Positions 1 to 46,838 of a DNA stretch of 46,838 nucleotides are shown here, in pieces. Below the pieces are notes generated by a model. That model did not search any database, was not told where the DNA came from, and saw only the letters and a list, made by a program, of their open reading frames with translations. The position numbers and the translations under genes were made by a program. Origin of the DNA: Sinomonas atrocyanea (GTDB taxonomy: Bacteria; Actinomycetota; Actinomycetes; Actinomycetales; Micrococcaceae); contig NZ_JAUSTE010000016.1 in the NCBI RefSeq assembly GCF_030812675.1, forward strand, positions 1 to 46,838, read 5' to 3'. Position 1 is the stretch's first letter; each line of letters opens with the position of its first letter.

Positions 1-168
1 GCCGGCCTTGGTGGAGGTGGCGGGGTCGGCCAGCCCCGCCCCCCGCGGCCTCTTCGCCGCCCCCCCCGGGCCGCCCCCCCCCCCGGGGGGGGGGGGGGCC
101 GCCCCCCCCCCCCGCCCCACCGCCGTCGTGCCTCGCCTCCCCAGCCAGCACCACCCCAAGGACCCCCG
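1..168. other. Low-complexity window end, no gene
   Basis: Bases 60-120 are almost pure C and G runs. Such runs at an end are typical of sequencing or assembly artefacts. An open frame across this stretch reads as Pro/Gly/Ala and I do not support it. A weak ribosome binding site (AAGGA) just before base 169 belongs to the next gene. Confidence 0.7.
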
Positions 169-894
169 ATGCGCATCCTCGTCGCCAACGTCAACACGAC
201 CCAGTCCATGACCGACTCGATCACCGCGGCAGCCCGCGCCGCCGCCTCACCCGGCAGCGAGATCGTGGGCATCACGCCCCGCTTCGGGGCCGACTCGTGC
301 GAGGGCAACTTCGAGTCCCACCTCGCCGCGGTCGCCGTCATGGACGCCGTGACGCGCTACGAGGGCGAGTTCGACGCAGTAATCCAGGCCGGGTACGGCG
401 AGCACGGCCGCGAGGGCCTCCAGGAGCTCCTCGACGTGCCGGTCGTGGACATCACCGAGGCGGCCGCCGCGACGGCGATGTACCTCGGCCACAAGTACTC
501 CGTGGTCACCACCCTCGACCGGGCCGTGCCCCTGATCGAGGACCGGCTCAAGCTCGCGGGGCTCGACGCCCGCTGCGCCTCGGTCCGCGCCTCGGGCCTC
601 GGCGTGCTCGAGCTCGAGGAGGACCCCGAGCGCGCGGTCAAGGAGATCGTCGCCCAGGCCGAGGCCGCGGTCCACGACGACAGGGCCGAGGTGATCGTGC
701 TCGGCTGCGGCGGCATGAGCGGCCTCGACGCCCAGATCCGCGAACGCTGCGGAGTGCCGGTGGTCGACGGCGTCGCGGCCGCGGTGGCGGTCGCGGAGGG
801 CCTGGTCCGGCTCGGGCTGACCACCTCCAAGGTGCGCACCTACGCGCCGCCCCGGCCCAAGGCCGTGACGGGCTGGCCGGTCTCGGCCCGCTGA
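169..894 (+). CDS. Asp/Glu or hydantoin racemase family protein
   Basis: This 241-residue cytoplasmic protein belongs to the aspartate/glutamate racemase superfamily, close to hydantoin racemases and arylmalonate decarboxylases. These act without cofactor using a pair of cysteines to move a proton at a chiral carbon. The N-terminus (RILVANVNTT) matches the hydantoin racemase start, where a substrate-binding 'N-N/P-N-T' motif sits. The C-terminal catalytic cysteine is visible in VLGCGGMSGL near residue 182. The other expected catalytic cysteine, usually near residue 75-80 in a GC(F/Y) context, is not evident: that region reads QAGYGEHGRE, so one catalytic position may be changed. The ATG at 169 has AAGGA seven bases upstream. 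No hydantoinase or carbamoylase lies beside it in the window, so the substrate is unknown. Confidence 0.8.
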   Translation: MRILVANVNTTQSMTDSITAAARAAASPGSEIVGITPRFGADSCEGNFESHLAAVAVMDAVTRYEGEFDAVIQAGYGEHGREGLQELLDVPVVDITEAAAATAMYLGHKYSVVTTLDRAVPLIEDRLKLAGLDARCASVRASGLGVLELEEDPERAVKEIVAQAEAAVHDDRAEVIVLGCGGMSGLDAQIRERCGVPVVDGVAAAVAVAEGLVRLGLTTSKVRTYAPPRPKAVTGWPVSAR

Positions 895-899
895 GGGCC

Positions 900-1982
900 T
901 CAGATGGTCCCCGTCGCCGCCTGCAGGCCGAGGCTCGTCAGCGCCACCGCGGCCCACAGCATCCCCCCGAGCAGGAGCGGGCGCGGGCCCGCCTTGCGCA
1001 TCTCGGCGAAGCGGAGGCTGAGGCCGATCCCCGCGAGGGCCACCGTGATGAGGAAGGCTGCGAGTCCCGAGAGGACGGGATGCCAGGCCGCGGGGATGAC
1101 GCCGAGGGTGTCCAGGCCTGCGGCGAGGACGAAGCCCACGAGGAACGGCGGGACCATGCGCCGCCACGGGATGCGCGCACCGCTGCCCGACCCGTCCGCG
1201 CGCTCCCTCCGGGCACGCAGGGCCGCGAGGACCATGACGATGGGGATGATCATGAGCGAGCGGGTCAGCTTGACCACGACCGCGTAGGACTCCGCGCCGC
1301 CCCCGTAGCTCGCGGCGGCGGCCACCACCGAGGACGTGTCGTTCACCGCCGTCCCGCTCCACAGGCCGAACGAGTGCGGGCTGAGGCCGAGGAGGTGGCC
1401 GACCGCCGGGAAGAGGAGGACGGCCGCGATGTTGAAGGTGAAGATGGTGCCGATCGCATAGGCGACGTCCGCCTGCTTCGGCCTGATCACGGCCGTCGTC
1501 GCGGCGATCGCGGAGGCCCCGCAGATCCCCGTGCCCACGCCGATGAGGGTCCGGGTGTCCGCATCGAGCCGGAGCGCGCGGCCCAGGAGCGCCGCGCCCC
1601 CGAGCGCGACGGCGAGCGTGCCCAGCATCACCGGCAGCGAGCCCGCCCCCACCTGGGCCACCTGCTGGAGGGACAGCCCCGTGCCGAGCACCACGATCGA
1701 GCTCTGCAGGACGAGGGTGCTGGCCGAGCGGTATCCGGCCGTCCACTTCTGGCCGCGCAGGGGCCGGATGGCCGCCGCCGCGAGCAGCCCCAGGAGGATG
1801 CCGAAGACCGGGCCCCCGATGACCGGGACGAGCTGGCCCAGCACGCTCGCGACGGCCGCGACCGCGACCGCGACGCCGAGTCCCGGGAGGGTCCGCAGGA
1901 GTGTGACGCGCCGCGACGCCGCACTGCCGCCGGAGGCAGCGGTGGCCGTATTGTCGTCAGGGAGTGCGTGCGTCGGCTTCAT
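900..1982 (-). CDS. YeiH-family putative sulfate exporter
   Basis: A 360-residue polytopic membrane protein of the UPF0324/YeiH (Cons_hypoth698) family, often annotated as a putative sulfate exporter; the transported substrate is not firmly established. About ten hydrophobic segments follow a short charged N-terminus. The family-typical glycine-rich stretch GVGTGICGASAIAA lies near mid-protein, and GTAVNDTSSV follows. I chose the ATG at 1982, because everything upstream in this frame is a low-complexity shadow of the neighbouring gene; GGGAGAG lies a little upstream of it. It converges with the racemase gene, with only five bases between the two stops. Confidence 0.8.
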   Translation of the reverse strand: MKPTHALPDDNTATAASGGSAASRRVTLLRTLPGLGVAVAVAAVASVLGQLVPVIGGPVFGILLGLLAAAAIRPLRGQKWTAGYRSASTLVLQSSIVVLGTGLSLQQVAQVGAGSLPVMLGTLAVALGGAALLGRALRLDADTRTLIGVGTGICGASAIAATTAVIRPKQADVAYAIGTIFTFNIAAVLLFPAVGHLLGLSPHSFGLWSGTAVNDTSSVVAAAASYGGGAESYAVVVKLTRSLMIIPIVMVLAALRARRERADGSGSGARIPWRRMVPPFLVGFVLAAGLDTLGVIPAAWHPVLSGLAAFLITVALAGIGLSLRFAEMRKAGPRPLLLGGMLWAAVALTSLGLQAATGTI

Positions 1983-2089
1983 TCCATCGACTCTCCCGCG
2001 CGCGGGGCGAGACCGGTAGCCCGCTTTCGGATATGGGACCCATGCGCTGGTGATATGACCGGCGGTGTCCCCGCTGTTCTGCAGCCTTC

Positions 2090-3028
2090 TTACCGGTGCC
2101 GGTCGAGCGCCGCGAGCAGGCGCTTGACCGAGCCGCCGAGGTTCCACGCCGAGGCGAGCCCTTCGAGCTCGAGGCGGGGGTCGCCGTCGACCGCTCTGAG
2201 CCGCGCCCCGGCGGCGTCCAGCGCGGGGAGCTCGAGGTCGCGGACCACGTTCACCACCGCGGGGGCCACCTCGAGGTAGTCGGCGGCCGCGGCGAGCTTG
2301 GCCCGCATCGGGGCCGGGAGCCCGCTGTCGGGGTCCTGGGCAGCCTCGAGGAGGCCCTCGAGCGTGCCGAACCGGCCCAGCAGGGTCGCGGCGGACTTCT
2401 CGCCGATCCCGGCCACACCGGGCAGCCCGTCCGAGGCATCGCCGCGGAGCACGGCGTAGTCGGCGTACTGCTCGGGCAGCACGCGGTACTTGCCCACAAC
2501 GACGGCGTCGGTGACGGTCTCGAGGTTCTTCATGCCGCGGGCGGTGTAGACGACCCGGACGCTGCGGGCGTCGTCGACCACCTGGAAGAGGTCGCGGTCG
2601 CCGGTCACCACATCCACGGGCAGCGCGGCGCTCGCCGCGTAGGTTCCGATCACGTCGTCCGCCTCGTGCTCCGCGGCGCCGACCACGGCGATGCCAGCGA
2701 GGCCCAGCACGTGGCGGATCAGCGGGACCTGCGCCACGAGGCCGGCGGGGACGGTCTCGACGTCGGGGCCGTCCGCGACGTGCCGCTCGACCCGGTGGGC
2801 CTTGTACGAGGGGATGAGGTCCACGCGCCAGCGCGGGCGCCAGTCGTCGTCCCAGCAGGCGACGAGGTGGGTGGCGCCGAACTCCGCGGTGAGCCTGGCG
2901 ATCATGTCCAGCAGGCCGCGGACGGCATTGACCGGTGTCCCGTCCTCGCGCCGGATCGTCTCGGGCACCCCGTGGAAGGCGCGGAAGTACAGCGACGCTG
3001 TGTCGAGGAGCATCAGGCGCTCGGTCAT
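2090..3028 (-). CDS. 5'-3' exonuclease (FEN/PIN superfamily)
   Basis: A 312-residue stand-alone 5' nuclease homologous to the N-terminal domain of DNA polymerase I. These metal-dependent enzymes remove RNA primers and flaps. The acidic metal-binding residues are in place: LLDTASLYFRAFHG (N-terminus), CWDDDWRPRWR, EADDVIG and TGDRDLFQVV. A helix-hairpin-helix motif, GLPGVAGIGEKSAATLL, gives structure-specific DNA contact. No polymerase domain follows, and the length is normal for actinobacterial stand-alone exonucleases. The ATG at 3028 is preceded by AGGA at good spacing. It lies in the same direction as the HAD gene upstream, 56 bases apart. Confidence 0.9.
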   Translation of the reverse strand: MTERLMLLDTASLYFRAFHGVPETIRREDGTPVNAVRGLLDMIARLTAEFGATHLVACWDDDWRPRWRVDLIPSYKAHRVERHVADGPDVETVPAGLVAQVPLIRHVLGLAGIAVVGAAEHEADDVIGTYAASAALPVDVVTGDRDLFQVVDDARSVRVVYTARGMKNLETVTDAVVVGKYRVLPEQYADYAVLRGDASDGLPGVAGIGEKSAATLLGRFGTLEGLLEAAQDPDSGLPAPMRAKLAAAADYLEVAPAVVNVVRDLELPALDAAGARLRAVDGDPRLELEGLASAWNLGGSVKRLLAALDRHR

Positions 3029-3084
3029 AGCCCATCCTGACACGGCTCGACAGGGGCGGCCCACGGAGGGCCCGGGGATCCGGC

Positions 3085-3771
3085 CTACCCCGCCGCGGAG
3101 AGCCCCCGCCCGATCAGGCTGCTCCCGAACCCCTCCAGGAGCTCGCGCGGCGAGGCGAAGACCTCGGCCGCGCCCGCCTCCTCGAGCTCGGCGGCGCTGT
3201 AGCCGCCGCACGAGAGCCCGATCGTCGGGATGCCCAGCGCAGCAGAGGCCTGCACGTCCCAGACGGCGTCGCCCACGAACACGACCTCGGACGCCTCCAG
3301 GCCCACGGCCCTGAGCGCGGCCTCGAGGATGTCCGGCGCGGGCTTGGGCTCGTCGGCATCGGCCGAGCTGGTCGCCGCGTCCACGGCCCCCTCGGCGTCC
3401 ACCACCGAGCGCAGCACAGAGAGGTCCTGCTCACGGGCCGAGGACGCCAGGACCACGGACAGGCCGCCCTCCTTGCAGCGGCCCAGCAGTTCGCGGGCAC
3501 CGTCGAACGGCCGCAGGTGGGGCCAGAACGTGGAGAAGACCGCCGCATGGGTGTCCATGATCTCGCTGTCCTGGGACGCGTCCCGGTCCGGCCCGAGCAG
3601 GCGCTCCACGATCTTCTGGCCGCCCATCCCCACGAGGCGGTGGATCTCGTTCATCCGCACGTCGTGCCCGAAGCGGCGGAACCCGTGCCACCAGGCGAGG
3701 GTATGGAAGTAGGTCGAGTCCACGAGGGTGCCGTCCACATCGAAGAGGACGCCGCGAAGCGAGGTAGCCAT
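3085..3771 (-). CDS. HAD-family hydrolase (phosphoglycolate phosphatase-like)
   Basis: A 228-residue HAD superfamily phosphohydrolase. Motif I is FDVDGTLVDS (Asp11 nucleophile, Asp13 acid/base). Motif II is the LASSA segment, motif III the lysine of EPKPAPD, and motif IV VFVGDAVWD with the magnesium-binding Asp. The helical cap after motif I (WWHGFRRFGHDVRMNEIHRLVG) resembles beta-phosphoglucomutase or phosphoglycolate phosphatase caps. Substrate cannot be assigned from sequence. The ATG at 3771 follows GGAGGG. It is divergent from the DUF72 gene, with 52 bases between the start codons. Confidence 0.88.
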   Translation of the reverse strand: MATSLRGVLFDVDGTLVDSTYFHTLAWWHGFRRFGHDVRMNEIHRLVGMGGQKIVERLLGPDRDASQDSEIMDTHAAVFSTFWPHLRPFDGARELLGRCKEGGLSVVLASSAREQDLSVLRSVVDAEGAVDAATSSADADEPKPAPDILEAALRAVGLEASEVVFVGDAVWDVQASAALGIPTIGLSCGGYSAAELEEAGAAEVFASPRELLEGFGSSLIGRGLSAAG

Positions 3772-3810
3772 GGCCCCTCCCTACCCTCGGCGGCCCTCCG
3801 CCAATCTCGC

Positions 3811-3816
3811 TAGGCT
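3811..3816 (+). promoter_or_regulatory. Leaderless -10 box (TAGGCT) for DUF72 gene
   Basis: TAGGCT ends seven bases before the ATG at 3824 and no convincing ribosome binding site intervenes. That geometry puts the transcription start at or next to the ATG, as in leaderless actinobacterial mRNAs. The same box recurs before other genes in this window. Confidence 0.5.
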
Positions 3817-3823
3817 CGAGGCC

Positions 3824-4549
3824 ATGGGCTGGCACATCGGCACCTCGGGCTGGAGCTACGACCACTGGGAGCACGTCCTCTATCCGCCGGGCACCCGCCC
3901 GTGGGACCGCCTCGGCATCTACTCGGGAGCGTTCTCCACGGTGGAGCTCAACGCGAGCTTCTACCGCTGGCCGCGCGCGACGGCGTTCGCCAGCTGGCGC
4001 CGTCGGCTCCCCGAAGGCTTCCTCCTCTCGGTGAAGGCCCCGCGCGGGCTGACGCACGCGAAGCGCCTCTACGCCCCCGAGACCTGGGCTGGGCGCATCG
4101 CCGGGTCCTGGCACGAGCTGGGGCCGCGCCGGGCCGTCCTCCTCGTCCAGCTCTCGCCGCACCACGCGCGGGACGACGCGCGGCTGGACTGGTTCCTCGG
4201 CACCCTCCCGCCCTGGCTGCGCACGGCGGTCGAGTTCCGCCACCCGGGCTGGCACGACCCGGGCGTCTTCGAGATCCTCCGCCGGCACGGGGCCGCGTAC
4301 TGCGTCATGAGCGGCGCGGGGCTGCCGTGCATCCTCGAGGCGACGGCCCAGCACGTCTACGTGCGCCTGCACGGCCCCGACCACGAGCACCTCTACGCGG
4401 GCTCCTACTCGGACGCGGACCTCGCCTGGTGGGCCGCGCGGATCCGGGAATGGGACGCCGCAGGCCACGAGGTGTTCGCGTACTTCAACAACGACGGCGG
4501 CGGGAACGCCGTGCGCAACGCCTTCACGCTGCGCTCGCTGCTGGGCTGA
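3824..4549 (+). CDS. DUF72 family protein (YecE-like)
   Basis: A 241-residue cytoplasmic protein of the DUF72/YecE family, a TIM-barrel-like fold whose biochemical function is not established. The family N-terminus HIGTSGWSYDHW is present, as are FSTVELNASFYRWP, the mid-protein VEFRHPGWHD and the C-terminal YFNNDGGGNAVRNA, which together fix the family assignment. Length is typical. The start at 3824 is supported by the HIGTSGW motif beginning at residue 4 and by the -10 box just upstream. A longer frame would run into the divergent HAD gene. Confidence 0.9.
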   Translation: MGWHIGTSGWSYDHWEHVLYPPGTRPWDRLGIYSGAFSTVELNASFYRWPRATAFASWRRRLPEGFLLSVKAPRGLTHAKRLYAPETWAGRIAGSWHELGPRRAVLLVQLSPHHARDDARLDWFLGTLPPWLRTAVEFRHPGWHDPGVFEILRRHGAAYCVMSGAGLPCILEATAQHVYVRLHGPDHEHLYAGSYSDADLAWWAARIREWDAAGHEVFAYFNNDGGGNAVRNAFTLRSLLG

Positions 4550-4570
4550 ACCCTGCCCGCAGCCATCGGT

Positions 4571-4600
4571 CCAATCCGCCTCCGCACCCGCTCCGAACTA
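4571..4600 (+). promoter_or_regulatory. Probable SigK promoter of fasciclin gene
   Basis: The -35 element CCAATCC (4571-4577) and -10 element CCGAACTA (4593-4600) are separated by 15 bases. The same two elements at the same spacing occur upstream of the DUF4383 gene. They resemble, from memory, the mycobacterial SigK promoter (-35 near CCATCC, -10 near CCGAAT). The sigK and rskA genes are immediately downstream. Confidence 0.75.
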
Positions 4601-4651
4601 GAGGTGCACGCCACCTTCGACGGCATGCCAACCTCGAACAGGAGTGAAGCC

Positions 4652-5362
4652 ATGAAGACCACCCATCGCACCCCCGCCGTTGTGGGCCTCGCCGCGCTCG
4701 CCGCAGTCTCCGCGCTCAGCCTCTCCGCCTGCGGCGGGTCGACGACGGCGGCCGGCGGCTCGTCGTCGTCCGCCCCGTCCAGCGCCGCGGCAGGCATGAC
4801 GACGCCGAGCGCGAGCAGCGGGATGAGCAGCCCGATGGCCTCCGGCAGCATGAGCGCCGACCCGGCCGCGAACCTCGTGGGCGCCGGCTGCGCCGGCTAC
4901 GCGAAGGCCAACCCCTCCGGACCGGGGTCGGTCCAGGGGATGAGCGCAGACCCGGTCGCCGTCGCCGCATCCAACAACCCGCTCCTGACCACCCTCACCT
5001 CGGCGGTCTCGGGCAAGCTCAACCCCAAGGTCAACCTCGTCGACACGCTCGACTCGGGCCAGTTCACGGTGTTCGCCCCGGTGGACAGCGCGTTCGCGAA
5101 GATCGACCCGGCCACGATCAACTCGCTCAAGACCGATGACGCGACGCTCAAGAAGATCCTCACCTACCACGTGGTCCCGGGCCAGATCGAGCCCGACTCG
5201 ATCGCCGGCACCCACAAGACGGTCGAGGGCCAGGACGTCACGGTCACCGGCTCGGGCAACAGCCTCAAGGTCAACGGCGCCACCGTGGTCTGCGGCGGTG
5301 TGCACACGGCGAACGCCACGGTGTACCTCGTCGACTCCGTGCTGATGCCCCCGGCGAAGTAG
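4652..5362 (+). CDS. Fasciclin-domain lipoprotein (MPT70/83-like)
   Basis: A 236-residue secreted lipoprotein. The signal peptide ends in a lipobox (LSAC, Cys27), followed by a Ser/Ala/Met-rich linker to about residue 80. A single FAS1 (fasciclin) domain covers roughly residues 100-236, with [14 protein letters not shown] and the second conserved block [12 protein letters not shown]1 domains mediate adhesion or protein contacts at the cell surface. In Mycobacterium the fasciclin proteins MPT70 and MPT83 are the main targets of SigK, and here the gene sits directly before sigK-rskA behind a SigK-type promoter. The ATG at 4652 has GGAG seven bases upstream. A strong hairpin follows the gene. 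Confidence 0.9.
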
Positions 5363-5412
5363 CCGGCCAGGGTAGCAGCAGGCAGGAAACAGCAGGACGC
5401 CAGATCAGCCAC

Positions 5413-5453
5413 CGACGGCGGGCCGGGCAAGATGGTCGCCCGGCCCGCCGTCG
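5413..5453 (+). terminator. Hairpin terminator after fasciclin gene
   Basis: A perfect 16-base-pair GC-rich stem (5413-5428 with 5438-5453) with a 9-base loop. It has no T tract, which is common for actinobacterial intrinsic terminators. It separates the fasciclin gene from sigK. Confidence 0.7.
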
Positions 5454-5490
5454 GCGCGCAGGCGAGAACCCAGGGAGGTGGGGGTGGGCG

Positions 5491-6093
5491 ATGGCTCTTC
5501 GTGAGACAGTGGTCTACATGCCGGACCACCACGGCGGGACGCCCGCCCCGGACCTCGACGAGCTCATGGACCGCGTGGCGCGCGGCGACCAGGCGGCCTT
5601 CGGCCAGCTCTACGACGCGCTCGCCCCGCTCGTCCACGGCCTCGTGCTGCGCGTGGTCCGCGACCCGGCGCAGGCCGAAGAGGTCACCCAGGAGGTCTTC
5701 CTCGAGGTCTGGCAGCAGGCCAAGAGGTTCGACGCCGACCGCGGCCGCGCCCGGGCCTGGATCACCGTCATGGCGCACCGCCGCGCTGTGGACCGCGTCC
5801 GCGCTGCGCAGGCCGCCGCGGACCGCGACCTGCGCCAGGGCATCAAGGAGTTCCAGGAGAGCTACGACGACGTCGAGCACCGCGTCGAGGTGGCGCTCGA
5901 GAGTGACCGGGTCAACCGGGCCCTCGAGTCCCTGACCGAGGTGCAGAAGCAGGCGATCCGACTCGCCTACTACGGCGGCTACACCTACGGGGAAGTCGCC
6001 ACCGCCCTGGGGCTTCCCCTGGGCACCGTGAAGACCAGAATCCGCGACGGCATGATCCGCCTGAGAGACGTGTTGGGAGTGAGCCATGGATGA
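5491..6093 (+). CDS. sigK: ECF sigma factor SigK
   Basis: A 200-residue extracytoplasmic-function sigma factor. Region 2 (about 25-95) carries EEVTQEVFLEVWQQAKRFD and the -10 recognition segment with RARAWITVMAHRRAVDRVR. Region 4 (about 140-190) carries the helix-turn-helix TYGEVATALGLPLGTVKTRIRDGMIRLRD. The identity as SigK follows from high likeness to the actinobacterial SigK group, from the overlapping rskA and from the fasciclin gene next door. The ATG at 5491 has GGAGG upstream; an ATG at 5518 that skips the first nine residues is possible. I see no SigK-type promoter between the hairpin and this start, so autoregulation is not evident. Confidence 0.9.
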   Translation: MALRETVVYMPDHHGGTPAPDLDELMDRVARGDQAAFGQLYDALAPLVHGLVLRVVRDPAQAEEVTQEVFLEVWQQAKRFDADRGRARAWITVMAHRRAVDRVRAAQAAADRDLRQGIKEFQESYDDVEHRVEVALESDRVNRALESLTEVQKQAIRLAYYGGYTYGEVATALGLPLGTVKTRIRDGMIRLRDVLGVSHG

Positions 6094-6961
6094 TCAGCTG
6101 CACCTGCTGACCGGTGCCTACGCCCTCAACGCGCTCGACGACGAGGAGCGCCGCCGCTTCGAGCACACCCTTGGCTTCGGCGACGAGACCGCGGAGGAGG
6201 CGCGCGAGCTTGCCGAGACCGCGGCCCTGCTCGCCGCCGGCACGACCCCGGTCGCGCCCCCGCCGGACCTCAAGGCCCGGCTCATGGCCCAGATCGCGGT
6301 CACGCCGCAGTTCGACGCCGTCGAGGAGCCCCGCCCCGCCGCCGCCGTTGAGGGGTCACGTCCCAGCGTTGAGGGGTCACATCCCAGCGTTGAGGGGTCA
6401 CATCCCTACAGCCCGGCGCCCCCCGCCGGGGCGACGGTGGCCGACCTCGGTGAGCACCGTCGTCGTGCGTCGCGGCTGCCCGTCTCCACCCGGTGGCTTG
6501 CCGCCGCGGCGGCCGCGCTCCTCGTGGTCGCCGGCGTGAGCGGCGCATGGGCCATCCATGCCCAGCAGCAGCGCGACGACGCCCTCCGGCAGCTCGCGCT
6601 CGCAGCCGATGCCCCAGGCGCGGTGATGGGCCGGATCCTCGCCGCCCCGGATGCCAAGGTCCAGGAGGTCAGGGTGCCCGGCGGCGGGACCCTCGTCCTC
6701 GCCCACTCGCGCCAGGACGCGGTGGCCGGCGTGGTGACGCTGGGCCTGCCTCAGCCGTCGCAGGGGCACGTCTACGAGCTGTGGCTTGGGGACTCGTCCG
6801 GCAGCATGAAGCCGGCAGGCCTCGTGCAGGGCACCGGGACCACGTGGAACGAGCTGGCAGGCGGGATCGGCTCCGCCACGGTGCTCGGCGTGACGGTCGA
6901 GCCAGCGGGCGGGTCGAAGCAGCCCACCACCGCGCCGATCGTCGTCCAGCAGTTCTCCTAG
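6086..6961 (+). CDS. rskA: Anti-sigma-K factor RskA
   Basis: A 291-residue single-pass membrane anti-sigma factor that would hold SigK at the membrane and release it on regulated proteolysis. Residues 1-75 form the cytoplasmic sigma-binding helical domain (LLTGAYALNALDDEER). The transmembrane helix is about residues 137-157. The extracytoplasmic RskA domain fills the rest, with GHVYELWLGDSSG near the middle. It overlaps sigK by eight bases, so the two are translationally coupled. Between the sigma-binding domain and the membrane helix, residues about 88-107 consist of a tandem VEGSHPS repeat encoded by a 21-base DNA repeat (see the repeat entry), which lengthens the cytoplasmic linker. Confidence 0.92.
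   Translation: MDDQLHLLTGAYALNALDDEERRRFEHTLGFGDETAEEARELAETAALLAAGTTPVAPPPDLKARLMAQIAVTPQFDAVEEPRPAAAVEGSRPSVEGSHPSVEGSHPYSPAPPAGATVADLGEHRRRASRLPVSTRWLAAAAAALLVVAGVSGAWAIHAQQQRDDALRQLALAADAPGAVMGRILAAPDAKVQEVRVPGGGTLVLAHSRQDAVAGVVTLGLPQPSQGHVYELWLGDSSGSMKPAGLVQGTGTTWNELAGGIGSATVLGVTVEPAGGSKQPTTAPIVVQQFS
6347..6405 (+). repeat. 21-bp tandem repeat inside rskA
   Basis: Two complete 21-base units (6347-6367 and 6368-6388) and a partial third (6389-6405), differing by one base (CGT or CAT in TGAGGGGTCAC-). The unit is a multiple of three, so the reading frame continues as repeated VEGSHPS. The core TGAGGGGTCAC resembles two other elements in this window, at about 7613 and 35519. Confidence 0.85.
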
Positions 6962-6979
6962 CCCAGGCCACCCCTTCTG

Positions 6980-7022
6980 GAGGGCCCGCGCAGATTGGTC
7001 CAATCCGTCTGTGCGGGCCCTC
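6980..7022 (+). terminator. Hairpin after rskA, overlapping next promoter
   Basis: Arms 6980-6994 and 7008-7022 pair over 15 positions with one G-T wobble; the loop is 13 bases. It lies 18 bases after the rskA stop. The loop holds the -35 element of the next gene's SigK-type promoter and the -10 begins at the last stem base. Confidence 0.65.
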
Positions 7023-7029
7023 CGAACTA
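7000..7029 (+). promoter_or_regulatory. Probable SigK promoter of DUF4383 gene
   Basis: CCAATCC (7000-7006), a 15-base spacer and CCGAACTA (7022-7029). The elements and spacing are identical to those before the fasciclin gene, although the spacers differ. This is strong internal evidence that one sigma factor reads both. Confidence 0.75.
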
Positions 7030-7093
7030 TAGGTGCGGGAACACCGCACCGGCGCGTCAGACGGCACGCCGGGGACCTTCACAAGGAGACATC

Positions 7094-7555
7094 ATGTCCA
7101 CCTCAGTCGTCTCGAACCGCCGTACCGCAGTCCAGGTCGCCGCGACCGTCGTCGGCGCCGTCTTCCTCCTCGTCGGGGTGCTCGGCTTCATCCCCGGCAT
7201 CACTTCCGGCTCCGGCCTCGCCTTCGCGGGCCACCATTCTGAGGCGTACCTGCTCGGCCTGTTCCAGGTCTCGGTGCTGCACAACGTGGTCCACCTGCTC
7301 TTCGGCATCGCGGGCCTCGCGCTGGGCCGCTCGGCGGGCGGCTCGAAGGGCTTCCTCGTCTGGGGCGGCGCGATCTACCTCGTGCTGTTCGTCTACGGCC
7401 TCGTGTTCGGCGGGGAGTCCGCGGGCAACTTCGTCCCGCTGAACGCCGCGGACAACGGGCTGCACCTCCTGCTCGGCGTCGGCATGCTCGTGATCGGCCT
7501 GATCCTCGGACGCACGCTCGCTCCGTCCCGCCAGGCGTCGGCCGTCCGGCGCTGA
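7094..7555 (+). CDS. DUF4383 membrane protein
   Basis: A 153-residue protein of the DUF4383 family with four predicted transmembrane segments (about residues 13-35, 52-75, 86-105 and 118-138). The loop GFIPGITSGSGLAFAGHHSEAYLLGLF and the histidine-containing SVLHNVVHLLFG segment are family-typical. The function is unknown. The ATG at 7094 follows AAGGAG at ideal spacing. The SigK-type promoter just upstream suggests it belongs to the SigK response with the fasciclin lipoprotein, perhaps as an envelope component. Confidence 0.88.
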   Translation: MSTSVVSNRRTAVQVAATVVGAVFLLVGVLGFIPGITSGSGLAFAGHHSEAYLLGLFQVSVLHNVVHLLFGIAGLALGRSAGGSKGFLVWGGAIYLVLFVYGLVFGGESAGNFVPLNAADNGLHLLLGVGMLVIGLILGRTLAPSRQASAVRR

Positions 7556-7612
7556 CGCGGGGCCGCCACGCCGTGGTGAGTCGCGGCCACCCCGGCCGCC
7601 CGCCCGCCCTCC

Positions 7613-7676
7613 CTCTGAAGGTCACCTCCTGAAGGTCATTGTCCTGACTCTGGCCTCCTCGGGGTGACCTTCAGGA
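7613..7676. repeat. Palindromic repeat, TGAAGGTCAC type
   Basis: Two direct copies of CTGAAGGTCA (around 7614 and 7629) are followed by an inverted copy. TCCTGAAGGTCA (7627-7638) pairs perfectly with TGACCTTCAGGA (7665-7676). It is 3' of the DUF4383 gene and shares its core with the repeats at 6347 and 35519. Confidence 0.7.
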
Positions 7677-7864
7677 CGGGACCCGCCCTGGGGCGGCCCC
7701 TGCTCACCGGCCACGTGGTCGGGCGGGCCCACACAACGGCCTTCGAGATCACGGCCGTCGATGCCTACGACGACGAGACCGCCTTGTGAGTACCGGGCAC
7801 CTCCTGCGAAAGGGAGAGACACGACCGAGCCAGCATCCGGCTCACGCATGCTGGACGCATAGAA
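7677..7864. other. Intergenic stretch with possible gene remnant
   Basis: No intact gene is seen. One plus-strand frame ending with a TGA at about 7787-7789 reads naturally as protein (TGHVVGRAHTTAFEITAV) but has no start and opens inside the repeat. It may be the 3' remnant of a lost gene. Support is weak. Confidence 0.25.
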
Positions 7865-7896
7865 GAGGCCTCCGCCGCTGTAGCGGCGAAGGCCTC
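7865..7896 (-). terminator. Hairpin terminator downstream of MFS gene
   Basis: Arms 7865-7879 and 7882-7896 pair over 15 positions with one mismatch and a 2-base turn. It lies about 70 bases past the stop of the minus-strand transporter and would end the betaine-cluster transcript. Confidence 0.65.
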
Positions 7897-7968
7897 CTGT
7901 ATGTCGGGCTCGGTGACTCGGGGCCCGACGCTTCAGCTCTGACTCGAAGTGACCGTGCAGTCCCGGCG

Positions 7969-9381
7969 TCAGTGGGAGAAGTTTGCGGAGATCTCTGCGA
8001 GGGTGCGCCCCTTCGTTTCAGGCGCGAGCCACTGCGAGAGGACTGCGCCGAGTAGTGCAACGGCGGCGGCGGCGACCATGCTGGGGCCCATGCCGATGTT
8101 GCTGATCGCCCATGGCAGGGCGAAGGTGCCGAGGGCGGCTCCGATGCGGCTGAAGGCCGCGGCGAAGCCCATGCCGATCCCGCGCAGGTGGCCGGGGAAT
8201 ACCTCGGCCGGATAGACCTGGGTCAGCGTGGTGTAGCCGGCATTGAAGTAGGAGAAGGCGAGGAACAGGACAAGCACGAGGATCGCCGGTGCGTTCCCCC
8301 ACACTCCGATGATCAGCAGGATGCCTGCGCAGAGCCACTGCCCGGGTACGGTGAGGATTCGGCGGCCGAGCTTGTCAATCAGAAGCACAGTGGTGACAAC
8401 GCCCGCGGTCGCAAGTGCGGACAGGCCGACTCCACCGGCCCAGCCGCCGCCGAAGCCGAAATGGGTGAGCACGTCGTCGGCGAAGGTCGCGATCGCGAAG
8501 TACGGAGTGACCGCGCAGAACCAGAAACCTGAGGTGAAGAGGGTGGCGCGCCAGTGCTGCCTCGAGAACAGCATTCCGACGGAGGCGCTCTCGATCTTTG
8601 TCCTGCCCTGCGCGGCCTGGGCCTCCTGGATCCTCCTCAGATCGATCTCTTCGGTGATGCTGTGGTGCATCTGGGGCGATTCGACGTATCTGCGTGCGAT
8701 CGTGAGCGCTTCCTCGCGCCGTCCCTTCGTGATGAGCCAGCTCGGCGATTCGGGGAGGCCGAAGCGGGCGAGGAACAGGACCAGGGCGAGGATCGTGCTC
8801 GTGCCGATGACGAGGCGCCAGGGGGTTCCGGCGTCGTGCAGGAGGGTGCCGATGATGAATGCCATCATGAAGCCGACGTACCAGGCGATCAGAGTCAGCC
8901 CGAGTAAGCGCCCGCGGAGCTTTGGAGGGGAGAACTCTGACAGCAGGGGTCCACCGATAGAGTACTCGCCGCCGATCGCGACGCCCATCAAGAACCGGAT
9001 GACGGCCAGCTGGACCACGGCGCCGTCTCCGGAGGCTACAAAGAACTGGGCCGCTGAGGCGACGAGGAACAGGCCCATGTCCACGAGGAACATGGGCTTG
9101 CGCCCGAACTTGTCAGTGGCCCAGCCAGCCAGCGGCGCGCCGATGAAGATACCTGCCAGCGGGCCTGCAGCGATCATCCCCAGGGACAGCGAGTCGAGCT
9201 GGAGATCTGACCGCATGGGTCCGGTGACGGGGCCGATGATTCCGAGGATGTAACCGTCGAGGAACATCCCGCCGATGAACACAGCGACAAGCCGCACCAT
9301 GAAGCGGCGTTTGAACGTGGAGCTGGTCTCTTTTGAAATGGAGGCGTCGGCGGAGGCCGCCGTCCTGCTCGAATTGATCAC
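7969..9381 (-). CDS. MFS transporter, sugar-porter type
   Basis: A 470-residue 12-helix transporter of the major facilitator superfamily. Family marks are DKFGRKP between helices 2 and 3, LRGRLLG, the PESPSWL motif before the central loop, DKLGRR and the C-terminal PETKGRTLAEI. These place it with sugar/organic-solute:H+ symporters. The GTG at 9381 follows AAGGGA; the frame stays open upstream to 9597, but that extension is Arg/Ala-rich with no membrane character. It ends a minus-strand run of glycine betaine degradation genes, so a related methylamine or osmolyte is a reasonable guess for the substrate, but the sequence does not show it. GC content is lower than in flanking genes. Confidence 0.82.
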   Translation of the reverse strand: MINSSRTAASADASISKETSSTFKRRFMVRLVAVFIGGMFLDGYILGIIGPVTGPMRSDLQLDSLSLGMIAAGPLAGIFIGAPLAGWATDKFGRKPMFLVDMGLFLVASAAQFFVASGDGAVVQLAVIRFLMGVAIGGEYSIGGPLLSEFSPPKLRGRLLGLTLIAWYVGFMMAFIIGTLLHDAGTPWRLVIGTSTILALVLFLARFGLPESPSWLITKGRREEALTIARRYVESPQMHHSITEEIDLRRIQEAQAAQGRTKIESASVGMLFSRQHWRATLFTSGFWFCAVTPYFAIATFADDVLTHFGFGGGWAGGVGLSALATAGVVTTVLLIDKLGRRILTVPGQWLCAGILLIIGVWGNAPAILVLVLFLAFSYFNAGYTTLTQVYPAEVFPGHLRGIGMGFAAAFSRIGAALGTFALPWAISNIGMGPSMVAAAAVALLGAVLSQWLAPETKGRTLAEISANFSH

Positions 9382-10183
9382 TGAGATTCGTTCCCTTCTG
9401 GCTTCAGCGCAAAGCGCTGCCGGCACCCGAGCGCCGTTTCCTGGACGCAGGGACAGCCGCAGCAGCCCTGAGCGACCGGCGGACGAGGCCGACTGGCTCG
9501 CTGCCAGCCGATATGGCCGGGCACGACCCGGGAGATGACGTCGGCGTCGTCCCCACGTTCCGGTGCTCCGCACTGCTTTGATCGACGGTGCTGCCACCTT
9601 TGATAGTCATAGACAGTTTCCTTTAGTGATTGGAGCTGCCGCATGGACGCTGACAACGCTCTGCGGTCCATGCGCGAGACGGGGCTCCCCTTTGATCGGG
9701 CGGAGTCCCGGGAGGGGGGGTGGGCACCTCCGGGCCAGCTTCGTTCCGCCATGATCAACAACGTTCGCTCTGTGCAACAGATGGTGCGCTAGCTCACACC
9801 CAATGTCAAGGGCATGGCCTGTGGAAGACAGAGTATGTAAGCGTCCTTGCTTCTCGCTCCGGGGTATGCCGAAGGCCCACGTCAGGTGAAGCTCGGCATC
9901 GACGAGATCGAACGCCTGCCCGTCGTCCCGGCACCATGCCGATGGGAGGGTCCCGTCTTCCGAAAGCGGTGCTTCGATGAGCAATGCCTCCCCAGGTCTT
10001 AGGCCCATCGAAGCACCTTTCACGGAAGACGGGACGCCCGCTGCGAACGCTGAGTCCTAGAACATCGGCTCCTGCACCGCCGGCCTGCAGCGGCAGGTCG
10101 CTATGGCAGCTTGCGGATGGTCCCGGTGCCGACCGACCCGGCGCCGGACGGCACCGCCCCGTTCGCGCGCCGTTCCCTCATGC
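9382..10183. other. 802-bp gap without a supported gene
   Basis: This separates the dimethylglycine oxidase stop from the transporter start. Open frames on both strands lack a start with a ribosome binding site and have no recognisable motif. The only structure I see is the 32-base inverted repeat at 9951-10034. The segment may contain the transporter's own promoter and debris of a lost element. Confidence 0.5.
9951..10034. repeat. 32-bp inverted repeat, 20-bp spacer
   Basis: Bases 9951-9982 and the reverse complement of 10003-10034 match at 27 of 32 positions. The first 12 (TCCCGTCTTCCG) are identical, and GGTGCTTCGATG is shared further in. Imperfect long arms like this resemble insertion-sequence termini facing each other, or a miniature element. 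No transposase remains. Confidence 0.7.
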
Positions 10184-13631
<3,448 letters not shown>

Positions 13632-13647
13632 GTCCCTCCTCCTTGCA

Positions 13648-13677
13648 GATATATTCAAAATGGAAAACTGATATATT
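13648..13677 (-). promoter_or_regulatory. AT-rich double site upstream of purU
   Basis: GATATATT occurs twice in direct orientation (13648-13655 and 13670-13677), 22 bases apart, that is two helical turns. This AT-rich island in GC-rich DNA lies just before the purU ribosome binding site. It looks like an operator and/or promoter for purU-dmgO. The cognate regulator is not known. Confidence 0.5.
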
Positions 13678-13766
13678 AGACAGATGGCGAGCTGCACTCG
13701 TCGGCAGGCAAGGCCTGCGTCAGGGCCTTCTGCGTGTGGGACGGAGGCGCCGCTCCAGGGGAGCGT

Positions 13767-15173
13767 CTAGGCGTCGATGACCATGTCGGTGCGCGCTGTG
13801 GAACAGCAGGGGAGGAATTTGCCTGCGTCGATCTCCCGTTTGCGGATCCCGCCCTGGTGGTTCATCTCGACCTCCCCGGAAAGCTTGACGACCTTGCAGG
13901 AGCCGCACATGCCCTCCTTGCAGTTGGCGCCGATCCTGACGCCGGCCCGCTGCGCCACCTCGAGGATGTGCTGGTCGGGATCGATCCGCACCTTGATGCC
14001 GGTGCGCATGAAGGACAGGGTGAGGCTTCCCGTTCCGACCGTGTCGAAGCTCGAGGCATCGGGGGTTCCCGCCTCGGGCTCCGCGTCCGAACTGCCTTCG
14101 GGGGTTCGCTCGTCCGAGTTGGCAGTCTCGAGCGGCAGCCCCGTGGCCGGCAGGGTTCCATCCTCGTCGTAACCGGGCTCATAGAGCCCGAACGGGCTGG
14201 GCTGGCTTTCGTAGTAGTCCTCAGCGGAAGTGGCGATCTCCTCCGCAATCTCCTCTGCGATGTCCGCCGCGAGGGCGAGCTCAGCCTGGTACTCGAGGAT
14301 GGTCTGGCGATCACCCGAGAAGAACTCCATGTAGATGGAGGTGTCGTCGACGCCCACCTTCTTGAGGAGTTCGGTGGCGCTGTTCAGGTAACCCTCGGGA
14401 CCGCAGGCATAGACTTGGCGGCCGTTTGCGTCCGGAGCAACCTGATCGATCATGGCGGCCGTCAGCCTTCCGCTGAGCCCTTCCCACCCGTCGGGTCTGC
14501 TGCGGTCGCCCAGGGAGTAGAAGACCTTGACGCGCGAGTCCACGGACGCGATGTAGGCCAGCTCCTGGTGGAAGGCAAAGCCGCCGGCTTCCGCGCCGTG
14601 GTAGAGCACCACGACATCGGCATGACCCGGCAGGGAGTGGATGGTCCGCACCATGGACATGATCGGGGTGATGCCCGCGCCGGCGGCCAGGAACAGATAC
14701 CGTGCCCGCCGATCGGCGTCCGGCAGATGGAACGCCCCGACCGGGCCGAGCATGTCCAGGACGGTGCCGGGCCTGACGTTCTCATGCACCCACGGTGAAA
14801 CAAGTCCGGTATTGTCGCGTTTCACGCTGATGCTGAAGGTCCACGGCTGGGTGGGCGAACTGGACAGCGAGTAGCTGCGGTCTACCGGCTCCTGGTCCTG
14901 GCCGTTGACGGGAAACGCGACGTTTACGTACTGGCCCGCACGGAATGCCAGGGGCGCACCGTCGCGGCGGCGGAACACGAAGGTCATGATGCCGCCCGCC
15001 TCGGGAACGGTCTCCACGCATTCGGCCATGAACTCCTGCGGATGCCACGGGCCCAGGGCCCGCGCAGCGCTGGCAGGTCCTTCGATGCTGCCCATCACCC
15101 TGTTCCACGGCATCTCGAGGCCGCGGATGCGCTGTGGCTCCTGGATGTGTGTCTCAGAGAGGACGTCCGTCAT
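13767..15173 (-). CDS. gbcB: Glycine betaine demethylase reductase (GbcB-like)
   Basis: A 468-residue reductase that would carry electrons from NAD(P)H through FAD and a [2Fe-2S] centre to the Rieske oxygenase GbcA. An FNR-type FAD domain (about 45-150; RSYSLSSS) is followed by a nucleotide-binding domain (AAGAGITPIMSMV; VYACGPEGYL). The C-terminal plant-type ferredoxin domain has Cys418, Cys423, Cys426 and Cys456. Between reductase and ferredoxin lies a long acidic linker of roughly 90-100 residues (AEEIAEEIA, then Pro/Glu/Asp/Ser-rich), so the protein is about 100 residues longer than typical GbcB. Its ATG overlaps the gbcA stop as ATGA, showing translational coupling. Confidence 0.88.
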   Translation of the reverse strand: MTDVLSETHIQEPQRIRGLEMPWNRVMGSIEGPASAARALGPWHPQEFMAECVETVPEAGGIMTFVFRRRDGAPLAFRAGQYVNVAFPVNGQDQEPVDRSYSLSSSPTQPWTFSISVKRDNTGLVSPWVHENVRPGTVLDMLGPVGAFHLPDADRRARYLFLAAGAGITPIMSMVRTIHSLPGHADVVVLYHGAEAGGFAFHQELAYIASVDSRVKVFYSLGDRSRPDGWEGLSGRLTAAMIDQVAPDANGRQVYACGPEGYLNSATELLKKVGVDDTSIYMEFFSGDRQTILEYQAELALAADIAEEIAEEIATSAEDYYESQPSPFGLYEPGYDEDGTLPATGLPLETANSDERTPEGSSDAEPEAGTPDASSFDTVGTGSLTLSFMRTGIKVRIDPDQHILEVAQRAGVRIGANCKEGMCGSCKVVKLSGEVEMNHQGGIRKREIDAGKFLPCCSTARTDMVIDA

Positions 15174-16474
15174 GCCAGGTGCTCCTGCACACGCTGGACG
15201 TACCAGTTGATGAATGCCTCTACCTGGTATTCGCTCTTCATGTAGGGGCCGGGCTCGTACGCGGGGCTGGTAGCACCCTGCTGGCACAGCTCCACGAACG
15301 CCTTGTCCTGCAGGTTGGTCTGCTTCCAGGTGTAGGTGAGCTTGTCGAGGTCGTAGTCCACGCCCTCCTCGGCGTCGTCGGCCACCAGCCACGTGGTGCG
15401 GACCAGCGACTGGTGTTCGTTGATGGGGAAGACGCCGAACGTGATCACGTGGTCGCCGAGGAAATGGAACCAGCTGTTGGGCTGAAGGTGCATGGAGCAG
15501 CGGCCCAGGCGGAAGTCCGGGAGGTCACCGAGCAGCTTCTTGGAGAGCCGGCGCCCATCGGCCGAGAACGACTCGCCTTCGCCGTCCAGGGATTCGCGTG
15601 AGATGCGGATTCCGGCGATACGGGTGTCAAGCTCCTCGATTACCTCGTACGGCAGGCCGTAGCGGCGGCACCGCTCCTCGAGGGATGACTGGGCCTCCTT
15701 GTTGCGGTCCCACACTTCCTCGAGGTGGGCCGGGATCAGGCCCTCGGTCAGGCCCCAGGTGGGGAAGAGCGAGCATGCGAGTTCCGGGTGTCCGTCGCAG
15801 TGGTAGCACTCACGGTTGTTCTCCATGACGAGCTTCCAGTTGCCCTCTTCGATGATGTTCTGCTGGTAGGCGATCTTCGTCTTGGACAGGTCGTGGGGTG
15901 CGAGGTAGGGCTCGAAGATCTTCGAGGTCTCGTCGAAGTCTGCGGGCGGCTCGTCGGCAATGCAGACGAAGATGAGTCCGGCAACCTCGCGGCTGTGGGC
16001 ACGCTTGAGCGCGAAGCAGTTCTTGTCGAACTTCGCTTCACCGGGAGCGGAGGCGTGGATCAGGTTGCCCTCGGGGGAGTACGTCCATGAGTGATAGCCG
16101 CAGACGAGGTTTCCGGTGGAACCCGCAGCCTCGGTCAGGACTCGGGCACCCCGGTGGCGGCAGACGTTGTGCAGGACGTTGACGTCGCCGCCGTCATTGC
16201 GCAGGACAATCAGGGAGTAGGGTCCATAGTCGACCGTGATGTAGTCGCCCGGCTCCGGCAGTTCGGCGACGCTACCGGCAAAGATCCAGTGCTGGCCGAA
16301 AATTGCCTCCATGTCGATCTTGAAGAGCGTCGGGTCGGTGTAGAAGGGGGCATCGAGTGAATATCCCTTGCGCCGGAACTCAAACAGCGCAGCGATTTCC
16401 GCCAGCTTCTCTTCGGGCAAGGTCGAAGCGAGTTTTCCGCGTGAATTGAGAGGCGCGTTCACTGGAGCAGTCAT
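15170..16474 (-). CDS. gbcA: Glycine betaine demethylase, Rieske oxygenase (GbcA-like)
   Basis: A 434-residue Rieske non-heme iron oxygenase alpha subunit that would convert glycine betaine to dimethylglycine and formaldehyde. The Rieske cluster ligands are Cys105, His107, Cys125 and His128 (CRHRG and CGYHSW). The mononuclear iron site is marked by NNRECYHCDGH, with His225 and His229 as ligands and a downstream carboxylate I cannot pin. The substrate is inferred from likeness to GbcA and from the adjacent reductase and dimethylglycine oxidase; related stachydrine demethylases are an alternative. The ATG at 16474 follows GGGAGGAATC. Confidence 0.9.
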   Translation of the reverse strand: MTAPVNAPLNSRGKLASTLPEEKLAEIAALFEFRRKGYSLDAPFYTDPTLFKIDMEAIFGQHWIFAGSVAELPEPGDYITVDYGPYSLIVLRNDGGDVNVLHNVCRHRGARVLTEAAGSTGNLVCGYHSWTYSPEGNLIHASAPGEAKFDKNCFALKRAHSREVAGLIFVCIADEPPADFDETSKIFEPYLAPHDLSKTKIAYQQNIIEEGNWKLVMENNRECYHCDGHPELACSLFPTWGLTEGLIPAHLEEVWDRNKEAQSSLEERCRRYGLPYEVIEELDTRIAGIRISRESLDGEGESFSADGRRLSKKLLGDLPDFRLGRCSMHLQPNSWFHFLGDHVITFGVFPINEHQSLVRTTWLVADDAEEGVDYDLDKLTYTWKQTNLQDKAFVELCQQGATSPAYEPGPYMKSEYQVEAFINWYVQRVQEHLA

Positions 16475-17126
16475 TGATTCCTCCCGGGAGGGCTGGGTAC
16501 ATGTGGCTTTTGGGCGGCTACGGCGTGGCTGGAGGCAGCCGGCGTCGTCTGGGAATGGAGTTGCGCGTTCAGGAGGAACGGCGAGGCGCGAGAAGGGGTC
16601 CCGCGGGCGATGCTTGGAGAGAATCCATATCTGGCCCTTCGACGAACGTGCGTCCTACGCAACAACAATCAGCATGTGCAACAGCGTGACGTAGCCCACC
16701 GTCGCTGTCAAGGTATGACGGACGCATTCTGAGACTCCGCAGGCACGAGGCGACGGCCGGGATCGGCCGGGAGGGGTATGCCGTGGCTGCCGGCTGAACG
16801 GCAGGCGAGGACCCGGACGGTGCATGCCAGCAACGCCACGACGATGCGCGCAGCTGACCGAGGTCCTGGCGGAGTTCGCCGATGGCCGTGCGGCGCAGTA
16901 CTTCGTGGGCAACGGTGCCGAATTCTGGTCGTGTGGCTGAAATGCGGCAAGGATGTCTCGGCGTCCTTGCCGCTGTTCCCCCGGGTCAGCATGCAGGACT
17001 TCGACGCGTCCAGCGCTCCCAGCGGGGCATGGCCTCCAAGACCTAGGACAAGGACGCGCGCGCTGACCATCGAACCTAAGGAACCGGTGGGCCCGAGTCG
17101 TTGTGGCTCTGGGGCAATCGACGGTC
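16475..17126. other. 652-bp gap with gbcAB promoter region
   Basis: No supported gene. It must hold the promoter of the minus-strand gbcAB genes. A small dyad, TGCGTCCTACGCA (16649-16661), lies about 175 bases before gbcA and could be an IclR-family operator. A plus-strand frame around 16850-16930 reads plausibly as protein (LTEVLAEFADGRAAQYF) but is short and has no start, so it may be a gene fragment. Confidence 0.4.
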
Positions 17127-17936
17127 CTAGCGCCGCGTGTAGCCCATGTTGGCGCTGACCTTCAGTCCGGCTTCCGTGAGCGTTTCCAGCAGGCCGGGGA
17201 TCTTCTCGGGGTCGAACCGGAACGCGGGCCCCGAAATGCTGATGGCGCCCGTAACTTCGCCCTGGTGGTTGTAGACGGGCACCGCCACTGCATTCAGGCC
17301 GATCTCGAACTCCTCCCGCACTACCGCGTAGCCTTTGGCGCCCACCTCGAGCAGCTGCTCATCGAGTTCTTTCCGGCTGGTGATGGTCTTGGCCGTGCGG
17401 GCTTTCAGTCCGGTCTCTTTCAGGATGCGGTCCCGTTCATCCGCACCCAAGGCAGCCAGGAGCACCTTCCCGCTGGAGGTGGCGTGCAGCGGCGTCAGGC
17501 TTCCCACCCAGTCATAGGTTGCCAGGGTGGAGGGGCCCATGGCTTGGTCCACATTGACGGCATAGTTGGACCTCAGGACGGCGAGGTTGACCGTTTCCTT
17601 GAACTCTTCGGCGAGGCTCTCCAGCACAGGCCGTGCCTCGTGGACCAGACTCAGCCGCCCCGGAATGGAGCTGGCGAGGCGGAGGATCCCAAACCCGAGC
17701 TCGTACTTGCCGCGGTCGCTGTTCTGGTGGACCATCCCACGGCTTACCAGCGACCCCATCAGCCGAGAGACGGTGGACTTGTGGATGCCCATCTCCTCGG
17801 CGATCTCACTGACGCCCGCGTGCCCTTCCCGCGCCAGGATCTCCAGGACAGTCAGCGCACGCTCCACGGACTGCACGCCGCCCGACTGGCCGCCCTCAAC
17901 GTCGGTATCTGATTCCGGTTCATTTTTAGGAGCCAT
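17127..17936 (-). CDS. IclR-family transcriptional regulator
   Basis: A 269-residue IclR-type regulator. The N-terminal winged helix-turn-helix (about residues 20-80) is visible in VQSVERALTVLEIL and VSEIAEEMGIHKSTVSRLMGSL. The C-terminal effector domain (about 95-265) carries PLHATSSGKVLLA and GYAVVREEFEIGLNAVAVPV. IclR regulators commonly control adjacent catabolic genes, and this one stands directly upstream of gbcAB in the same direction. The ATG at 17936 has AGGA nine bases upstream; the frame extends to 18014 but that part has no domain character. A short dyad, CCGCA-TTAC-TGCGG, lies upstream near 18022 and is a possible autoregulatory site. Confidence 0.88.
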   Translation of the reverse strand: MAPKNEPESDTDVEGGQSGGVQSVERALTVLEILAREGHAGVSEIAEEMGIHKSTVSRLMGSLVSRGMVHQNSDRGKYELGFGILRLASSIPGRLSLVHEARPVLESLAEEFKETVNLAVLRSNYAVNVDQAMGPSTLATYDWVGSLTPLHATSSGKVLLAALGADERDRILKETGLKARTAKTITSRKELDEQLLEVGAKGYAVVREEFEIGLNAVAVPVYNHQGEVTGAISISGPAFRFDPEKIPGLLETLTEAGLKVSANMGYTRR

Positions 17937-18147
17937 ACTTGACGATCCTATGCGGGAAATCGTGATGGCGGTGACAGTGCGCATATGACCAGGCCGTAGA
18001 GGCGGCCGGAGCACTCGCTACCGCATTACTGCGGCCCCGAACTGTAAACCCAGTTCAATACGGGCCTCTGAATCCCGGTCCTCATTGTGGCCCTCGGCCG
18101 GCCAGTCCCGGAGGTTTCCGGCGGACGCGTCCGCAGGAGGTCCGGCG

Positions 18148-18777
18148 CTAGAGGACGGTGCGGGCGGCCTGGATGAAGGCGCGGATGAGGCCCAAGTCCT
18201 TCACGCCGCGCGAGGACTCCACCCCGCTCGAGACGTCCACGCCGCCGGGCCGCAGCGCGGCGACCGCCTCGCCCACGTTGTGCGGGGACAGGCCGCCGGC
18301 CAGGGCCCAGAACCCGGCGGGGGCGGCGCCCAGCTCGTCCTCGGAGAACCGCTCGCCGGATCCCGGGACGGCGGCGTCGAGCAGGAGCCGGTCCGGGGAG
18401 GACCAGCCTGCGGCGGTGCGCCGTGTGTACTCGCCGGCGGAGAGGGCACGGATCACGCGGAAGCCGGCCTCGCGGAGGGCATCGGCGGTCGCATCGGGCT
18501 CGTCCCCGTGGAGCTGGACGGTGTCGACGCCGGCCTCCCGGGCGAGCGCCGCGACCTCCTCGAGCGTCTGGTCCCGGACCACCGCCACGGTCTCGACCTC
18601 GCGCCCCACACGGGCGGCGGCGTCCCGGGCGGCGGCCACGAGCCCGGCGGCCAGCCCGGCCCCGACCGTCCGGGGGCTCCCAGGCGCGAGGACGAACCCC
18701 ACCGCGTCGGCCCCGGACTCGACCGCAGCCTCGACGGCCTCGGGCGTGGACAGCCCGCAGATCTTCACCCAGAGCAT
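18148..18777 (-). CDS. trpF: Phosphoribosylanthranilate isomerase
   Basis: A 209-residue TIM-barrel enzyme of tryptophan synthesis that isomerises N-(5-phosphoribosyl)anthranilate. The N-terminal WVKICGLSTPEAV holds the catalytic cysteine (CGL). The second catalytic residue, Asp, is in LLLDAAVPGSG. The phosphate-binding segments WALAGGLSPHNV and GVDVSSGVESSRGVKD complete the signature. Length is typical. The ATG at 18777 overlaps the alaX stop by one base (TGATG), so the two are likely co-translated. No other trp genes lie in the window apart from a TrpG/PabA-type glutaminase 4 kb away. Confidence 0.93.
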   Translation of the reverse strand: MLWVKICGLSTPEAVEAAVESGADAVGFVLAPGSPRTVGAGLAAGLVAAARDAAARVGREVETVAVVRDQTLEEVAALAREAGVDTVQLHGDEPDATADALREAGFRVIRALSAGEYTRRTAAGWSSPDRLLLDAAVPGSGERFSEDELGAAPAGFWALAGGLSPHNVGEAVAALRPGGVDVSSGVESSRGVKDLGLIRAFIQAARTVL

Positions 18778-19493
18778 CAGGCTGCGCCCCCGGCCGCCGG
18801 GGCGCCCTCGGCGTGCTCGGCCTCGTAGCGGACCTTGATGGCCCCGCGCTTGACCTTCACCTCGAGGATCCGCACCCCTGCCAGGTCGGACAGCGACCGC
18901 ACGTGCGTGCCGCCGCACGGCTCCGCGTTGACGCCCTCGATGGCCACCGTGCGGTGCCCGGTGGCGTCCACCGACGCAGTGACAGCCCCGCCGCGGGCGA
19001 GCACGGCGTCCATCTGCGCCTGGAACTCGGCGCGCACGGCCTCCCGCAGCTCTGGGGTCGCGAGCTCGTCCTCGTGGCCCGCGGGATCGAAGTCCAGCCT
19101 CGCCTGTCCGGGGAAGTGCGAATGCCCCGAATGCTGCCAGCCGCGCGCCTCACCGAGATGGCCGAGGAGGTGGCCGGCCGTGTGCAGCGCGGCGTGCCGG
19201 CGGCGCAGTCCCGCATCGATGCGGCAGACGACGGCGGCCCCCACCTCGGGCGCGGAGGGCACACCCGTGAGGACCACGAGTCCCGCGTCGTCGCGCGCCG
19301 GGACGACCGCCGCGCCGTCGAGCGTGCCCTCGTCCGAGGGCTGGCCGCCGCCCTTGGGGTGGAAGATGTTGGGGGACACGGCCGCCCACGCGCCGTCCTC
19401 GCCCGTCCCCGCGGCGATCACGGTCGCCGTCGCCTCGGTGAGGTAGGTGTCGTCGAAGTACGCGTTCGTCTGCTGGTCTACCGCCGTGGTCAT
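18777..19493 (-). CDS. Alanyl-tRNA editing protein AlaX
   Basis: A 238-residue trans-editing hydrolase that removes serine or glycine wrongly attached to tRNA(Ala). It matches the editing domain of alanyl-tRNA synthetase: FHPKGGGQPSDEG, the zinc-binding HTAGHLL (HxxxH) and CGGTHV (CxxxH). It lacks the aminoacylation domain, as expected for stand-alone AlaX. The ATG at 19493 is preceded by AAGGATG. It ends overlapping trpF and is divergent from the dehydrogenase-pterin-glycosyltransferase operon. Confidence 0.92.
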   Translation of the reverse strand: MTTAVDQQTNAYFDDTYLTEATATVIAAGTGEDGAWAAVSPNIFHPKGGGQPSDEGTLDGAAVVPARDDAGLVVLTGVPSAPEVGAAVVCRIDAGLRRRHAALHTAGHLLGHLGEARGWQHSGHSHFPGQARLDFDPAGHEDELATPELREAVRAEFQAQMDAVLARGGAVTASVDATGHRTVAIEGVNAEPCGGTHVRSLSDLAGVRILEVKVKRGAIKVRYEAEHAEGAPAAGGAA

Positions 19494-19559
19494 CCTTCCA
19501 GTCTAGGCGGGGCCGTCCGGCGCGGGCCGGGGCTCTGTCTCACGGGGAGCGCGGATGGG

Positions 19560-19565
19560 TAGTGT
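19560..19565 (+). promoter_or_regulatory. Leaderless -10 box (TAGTGT) of three-gene operon
   Basis: TAGTGT ends six bases before the ATG at 19572, and no ribosome binding site is seen between them. This supports a leaderless mRNA for the operon and supports that start. Confidence 0.45.
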
Positions 19566-19571
19566 CGGGGC

Positions 19572-20618
19572 ATGGGAGATCCGCACAGGACCGATCCGGG
19601 CCCGGCCATGTCCGGCGCCGGAACGGCGACCGCCACCGCCTACTGGACCACCGGCCCTCGCCGCGGAGAACTGCGGCCCGAGCCCGTTCCGGACCCGGGC
19701 GAGGGGCAGGCCATGGTCCGCACCTTGTACTCGGGGCATTCGCGCGGCACCGAGAACCTCGTCCACGCGTGCAAGGTGCCGGAACGGGTCGCGGACCTCA
19801 TGGAGGCCCCCCATCAGGAGGGCAGCTTCCCGGCCCCCGTGAAATACGGCTACCTCTCGGTGGGCGTCGTCGAGCGCGGCCCGGCCGAGCTCGAGGGCCG
19901 CACCGTCTTCTGCCTGTACCCGCACCAGGACCGCTACGTGGTTCCGGTCGCAGACCTGACGCCGGTGCCCGAGGGCGTGCCGCCGCGGCGCGCGCTCCTC
20001 GCCGGAGCCGTGGAGACGGCGGTCAACGCCCTCTGGGAGGCTGGCCCGCGCATTGGCGACCGGATCGCGGTGGTCGGATGCGGGCTCATCGGCTCCTCCG
20101 CGGCCGCCCTCCTGCGGCGCTTCCCGCTCGACCGGCTCGAGGCCGTGGATCCCGATCCTGCCCGGGAAGGGCTCATGGACGCGCTCGGGGTCCGGCTCGT
20201 CGCACCCCAGGATGCCGCCGAGGACTGCGACATCGTCTTCCACGCCTCCGCGACGCCGGAGGGGCTCGCCCGCTGCCTCGAGATCGTGGGCGATGACGGC
20301 GAGGTGATCGAGCTGTCCTGGTACGGCGACCGCAGCGTGCAGGTCCCGCTCGGCGCGGACTTCCACGCCCGCCGCCTCTCGCTGCGCGCGAGCCAGGTGG
20401 GCCAGGTCGCCCAGCCCCGCCGCGTCCGGCGCACGACGGCGGAGCGCCTCGCCCTCGCGCTGCGCCTCCTCGAGGACCCGGCGTTCGACGCGTTCCTCGG
20501 AGAGGCCTCCGACTTCGCCGACCTGCCCGCCACGATGGACCGGCTCGCCCGGGGCGGCGACGTGGCCGGCGCCTGGCCCGGGCTGTGCCACGTGATCCGC
20601 TACCCCGGCGCCCCGTGA
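19572..20618 (+). CDS. Zinc-less MDR-family dehydrogenase
   Basis: A 348-residue medium-chain dehydrogenase/reductase. The N-terminal GroES-like part reads YSGHSRGTEN (residues 53-62), the SxGTE form also found in BchC-like enzymes; the Cys and GHE zinc ligands of classical alcohol dehydrogenases are absent. The Rossmann motif VVGCGLIGSSAAALL lies near residue 160. So it probably uses NAD(P) but not catalytic zinc. Substrate is unknown. It is the first gene of a tight operon with a PTPS-like protein and a GT4 glycosyltransferase, which suggests a small-molecule (possibly pterin-derived) glycoside pathway. An ATG at 19608 is an alternative start. Confidence 0.82.
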   Translation: MGDPHRTDPGPAMSGAGTATATAYWTTGPRRGELRPEPVPDPGEGQAMVRTLYSGHSRGTENLVHACKVPERVADLMEAPHQEGSFPAPVKYGYLSVGVVERGPAELEGRTVFCLYPHQDRYVVPVADLTPVPEGVPPRRALLAGAVETAVNALWEAGPRIGDRIAVVGCGLIGSSAAALLRRFPLDRLEAVDPDPAREGLMDALGVRLVAPQDAAEDCDIVFHASATPEGLARCLEIVGDDGEVIELSWYGDRSVQVPLGADFHARRLSLRASQVGQVAQPRRVRRTTAERLALALRLLEDPAFDAFLGEASDFADLPATMDRLARGGDVAGAWPGLCHVIRYPGAP

Positions 20619-20672
20619 CGCCGACCCATGGCCGAGACCAGCCGAAACCCAGCCCGTGACCGAAGGAGAACC

Positions 20673-21077
20673 ATGTTCAGCCTCACCGTCCGCGACCATG
20701 TGATGATCGCCCATAGCCTCCCGCGCCCCGCCTTCGGGCCCGCGCAGGGGCTGCACGGCGCCACCTTCGTGGTCGAGCTGACCGTGCGCGCCGGGGCGCT
20801 CGACGCGAACTCGACCGTGATGGACATCGGCGAGGCCTCCGGGCTCCTCTCGGCGGTCCTCGACGGGCTGCGCTACCGCAACCTCGACGAGCACCCCGAC
20901 TTCGCCGGCCGCCTCACCACCACGGAGGTCCTCGCCCAGCACATCGCCGTGGGCTCCGCGGAGCATCTGCGCCGTCTCGGGCACCTCGCGGAGATCGAGG
21001 TCACCCTGCGTGAGACCCCGGACGCCTGGGCCTCGTACACCCTCGCACTGGCCGGAGCCACGGGCTCGGACCGCTGA
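20673..21077 (+). CDS. PTPS/QueD-fold protein lacking catalytic residues
   Basis: A 134-residue protein of the 6-pyruvoyl-tetrahydropterin synthase / 6-carboxytetrahydropterin synthase family. Fold landmarks are the first zinc His14 (IAHSL), HGATFVVEL, NLDEHPDF, TTEVLAQHIA and the pterin-anchoring Glu114 (LRETPDAWASY). The third zinc ligand of the usual HGH motif is Ala30, the catalytic Cys position is about Ala24, and the usual catalytic Asp-His of LDHxxLN is Arg67-Tyr68. A standard PTPS/QueD reaction is therefore unlikely, though a pterin-like ligand may still bind. The ATG at 20673 follows GAAGGAGAACC. The next gene starts one base after its stop. Confidence 0.85.
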   Translation: MFSLTVRDHVMIAHSLPRPAFGPAQGLHGATFVVELTVRAGALDANSTVMDIGEASGLLSAVLDGLRYRNLDEHPDFAGRLTTTEVLAQHIAVGSAEHLRRLGHLAEIEVTLRETPDAWASYTLALAGATGSDR

Positions 21078-21078
21078 G

Positions 21079-22215
21079 ATGGGAGGCCCCGGCGTCCCGG
21101 CGCCTTCCCCGGTCCGGATCCGCCTCGTGGTGCCCGACGGCCTGGGCTACACCTCGGGCGGCACCGTCTACAACACGCGCCTCGCCGAGGCGCTGTCCGC
21201 GCTCGACGTCGACCTCGAGGTCGTCGCCGTGCCGGGAGCGTGGCCAGTGGGCTCCGCCGAGGACCGACACCGGCTCGCCGCCGCGCTCGTTCCCGGCAGC
21301 GGAGGGGCCCATGTGCTGGTCGACGGGCTCCTCGCGCTGGGCGCCCCGGACGAGGTCGCGCCGGCCGCGGCCGCCGTGCGGGACCGCGGCGGCAGCCTGG
21401 GCATCCTCGTGCACCTGCTCCTCGCGGACGCCGCGGGGCTGTCCCGCGAGGAGGCCGAGCGGCTCGCCGACCTGGAACGGCGCGCGCTCGCCGCGGCGGA
21501 CGTGGCGATGGTCCCCAGCGACTTCTCCGGCCGGCGCCTCGCCGAACGCTACGGGATGGTGCCCCGGGTGGTGAGGCCCGGCGTCGTGGGCGCTCCGCCG
21601 GCGGCGGGCAGCCTCGCCGGCGGCGGGGCGCCGCACGTGCTGTGCCTCGCCGCGCTGCTGCCCGGGAAGGGACAGCTGCGGCTCGTGCGCTCGCTCGCCG
21701 CGCTCCGGGACCGGCCCTGGACGCTGACGCTCGCCGGGTACGACGCCGCCGACCCGGCCTACGCGCGCGCGGTGCGGGACGCAGCGGCGGACCTCGGCAT
21801 CGCCGAGCGGGTGCTGGTCCCCGGAGAGCTGCGCGGCGACGCGCTCGAGGCCGAGTGGTCCGGCACGGACCTCACGGTGCTCGCATCGCACCCCGAGACC
21901 TACGGGCTCGCCGTGGTGGAGTCGCTCGCGCGCGGCGTCCCCGCCATCGTCGCCGCGGGCACCGGGGCGGTCGAGGCGCTCGGGCTCTCCCTCGAGGGGG
22001 GCCTGGGAACGGCCGGGGCCGCGGTGGCGCCGCCGGGGGACGCCGACGCCGACGCCGACCCCCTCACCCGCGAGCTCGCGGGATGGCTCGACGGCGCCTC
22101 GGTGCAGGCACGGTGGCGGGCCGCCGCGCTCGCGGCGAGGCCGCTGCTGCCCGGGTGGGAATCGACGGGGCGCGCGGTGCTCCGCGCGCTCAGCCCCGCC
22201 AGCGCAGGGTCATGA
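21079..22215 (+). CDS. GT4-family glycosyltransferase
   Basis: A 378-residue GT-B fold glycosyltransferase of family GT4. The N-terminal acceptor domain begins RIRLVVPDGLGYTSGGTVYN. The donor domain carries HVLCLAALLPGKGQ and the family's EX7E motif ETYGLAVVE (Glu273, Glu281) followed by SLARGVPAIVA. It would transfer a sugar from a nucleotide donor. Its place one base after the PTPS-like gene implies that it acts on, or with, the product of that operon. The ATG at 21079 leaves almost no room for its own leader, so translation is probably coupled. Its last 26 bases overlap the convergent crgA gene. Confidence 0.85.
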   Translation: MGGPGVPAPSPVRIRLVVPDGLGYTSGGTVYNTRLAEALSALDVDLEVVAVPGAWPVGSAEDRHRLAAALVPGSGGAHVLVDGLLALGAPDEVAPAAAAVRDRGGSLGILVHLLLADAAGLSREEAERLADLERRALAAADVAMVPSDFSGRRLAERYGMVPRVVRPGVVGAPPAAGSLAGGGAPHVLCLAALLPGKGQLRLVRSLAALRDRPWTLTLAGYDAADPAYARAVRDAAADLGIAERVLVPGELRGDALEAEWSGTDLTVLASHPETYGLAVVESLARGVPAIVAAGTGAVEALGLSLEGGLGTAGAAVAPPGDADADADPLTRELAGWLDGASVQARWRAAALAARPLLPGWESTGRAVLRALSPASAGS

Positions 22216-22537
22216 GGAACCCCACGATCGCGAGGCCGAAGCCGGCGAGGATGTTCCAGTTGCCGAGCTCGGGGAAGGGGAACAGGCCTTGGGTCACATA
22301 GAACGTGATGATCCAGAGCAGGCCCAGCACCATAAGGCCGAACATGACGTACTTGTACCACTGCGGCGTGGGGCCGGTCCCGCGCTGGGCGCGGCGCTGT
22401 CGCTTGGCCTTCTTCGCGGCCCTGCGCTCTGCCGCCTTGCGGTCGGCCGACCGGCGGTCAGCGGCCTTGGGCTCTGCTGCCTTCTTCGGCGCGGCCGCAG
22501 CCGGGTCCTGCTGGGGCTTGTCCGTCGACTCGGGCAC
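22190..22537 (-). CDS. crgA: Cell division protein CrgA
   Basis: A 115-residue actinobacterial CrgA. These small proteins have two transmembrane helices and link FtsZ, FtsI/FtsQ and peptidoglycan synthesis at the division site. A Lys/Arg/Ala-rich cytoplasmic N-terminus of about 60 residues is followed by WYKYVMFGLMVLGLLWIITFYV and NILAGFGLAIVGFLMTLRWRG, the conserved C-terminus. The GTG start at 22537 is chosen for the GAGGAGG at good spacing. Its neighbours (pabA, pknB operon) match the conserved actinobacterial order. Its 3' end overlaps the glycosyltransferase gene on the other strand by 26 bases. Confidence 0.93.
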   Translation of the reverse strand: MPESTDKPQQDPAAAAPKKAAEPKAADRRSADRKAAERRAAKKAKRQRRAQRGTGPTPQWYKYVMFGLMVLGLLWIITFYVTQGLFPFPELGNWNILAGFGLAIVGFLMTLRWRG

Positions 22538-22702
22538 TCGTCCTCCTCGGGGCCCGCCCGCCACGCAGCGGGGCCCGCTTGATATTCTGCTAAGCACCAA
22601 CACGCTGCACCGCGGGTGCGGGCCGTGCGCTTCTGAGGCTCCAGTCTAGCCGCAGGGGGCCGCCGTTCCCGCGCCGGCCCGGACGGAACGGCTTCTTCAC
22701 GC

Positions 22703-23344
22703 ATGACCACCCGCATCCTCGTCATCGACAACTACGATTCGTTCGTCTACACGCTCGTCGGCTACCTCCAGCAGCTCGGTGCCGAGACGACCGTGGTGAG
22801 GAACGACGACGTCTCCCTCGCCGAGGCGATCGAGCTCGCCGCGGCCCGCGACGGCGTCCTCGTCTCGCCCGGGCCCGGCAACCCTGCCGAGGCCGGGGTG
22901 TGCATCGAGCTGATCAGGTGGTGCGGGGAGAACAGCAAGCCGATGCTCGGGGTGTGCCTGGGCCACCAGGCCCTCGCGGAGGCCTACGGGGGCACGGTGA
23001 CGCACGCGCCGGAGCTCATGCACGGGAAGACCTCCCTCGTCGAGCACGAGGGCAGGAGCGTGTTCGCCGGCCTCCCCTCGCCGTTCACCGCGACCCGCTA
23101 CCACTCCCTCGCCGCGGTCGCGGACACGATCCCGGAGGTCCTCGAGGTCACCGCCCACACGCACTCCGGCGTGGTCATGGGCCTCGCGCACCGGACGGCA
23201 CCGCTGTGCGGCGTGCAGTTCCACCCCGAGAGTGTGCTCACCGAGGGCGGCTACCAGATGCTCGGCACGTGGCTCGAGTCCCTCGGCCTGGCCGGGGCCG
23301 CCGAGAAGGCCTCGCACCTGAGCCCCCTCATCACCGCCGGCTGA
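22703..23344 (+). CDS. pabA: Anthranilate/aminodeoxychorismate synthase glutaminase
   Basis: A 213-residue class I glutamine amidotransferase that releases ammonia for the chorismate-using partner subunit (PabB for folate or TrpE for tryptophan). The catalytic triad is visible: Cys in LGVCLGHQA, and His and Glu in GVQFHPESV. The substrate-binding SPGPGNPAEAG is also present. It occupies the conserved place between crgA and pknB, where actinobacteria carry the gene annotated trpG or pabA. No synthase partner is in the window, so the choice between folate and tryptophan is open. It converges on pknB with a shared hairpin. Confidence 0.9.
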   Translation: MTTRILVIDNYDSFVYTLVGYLQQLGAETTVVRNDDVSLAEAIELAAARDGVLVSPGPGNPAEAGVCIELIRWCGENSKPMLGVCLGHQALAEAYGGTVTHAPELMHGKTSLVEHEGRSVFAGLPSPFTATRYHSLAAVADTIPEVLEVTAHTHSGVVMGLAHRTAPLCGVQFHPESVLTEGGYQMLGTWLESLGLAGAAEKASHLSPLITAG

Positions 23345-23365
23345 CGGCGCCCGGATGACGCCGCC

Positions 23366-23392
23366 CGGCTGAGCCGAGCCGGGGCTCAGCCG
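23366..23392. terminator. Hairpin between pabA and pknB
   Basis: A perfect 10-base-pair stem (23366-23375 with 23383-23392) with a 7-base loop. It spans the pknB stop codon and lies just after the pabA stop, so it can serve both convergent genes. Confidence 0.5.
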
Positions 23393-25380
23393 TTCCCGCC
23401 GCCCCGATGGCCGGGCGGGTTGCCGCTGTTGCCCGGGTTCGTGTCCGTCGGCGTTGGGCTCGGGGTGTCGCTGGGCGACGGCGTCGGGCTCGGCGCCGGG
23501 GGTGGCGGCGGGGCCTTCGCCACGATCAGGGTGACCGTTCCGCCCTGGTCCACGCTGCCGTCCGCGGCCGGGTCCTGGTACGTGACCGTCCCCGGCGCGG
23601 CGTTCGCGTTCTCCTGCTCCTGCACGGCGGCCTTGAGGCCGCGGTCCGCGAGGGCCTTCTGGGCGTCGGCGACGGCCATGCCGCGCAGGTTCGGCACGCT
23701 GACCTTGCCCGTGGAGACGGTCAGCTCCACCTCGGTGCCCAGGCCCACGGTCTGGCCGGCCCCCGGGTTGGTGGCGATGACGGTGCCGTATGGGGCCTTC
23801 GGGTCGTTCGCGAGGATCGAGCGCGGCTTGATCTGGAGCCCCAGCGCCTGGAGCGTCGAGCGGGCGCCCGATTCGGTGGCGCCGATGATCGAGGTGGGGA
23901 TCGTCGCGTTGGCCGGCCCGTCCGAGATCTCGAGCGAGATCGAGGCGCCCTTCGCGAGCTGGGTGCCCGCGTCGGGCACCGTGCGGATCGCCGTGCCCTT
24001 GGGCACCTTGGGGTCCTTGGGGTGGGAGATGTTCGGCTGCAGGCCCAGAGACTGGAGCTTGAGCGCGGCCTCGGTCTCGGACATGTTGGTCACGGACGGC
24101 ACAGTGATCATCTGCACCGCCGAGGGCTGGTTCATGTACTGGTACAGGAGCAGGCCGCCGCCGGTCGCCACGAGCAGCGCCATGACCAGCAGCACCACGA
24201 TCCACGCGCGCCGCCGGCCGCGCCCGCGGCGGGCGCGCTCCTCGTCGCGGGCGTCGTCGAACTCGATGAGGTCGGCTGCGGCGGGGGCGAACGCCGGGAA
24301 TTCGCCCGTGTCCCCGAGGTGGGTCGAGGACTCGTCCCCCGGCCCCTCGGTGCCGCGGCCCTCTCGGGCCGCGCCGTCCTGGCCGCCCTCCGCGCCGACG
24401 AGGCCGACGGCGGCGGTCGGGATCCCGGCGTCGTCCGCCGGCCTGACGGCAGCGGCGGCAGCGGCGGCGGCCCCCGCCGCGGCCGCGGCTCCAGCGGCGC
24501 CCCGGCCGGGACGGGCCGGTACCACGACTCCTGCGCGCGCGCCCCGGAGCGCGCGCTGGAAGGCGGCGGCGCTCTGGAAGCGGTCGTCGGGGTCCTTCTC
24601 GAGGGCACGGTCCAGCACGCTCTGCAGGGCCGGAGAGACGTCCGGGTTGAAGTCGGCGGCGGGCCGGGGCACGGACTGGACGTGCTGGTAGGCCACGGAC
24701 ACGGCGGACTCGCCCACGAAGGGCGGCCGGCCGGTCAGGAGCTCGTAGAGCAGGCAGCCGGCGGAGTAGAGGTCGCTGCGGGCGTCCACGACCTTGCCCT
24801 GCGCCTGCTCGGGGGAGAGGTACTGCGCGGTGCCCACCACGGCCTGGGTCTGGGTGACCGTCGCGGAGGTGTCCGCGGTGGCCCTCGCGATCCCGAAGTC
24901 CATGACCTTCACGGTCCCGGGCTCGTTGCAGGCCATGACGTTCGCGGGCTTGATGTCCCGGTGGATGATGCCGTGCCGGTGGCTGTACTCGAGCGCGGAG
25001 AGCACGCCGAGCAGGGCATCGATGGAGTCGTCGACACTCGGGGTGCCCTCGCGGATCACATCGCGCAGGGTACGGCCCTCGACGTACTCCATGACGATGT
25101 ACGGCACCGCGACGCTATGCGGCGAGAGTGGGTCCGGGTTGTGCTCGCCGGTGTCGTACACGCCCACGATCGAGGGGTGGTTGAGCCCGGCGACGGCGCG
25201 CGCCTCCCGTTCGAAGCGGGCCCGGAACTGGCCGTCACGGGCCATGTCCGGGCGCAGCATCTTCACCGCGACCCGGCGCCCCAGCCGCAGGTCGAGGCCC
25301 TCGTAGACGTCCGCCATCCCGCCCCGGCCGATCAGCTCGCCGAGCTCGTATCTGCCCGAGAGGACGACGGGAGCGGGCAT
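23386..25380 (-). CDS. pknB: Ser/Thr protein kinase PknB with PASTA domains
   Basis: A 664-residue membrane kinase that senses cell-wall fragments and phosphorylates growth and division proteins. The kinase domain (about 10-275) has GRGGMADV, Lys40 in VAVKML, HRDIKPAN and DFGIA. A long Ala-rich juxtamembrane linker follows, then one transmembrane helix (WIVVLLVMALLVATGG). Three extracellular PASTA repeats and a Pro/Ser/Thr-rich tail finish the protein; Mycobacterium PknB has four. I prefer the ATG at 25380, preceded by AGAGGACGAG and leading quickly into GRYELGELIG. A GTG at 25425, five bases from the pknA stop, is the alternative. Confidence 0.93.
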   Translation of the reverse strand: MPAPVVLSGRYELGELIGRGGMADVYEGLDLRLGRRVAVKMLRPDMARDGQFRARFEREARAVAGLNHPSIVGVYDTGEHNPDPLSPHSVAVPYIVMEYVEGRTLRDVIREGTPSVDDSIDALLGVLSALEYSHRHGIIHRDIKPANVMACNEPGTVKVMDFGIARATADTSATVTQTQAVVGTAQYLSPEQAQGKVVDARSDLYSAGCLLYELLTGRPPFVGESAVSVAYQHVQSVPRPAADFNPDVSPALQSVLDRALEKDPDDRFQSAAAFQRALRGARAGVVVPARPGRGAAGAAAAAGAAAAAAAAVRPADDAGIPTAAVGLVGAEGGQDGAAREGRGTEGPGDESSTHLGDTGEFPAFAPAAADLIEFDDARDEERARRGRGRRRAWIVVLLVMALLVATGGGLLLYQYMNQPSAVQMITVPSVTNMSETEAALKLQSLGLQPNISHPKDPKVPKGTAIRTVPDAGTQLAKGASISLEISDGPANATIPTSIIGATESGARSTLQALGLQIKPRSILANDPKAPYGTVIATNPGAGQTVGLGTEVELTVSTGKVSVPNLRGMAVADAQKALADRGLKAAVQEQENANAAPGTVTYQDPAADGSVDQGGTVTLIVAKAPPPPPAPSPTPSPSDTPSPTPTDTNPGNSGNPPGHRGGGNG

Positions 25381-25429
25381 GGGCTCGTCCTCTCGTTCCA
25401 GGGGCGGGTGGGCGGAATGGGTCACAGGG

Positions 25430-27118
25430 TCAGCTGCTCGGGGTGATCGGCAGCGTGGACGGCAGGGCGCCCGAGGTCTGCGACGGCGGCTGCGACTGCG
25501 CCGGGCTGCTCTTGGGCGGCGCAGAGGACTTCGGCGGCGCGGGCGGAACCGTGACCGGCGGCTGGACGGAGAGGTAGGTGACGGTGACGGTCGAGCCGAC
25601 CGTGACCTGCCCCGCGGGCGTGACGTCGGTGACCTGGCCCATCGTTCCAGTCTGCGACTGGACGGCGTTGAGTGCCACGTTCATGCCGAGCTCCTCGAGC
25701 TGTGACTTCACCTGAGTGTAGTTCTGCCCGATGTAGTTCGACGGGACGATCGTGACCGTGGCGGGCGCCGGCGGCGCCGTCGAGCTCGGCGGCTCGCTCG
25801 TGGGCGGGGCCGAGGTCGTGCTCGGGGCGGCGCTTGAGCTGCTCGGTGCGCCCGAGGGCAGCGGCGACGGGCTGAACAGCCCCGCGTTCGAGAGCCATAC
25901 GCCGATCACCACGAACAGGAGCAGGAGCAGCAGGGCCACGAGCGGCCAGGTGAGCGGGCTGCGCTTGCGCTGCTTGCGGGCGGCGGGCGGCTCGGGCTGC
26001 TCGTCGTCGTCCGGGGCGTAGAGCGGCTGGTGGGCGTCCTCGCTCGCGGAGACGCCGGCATCCGCGCCGCGGCCGCCCTCGCCCATGAGGGGCAGGGCCG
26101 ACGTCGCGGGCGCGCCGCGCGAGGCCGAGGCACCCGCCGCTGCGGCGGCGGCAGCGGCCCCGGCGGCCAGGCCGGCGCCCCCGACCACGGCGGTCGGGGC
26201 CGTCTGGCGCTGCAGCTTCCCGGTCGAGACGGCGTTCATCGCCTCCGTCGAGTCGTCCTGGAGCAGCATGCCCGGCACGGCGGCCTGCGCGGCCCGGATG
26301 TCGCCGCGGCGGATGGCCTCGGCCGCCTCCGCGAGCTTGATCGCGTTCGCGGGCCGGTTGCGCGGATCCTTGGACAGCATCGACATCAGCAGGGCGCGGA
26401 CGGGCGCCGGGAGGTGCTCGGGCAGCGGCGGCGGGGCGTCGTTGACCTGGGCGAGCGCGATCGCGATCTGGCTCTCGCCCGAGAACGGGCGGTGGCCGGT
26501 GAGGCACTCGTAGCCGATCACGCCGAGCGAGTAGATGTCGCTCGAGCCGGTGGCCTGCTGGCCGGTGGCCTGCTCGGGCGCGAGGTACTGCGCCGTGCCC
26601 ATGACCTGCCCGGTCTGCGTCAGCGGGACCTGGTCGGCGAGGCGGGCGATGCCGAAGTCCGTGACCTTGACCCGGTGGTCCGGGGTGATGAGCAGGTTCC
26701 CGGGCTTGACGTCCCGGTGCACGAGGCCCTGCCCGTGCGCGACGGCGAGGGCGCGGGCAGTCTGCGCGATGATGTTCAGGGTCCGGTCGGGGGACAGGAC
26801 GCGCTCGCGCTCGAGGATGGCGCTGAGCGGCTCGCCCGGGACGAGTTCCATGACGAGGTATGCGGAGCCCTCGGCCTCGCCGTAGTCGAAGACATTGGCG
26901 ATCCCGCTGTGGTTCAGCAGCGCGGTGTGGCGGGCCTCGGCACGGAACCGCTCGAGGAAGCTCGGGTCGCCCGCGTACTCCTCCTTGAGGATCTTGATCG
27001 CGACGACGCGTCCGAGCACCTCGTCCCGGGCACGCCACACCTCGCCCATGCCGCCGATGGCGATCCGGCTCTGCAGCTGGTACCTGCCGCCCAAGGTGAT
27101 GCCTGACGTCGGTCTCAC
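25430..27118 (-). CDS. pknA: Ser/Thr protein kinase PknA with one PASTA-like domain
   Basis: A 562-residue membrane kinase, partner of PknB in control of cell shape and division. The kinase domain (about 12-275) shows [24 protein letters not shown] and DFGIA. An Ala-rich and then acidic linker leads to a single helix ([21 protein letters not shown]). After a Ser/Pro/Thr-rich stretch comes one PASTA-like domain ([19 protein letters not shown]) and a Pro/Ser tail. Mycobacterial PknA has no PASTA domain, so this is a different architecture. The GTG start overlaps the pbpA stop as GTGA. Confidence 0.92.
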
Positions 27119-28590
27119 TTATTCAACACCGCCTCAAAGATCTTTCTCGCTGTCGGACTGGTCAGCGCGGCGCCCTGGTAGATGTCCACACCTTCCATCA
27201 CCACGGTCACCTGAACCTGGGGGTTGTCTGCCGGGGCGAAGCCGGTGAACCAGGAGTTGTTCAGCATCTGGCCCTTGCTGTCGGTCACACCGAGCTCAGC
27301 CGTGCCGGTCTTGCCGGCCACCTTGACACCGGGGACCGCGGCCGCGCCGGCGATGCCCTGCGAGACCACGTCGGTCATCCACTCGGTGATCTGGCGGGCG
27401 ATGTCCGGCGTCGTGGACGTGCGCAGCACCTCGGGCTTGGGCTCCGAGACGACCCGGAGGTCCGAGCCCGTGATGCTCTTGACGAGCGAGGGCTTCATCT
27501 GGACGCCGCCGTTCGCGATCGCGCTCGTCACGAGGGCGATCTGCAGCGGGGAGGCCTTCACATCGAACTGGCCGATCGCGGACTGGGCGAGCTGCGCCTG
27601 GTTGAGCTTCTGCGGCCAGACCCCGGGGGAGTAGTCGAGATGCAGCTGGTCCCCGGCGTCTTGCCCGTAGCCGAACGCCGCCGCCTGCTTGCCGATCGCG
27701 TCCTGGCCCAGGTCGAGGGCGATCGACGCGAACGGCGTGTTGCAGGACTGCTCGAGCGCGAAGGCGAAGTCCGCCTTGTCCCGCGTGTAGCAGTTGCCTC
27801 CGGCGTAGTTGGGCAGCTGGGTGTTGGTCCCCGGCAGCGTCATCTGGGCCGGGTTGGGCAGGACCGAGTCCTTGTTGTACTTCCCCGAGGCCAGCGCCGC
27901 TGCCGTGTCCACGAGCTTGAACACCGAGCCCGGGGCCAGCAGCGCGCCGGTGGGGCCGCTGACGCCCTGGTTGAGGTTGATGCCCTGCTGGGACTGGATC
28001 TTCTGCATGGCCGCCGACGCCGCCGCCTGGTCCTGCGTGGCGATGAGGTTTGGGTCGTAGCTGGGCTTGGAGACCATGGCGATGATCGCCCCGGTCTTCG
28101 GGTTCGTCACCACGATCGAGCCGCGCTGGCCGTCGGGGATGAGGTCGTAGGCGAGCTTCTGGATGGCCGGGTCGATCGTGAGCTCGACCGAGGCGCCCTG
28201 CGGCTGCTCGCCGAGGAAGAGCTGCCGGATCCGGTCCATGAGCAGCTCGTCGGAGCGGCCCGTGAGGGTCGAGTTCATCGTGTTCTCGAGGCCCGAGGAG
28301 CCGTACACGTTCGAGTAGAAGCCCGTGATGCCCGCGTAGAGGTCCTTGCCCGGGAAGGTGCGCTGGAACTTGCAGGTGTCGTTGCCGCTGGCCACGGACT
28401 GTGCGATCGGCTTGCCCGCCACGAGGATCGGCCCGCGTTCCTGGCAGAACGTCTGCAGGATCGCCCGGTTGTTCCAGGAGTTCTTGTTGAGGTCGTCCGC
28501 CCCGATCACCTGCACGTAGCTGATGGCACCGAGGATGAGGGCGAACATGACCGCGATCGCTATCCACGCATTCCTGATCGCCTGGTTCAT
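27115..28590 (-). CDS. pbpA: Penicillin-binding protein PbpA (class B transpeptidase)
   Basis: A 491-residue membrane-anchored D,D-transpeptidase that crosslinks peptidoglycan during growth or division. One N-terminal transmembrane segment ([18 protein letters not shown]) is followed by a dimerisation domain and the penicillin-binding domain. The catalytic motifs are SVFK (Ser222, Lys225), SCN (Ser282) and KTG (Lys427). The ATG overlaps the rodA stop as ATGA. RodA-type glycosyltransferase and class B PBP form a working pair, consistent with this coupling. Confidence 0.95.
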
Positions 28591-29999
28591 CGGGTGCTCA
28601 CCGCCTGCGTCGTCATGGTGTCTCCGGGCTGGGCCGGCTCGGTGTGCCGCGGGCCGCCGTCGGCCATCAGCGGTCCCTGGGCCACCGGCCTGCGGGCCGC
28701 GTTCGAGATCACGAGGAGCAGGGCCACGATGATCCAGTTCGCGAGCAGCGACGAGCCGCCCGCGGCGAGGAACGGCGTCGTCAGGCCCGTCAGCGGGATG
28801 AGCCGGGTGACGCCGCCGATGATCACGAAGACCTGCAGCCCGACTGCGGCCGAGAGCGCCGAGGCGAGGAGCTTGCCGAAGGAGTCGCGGGCGCCGAGGG
28901 CGGCGCGGAAGCCCCTCGTGACGAGCATGGCGTACAGCAGGACGATCGCGAACAGGCCCACGAGGCCCAGCTCCTCGCCGAACGAGGCCACGATCATGTC
29001 CGAGTGGGAGAACGGCACGAGGTCCGGGCGCCCCTGGCCGAGGCCGGTGCCGAGCAGGCCGCCGTTGGCCATGCCGAAGAGGCCCTGGACGATCTGGTAG
29101 CTGCTGCCCGAGGTGCGCCCGTAGACGTCCGGCGAGAACGCGTTGAGCCATCCGTCGATGCGCAGGCGGATGTGCGGCAGCGCGAGGCTCGCGGCCATCG
29201 CGCCGGCGAACATGAGCAGCACGCCCAGGATCGCCCAGCTCACGCGGCTCGTGGCGATGTAGATCGTCGAGATGAAGATGCCGAAGAACAGGATCGACAT
29301 GCCGAGGTCGTGCTGGAAGATCAGGATGCCGATCGCGGCGAGCCAGGCCACCACCATCGGGCCGAGGTCCTTGAAGCGCGGCAGCTGGAGCTTCCCGATC
29401 CGGCGCCCCGCGAGCAGGATGAGGTCCCGGTTCGTGGAGAGGTAGCCGGCGAAGAACACGGCGATGGTGATCTTCGCGACCTCGCCGGGCTGGAACGTGG
29501 AGCCGGCCACCCGGATCCACACCTGGGCGCCGTTGATCTCGCCGGCGGTGATGCCGGGGACGAGGGGCAGCAGCAGCAGGACCGCGCTGACGATCAGGGA
29601 GATGTAGGTGAACCGGCGCAGGATGCGGTGGTCACGCAGGAACCACACGACGGCGATGGCCAGGACCATGCCCACCACCGTCCAGCGCGCCTGCGTATTG
29701 CCGTAGTCGGTCTGCGGGGTGTCGAGCCGGTGGATCATCGCGAGGCCGAGCCCGTTGAGGGTCACCACGATCGGAAGGATGAGCGGATCGGCATACTTCG
29801 CGCGGAAGCGCAGCACCGCATGGATCGCCAGGGCCGGTCCGGCCAGGAGGGCCTCCTGGAGCCAGAAGTCGCTGCCGAAGGCGGTGCCGTCCTGCAGGCC
29901 CTTCATGGTGTTCGCGCCGATGGACACGGCGAAGGCCAGGAGCAGGAGCAGCAGCTCCACGTTGCGCCGCGGCTTCTCCACGGTCTCGACGCCGCTCAT
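28587..29999 (-). CDS. rodA: RodA/FtsW-family peptidoglycan polymerase
   Basis: A 470-residue SEDS-family glycosyltransferase that polymerises lipid II, paired with PbpA. About ten to twelve transmembrane helices are visible. Family motifs include NGAQVWIRVAGSTFQPGE, FQHDLGMSILFFG, HSDMIVASFGEELGLVG and TPFLAAGGSSLLANW. The C-terminus is a short cytoplasmic tail. The ATG at 29999 overlaps the pstP stop as ATGA. The gene order identifies it as the PknAB-linked rodA (FtsW-like) gene. Confidence 0.94.
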   Translation of the reverse strand: MSGVETVEKPRRNVELLLLLLAFAVSIGANTMKGLQDGTAFGSDFWLQEALLAGPALAIHAVLRFRAKYADPLILPIVVTLNGLGLAMIHRLDTPQTDYGNTQARWTVVGMVLAIAVVWFLRDHRILRRFTYISLIVSAVLLLLPLVPGITAGEINGAQVWIRVAGSTFQPGEVAKITIAVFFAGYLSTNRDLILLAGRRIGKLQLPRFKDLGPMVVAWLAAIGILIFQHDLGMSILFFGIFISTIYIATSRVSWAILGVLLMFAGAMAASLALPHIRLRIDGWLNAFSPDVYGRTSGSSYQIVQGLFGMANGGLLGTGLGQGRPDLVPFSHSDMIVASFGEELGLVGLFAIVLLYAMLVTRGFRAALGARDSFGKLLASALSAAVGLQVFVIIGGVTRLIPLTGLTTPFLAAGGSSLLANWIIVALLLVISNAARRPVAQGPLMADGGPRHTEPAQPGDTMTTQAVSTR

Positions 30000-31693
30000 C
30001 GGGTGCCTCCCAGGCAGGGGTCGGGGGTGGTGGTCGGGCTCGCACTCGGGCTGCCGCTGGGTGCGGCGGAGGCGGACGCCGAGGGCTTCGCGCTGGCCGA
30101 CGGCGACGCGCCGTGCGCCGCGGTGCTGGACGGCGCCGCGCTCGCGGTGGCGCCCGAGCCGGGCAGGCAGCCCCTCGGATCGGCCTGGATCGCATGCACG
30201 ATATCCTCGGCCGCCTCGAGGCCGTCCGCGGGCACCCCGGAAAGGAGCCGCTGCTGCGTGTACGGGCTCAGCGAGTCGAGCGGGATGTTCGTGGCCGAGT
30301 GGACGTGCGAGAGGGAGATCGGGCCCAGCTGCTGCGAGACGCCGTTGTAGATGGCCACGCGGTTGTCGTACGCGCCGACGTAGTAGCGGGTCTGCGTCCA
30401 CGCGTACCCGAACCAGACGCCGAGGATGAGGGCCAGCGCGGCGACCACGCCGAGGCCGATCCGGAACCACCGCCGTACCGGGCGGGCCGGCGGTGTGGGC
30501 TCGTCCGCGTCCTCCTCGGGCTCGGGGCTGCGGTGGGTCAGGATCGCGGCGGCGCGGCGCGCGGCCGTGCGGCTCGCGACCGAGGGCAGCGAGCCCGTCT
30601 CGGCCGCCGACGCGGCGGCGCCCACGAGCTCGTGCGGGCGGGAGTCGAGTTCCCGGCGCAGGACCTCGGCGGAGAGGTGGGCGCCGAGGTTGGGGTCCGT
30701 CTCCGGCTCCTCGCGGCCGGCCTCCTCGCCGCCGCCCTCGGGGGCGGGTGCCGCCCCGGCCTCTGCGGCGGCGGCCTCGGAGGACGCAGCCGGGGCCGGC
30801 TCCGTGGCGGGTGCCTCCTCGGCGGCGGGCTGCTCGCTGGCCTTGGCCCGGGGCGGGTTCGCGGCGGCGGCCGAGGTCACCGGGGTGCGGGCCGCGGCTG
30901 CTGCGGTGAGGGTCGCCGCGGCCGGTGCCTGCGCGGGAGGGGCGGCCTCGCCGTCGTCCTCGCCGGCGACGACGTCGGCGACGATGACGGTCACGTTGTC
31001 CGGCGCGCCCGCGGCGAGCGTGAGCTCGACGAGGCGGTCGGCGCACTCGGCTGGGTCCTCGATCTCCCGCAGGGTGCGGTGCACGAGCGGCAGGGGGACG
31101 TAGTTGAGCCCGTCGGAGCACAGGAGCCATCGCTCGCCCTCGACCGCGGGGAACGTGGCGAGGTCCAGCTCGGGGCTCGCGTCCACGTCGCCGAGGACCC
31201 GCATGAGCACGTTCTTGTGCGGATGCGTCTCCGCCTCCTCGGGCCGGAGGCGGCCCTCGTTGATGAGGCGCTGGACGAAGGTGTGGTCGGTGGAGACCTG
31301 CTCGATGTCGTTCCCGCGCAGCCGGTAGGCGCGCGAGTCGCCGATATGGGCGAACGCGAACGTCCCCTCGGACAGCAGGAGCGCCGTCACGGTGGTCCCC
31401 ATCCCGGCCAGGAGCGGGTTGGCGCTGACGAGCTCGGACAGGAGCGAGTTCGCGGTCTGGATCTCGTCCGCGAGCTGGGTCGCGGCCTCGCCCGCCTCGT
31501 ACCCGCCGTGGTCGAGGTGGATGAGGTCCAGGACCGTCGAGGCACTGGCCACGTCGCCGCCCGCGTGCCCGCCCATGCCGTCGGCGACCACCATGAGATG
31601 ACGACCCGCGTAGGCGGAGTCGTCGTTCTTGGAGCGCAGCCGGCCCACGTCGGAGCGGGCCGCGTAGCGCAGGATCAGCGGGGCCTCTGGCAA
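29996..31693 (-). CDS. pstP: PP2C-type Ser/Thr phosphatase PstP
   Basis: A 565-residue membrane phosphatase that reverses PknA/PknB phosphorylation. The PP2C domain (about 5-240) carries the metal-binding residues in VVADGMGGHAGG, HIGDSRAYRL, LLCSDGLN and APDNVTVIVAD. A long Ala/Glu/Pro-rich region follows, then one transmembrane helix near residues 422-442 (FRIGLGVVAALALILGVWF) and an extracellular domain ending in an Ala/Ser/Pro-rich tail. The start is a TTG at 31693, two bases after the fhaB stop, with GAGG eight bases upstream; no better ATG or GTG exists before the conserved domain. Confidence 0.92.
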   Translation of the reverse strand: MPEAPLILRYAARSDVGRLRSKNDDSAYAGRHLMVVADGMGGHAGGDVASASTVLDLIHLDHGGYEAGEAATQLADEIQTANSLLSELVSANPLLAGMGTTVTALLLSEGTFAFAHIGDSRAYRLRGNDIEQVSTDHTFVQRLINEGRLRPEEAETHPHKNVLMRVLGDVDASPELDLATFPAVEGERWLLCSDGLNYVPLPLVHRTLREIEDPAECADRLVELTLAAGAPDNVTVIVADVVAGEDDGEAAPPAQAPAAATLTAAAAARTPVTSAAAANPPRAKASEQPAAEEAPATEPAPAASSEAAAAEAGAAPAPEGGGEEAGREEPETDPNLGAHLSAEVLRRELDSRPHELVGAAASAAETGSLPSVASRTAARRAAAILTHRSPEPEEDADEPTPPARPVRRWFRIGLGVVAALALILGVWFGYAWTQTRYYVGAYDNRVAIYNGVSQQLGPISLSHVHSATNIPLDSLSPYTQQRLLSGVPADGLEAAEDIVHAIQADPRGCLPGSGATASAAPSSTAAHGASPSASAKPSASASAAPSGSPSASPTTTPDPCLGGTR

Positions 31694-31695
31694 GG

Positions 31696-32169
31696 TCAGG
31701 GCCTCAGCTCGATCACAGTCTTGCCGATGCGGATCGGCACGTTCAGCTCGACGGGCTGGGCGCGGGTGAGCTGGTGGTCGGCGAGGTAGGTGCCGTTCGT
31801 GGACCCGAGGTCCTCGATGAACCAGCGGCTGCCCTGCGGGAACAGGCGCGCGTGGCGGCCGGAGGCGTAGTCGTCCTCGAGGACGAGCGTGGCCTCCTGG
31901 GCGCGCCCGAGCAGCACGGGGCTGCCCTCGAGCGGAAGGCTCGTCCCGGCCAGGGGCCCCTCGACCACGACGAGGCGGTGGGCCTGCTGGCGCGCGGGCG
32001 GCTCGGCGAGCTCGGGGTTCCGCCGCACCTGGCGGGCCGTCGGCGCGCCGGTCTTGTTTCGCCGGCCGACGGCGAGGTCACGGCGCATGGCGCCCACGAC
32101 GCTGAAGACGAGCAGCCACAGCAGCAGGAGGAACCCGAGCCGCAGGGCGGTGAGCGTCAGCTCGTTCAC
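31696..32169 (-). CDS. fhaB: FHA-domain membrane protein FhaB (FipA-like)
   Basis: A 157-residue protein with an N-terminal transmembrane helix (about 8-28) and a C-terminal forkhead-associated domain (about 70-155) that binds phosphothreonine. The domain signature is VLLGRAQEATLVLEDDYASGRHARL and DLGSTNGTYL. In mycobacteria this protein is phosphorylated by PknA/PknB and links FtsZ and FtsQ. The GTG at 32169 has GGAGGGACC upstream and overlaps the fhaA stop as GTGA. Confidence 0.92.
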   Translation of the reverse strand: MNELTLTALRLGFLLLLWLLVFSVVGAMRRDLAVGRRNKTGAPTARQVRRNPELAEPPARQQAHRLVVVEGPLAGTSLPLEGSPVLLGRAQEATLVLEDDYASGRHARLFPQGSRWFIEDLGSTNGTYLADHQLTRAQPVELNVPIRIGKTVIELRP

Positions 32170-32888
32170 GCGGTCCCTCCCCGGGGTGCCGGAAGCATGC
32201 GGAAGACGATCTTGGTGCGTCCCATGGTGATGGTGGTCCCGTCGTGGAGAACGGCGCTGCCCTCGATGCGGTGGCCGTTGATGTAGCTGCCGTTGGTCGA
32301 GCCGAGGTCCACCGCGTAGGCCGTGCCGCCGTCGGTGCGGATCTCGAGGTGCCGGCGGGACACCCCCGTGTCGTCGACGACGATGTCCGCCTCGTTCGAG
32401 CGGCCCAGCACCACCGAGTCCGCGTTGACCGAGTACCGCTGCCCGTCGATCTCGAGCACGGGCGAGAGCCGCACGGGCTGGCGGGTCGGGGCGGCGGGGA
32501 GGTTCGGCCGGGAGTCGTTCCGCTCGGTGCGTGAGTCGACCTCGAACTGGCCGGGCTTGAGCGCGGCGTCGTGCCGGAACGTGAAGCGGACCGGGCCCTG
32601 CAGCGTGTAGCCCTGGGAGCGGGCGTGCCTGACGGCCACGTCGCACAGCTCCTCCGCGAGCGGCTGGCCCCAGCCGCGCGCCCGCTCGAAGTCCGCGTCC
32701 GAGAGGTGCGCCTCGAAGACGTTGGGAGCGAGCGTGCGCCCCTGGTCGATCGAGAAGGCCTGGCGGTCCATCTCGCGGCGCAGCCTGCTGGCGATCTCCA
32801 CCGGCTGCACCTGGCCCTTCGAGCCCGTCGAGAAGACGCCGTGGACGGCCTTCTCAATGCCGCGCTCGAGCCTGTCGAGCAGTCCCAT
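32166..32888 (-). CDS. fhaA: FHA-domain protein FhaA (DUF3662 + FHA)
   Basis: A 240-residue cytoplasmic adaptor. The N-terminal DUF3662 domain (about 1-120; MGLLDRLERGIEKAV start) is followed by a short linker and an FHA domain (about 155-238; VVLGRSNEADIVVDD, SRRHLEI, DLGSTNGSYINGHRIEG). In Mycobacterium FhaA binds phosphorylated MurJ (MviN) and regulates wall synthesis. It is the first gene of the seven-gene operon ending with pknB. The ATG at 32888 follows GGAGG. The preceding 290 bases up to the tRNA hold no gene and must carry the operon promoter; I see a TAGTAT hexamer on the minus strand near 32980 but no clear -35. Confidence 0.93.
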   Translation of the reverse strand: MGLLDRLERGIEKAVHGVFSTGSKGQVQPVEIASRLRREMDRQAFSIDQGRTLAPNVFEAHLSDADFERARGWGQPLAEELCDVAVRHARSQGYTLQGPVRFTFRHDAALKPGQFEVDSRTERNDSRPNLPAAPTRQPVRLSPVLEIDGQRYSVNADSVVLGRSNEADIVVDDTGVSRRHLEIRTDGGTAYAVDLGSTNGSYINGHRIEGSAVLHDGTTITMGRTKIVFRMLPAPRGGTA

Positions 32889-33180
32889 GGCCCCTCCTTC
32901 CAGGTCCAGGGCCCGCGGGTGCGGGCGCAGTGCCACAGCTTCACGGAGCTGCGCACGCTGCGTGCACAGTCCTCACCCGATACTACTGGGCGCCTCTGGG
33001 TGCCGTCTGAACCGCGGTGTACCGACCGCGTAACGGCGCTTCGCCCGGCGCGCCGTCCCCTATCCTCGCCCATGCCGGCGGCCCCCGCGGGCAATTTCGC
33101 AATCCGCGGACCGCTCGGCTATGCTGGTTCTCGCTGCTTTCGCAGGGTCGGGGGTGACGCCCGGACGGCGGAAGTGCTGC

Positions 33181-33263
33181 GCGCGAGTGGCGGAACGGCA
33201 GACGCGCTGGCTTCAGGTGCCAGTGTCCGAAAGGGCGTGCGGGTTCAAATCCCGCCTCGCGCA
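33181..33263 (+). tRNA. tRNA-Leu (CAG)
   Basis: An 83-base class II tRNA. The acceptor stem GCGCGAG (33181-33187) pairs with CTCGCGC (33256-33262), with discriminator A at 33263. The anticodon stem CTGGC/GCCAG encloses a loop with CAG at 33214-33216, and the long variable arm and GTTCAAAT T-loop are present. CCA is not encoded. A tRNA-Leu beyond fhaA is the usual actinobacterial arrangement. A TATGCT hexamer near 33120 could be its -10 box. Confidence 0.95.
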
Positions 33264-33268
33264 CACTA

Positions 33269-33303
33269 GAGGAAGGCCCCGGTCGATGACCGGGGCCTTC
33301 CTC
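33269..33303 (+). terminator. Terminator after tRNA-Leu
   Basis: A perfect 16-base-pair stem (33269-33284 with 33288-33303) with a 3-base loop, six bases after the tRNA. It could also end the minus-strand membrane gene that finishes at 33352. Confidence 0.85.
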
Positions 33304-33351
33304 GTTGCTCCTACTGCCCGCTGACGGAGGCCTCCAAGGGGAGCGGGCGGA

Positions 33352-34875
33352 TCAGTGCCCGGCCTCCTCGCCCTCGCGCAAGGTGAGCGGGCGGATGAGC
33401 ACCCGCAGCGGCGTGATGACCCAGCGCTCGTGGGTCTCGCGGAACTCGGCGTGCGTCGAGAACTCGTACAGGGCCGACCGTGCCCGCACCCAGCGCGGCC
33501 GCTCGCCGTTGAAGGGGTCCTCGCGCAGGAGCCGGAGCGTGGCCGGGTCCGCTGCGAGGAGCCTGACGAGGAAGGCGTAGAACCAGTCCTCGTGCACGGT
33601 GCGCAGCGGCAGGAACCACATGAGCCAGTCGAGCCGCAGATGGTACGGCGCCCACTGCCGCGGGATGCGCTCGGGCTCGCCGGGCTTACCGCGGAACCTG
33701 TACTCGCGCCACTCGGCGTCCTCCGCGGGCACCGTGTCCAGCGTGCCCTCCACCACGATCTCCACCCGGTTCCTCGTCACCGACCCGAACGCGCCGTACG
33801 CATTGACGAGCTGCCAGCGGTTGAACGCGGCGTTCATGAGCTGGCGGCTCGAGACGAGGTTCTTCGCCGGCCACCACGAGAGCCCGAGCAGCAGCAGGGA
33901 CGCGGCGAGCACGACGGCGACCCACACCCAGGCGACCCAGTCGCCGGAGGCGGGCCACGCCGTCGTGCGCCCGGCGCCCGCGGTGACGTTCCAGGCGGCA
34001 GAGGAGAGCCGCTCGGGGACTGCCGGGAGCAGCCAGTGCACCGCCCCGTCGCCCACGGCGGCGAACGCCAGGACGATCGCGGACCAGTTCAGCCACGCGA
34101 AGTTCCCCGAGAGCACGAGCCACAGCTGCGTCACGACCACCACCGCCGCGGCGGCGGTGCCCACGGGTTGCGGGAAGAACAGGAAGAACGGCACCACGAG
34201 CTGCGCGGCATGGTTCCCGAGCACCTCGGAACGGTGCATCCACTTCGGCAGGAGGTGGAACTGCCGGCTCAGCGGCCCGGGCATCGGCTGGGTCTCGTGG
34301 TGGTAGTACAGCGCGGTGAGGTCGCGCCACTCCGGGCCTCCACGGATCTTGATCATGCCCGCCCCGAACTCGAGCCGGAACACGAGCCAGACCACGAGGA
34401 GGAGGATGGGGCGCGGCGGCGGGACCTGGTCGGAGCCGAGGAACGCGACCGTGAACCCCGCCTCGAGCAGGAGCATCTCCCAGCCGAACCCGTAGAACGT
34501 CTGCCCCACGTTCACGATCGACATGTACAGCCCCCACAGCACCAGGAACGCAGCGAGCGGAACCCACCACGGCCCCGCCTGCGGGACGCCCAGCACGAGC
34601 AGCGCCGAGACCACGAGCCCCACGGCGGCCGCCCAGCGGAACAGCCGGTCCGAGTACCGGTACCGGAACAGGCTCGGGCGGCGCAGGCGGTGGAAGCCCT
34701 CGAGGTACTGCGGGACCGGCAGGAGGCCCCGCTCGCCCACGAGCGCGGGGAACTGGTTGAGGCTCGAGAGGAACGCGACGAAGAACAGGGCCGCGATGCC
34801 GCGCTGCAGCACCCAGCGGGCCACCTCGGAATCGGTGGCCGCGAACCACGCCATGACCCCGGATGCCGCGTCCAC
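33352..34875 (-). CDS. Lipase maturation factor family membrane protein
   Basis: A 507-residue polytopic membrane protein related to vertebrate lipase maturation factor 1 (LMF/DUF1222). Eight or more hydrophobic helices in the first two thirds are followed by a soluble C-terminal domain. Family features include LEFGAGMIKIRGGPEWRDLTALYYHHETQPMPGP (partly quoted as GAGMIKIRG and YYHHETQPMP), FNRWQLVNAYGAFGSVT and a C-terminal WAPYHLRLDWLMWFLP. The bacterial function is unknown. I use the GTG at 34875; an ATG at 34854 is also possible, as neither has an ideal ribosome binding site. It is divergent from the crcB pair. Confidence 0.82.
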   Translation of the reverse strand: MDAASGVMAWFAATDSEVARWVLQRGIAALFFVAFLSSLNQFPALVGERGLLPVPQYLEGFHRLRRPSLFRYRYSDRLFRWAAAVGLVVSALLVLGVPQAGPWWVPLAAFLVLWGLYMSIVNVGQTFYGFGWEMLLLEAGFTVAFLGSDQVPPPRPILLLVVWLVFRLEFGAGMIKIRGGPEWRDLTALYYHHETQPMPGPLSRQFHLLPKWMHRSEVLGNHAAQLVVPFFLFFPQPVGTAAAAVVVVTQLWLVLSGNFAWLNWSAIVLAFAAVGDGAVHWLLPAVPERLSSAAWNVTAGAGRTTAWPASGDWVAWVWVAVVLAASLLLLGLSWWPAKNLVSSRQLMNAAFNRWQLVNAYGAFGSVTRNRVEIVVEGTLDTVPAEDAEWREYRFRGKPGEPERIPRQWAPYHLRLDWLMWFLPLRTVHEDWFYAFLVRLLAADPATLRLLREDPFNGERPRWVRARSALYEFSTHAEFRETHERWVITPLRVLIRPLTLREGEEAGH

Positions 34876-34918
34876 GCCTCCACGCTACGCCCGGCCCCGC
34901 GGGCACAGGGAGGGGCGG

Positions 34919-34924
34919 TAGGCT
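34919..34924 (+). promoter_or_regulatory. Leaderless -10 box (TAGGCT) of crcB genes
   Basis: TAGGCT ends nine bases before the GTG at 34934, with no ribosome binding site. It has the same form as the boxes at 3811 and 41700. Confidence 0.45.
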
Positions 34925-34933
34925 CTACCCGCC

Positions 34934-35737
34934 GTGACTTCTGACCCCCGCCTCCCCGTCCCGGGCCCCGCGAGCGACGCCGGCCCCGCGCCGCTCGCTG
35001 CGCACGCGCCGTCGCGCCTGCCCGCCCCGGCCCGGCTCGCGCACCCGTTCTCCCCGGGGGTGCTCGCCCTCGTGTTCGTCGGCGGTGTGCTCGGCGCGCT
35101 GTCCCGGTGGGCGCTCGGCGTCGCGATCCAGGCCCCGGGCGGCTGGCCCCTCGGGACCCTGGCCATAAACCTCGTGGGGGCGCTGGCCCTCGGGGCGCTC
35201 CTCGAGTCGCTCGCGCGGCGCGGCCCGGACAGGGGCGCCCGGCGCCTCGTCCGCCTCACCGTGGGCACGGGCTTCCTCGGGGCCTTCACCACCTATTCGA
35301 CCCTCGCCGTGGACGCCTCCCGCCTCCTCACGGCCGGCCGCGCGGCCGACGGCGCGTGGTACCTCGCGCTGAGCCTGCTCGGCGGCGCGGCGGCGACCCT
35401 CCTCGGGGTCGGCGGGGCCGCGTGGCTGCACCGCGAGGACCGGCGCGGGCTGGCCGCTGAGGCGCACGTCGCGGCGCACCCCCACGGCGGCCGTCCCCAC
35501 CCCGCCCACCCCTCATCTGAGGGTCACGTTCTGGGGGGCACCTCACGTGACCCCCAGAATGTGACTCCCAGAGGGGCGGGGGAGGGGGCGGGTGCTGCGG
35601 GCGACGCCGGCGGTGAAAAGACCCCCGCTCTCGGTCCGGACCCCGGTCTCCAGCGCGGGGCAATGACCGAAACAGGGGGCGAATCCGGTGATGGGGTCGC
35701 GGACTCCGCTCAGGACAGCCCGGGGGAGCCCCGATGA
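34934..35737 (+). CDS. crcB: CrcB/Fluc fluoride channel with long tails
   Basis: A 267-residue member of the CrcB/Fluc family, which exports fluoride as a dual-topology dimer. The channel core (about 42-175) carries GGVLGALSRWALG, INLVGALALG and GTGFLGAFTTYSTLAVD. It has an extra 40-residue Pro/Ala N-terminus and a roughly 90-residue hydrophilic C-terminal tail, about twice normal family length. Part of the tail (about residues 196-213) is encoded by a palindromic repeat element. It overlaps the second crcB by ATGA, so the two subunits likely form a heterodimer. The GTG start is supported by the -10 box upstream. Confidence 0.88.
   Translation: MTSDPRLPVPGPASDAGPAPLAAHAPSRLPAPARLAHPFSPGVLALVFVGGVLGALSRWALGVAIQAPGGWPLGTLAINLVGALALGALLESLARRGPDRGARRLVRLTVGTGFLGAFTTYSTLAVDASRLLTAGRAADGAWYLALSLLGGAAATLLGVGGAAWLHREDRRGLAAEAHVAAHPHGGRPHPAHPSSEGHVLGGTSRDPQNVTPRGAGEGAGAAGDAGGEKTPALGPDPGLQRGAMTETGGESGDGVADSAQDSPGEPR
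35519..35569. repeat. Palindromic repeat inside first crcB
   Basis: Arms 35519-35537 and 35551-35569 are imperfect inverted copies (core GTCACGTTCTGGGGG against CCCCCAGAATGTGAC, one mismatch), with a 13-base loop. The outer GAGGGTCAC matches the core of the repeats at 6347 and 7613. It is read through in frame by crcB. Confidence 0.75.
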
Positions 35738-36114
35738 GCCCTCTCGTGGCCCTGCTGCTGGGGGTGGCCGGCGGCCTGGGCGCGGTGGCCCGCTACGTGC
35801 TCGACACCGCCGTGAGCCGCCGCATCAAGGGCCCGCTGCCCTTCGCGACGATCGGCATCAACGTCACCGGGTCCCTCGCACTGGGCCTGGTCACGGGCGC
35901 GGTGCTCGCCGGGGCCGACCCGGCCCTGCAGGCCGTCCTCGGCACCGGCTTCCTCGGCGGATACACGACCTTCTCCACCGCGAGCTACCAGAGCGTGAGC
36001 CTCGCCCTCAGCGGCCGGTGGGCCGCCGCCGTCGTCAACGGGGTGGGCACGATGGCGCTGTGTCTGGCCGCCGCGCTGCTGGGGCTGGCGGCGGCCGCGG
36101 CGCTCGCCGGCTGA
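35734..36114 (+). CDS. crcB: CrcB/Fluc fluoride channel, second subunit
   Basis: A 126-residue CrcB of normal length with four transmembrane helices. Motifs are GGLGAVARYVLD, INVTGSLALG and GTGFLGGYTTFSTASYQ, which line the fluoride pathway and the central sodium site. It begins within the stop of the first crcB (ATGA). Tandem crcB pairs in actinobacteria and firmicutes usually encode antiparallel partners. No fluoride riboswitch is recognisable upstream of the pair. Confidence 0.92.
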   Translation: MSPLVALLLGVAGGLGAVARYVLDTAVSRRIKGPLPFATIGINVTGSLALGLVTGAVLAGADPALQAVLGTGFLGGYTTFSTASYQSVSLALSGRWAAAVVNGVGTMALCLAAALLGLAAAAALAG

Positions 36115-36198
36115 CGCCTCGGACGCCGCGCGGCCGCGGCCGCCGGGTGGCCCCGGGCAGACGCGGCCGCCACCGCACCGCAGCCGGCTCCTGGGCGA

Positions 36199-36735
36199 CT
36201 AGTCGATCTTCCCCGTGACGACCAGGCCCGCCCGCCCGAGCGTGTGGAAGAAGATGTTGAAGCCCAGGAAGGCCGGCGACGAGTCCCCGTTGACGCCGAT
36301 GTCCTCGACGTCGAGCGCGTGGACCGTGATGAAGTAGCGGTGCGTCCCGTGCCCCGCCGGCGGCGCGGCGCCGACGAACTGGGCCGTGCCGCCGTCGTTC
36401 TTGAGCTGGATCGCGCCGTCCGGCATGTCCTCGCCGGTGGCGGTCCCGGCGCCCTCGGCCAGCTCGGTCACCGAGGCAGGGATGTTCGCCACGGCCCAGT
36501 GCCAGAAGCCCGACTGGGTCGGCGCGTCCGGATCGTAGACCGTGACCGCGTAGCTCTTGGTGCCCTCGGGCGCGCCGGACCAGGACAGCTGGGGCGAGAC
36601 GTCCTCGCCGCCCGGCACGCCGAACGCGCCGGAGTACTGCCGGGGCGGCCACGGCTGGCCGTCCGCGACGGTCGTGCTCGTGACGGTGAAGCTCGCCGTC
36701 TCCGGGATGCGGTCAAAGGGATCGTTGCCACTCAT
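36199..36735 (-). CDS. YbhB/YbcL family PEBP protein
   Basis: A 178-residue phosphatidylethanolamine-binding-protein (Raf kinase inhibitor-like) family member, cytoplasmic, ligand unknown. Signature segments are DVSPQLSWSGAPEGTKSYAVTVYDPDAPT, quoted in part as SPQLSW and VYDPDAPT, and GFWHWAVANIP, with the ligand-pocket histidines in HWAV and GHGTHRYFITVHAL. The ATG at 36735 has GAGGAG seven bases upstream; a longer frame to 36777 lacks one. Confidence 0.9.
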   Translation of the reverse strand: MSGNDPFDRIPETASFTVTSTTVADGQPWPPRQYSGAFGVPGGEDVSPQLSWSGAPEGTKSYAVTVYDPDAPTQSGFWHWAVANIPASVTELAEGAGTATGEDMPDGAIQLKNDGGTAQFVGAAPPAGHGTHRYFITVHALDVEDIGVNGDSSPAFLGFNIFFHTLGRAGLVVTGKID

Positions 36736-36844
36736 GTGCAGCTCCTCTCTCGCGGGGAGCGGGGCGTGTGCGCCCACGCGCTTTCGATCCTAGGGCGCGG
36801 AGTGCCGAGATGAGCAGGGTGCACGGCGCGCGGGTGGGCCCGGC

Positions 36845-38398
36845 TCAGCCCTTCCGCCGCGGCTGCGGCGCCCGGAGGACCGCCAGGACGACGACGGCGG
36901 CCCCCGCCATGAGCACGGCGCCGATCGCGGCCGTGTACGCCACCCCGGAGTCGAAGGCGCGGTGCGCCGAGGCCAGGAGCGCTGCTGCCGCGTCGGCGTG
37001 CAGGAGCCCGGCCGCCTCCACTGCGCCGCCAAGCGTCTCGTGCGCCCGGGCAGCCTCCTCGGCGGGCAGCCCGGCCGGCACCTGCACCCCGGCCCGGTAC
37101 GCCGCGCCGAGGATGCTCCCGAGGACCGCCGTGCCCAGGACGGCCCCGAGCTCGTACGCGGTCTCGGAGATGGCCGACGCCGCCCCGGCCTTGGCGGGCG
37201 GGACCGCGCTGAGGATGAGGTCGTTGGAGAGCGTCTCGGCCAGGCCGACCCCCGCGCCCGTCACCGCGAAGCCCGTCAGCAGCGCCGCAAGCGAGCCGTC
37301 GCGCCCGAAGCCGAGCACCACTGCGTACCCGAGGCCGTTCACCAGCAGCCCGGCCGCCATGACCGACCTGACCGAGAACCGGGCGGCGAGCCGCACCGCC
37401 GCCAGCCCCGCGACCACGGAGAGGGCCATGCCCGGGAGCATGAGCAGCCCGGCCAGGAAGGGCTCCTTCCCGGCCACGAGCTGGAGGTGCTGGGAGAGGA
37501 AGAACATGAACCCGACGAGCGAGAAGATGCTCAGCAGGTTGGCCGCGAGGCCCGCGCTGAACGCCGGGCGGGCGAAGAGGCGGACGTCGAGCATGGGGCC
37601 CTTGCCGCTCGCGGCGCGGGCGAGCTGGCGCCGCACGAAGGCTGCACCCAGCCCGAGCCCGAGGAGGACCGCCGCGGCGGGGGCCGGTCCGGCGTCGTGC
37701 GCGAGCTCCTTGATGCCGCCCACGAGGGCGACGGCGGCGCCCATCACGAGCGCGATGCCCACCGGGTCGACGGGCGACGGTGAGGGGTCGCGGGAGTCGG
37801 GCACGAGGACCGGGGCGAGGGCCAGGGCAGGGACGAGCATGGGCACGGCGAGGAGGAAGACGGCGCCCCAGGCGAAGTGCTCGAGCAGCGCCCCGCCCAC
37901 GAGGGGGCCGAGGGCCGCGCCGCCGGAGAAGACCGAGGCCCAGATGGCCACGGCGAGCCGGCGCTCGCGGGCGTCGTCGAAGATGTTGCGGATCAGGGAG
38001 AGCGTCGCGGGCATGATCATCGAGCCGAACACGCCGATGAGCGCCCGCGCCGCGATGAGCTGGCCCGGCGTGGCGGCGAAGGCGGCGGCGGCCGAGACGG
38101 CGGCGAAGCCGGTGGCCCCGGCCAGGAGGATCCGGCGCCGGCCGATCCTGTCCCCGATCGAGCCCATGGGCACGAGCAGGCCCGCGAGGACGAGGGAGTA
38201 GACGTCGACGATCCAGAGCATCTCGGTCCCGGTCGGCGCGAGCGCGAGCGAGATCGCGGGGACGGCGAAGCTGAGCACCGTGTTGTCGACGGCGATGAGC
38301 AGTACGGGGAACATGAGCGCGGCGAGGGCGAGCCAGCGGCGCGCGGGGGTGAGGGCGGCGAGGCGGGGTGATGCCTGGGCCTGGACAGCCTGGTTCAT
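36845..38398 (-). CDS. MFS drug transporter (DHA2, 14-helix type)
   Basis: A 517-residue efflux transporter of the DHA2 family (EmrB/QacA/LfrA-like). Motif A is GSIGDRIGRRRIL, motif D1 LLIAVDNTVLSFAVPAI and motif C near ASVFSGGAALGPLVGG, all in the order expected for QacA-type pumps. It would export cationic drugs or dyes. It is divergent from a TetR gene with a perfect 24-base operator between them, so it is almost surely repressed by that TetR and induced by its ligand. The ATG at 38398 follows AGGAG. Confidence 0.9.
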   Translation of the reverse strand: MNQAVQAQASPRLAALTPARRWLALAALMFPVLLIAVDNTVLSFAVPAISLALAPTGTEMLWIVDVYSLVLAGLLVPMGSIGDRIGRRRILLAGATGFAAVSAAAAFAATPGQLIAARALIGVFGSMIMPATLSLIRNIFDDARERRLAVAIWASVFSGGAALGPLVGGALLEHFAWGAVFLLAVPMLVPALALAPVLVPDSRDPSPSPVDPVGIALVMGAAVALVGGIKELAHDAGPAPAAAVLLGLGLGAAFVRRQLARAASGKGPMLDVRLFARPAFSAGLAANLLSIFSLVGFMFFLSQHLQLVAGKEPFLAGLLMLPGMALSVVAGLAAVRLAARFSVRSVMAAGLLVNGLGYAVVLGFGRDGSLAALLTGFAVTGAGVGLAETLSNDLILSAVPPAKAGAASAISETAYELGAVLGTAVLGSILGAAYRAGVQVPAGLPAEEAARAHETLGGAVEAAGLLHADAAAALLASAHRAFDSGVAYTAAIGAVLMAGAAVVVLAVLRAPQPRRKG

Positions 38399-38428
38399 CG
38401 GGGGGCTCCTGGTCTGGGGGACACGATA

Positions 38429-38452
38429 ACCATACCGTCTGGACGGTATGGT
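38429..38452. promoter_or_regulatory. TetR operator, perfect 11-bp arms
   Basis: ACCATACCGTC (38429-38439), a two-base centre and GACGGTATGGT (38442-38452) form a perfect palindrome. It lies 30 bases before the MFS start and 25 before the TetR start, as expected for a shared operator. Confidence 0.88.
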
Positions 38453-38477
38453 AGCAATCCCACGTACAGTGTTCCGT

Positions 38478-39038
38478 ATGCCCAGACCCCCCAAGGCCCG
38501 CGCGGCGATCCTCGACGCCTACCGCGACCTCCTCGTCTCCGACGGCGAGCGGGCGGCGACCATGGACGCCGTCGCCGCGGCGGCCGGCGTCTCCAAGGGT
38601 GGGCTGCTGTACCACTTCCGGAGCAAGGACGCGCTCGCCGAGGGCCTGCTCGGGCGGCTGTCCGAGGCCGCCGCCGAGGACCGCGAGCAGATGGCCTCGG
38701 CCGCCGAGGGGCCGTCGCGGTACTTCGTGCGCACCTCGGTGAGCACGGGCTCCGACCTGGACCTGCTCTTCGTCGCCACCGTGCGGCTGGCCCAGGCGGG
38801 GCACGCCGGGGCGCTGGCGGCGCTCGAGGAGCTCGACGCCGCGTGGCTCGAGATCATCCGGCGCGAGGTGCCGGACCCGGACGCCTCCGCGGCGATCATG
38901 CTTGTCGGGGAGGGGCTCTACCACTACTCCACGCTCGCCGGGGGCTGGCCCGAGGCGGCGTTCGGGACCAGCCTCGACGGGCTCCTGGCAGTGGTGGACC
39001 GCCTCCGCGGGGCGGCGTCGGAGTCCGACCGGCTTTAG
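38478..39038 (+). CDS. TetR-family repressor
   Basis: A 186-residue TetR-family regulator. The N-terminal helix-turn-helix (about 8-55) reads MDAVAAAAGVSKGGLLYHFRSKDAL. The C-terminal ligand domain resembles TetR_C_37-type pockets, with the YHYSTLAGGW segment near residue 160. I use the ATG at 38478, because the next upstream ATG (38448) lies inside the operator. Divergence from the MFS pump and the perfect operator between them identify it as that pump's local repressor. Confidence 0.9.
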   Translation: MPRPPKARAAILDAYRDLLVSDGERAATMDAVAAAAGVSKGGLLYHFRSKDALAEGLLGRLSEAAAEDREQMASAAEGPSRYFVRTSVSTGSDLDLLFVATVRLAQAGHAGALAALEELDAAWLEIIRREVPDPDASAAIMLVGEGLYHYSTLAGGWPEAAFGTSLDGLLAVVDRLRGAASESDRL

Positions 39039-39061
39039 GGCCCGGCCGCCGCGTATCCGGC

Positions 39062-39099
39062 CCGACACGCCGCTGCTGGGCCGACACGCCGCTGCTGGG
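39062..39099. repeat. Tandem 19-bp repeat
   Basis: Two identical 19-base units (39062-39080, 39081-39099) and a diverging third start lie between the tetR stop and the TipA-like promoter. No function is evident. Confidence 0.7.
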
Positions 39100-39185
39100 C
39101 CGGCGCGCCGCGGGAAAGCCGGTCGGAATCGCCCGGCGGTTACCCCAGCACCCAGCAGCCCCCAACCCCTTCCAGCACCGGCCCC

Positions 39186-39216
39186 TTGACCTTGACGCAA
39201 CGTCAACTCCTACCGT
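39186..39216 (+). promoter_or_regulatory. MerR-type promoter with palindrome in 19-bp spacer
   Basis: The -35 TTGACC (39186-39191) and -10 TACCGT (39211-39216) are 19 bases apart, the stretched spacing typical of MerR-activated promoters. The perfect palindrome TTGACG-CAA-CGTCAA (39192-39206) fills the spacer, so the regulator likely activates its own gene. Confidence 0.8.
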
Positions 39217-39239
39217 GGAACCACGAAGGGAGGACGCGC

Positions 39240-39995
39240 ATGGACTGGGGCATCCAGGAGGTCGCCCGGCTCGCCGGGACCACGAGCCGCACGCTGCGGC
39301 ACTACGGCAGCATCGGCCTGCTCGAGCCGAGCCGGGTGGGCCCGAACGGCTACCGCTACTACGACCGCGACGCCCTCGTCCGGCTCCAGCGCATCCTCCT
39401 GCTCCGCCAGCTCGGCCTCGGGCTCGGGGACATCGCGGTTGCCCTCGCGCACGACGGCGACGCGGCCCCCGCCCTGCGCCGCCACCTCGCGTGGATCGGT
39501 GCGGAGCAGGACCGGCTCGCGCGCCAGGCGCGGGCGGTGGAGCAGACCATCACCGCATTGGAGACAGGAGGGCCACTGATGGCCGAGGACATGCTCGACG
39601 GGTTCGACCACACGCAGTACAAGGACGAAGTCGAGGCCCGCTGGGGCACGAAGGCCTACGCGGACTCGGACGCCTGGTGGCGCGGGCTCGGCGCCGCGGG
39701 CCAGGACGAGTGGCGGGGGCGCGTGGCCCAGCTGAACGCGGACTGGCAGCAGGCAGCCGCCTCCGGCGACGCGCCGGGAGGCGAGGCCGCCCAGGCGCTG
39801 GCAGGCCGCCACGTGCGGTGGCTGGCCGGCATTCCGGGCACGCCCGGCTACCCCGACGGCCCGGCGAAGGAGTACGTGCTCGGCCTGGCCGAGATGTACG
39901 TGGCCGATCCGCGCTTCGCCGAGAACTACGGCGGCCCGGAGGGGGCGGCCTTCGTCCGCGACGCCCTGCGGGCCTACGCGGGGCGGGAGCTGTAG
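39240..39995 (+). CDS. TipA-like MerR-family regulator
   Basis: A 251-residue regulator. The MerR winged helix-turn-helix (about 1-70; VARLAGTTSRTLRHYGSIGLLEPSRV) and a coiled-coil dimer helix (about 78-110) precede a TipAS-type antibiotic-recognition domain (about 114-251; YKDEVEARWG, NYGGPEGAAFVRDAL). TipAL of Streptomyces activates its own promoter when thiopeptides bind. The cysteine that TipAS uses for covalent thiopeptide capture is absent, as the domain has no cysteine at all, so ligand binding must be non-covalent or the ligand differs. A strong internal ribosome binding site would also give a TipAS-like short form. The ATG at 39240 follows GGGAGG. Confidence 0.92.
   Translation: MDWGIQEVARLAGTTSRTLRHYGSIGLLEPSRVGPNGYRYYDRDALVRLQRILLLRQLGLGLGDIAVALAHDGDAAPALRRHLAWIGAEQDRLARQARAVEQTITALETGGPLMAEDMLDGFDHTQYKDEVEARWGTKAYADSDAWWRGLGAAGQDEWRGRVAQLNADWQQAAASGDAPGGEAAQALAGRHVRWLAGIPGTPGYPDGPAKEYVLGLAEMYVADPRFAENYGGPEGAAFVRDALRAYAGREL
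39567..39581 (+). promoter_or_regulatory. Internal ribosome binding site and start for TipAS-like short form
   Basis: AGGAGG (39567-39572) stands six bases before an in-frame ATG (39579-39581) inside the tipA-like gene. Translation from it gives a 138-residue ligand domain alone (39579-39995). This parallels Streptomyces lividans tipA, where TipAS (144 residues) is made from an internal start of the same mRNA. Confidence 0.75.
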
Positions 39996-40038
39996 CCGAA
40001 GGCCGGCGGCTCAGGCGGTGGCCGGAGCCGCCGGCGGC

Positions 40039-40284
40039 TCAGGCGCTGCGGCCGGCCGCGAAGGAGCGCGCCGCCCGGGCCTGCTCGCGCGTGAGCTCCT
40101 CGATCCGGCCACAGGCCAGGCAGAAGAGGGTGAAGGTCCGGTGGCGCAGGGCCGCACCGAAGGGGTGGGCGCCGCCGGCCGAGGGGGCGATGGCGTGGTC
40201 CGCCAGGGTGTCGCAGGCCGGGCAGTGCAGGGCCGCGATGGTCAGGGCGTCCCGATGCGGGGCCCTCGATGGGTTGTGGTGCAT
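40039..40284 (-). CDS. Small zinc-ribbon protein, unknown function
   Basis: An 81-residue candidate protein. Two CxxC pairs, CPACD (about residue 24) and CLACG (about residue 59), form a zinc ribbon, followed by a helix EELTREQARAARSF. It does not match a family I can name. The ATG at 40284 has AGGGGGA upstream, and a promoter-like AT-rich patch lies about 80 bases further up. It is small but its codon pattern and cysteine spacing support coding. Confidence 0.55.
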   Translation of the reverse strand: MHHNPSRAPHRDALTIAALHCPACDTLADHAIAPSAGGAHPFGAALRHRTFTLFCLACGRIEELTREQARAARSFAAGRSA

Positions 40285-40361
40285 GTGTCCCCCTGCCGGG
40301 TCCGCCGCCCGCGGCCCCGGGCGGAGTCGTCCGGGCTGAGCAAGGCGTCGAAATTGACAAA

Positions 40362-40391
40362 ATTTTACTCTCCTTGTCATGCCCTCCGCAA
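40362..40391 (-). promoter_or_regulatory. Promoter candidate in AT-rich patch
   Basis: On the minus strand TTGCGG (40391-40386) and TAAAAT (40367-40362) are 18 bases apart. The surrounding AT-rich patch also carries TGACAA...TTGTCA arms (around 40355-40380) that could be an operator. It would drive the zinc-ribbon gene. Confidence 0.4.
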
Positions 40392-40485
40392 GAGGTCTTT
40401 GGGCACGCCGCGAGGCCGCCGGGCGACGCCGGCCGCGCACCCGCCGTCGCCCGCTCGCCTGCCCGCCCGCTGGACGCGGCTCCGG

Positions 40486-41580
40486 CTAGCTGTTCCGCCC
40501 CCGCGCGGCGACCCGCCACCGGCCCACGACCTCCCCGCCGCTGACCACGGCGACCTCGTCGACGAGGTTCACCGCCACGCAGACGTGGTTCGGGATCACC
40601 CGCAGGCGCTCGCCGAGCGCGGGCAGCTCGGCGCCGTCGGGGAAGACCACCGTGGCGTGGTGCTCGGAGAGGCCGGTGATCCGCGCGTCGGCGACGTCCG
40701 CGAGCCGACCGAACCCCGTGGCCCAGCCGGGGCGGTCCCCGCCCAGGACCTTGCTGCCGGCGTCGAGCACCACCCGGCGCGGAACGCCGCCCGAGCCGTC
40801 GTGGCGGCTCACGACCGTCGCGGCGACCGTGAGGGCCACGTCCTCGGGTGCGCAGCGGCCCAGCTCGAGCTGCTGGGCGTCGCCGAACACGTACACGCCG
40901 GGACGGACCTCGGTGGTGGGCCCCGCCTCGGTGAGGAGGGCGCTCGGGGTGGACCCGCCGCTCACCCGGGTGACCTCGAATCCCGCGTCGGTGAGCAGAC
41001 GCGCGGCCTCGGCGAGGGCACGACGCTCCTCCTCGGCCGCCTCGGCGGGCATGCCGGGGGCATACGAGTGGCCGGGGAACGTGAAGACGCCGGCCACGCG
41101 AAGCCCGGAGTCCGCCGCGGCACGCGCCACCTGGACGGCCTGCTCGGGGGCGACCCCGCTGCGGTGGTGGCCGCTGTCGATCTCGACGAGGACCTCGACG
41201 TCTGCCCCGGCGAGGTGGGCGCCCATGGCCCGGGCTGCCTCGGCCGAGTCCGTGCCCACCGCGATCCTCGCCCGGCGCGCGAGCCGCTCGAGCCGCTGCC
41301 CACTCCGCTCCGTCACCCACAGCGGGTACGCGATGAACAGGTCCGCCGCGCCGTGCTCGGCGAACACCTCGGCCTCGCCGATGGTGGCCACGGTGAGCCC
41401 CGCGGCCCCCGCGGCGAGCTGCAGCGCGGCGATCTGGGGGATCTTGTGGGTCTTGGCATGCGGGCGCAGCGCGAGGCCCTTCGCCGCGACGCCCGCGGCC
41501 ATCCGCTCGACGTTGCGGCGCAGGACGTCGGCATCCACCATGATCTCGGGGGTGTCGATCTCGGGGGGAACAGGGCTCAC
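40486..41580 (-). CDS. D-serine dehydratase-like / D-threonine aldolase family PLP enzyme
   Basis: A 364-residue fold-type III PLP enzyme of the alanine racemase-like D-threonine aldolase/DSD1 group. The PLP lysine is Lys43 in RPHAKTHK. Phosphate- and substrate-binding segments include [20 protein letters not shown] and SGGSTPS. The metal site reads NHVC with His332 and Cys334; eukaryotic-type D-serine dehydratase uses His and Cys, while D-threonine aldolases use His and Asp, so a D-serine ammonia-lyase activity is more likely. The GTG start at 41580 is preceded by AGGAG ten bases upstream. Confidence 0.85.
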
Positions 41581-41699
41581 GGGTGCTCCTGGGCTCGGGG
41601 ACGGGTGGAAGCCCCAGCTTAGGCGGGCCGGCGGCGCGCGGCGGCCGCCCGGCGTCGTGCGCGCTGGCCGAGCCCTAGGCCGGCGTCGCGGGGCGTGCC

Positions 41700-41705
41700 T
41701 AGGCT
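41700..41705 (+). promoter_or_regulatory. Leaderless -10 box (TAGGCT) of VOC gene
   Basis: TAGGCT ends six bases before the ATG at 41712 with no ribosome binding site, matching the boxes before other genes in this window. Confidence 0.5.
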
Positions 41706-41711
41706 GTGCCC

Positions 41712-42086
41712 ATGCGGATCAAGATGTGCTCCATCCACGTGACCGACCCCGCCTCGGCCTTCGACTTCTACACCACGGTCCTCGGCTTCCAGTCCCTGCT
41801 CGCGATGCCGGAGGCGAACCTGTTCATCGTCACCACCCCGGACTCGGGAGGCGTGGGCCTGCTGCTGGAGCCGAGCGACAACCCGGTCGCCGAGGCGTAC
41901 CGCCGGGGCGTGCACGACGCCGGGCTGCCCGCGATCGTCCTCGGCTCGCCGGACGTCGTGGCAGACTACGAGCGGCTCCGCGACGCCGGCCTCGAGTTCC
42001 GCGGGGAGCCGGCAGAGGACCCCTCGGGCATCTCCGCCGTGTTCGACGACCGGCACGGCAACTGGATCCAGCTCCACCAGGACTGA
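41712..42086 (+). CDS. VOC-family (glyoxalase-like) protein
   Basis: A 124-residue vicinal-oxygen-chelate protein with the two beta-alpha-beta-beta-beta halves (about 1-60 and 65-124). Typical segments are [25 protein letters not shown] and the C-terminal [13 protein letters not shown]. The last metal ligand of glyoxalases, usually a glutamate near the end, reads Gln here, so a metal-dependent lyase role is uncertain. Substrate unknown. It is divergent from the D-serine dehydratase-like gene. Confidence 0.88.
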
Positions 42087-42169
42087 CCCGGCCGCAGGAC
42101 CGGGTCCGCACATCCCCAGCACAGCTTGGCGCTGGCGGCCTCACAGCGCGGCGGGCGAGGCTGGAGGGT

Positions 42170-42421
42170 ATGGAATCCTCGCACAGCCGGCTCCGTCCCC
42201 GCCGCCGCGCGCGCCTCGCCTCCGCGGTCCTCGCCGCCCTGGGCGTGGCCGTGTTCGGCTTGGGCGCGCTCCCGGCCCAGGAGGCCCAGGCCGCGGGCAT
42301 CGCCGCCGGGGTCCGGCACGTCTCCGCGGTGGGCGGCCAGGCCTCGGCCGGCGAGGCGGTGGTCGGCCGGGCCGCAGCCGGCAGCGCCCCGACGGCACGC
42401 CGCGACGGCCGGCAGGCCTAG
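42170..42421 (+). CDS. Small secreted protein, unknown function
   Basis: An 83-residue candidate. An Arg-rich start, a hydrophobic core (SAVLAALGVAVFGLGALPA) and an AQA-AG junction near residue 41 form a signal peptide; the mature part is short, Ala/Gly-rich and has no known domain. GGAGGGT stands just before the ATG. Small size and lack of family make this tentative. Confidence 0.45.
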   Translation: MESSHSRLRPRRRARLASAVLAALGVAVFGLGALPAQEAQAAGIAAGVRHVSAVGGQASAGEAVVGRAAAGSAPTARRDGRQA

Positions 42422-42472
42422 GAGGGCGCCGGCGTGGTCACCAGCAGGGGCAGGGCCCAGGCCGCGCGCGCC

Positions 42473-42928
42473 TCAGCCGTGGCGTCCGCCGCGCAGCGAG
42501 CGCTCCGCCGCCGCGCCGTGGGCGCCGGACGCCGCCCGCGCGGCCTTCTCCTCGGCCGCGGCCTTGACGCGGCGCGCCTCCTCGCGGACCGCGGCCATGT
42601 TGGCCCGCTCCTCCTGGAGCCACTGCGGCCGATTGTTGAGCAGCTCGGTGATCTCAGCGGTCGTGAGCGGCTCGGTGATGCCGCCGCGCGCGAGGCCCGA
42701 GATGGTCACGTTGAGCTTCTGCGCCACGATCGGTCGCGGGTGCGGGCCGTGCTCGCGCAGCTCGGTGAGCCACGCGGGCGGGTTCTCGCGCAGCTGGTCG
42801 AACTCTTCGCGGGAGACGGTGCCCTCCTGGAACTCCGCGGGCGCGGCGGGCAGGAAGATCCCGAGCTTCTTGGCGGCGGTGGCAGGCTTCATGGACTGGG
42901 ACGCGCTGCCCTGGGGGTTCGAGCTCAT
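42473..42928 (-). CDS. DUF5997 family protein
   Basis: A 151-residue cytoplasmic protein matching actinobacterial DUF5997. The conserved part covers about residues 12-120: KPATAAKKLGIFLPAAP, REEFDQLRENPPAWLTELR and NNRPQWLQEERANM. The Arg/Ala-rich C-terminus is low complexity. Function unknown. It is divergent from a LysR-type effector-domain protein with only 22 bases between the start codons, and the two probably share regulation. The mRNA looks leaderless. Confidence 0.82.
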   Translation of the reverse strand: MSSNPQGSASQSMKPATAAKKLGIFLPAAPAEFQEGTVSREEFDQLRENPPAWLTELREHGPHPRPIVAQKLNVTISGLARGGITEPLTTAEITELLNNRPQWLQEERANMAAVREEARRVKAAAEEKAARAASGAHGAAAERSLRGGRHG

Positions 42929-42934
42929 GGATCA

Positions 42935-42944
42935 AGGCTACCGT
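42935..42944. promoter_or_regulatory. Overlapping divergent leaderless -10 boxes
   Basis: On the plus strand TACCGT (42939-42944) stands six bases before the ATG at 42951. On the minus strand TAGCCT (42940-42935) stands six bases before the ATG at 42928. The two boxes share the TA at 42939-42940, so a single symmetric site can start transcription both ways. Confidence 0.6.
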
Positions 42945-42950
42945 TGACGC

Positions 42951-43706
42951 ATGCAGTCGGAGAGTGCCCAGCCCCTGAAGGTTGCCTTCGTCGCGGGCGT
43001 CGCGCCGGGCAAGTGGTTCCACCGATGGGAGGAGCGCTTCCCGGACGTCCCGCTCGCCTCGCAGATGGTCGACGACGCCGACCAGCTCGCCGTGCTCCGG
43101 GACGGGCGGGCGGACGTGGCCTTCGTCAGGCTCCCGGTGGACCGGGACCGCGAGCAGCTCCACGTGATCCCGCTCTACGAGGAGCTGCCGGTGGTGGTGG
43201 CGCCGAAGGGCCACGAGATCGCGGCCTTCGAGGAGATCCCCCTCGCCGAGGTGGAGGGCGAGCTCTTCGAGTACGACGGCGGCCCCTCCGAACGCCTCGA
43301 CCTCGTCGAGGGCGGGGCGGGCCTCGCGATCATGCCCATGTCCGTGGTGCGGCACTTCAACCGCAAGGAGCTGCGCTACCGCCCGGTGACCGGAGTGGAC
43401 CCCTACGGGGTGGGGGTGGCGTGGCGGCGCGAGGACGAGTCCGAGCACATCCAGGAGTTCATCGGGGTGGTCCGGGGACGGGGCGCGAACAGCTCGCGGC
43501 AGGCGTCGGTGCAGCGGGACCAGGCCGAGGCCGCCAAGAAGCGCCGCGAGGACCGGGCCGCGTCCCAGTCCAAGGAGGCCAAGGCCCGGAACGAGGCGAG
43601 CCGAACGGCGAAGGCCGCCCGTGCCGGCGGACGCGGGCGCCCCGGGGGCAAGCGCGGGCCGTCGGCGGGCGGGCGGCCGGGCGCGGGGAAGCGCCGGGGC
43701 CGCTGA
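42951..43706 (+). CDS. LysR-type substrate-binding domain protein without HTH
   Basis: A 251-residue protein. Residues about 8-175 form a LysR-type effector-binding (periplasmic-binding-like) domain: LKVAFVAGVAPGKWF, DQLAVLRDGRADVAFVRLP, LPVVVAPKGH and AGLAIMPMSVV. The N-terminal LysR helix-turn-helix is missing, and the start is fixed by the -10 box, so this is not a truncated reading. The last 75 residues are Lys/Arg/Ala/Gly-rich and could bind nucleic acid. Pairing with DUF5997 suggests a ligand-sensing partner. Function unknown. Confidence 0.85.
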   Translation: MQSESAQPLKVAFVAGVAPGKWFHRWEERFPDVPLASQMVDDADQLAVLRDGRADVAFVRLPVDRDREQLHVIPLYEELPVVVAPKGHEIAAFEEIPLAEVEGELFEYDGGPSERLDLVEGGAGLAIMPMSVVRHFNRKELRYRPVTGVDPYGVGVAWRREDESEHIQEFIGVVRGRGANSSRQASVQRDQAEAAKKRREDRAASQSKEAKARNEASRTAKAARAGGRGRPGGKRGPSAGGRPGAGKRRGR

Positions 43707-43743
43707 CGGGGCGAGGGCCCTCCCGGCACGGTGCGGGCACGGC

Positions 43744-43749
43744 TAGCCT
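43744..43749 (+). promoter_or_regulatory. Leaderless -10 box (TAGCCT) before short leader ORF
   Basis: TAGCCT ends seven bases before an ATG at 43757 that opens a 31-codon frame ahead of the hydrolase gene. Confidence 0.4.
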
Positions 43750-43756
43750 GAGCAGG

Positions 43757-43852
43757 ATGGAACGCTCTGCGGCGGCGACCGGCCACGGCCCGGCCTGCGC
43801 GGTGGGCACGGTGGGTGCCCCGCGCGGGGCCCTCCGTGCCGGGGGGCTGTAG
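43757..43852 (+). CDS. Possible 31-aa leader peptide
   Basis: A short frame with ATG at 43757 and TAG at 43850-43852 starts right after a leaderless -10 box and ends 12 bases before the hydrolase ATG. It reads as an Ala/Gly-rich peptide with one cysteine. It may only couple translation to the hydrolase gene or be a chance frame. Confidence 0.3.
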   Translation: MERSAAATGHGPACAVGTVGAPRGALRAGGL

Positions 43853-43863
43853 GGGTGGCCGCC

Positions 43864-44661
43864 ATGGAGCAGGCCGACCGCGCCAACCCGTTCGAGGGGC
43901 TGCCGTCCTTCAGGCTCGGATCCGGGCCACCGCTCCTGGTGATCCCGGGGCTGACCCCTCGGCACGAGGTGCCGCGGGGGCCGGCCTTCCTCGCCGAGTC
44001 CCAGCCGCTGGGGCCCCTCGCCCGGCACCGCGAGGTCTGGTGGGTCAACCGGCGCTCGGGCCTCGGCCCGGAGACCACCATGGCGGACATCGCCGCGGAC
44101 TACGCGGAACGGCTGCCGCGGCTGGGCGCGCCGGTGGACGTCCTCGGTATCTCCACCGGGGCGGCCGTGGCGCTCCAGCTCGCGCACGACAGGCCCGAGC
44201 TTGTCCGCCGCCTCGTCCTCGTGGCCGGCGGCTGCCGGCTCGGGCCGGTGGGCAAGGCGGGGCAGCGGGCGCTCCTGCACCGGCTCGAGGCCGGCGACCT
44301 CCGCGGCGCCGGCGTGGAGATGGTCCGGCTCGGGGGGCTCCGCCCCGCCGCCCGCAGCCTCGAGAGCTGGGCCGGGTGGGTCATGGGCCCACTCATGTAC
44401 CGCGGCTCGACCGCTGACGTCATGGCAGTGCTGCGTGCCGAGGACCGCTTCGACCTCACCTCGCGGCTCGCCGCCATCGACGTGCCGACCCTCGTGCTCG
44501 GCGGCGACGAGGACGCCCCGTACGGCGCCGCCGTGTTCCGCGAGACGGCCCGCGGGCTGCCCCGGGGGCGCCTGATCATGTACTACGGCCGCGGCCACGT
44601 CGGGGTCCCGCTCGTGCCCAGCTTCGCCGGTGACGTCCTCAGGTTCCTCGACGTGCCCTGA
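43864..44661 (+). CDS. Alpha/beta hydrolase
   Basis: A 265-residue alpha/beta-hydrolase fold protein. The nucleophile serine lies in LGISTGAAVAL (GxSxG), the acid is probably in VLGGDEDAPYG, and the histidine in GRGHVG near the C-terminus, giving a complete triad in the right order. An oxyanion-hole segment PPLLVIPGLTPRH lies near the N-terminus. Substrate unknown. I use the ATG at 43864 with AGGGGTGG upstream; an in-frame GTG at 43855 is possible. It converges on the NUDIX gene. Confidence 0.87.
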   Translation: MEQADRANPFEGLPSFRLGSGPPLLVIPGLTPRHEVPRGPAFLAESQPLGPLARHREVWWVNRRSGLGPETTMADIAADYAERLPRLGAPVDVLGISTGAAVALQLAHDRPELVRRLVLVAGGCRLGPVGKAGQRALLHRLEAGDLRGAGVEMVRLGGLRPAARSLESWAGWVMGPLMYRGSTADVMAVLRAEDRFDLTSRLAAIDVPTLVLGGDEDAPYGAAVFRETARGLPRGRLIMYYGRGHVGVPLVPSFAGDVLRFLDVP

Positions 44662-44692
44662 GAGGGACGCGCGGGAGCCCGCCGTGGCGGAC

Positions 44693-45163
44693 TCAGCCCA
44701 GGCGCGCCAGGAGCGCGTCGAGGATGGGGATCTGGCCCTTGACGAGCTTGAGCCGGGCGGTGCGCTCGCTGACCCACTCGGCCCGGTCCACCTCGGGGTA
44801 CTCCTGGACCCGGCCCGAGCCCTTGGGCCACTCGAGGGCGAACGTGTTGCTGACCACCTCGGCGGGCTCGAACTCCGCCTCGGCCGCGAACGCCGTGATC
44901 ACCTTGCCGGAAGGCTGCCGGAACTCGCCCAGGTGCACATAGTCCGCGGCCGGCGGCGGGCTGCCCATTTCCTCGGCGAACTCGCGCCGCGCCGCGGCCA
45001 GCGGATCCTCGCCCCCCTCGCAGAGTCCCTTGGGCAGGGACCAGCCGTGCTCGTCCTTGCGGGCCCAGAACGGGCCGCCCATGTGCGCGATCCAGACCTC
45101 GAGCCCGTCCGGATACCCGGCGGGGCGGCGGTACAGCAGGATGCCGGCGCTCTTCATCGGCAT
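44693..45163 (-). CDS. NUDIX hydrolase
   Basis: A 156-residue NUDIX hydrolase that would split a nucleoside diphosphate linked to another group. The NUDIX box GLCEGGEDPLAAARREFAEEMG (quoted in part as REFAEEMG) is complete, following LPKG. The first residues KSAGILLYR and the aromatic-rich WSLPKG are close to diadenosine-polyphosphate or ADP-ribose type members often seen in actinobacteria. The ATG at 45163 has GGAG five bases upstream; a second ATG lies two codons on. Confidence 0.9.
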   Translation of the reverse strand: MPMKSAGILLYRRPAGYPDGLEVWIAHMGGPFWARKDEHGWSLPKGLCEGGEDPLAAARREFAEEMGSPPPAADYVHLGEFRQPSGKVITAFAAEAEFEPAEVVSNTFALEWPKGSGRVQEYPEVDRAEWVSERTARLKLVKGQIPILDALLARLG

Positions 45164-45207
45164 GGCAGCTCCATGGGCCCAGCCTACGAGATGCCCAACC
45201 TACGAGA

Positions 45208-45247
45208 CGCCGCCGGGGGCCGAGGAAGTCCTCGGCCCCCGGCGGCG
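45208..45247 (-). terminator. Hairpin terminator, 18-bp stem
   Basis: A perfect 18-base-pair GC-rich stem (45208-45225 with 45230-45247) with a 4-base loop, 27 bases past the stop of the minus-strand secreted-protein gene. Confidence 0.8.
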
Positions 45248-45273
45248 CGCGGTGCTGCGGCCCTCAGCGGGGC

Positions 45274-45888
45274 TCAGTGGCCGCGGTGGGACGTGCTGTG
45301 CTCGCCCGAACCCTGCTGGCCCTGCTGGGACGTGCTGTGGCTGCCGGAGCCCTGCTCGTCCTGGCCCTGCTGGTCCTGCTCCGACTCGTGCTGCGACGAG
45401 CCGGGCACGTACTGGTGCACCCACTGGGACACCCAGCGCGGAGCCGGGGATGCGGGCCGCGAGTGGGCCGCGATGTAGGCCTGCTTGCCCACCTCCGAAG
45501 CGTGCTCCGCGGGGCCGCTCCCGTCTTCGCTGGACGCGGCAGCGGGCTGGGTGGGCTCGGCCGTCTCGCTGGGCTCGGCCGTCTCGCTCGGCTCCGGAGC
45601 GTCGGTCTTCGTCGGCTCAGCGGACTCGCTGGGCTCAGGGGTCTCGGTCTCGGTGGGCTCGGCGGTCTGGGTCGGCTCGGCGCTCTCGGTGGGCTCGGCG
45701 GTCTCGCTCGGCTCCGGTGAGTCGGTCTCCGTCGGCTGTGCCGTCGACGTCGCGGTGGGCTGGTCGGCCGCCGGCTGGACGCCGGGGGCGGCGATGGCGG
45801 CTGCTGCGGCGCCGCCGAGGCTGATAGCCCCGGCGGCCACGGCTGCGACCACCAGCTTGTGTGAGGCGAGGATAGTGAATCTGGACAT
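45274..45888 (-). CDS. Secreted low-complexity protein, unknown function
   Basis: A 204-residue exported protein. A signal peptide of about 34 residues (LVVAAVAAGAISLGGAAAAA, cut near AIAAPG) leads to an acidic Thr/Pro/Glu/Ser stretch with repeated E-(S/T)-A-E-P units (about 45-115), then a short conserved-looking part (EVGKQAYIAAHSR, WVSQWVHQYVP) and a Gln/Ser/Gly/His-rich tail. Such Pro-Thr-Glu repeats are common as wall-spanning stalks, but no anchor motif is seen. AGGAGAG precedes the ATG at 45888. I do not recognise a family. Confidence 0.75.
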   Translation of the reverse strand: MSRFTILASHKLVVAAVAAGAISLGGAAAAAIAAPGVQPAADQPTATSTAQPTETDSPEPSETAEPTESAEPTQTAEPTETETPEPSESAEPTKTDAPEPSETAEPSETAEPTQPAAASSEDGSGPAEHASEVGKQAYIAAHSRPASPAPRWVSQWVHQYVPGSSQHESEQDQQGQDEQGSGSHSTSQQGQQGSGEHSTSHRGH

Positions 45889-46057
45889 GAAGTCTCTCCT
45901 GTTCGGGTGGCGTTCCCCGGGTGCATGTGAGATGGCACGTCTATGATTCGTGACGGAACCTGTTCATGTCACTACTGCGCATGACTATTTCAGAAAAGTT
46001 CATGTCGAGGACGTGGTTGCGGGCTGCCTCGCCAGGCGCGAGGACCGCAGGTGGTGC

Positions 46058-46636
46058 TCACAGGTGGAGTCGGAGGACGAAGAAGAAGTAGCACCAGACC
46101 GGCAGCGTCACCACCGACACGACAGCCATCGCGGTCCGTACCAGAGATTGCCCCCGAACGGTCGCGGAAAGCAGCCTGAACGCGACGACTCCCAGCATTC
46201 CTCCGACCGAGTTCAGGATCACGTCGTCGATGTCCGAGGCCCCCACTGCAAGAACACCCTGGATGACCTCCACAGCGGCGCTGGCCACGGCGACCGTGAG
46301 CATCGTCGTCCATGCCGCCGCCCGCTGTCGGAGCCACGATACGTAGAACCCGAGCGGGATGAAGATCAGGATGTTCCCGGCGATGTTGGCGAACGCCACT
46401 CTTCCGGTTCCTGAAGAGTGGCTGGACACGATTTCCGCGATACTCGCGAACGGAATGAGATTGAGCGATCGCTCCGAACCTGGTGCGCGGGAGAAGAGAA
46501 GCAGCCTCAAGAGGAAGGCCGTGTAGAGAGCGAAGACGGCGAAGATGATCCCGGTCTCCGCCTTCGCCCGTTGCGTGGCGGATCGCCACCTCGGGTCATC
46601 CTCCCCAGCTGAAGCGGGTTGCGGTCGCACGTCCAT
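46058..46636 (-). CDS. VanZ-family membrane protein
   Basis: A 192-residue membrane protein of the VanZ family, with about four or five transmembrane helices. Recognition rests on LNLIPFASI, NIAGNILIFIPLGFYVSWL and VEVIQGVLAVGASDIDDVILNSVGGMLG, quoted in part as SDIDDVILNSVGG, the usual order. VanZ in enterococci gives low-level teicoplanin resistance, but most members have no known role. Start is uncertain: the ATG at 46636 is used, with 46717 possible; anything beyond runs into the homopolymer end. GC content is a little lower than in neighbours. Confidence 0.82.
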   Translation of the reverse strand: MDVRPQPASAGEDDPRWRSATQRAKAETGIIFAVFALYTAFLLRLLLFSRAPGSERSLNLIPFASIAEIVSSHSSGTGRVAFANIAGNILIFIPLGFYVSWLRQRAAAWTTMLTVAVASAAVEVIQGVLAVGASDIDDVILNSVGGMLGVVAFRLLSATVRGQSLVRTAMAVVSVVTLPVWCYFFFVLRLHL

Positions 46637-46726
46637 CCAGCGGGACGATACCGAGGGAACCTGTCGTGCTCCTGTGAGAGATGGGGCTCGGCCACCGCCG
46701 AAACGGCACGAGGTCATGACGGCAGC

Positions 46727-46838
<112 letters not shown>

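Follow-up and report, generated by a model that had tools for sequence, protein, structure and literature searches.

The closest solved homologue of the central protein considered here is SCO6650 from Streptomyces coelicolor (PDB 3d7j; E = 8.9e-33, 56% identity), which, in the 2008 structure paper by Spoonamore, reportedly has neither the zinc nor the catalytic triad of the PTPS enzymes and no PTPS activity. In the literature searched, a set apart from Spoonamore's 2006 and 2008 studies of SCO6655 and SCO6650 and from a study of promiscuity in COG0720, we found neither a function for SCO6650 nor a description of the gene cluster discussed below. The motifs described for the enzymes of COG0720 include CxxxHGH (QueD), CxxxxxHGH, and ExxHGH (PMC5041015); the function of a further subfamily, PTPS-V, is given there as unclear. 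Glycosyltransferases acting on pterins are also on record, among them the BH4 glucosyltransferase and Chlorobium PGT (PMC5683033). Further, Sinorhizobium meliloti is described as requiring a creatininase-family formamidase, BrbF, to make riboflavin, and this enzyme was assayed on the formyl intermediate of GTP ring opening (PMC9478397).

The locus lies in a 46,838-nucleotide stretch of Sinomonas atrocyanea DNA (the window) and consists of three open reading frames packed on the + strand, as the original prediction had it, with intergenic gaps of 54 and 1 bases. The first (19572..20618), assigned from the reading frame, a family alignment, and a model, encodes an MDR-superfamily dehydrogenase with an SxGTE motif and without catalytic-zinc ligands; the second (20673..21077), assigned from Pfam, the PDB match, residue counts, and a QueD alignment, encodes a PTPS/QueD-fold protein of the SCO6650 type; and the third (21079..22215), assigned from Pfam, a profile search, and a model with a fold search, encodes a GT4-type glycosyltransferase (GT). 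A -10-like hexamer read from the sequence, TAGTGT (19560..19565, + strand), stands 6 bases 5' of the MDR ATG at 19572, and the form TA[GC][TG]GT is seen 6 to 9 bases 5' of an ATG in the window and eight same-genus relatives (the nine loci aligned, out of 20); a leaderless MDR transcript, as had been predicted, appears likely. The PTPS-like gene begins with ATG, and its ribosome-binding site, AAGGAGA (20663..20669, + strand), ends 3 bases 5' of that start. The trio is under purifying selection in same-genus relatives, 11 of which gave dN/dS values of 0.08-0.34 for the MDR, 0.08-0.44 for the PTPS-like protein, and 0.23-0.63 for the GT. These values, all below 1, and the presence of the PTPS-like gene in 30 of 58 genomes, this one included, rule out a pseudogene or chance reading frames.

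The PTPS-like protein matches the Pfam domain PF01242 (7e-22; 78.1 bits against a cut-off of 22.4), and His14, Ala24, His28, Ala30, Arg67-Tyr68, and Glu114 all stand where the original prediction placed them. In a full-length alignment with Escherichia coli QueD, Ala30 falls at the third zinc His, Arg67-Tyr68 at the Asp-His pair, and Glu114 on a Glu whose position we take to be the pterin anchor. Ala24, four residues before His28, corresponds to the Cys of the published QueD motif CxxxHGH, and together with Gly22 and Gln25 it occupies the catalytic Cys/Glu positions of all three COG0720 motifs. The protein thus shares with the PTPS/QueD enzymes the PF01242 fold and the anchor Glu and lacks the set of three zinc His, the catalytic Cys/Glu, and the Asp-His. 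It agrees with the SCO6650-type homologues in full-length similarity, in its residue signature (the active-site letters HAQHADxYNE are common to both proteins), and in having an MDR directly upstream and a GT4 directly downstream. His14, Ala24, His28, Ala30, and Glu114 are each present in 80 of 80 rows of a set comprising the window and 79 of 80 loci (L064, with undetermined residues, was left out), an invariance that is partly due to selection, since the HGAT and TVR-H-MIA motifs served as the search patterns. In a pattern-free set that includes the window, the first four are each found in 26 of 26 rows, and Glu114 in all 25 rows that reach it. By alignment, the zinc site and triad are incomplete throughout the bacterial SCO6650 family, for which a structure has been solved, so that the protein itself is not new.

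For the dehydrogenase, no MDR domain was reached in Pfam, where the sole match fell below cut-off; the label comes from weak, BchC-like NCBIfam matches, also below cut-off, and from a predicted model (pLDDT 92.4) that has an MDR fold with a Rossmann domain and is topped by zinc-MDR folds, L-idonate dehydrogenase being the best match (TM 0.77). Its predicted lack of zinc ligands is borne out. With ligand positions that we assume from the MDR motif, Ser45 (numbering from ATG 19608) takes the place of the Cys of zinc MDRs in 76 of 79 rows, and the family alignment has no conserved Cys/His pair; the Cys, His/Glu, and Glu ligands of zinc-dependent MDRs are thus missing, and Tyr82 (same numbering) is invariant in 28 rows. 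The third protein is a GT4 member by its GT group 1 domain (PF13692, 2.2e-15) and by its fold (model pLDDT 93.7), the nearest solved folds being MshA, which is the best match, maltose-1-phosphate synthase, and sucrose-phosphate synthase. BH4 glucosyltransferases (5ze7 and 9v0l) are among its profile matches, and identity with them is not favored, the E value being 4e-11 against 3e-38 for sucrose-phosphate synthase and 2e-34 for MshA.

A survey of gene neighborhoods supported the expectation of constant partners, with the MDR and GT4 genes both directly adjacent to the PTPS-like gene in 71 of 80 loci. In a reverse survey that started from the MDR on plasmids, 26 of 31 records had a PTPS homologue within ~1.2 kb (positions read by eye) and five had none; conversely, four among the 20 plasmid records listed had a PTPS of the same type with no adjoining MDR match, and the GT was missing from 3 of 31 trio-type loci. 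The original prediction expected similar PTPS variants in other actinobacteria, and they do occur there, although not there alone: the cluster extends to Pseudomonadota, Gemmatimonadota, Bacteroidota, and Haloarchaea. Outside the trio-type loci the cluster is larger: GTP cyclohydrolase II (GCHII), RibD_C, or creatininase genes were present in 36 of the 39 loci flanked on each side by 6 kb or more. Among 58 relatives, five genomes carry a fused GCHII-RibD_C (E < 1e-100), each within ~4 kb of the PTPS match, and 10, all PTPS-bearing, have methyltransferase (MT) matches, nine of them close by on the same contig. A few of the full clusters also have a linked cytochrome b561 gene. The creatininase-bearing clusters are mostly devoid of RibD_C, for which one linear route does not account.

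Taking these findings together, we propose that a widespread biosynthetic cluster of the SCO6650 type works on ring-opened GTP and has its reduced Micrococcaceae form in the trio, a reading whose chances we consider evenly balanced; from the gene content, linkage, residue losses, and nesting of the trio that are observed, we infer every reaction, substrate, and product. The neighbor that had been looked for, a GTP cyclohydrolase, is found in distant relatives as GCHII or, in some haloarchaea, as GTP cyclohydrolase III (GCH_III, PF05165; 2e-82 and 3e-87 beside the MDR in two tested), and none is linked at the locus of this genome, which tells against the proposal. The archaeal enzyme is a non-homologous replacement of GTP cyclohydrolase II. 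As either cyclohydrolase would yield a ring-opened pyrimidine in place of the usual dihydroneopterin route, the probable starting material is GTP with its ring opened and not dihydroneopterin triphosphate. Creatininase genes accompany GCHII in 17 of 17 loci where its active-site Tyr is replaced and in 1 of 16 where it is kept, counts that ignore kinship, most non-Tyr rows being from related actinobacteria; this association suggests that ring opening and deformylation are split between two proteins. Against the proposal, the creatininase-family protein scores better with the mycofactocin MftE model than with ArfB, both being below cut-off.

The uniform loss of the Cys, the Asp-His, and one zinc His, with the fold and the anchor Glu retained and Ala24 and Ala30 unvarying in both the 80-row and the 26-row sets, raises a different possibility, namely, that the PTPS-like protein is a non-enzymatic carrier or sensor that presents or protects a labile pterin or pyrimidine intermediate, with the MDR and GT performing all the chemistry. 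A precedent is described in Agrobacterium, where pterins act via a binding protein, PruR (PMC13259868). However, in the haloarchaeal PTPS proteins that adjoin this type of MDR, three zinc His are retained and a Glu stands at the Cys position, as if the site once did, or still does, chemistry, and the conservation of Tyr68 (78 of 80 rows) and of Asn70, Asp51, and His14 (80 of 80 each) in the pattern-selected set has the look of a defined site. We regard a pure carrier or sensor as rather unlikely.

Returning to the proposal of a reduced cluster, 32 of 33 trio-only rows fall in one clade of the tree (support 100/96), inside the extended-cluster lineages, and the full cluster of Arthrobacter L050 lies outside it. 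The first tree was built without L050 (undetermined residues) and L095 (no MDR sequence), and the reading was unchanged when L050 was added and L080 left out. None of eight partner genes was present at 31 of 33 Micrococcaceae loci, L033 and L050 being the exceptions. Judged from these sequences, the Micrococcaceae trio is a nested, reduced derivative of the larger cluster. A tblastn search of the window with 13 neighbor families matched the MDR, PTPS, and GT alone, and the GCHII/RibD_C/creatininase, MT, and CDP-alcohol transferase genes of the full cluster are missing. Weighing against the proposal, an MT homologue was not found in this genome with the query that matches 10 relatives, nor was a flippase homologue, the query for which had no comparable positive control. 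A second, unlinked GCHII lies on contig C6, seen in some but not all of the same-genus genomes examined, and tblastn found no other partner family in its 20-kb surroundings; a full cluster hidden elsewhere in the genome is thereby rejected. The genome also carries the rib operon of the riboflavin pathway.

In Sinomonas atrocyanea, the putative link to GTP is drawn from homology only, and the trio could instead have been co-opted for a non-GTP substrate, the pterin link of its relatives being no longer valid. The absence of the eight partner genes from most Micrococcaceae loci, the failure to find MT and flippase genes in this genome, and the fast evolution of the GT (dN/dS up to 0.63) are in keeping with this, but the invariant residues of the MDR and PTPS-like proteins, Glu114 included, are those of the full clusters, and the riboflavin pathway can supply a pyrimidine; we consider such a change of substrate unlikely. 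It is very improbable that the protein is an ordinary PTPS/QueD enzyme with displaced catalytic residues, since, despite the PF01242 match and the database annotation of plasmid relatives as "6-carboxytetrahydropterin synthase," the same residues align without shift in SCO6650, across the family, and against QueD, and its score with the NCBIfam QueD model, 36.9 bits, falls short of the cut-off of 89.25. A role in queuosine or 7-deazapurine synthesis also seems unlikely, there being no QueE or QueC among the partner proteins that were annotated.

Under the preferred reading of a GTP-derived pathway, GCHII, or GCH III in some haloarchaea, would open GTP in the full clusters to a 2-amino-pyrimidine nucleotide; a Tyr-less cyclohydrolase would be expected to halt at the formyl intermediate, from which the linked creatininase-family protein would strip the formyl group, and the RibD_C reductase may turn the ribose into an alditol. 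The PTPS-like protein, without a catalytic metal in bacteria, could hold the pterin-like ring through Glu114 and shape or cyclize it, the zinc-less MDR would add a hydride to a C=N or C=C bond or remove one from it, a sugar would be attached by the GT4 enzyme, and in full clusters the methyltransferase would modify the product. The locus of Sinomonas and Arthrobacter no longer has the dedicated supply genes, so that either housekeeping riboflavin synthesis or the second, unlinked GCHII would have to provide the substrate. The original prediction of a repurposed pterin-binding protein working with a reductase and a sugar transferase thus holds for the PTPS fold and its MDR and GT4 partners; that the product is a pterin-derived glycoside we can only infer.

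A more extended and decidedly improbable version is that, in bacteria and haloarchaea, ring-opened GTP, fed in by three GTP-opening ways, becomes a reduced, glycosylated, and methylated pterin- or pyrimidine-alditol, which in full clusters the linked CDP-alcohol phosphatidyltransferase would join to a membrane lipid and the flippase-like protein would move, so that it could act in redox chemistry or as a signal, either exported or kept at the membrane; the T-fold enzyme would have lost its zinc in bacteria and not in haloarchaea, and in Sinomonas and Arthrobacter material of the riboflavin pathway would be turned into a soluble short form that carries a sugar. If the preferred reading is right, it would add a class of GTP-derived metabolites made in many soil actinobacteria and haloarchaea, as well as an example of a family of metal enzymes in which members that have the zinc site and members that lack it operate in one and the same genomic context. 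Gene order across two domains points to substrates to try, namely, GTP-derived diaminopyrimidines, to partner enzymes to add, and to MDR, PTPS-like protein, and GT4 as a minimal unit.

As for the known systems, the likeness to SCO6650 lies in the sequence identity and shared active-site letters given above. In a Streptomyces relative's locus (not that of SCO6650 itself), MDR-PTPS-GT4-MT is accompanied by a CDP-alcohol transferase, creatininase, and a GCHII of the Met type; of these the window has the MDR, PTPS-like, and GT genes only, while MT, the CDP-alcohol transferase, creatininase, and GCHII are not linked to them. With the PTPS, QueD, and PTPS-III enzymes the protein shares PF01242, the anchor Glu, and two zinc His, but it differs in lacking the Cys and Asp-His, in having Ala for the third zinc His, and in reading QxxHGA for the motifs described in COG0720 (PMC5041015). 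The GT resembles the pteridine glycosyltransferases in that BH4 glucosyltransferases are among its profile matches, yet it is far nearer to sucrose-phosphate synthase and MshA. Two-step GTP opening, known from archaeal GTP cyclohydrolase III with ArfB and from the rhizobial formamidase BrbF, finds parallels in the GCH_III gene beside the haloarchaeal MDR and the creatininase-family gene in Tyr-less GCHII loci, although its genes are absent from the window locus; as described, these systems serve riboflavin synthesis (PMC9478397), whereas in the surveyed clusters the genes sit with MDR-PTPS-GT-MT.

The operon lies on the + strand of a 46.8-kb window that is an entire contig of a 4.12-Mb genome, and comprises open reading frames for an MDR-superfamily dehydrogenase (MDR; 19572-20618), a PTPS/QueD-fold protein (PTPS-like; 20673-21077) and a GT4-type glycosyltransferase (GT; 21079-22215). 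The tight packing originally predicted is borne out, with spacings of 54 and 1 bases. The proposed leaderless start of the MDR gene also gains support: TAGTGT ends 6 bases upstream of the ATG at 19572, and a TA[GC][TG]GT hexamer is found 6-9 bases ahead of an ATG in the window and 8 same-genus relatives (9 loci aligned of 20). Against 11 same-genus relatives, each of the three genes has a dN/dS below 1 (MDR, 0.08-0.34; PTPS-like, 0.08-0.44; GT, 0.23-0.63), the GT, with the highest range, thus being the fastest evolving; one PTPS alignment in this set (locus L010) has a stop, the genome match count having shown none inside its match. By eye, the operon is flanked by a divergent gene for an AlaX-like editing protein (18777-19493, -) and a convergent one for a CrgA-like protein (22190-22603, -), beyond which lie an anthranilate/PABA synthase glutaminase (22703-23344, +) and a PASTA-repeat kinase of PknB type (23386-25425, -).

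The PTPS-like protein, originally judged a catalytically dead-looking homologue, has every residue named in that prediction at its predicted position. It is a good match to PF01242 (7e-22) and falls far under the NCBIfam cut-offs for QueD and PTPS-family models, its nearest solved relative being Streptomyces coelicolor SCO6650 (PDB 3d7j; 56% identity, E 8.9e-33). The 2008 paper on SCO6650 reportedly describes a protein without zinc or catalytic triad, which is said to keep a pterin-like pocket and not to make the PTPS product. In a pattern-based survey, H14, A24, H28, A30, D51, N70 and E114 are each present in 80/80 rows and Y68 in 78/80. Because HGAT was among the search patterns, the residues were rechecked on 26 rows collected pattern-free (20/30 genome matches, window included, and 6/25 plasmid records): H14, A24, H28, A30, D51, Y68 and N70 are all 26/26, and E114 is 25/25 among rows reaching that position.

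In a 28-row family alignment of the MDR, Ser45 (in SxGTE) and Tyr82 are invariant; from the motif, we take these to be the positions where zinc MDRs carry Cys and His. Its single Pfam match is under cut-off and other than the MDR domain. The structural model (pLDDT 92.4) has a normal MDR fold closest to zinc dehydrogenases, and the Foldseek list includes geissoschizine synthase, an MDR that reportedly lacks the catalytic zinc and reduces an iminium. The folds closest to the GT model (pLDDT 93.7) are MshA, maltose-1-phosphate synthase and sucrose-phosphate synthase; in a profile search, BH4 glucosyltransferase (4e-11) falls well below sucrose-phosphate synthase (3e-38) and MshA (2e-34).

Among the named loci surveyed, the best 80 of 580 confirmed matches, 76 have MDR directly upstream of the PTPS-like gene, 73 have GT directly downstream of it, and 71 have both neighbours. 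At L070 and L095 the missing neighbour is attributable to a contig end. No GT was found at L028, L052 and L054 (Arthrobacter/Pseudarthrobacter), although sequence continues beyond; MDR and PTPS-like remain there, and hence may be the minimal kept pair. None of eight partner families was found in the available sequence of 31/33 Micrococcaceae loci, L033 and L050 being the two that carry them; the trio-type label of the 31 is defined by partner absence, so that their partner count of 0/29 follows from the definition. The 39 non-trio-type loci flanked by 6 kb or more of sequence on each side possess a methyltransferase (MT; 34), CDP-alcohol transferase (34), GTP cyclohydrolase II (GCHII; 27), RibD_C (23), flippase-like (21), creatininase (17), sulfatase-like (16) and cytochrome b561 (3) genes, with at least one of GCHII, RibD_C and creatininase in 36. 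Plasmids of Microbacterium, Streptomyces, Rhizobium, Thiodictyon, Methylosinus and Agrobacterium have MDR-PTPS-GT4 followed by MT (annotated hypothetical in Methylosinus), and further partners vary among these six annotated plasmids. MT occurs in 10/58 whole genomes (the window's own and relatives), all 10 PTPS-positive, and adjoins the PTPS gene in 9. The Rhizobium and Agrobacterium plasmid clusters (L108:12029-12565; L111:12011-12544) also contain a flippase-like gene and one for cytochrome b561, suggesting a membrane or redox side of the pathway.

In a midpoint-rooted tree from MDR and PTPS (78 rows; the Bacteroidota row, L080, sits on a very long branch), the trio-only state needs two changes: 32/33 trio-only rows form one clade (support 100/96) nested in extended-cluster lineages, and the sole row outside it, L070, comes from a locus truncated at the end of its contig. 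L050, an Arthrobacter full cluster left out of this tree for undetermined residues, groups with extended-cluster rows outside the trio clade in a second, quicker tree (79 rows, without L080). Given this nesting and the placement of L050, the trio is best read, on phylogenetic grounds, as a reduced form of the larger cluster.

In the 46 MT-bearing loci among 86, creatininase only is found in 15, RibD_C only in 22, both in 4 and neither in 5 (Fisher p 6.7e-5, uncorrected for kinship). At the GCHII position corresponding to Met120 in the S. fungicidicus protein, the 33 loci with a GCHII match have Met (12), His (4), Ile (1) or Tyr (16); creatininase is present somewhere in the available stretch of 17/17 non-Tyr loci versus 1/16 Tyr loci. 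According to PMC9478397, riboflavin synthesis in Sinorhizobium requires BrbF, a creatininase-family formamidase that has been assayed on the formyl intermediate. The non-Tyr rows are mostly from related actinobacteria, the Halomonas row (Ile) being the clearest separate case, and no GCHII was found at creatininase loci L071 and L079. SCO6655, a Streptomyces Met-type enzyme, reportedly stops at the formyl intermediate (FAPy). Taking the non-Tyr association, this stop and the role of BrbF together, we propose formamidase activity as the most likely function of the cluster creatininase; a point against it is the better score on the MftE than on the ArfB model, both under cut-off. The window's own genome has a second, unlinked GCHII with the active-site Tyr (contig C6, L025:9512-10480, -), 68% identical to the Micromonospora cluster enzyme over 222 aa; among the matches listed, it is not seen in every same-genus genome.

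Approached from the MDR side, the MDR-PTPS linkage is strong, not absolute. Of 31 plasmid records matching the MDR query, 26 (16 bacterial, 10 haloarchaeal) carry a PTPS homologue no more than about 1.2 kb away, judged by match position. The others are two of Natrarchaeobaculum (in the one inspected, MDR is flanked by GTP cyclohydrolase III [GCH_III] and an IS element), Streptomyces NBC_00019 (PTPS 39 kb away), Rhodococcus and Nonomuraea. No MDR match lies beside PTPS in 4 of 20 records listed of 25 (two S. anthocyanicus, NBC_00028, NBC_00019). Two Streptomyces plasmids (L117:9001-9426; L118:9001-9399) carry SCO6650-type homologues without MDR or GT, with MBL-fold hydrolase, cupin and sigma-factor genes among the neighbours, possibly a second context of the family.

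The MDR matches in haloarchaea have 32-39% identity. The eight loci inspected (L112-L115, L120-L123) have a PTPS homologue near MDR (7/8), an annotated MT next in line (6/8; L112 has a weak Pfam match only), GT (4), CDP-alcohol transferase (4) and creatininase (1). Beside MDR, three haloarchaeal plasmids encode an annotated GTP cyclohydrolase IIa (L113:7166-7948 and L114:7210-7971, both Pfam GCH_III; L123:7157-7939, by annotation), presumably extra to a housekeeping copy. GCH_III, as presented in PMC9478397, is a family distinct from GCHII that also opens the GTP ring; the same core is thus paired with non-homologous enzymes that carry out a single step. Of the seven haloarchaeal PTPS rows, the six complete ones keep three zinc His (HSH) and have Glu where the Cys would be; L113 and L123 retain the C-terminal AWASYER of SCO6650 exactly, and the other four carry altered versions. 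On the SCO6650-type profile these six reach 47-59 bits, versus 24 for E. coli QueD, and the best solved match of the L113 protein is SCO6650, with a narrow lead over QueD.

We propose that the substrate is most likely a 2-amino-pyrimidine or pterin derived from GTP, which the PTPS-like protein would hold, the MDR would reduce or oxidise without zinc and the GT would glycosylate; in the window organism, the putative GTP link of the trio comes through homology only. No description of the cluster was found in the literature searched, mostly outside subscription journals. The PTPS-like family itself is already known through structure, and what is added here is the reduced trio and the cluster logic across domains.
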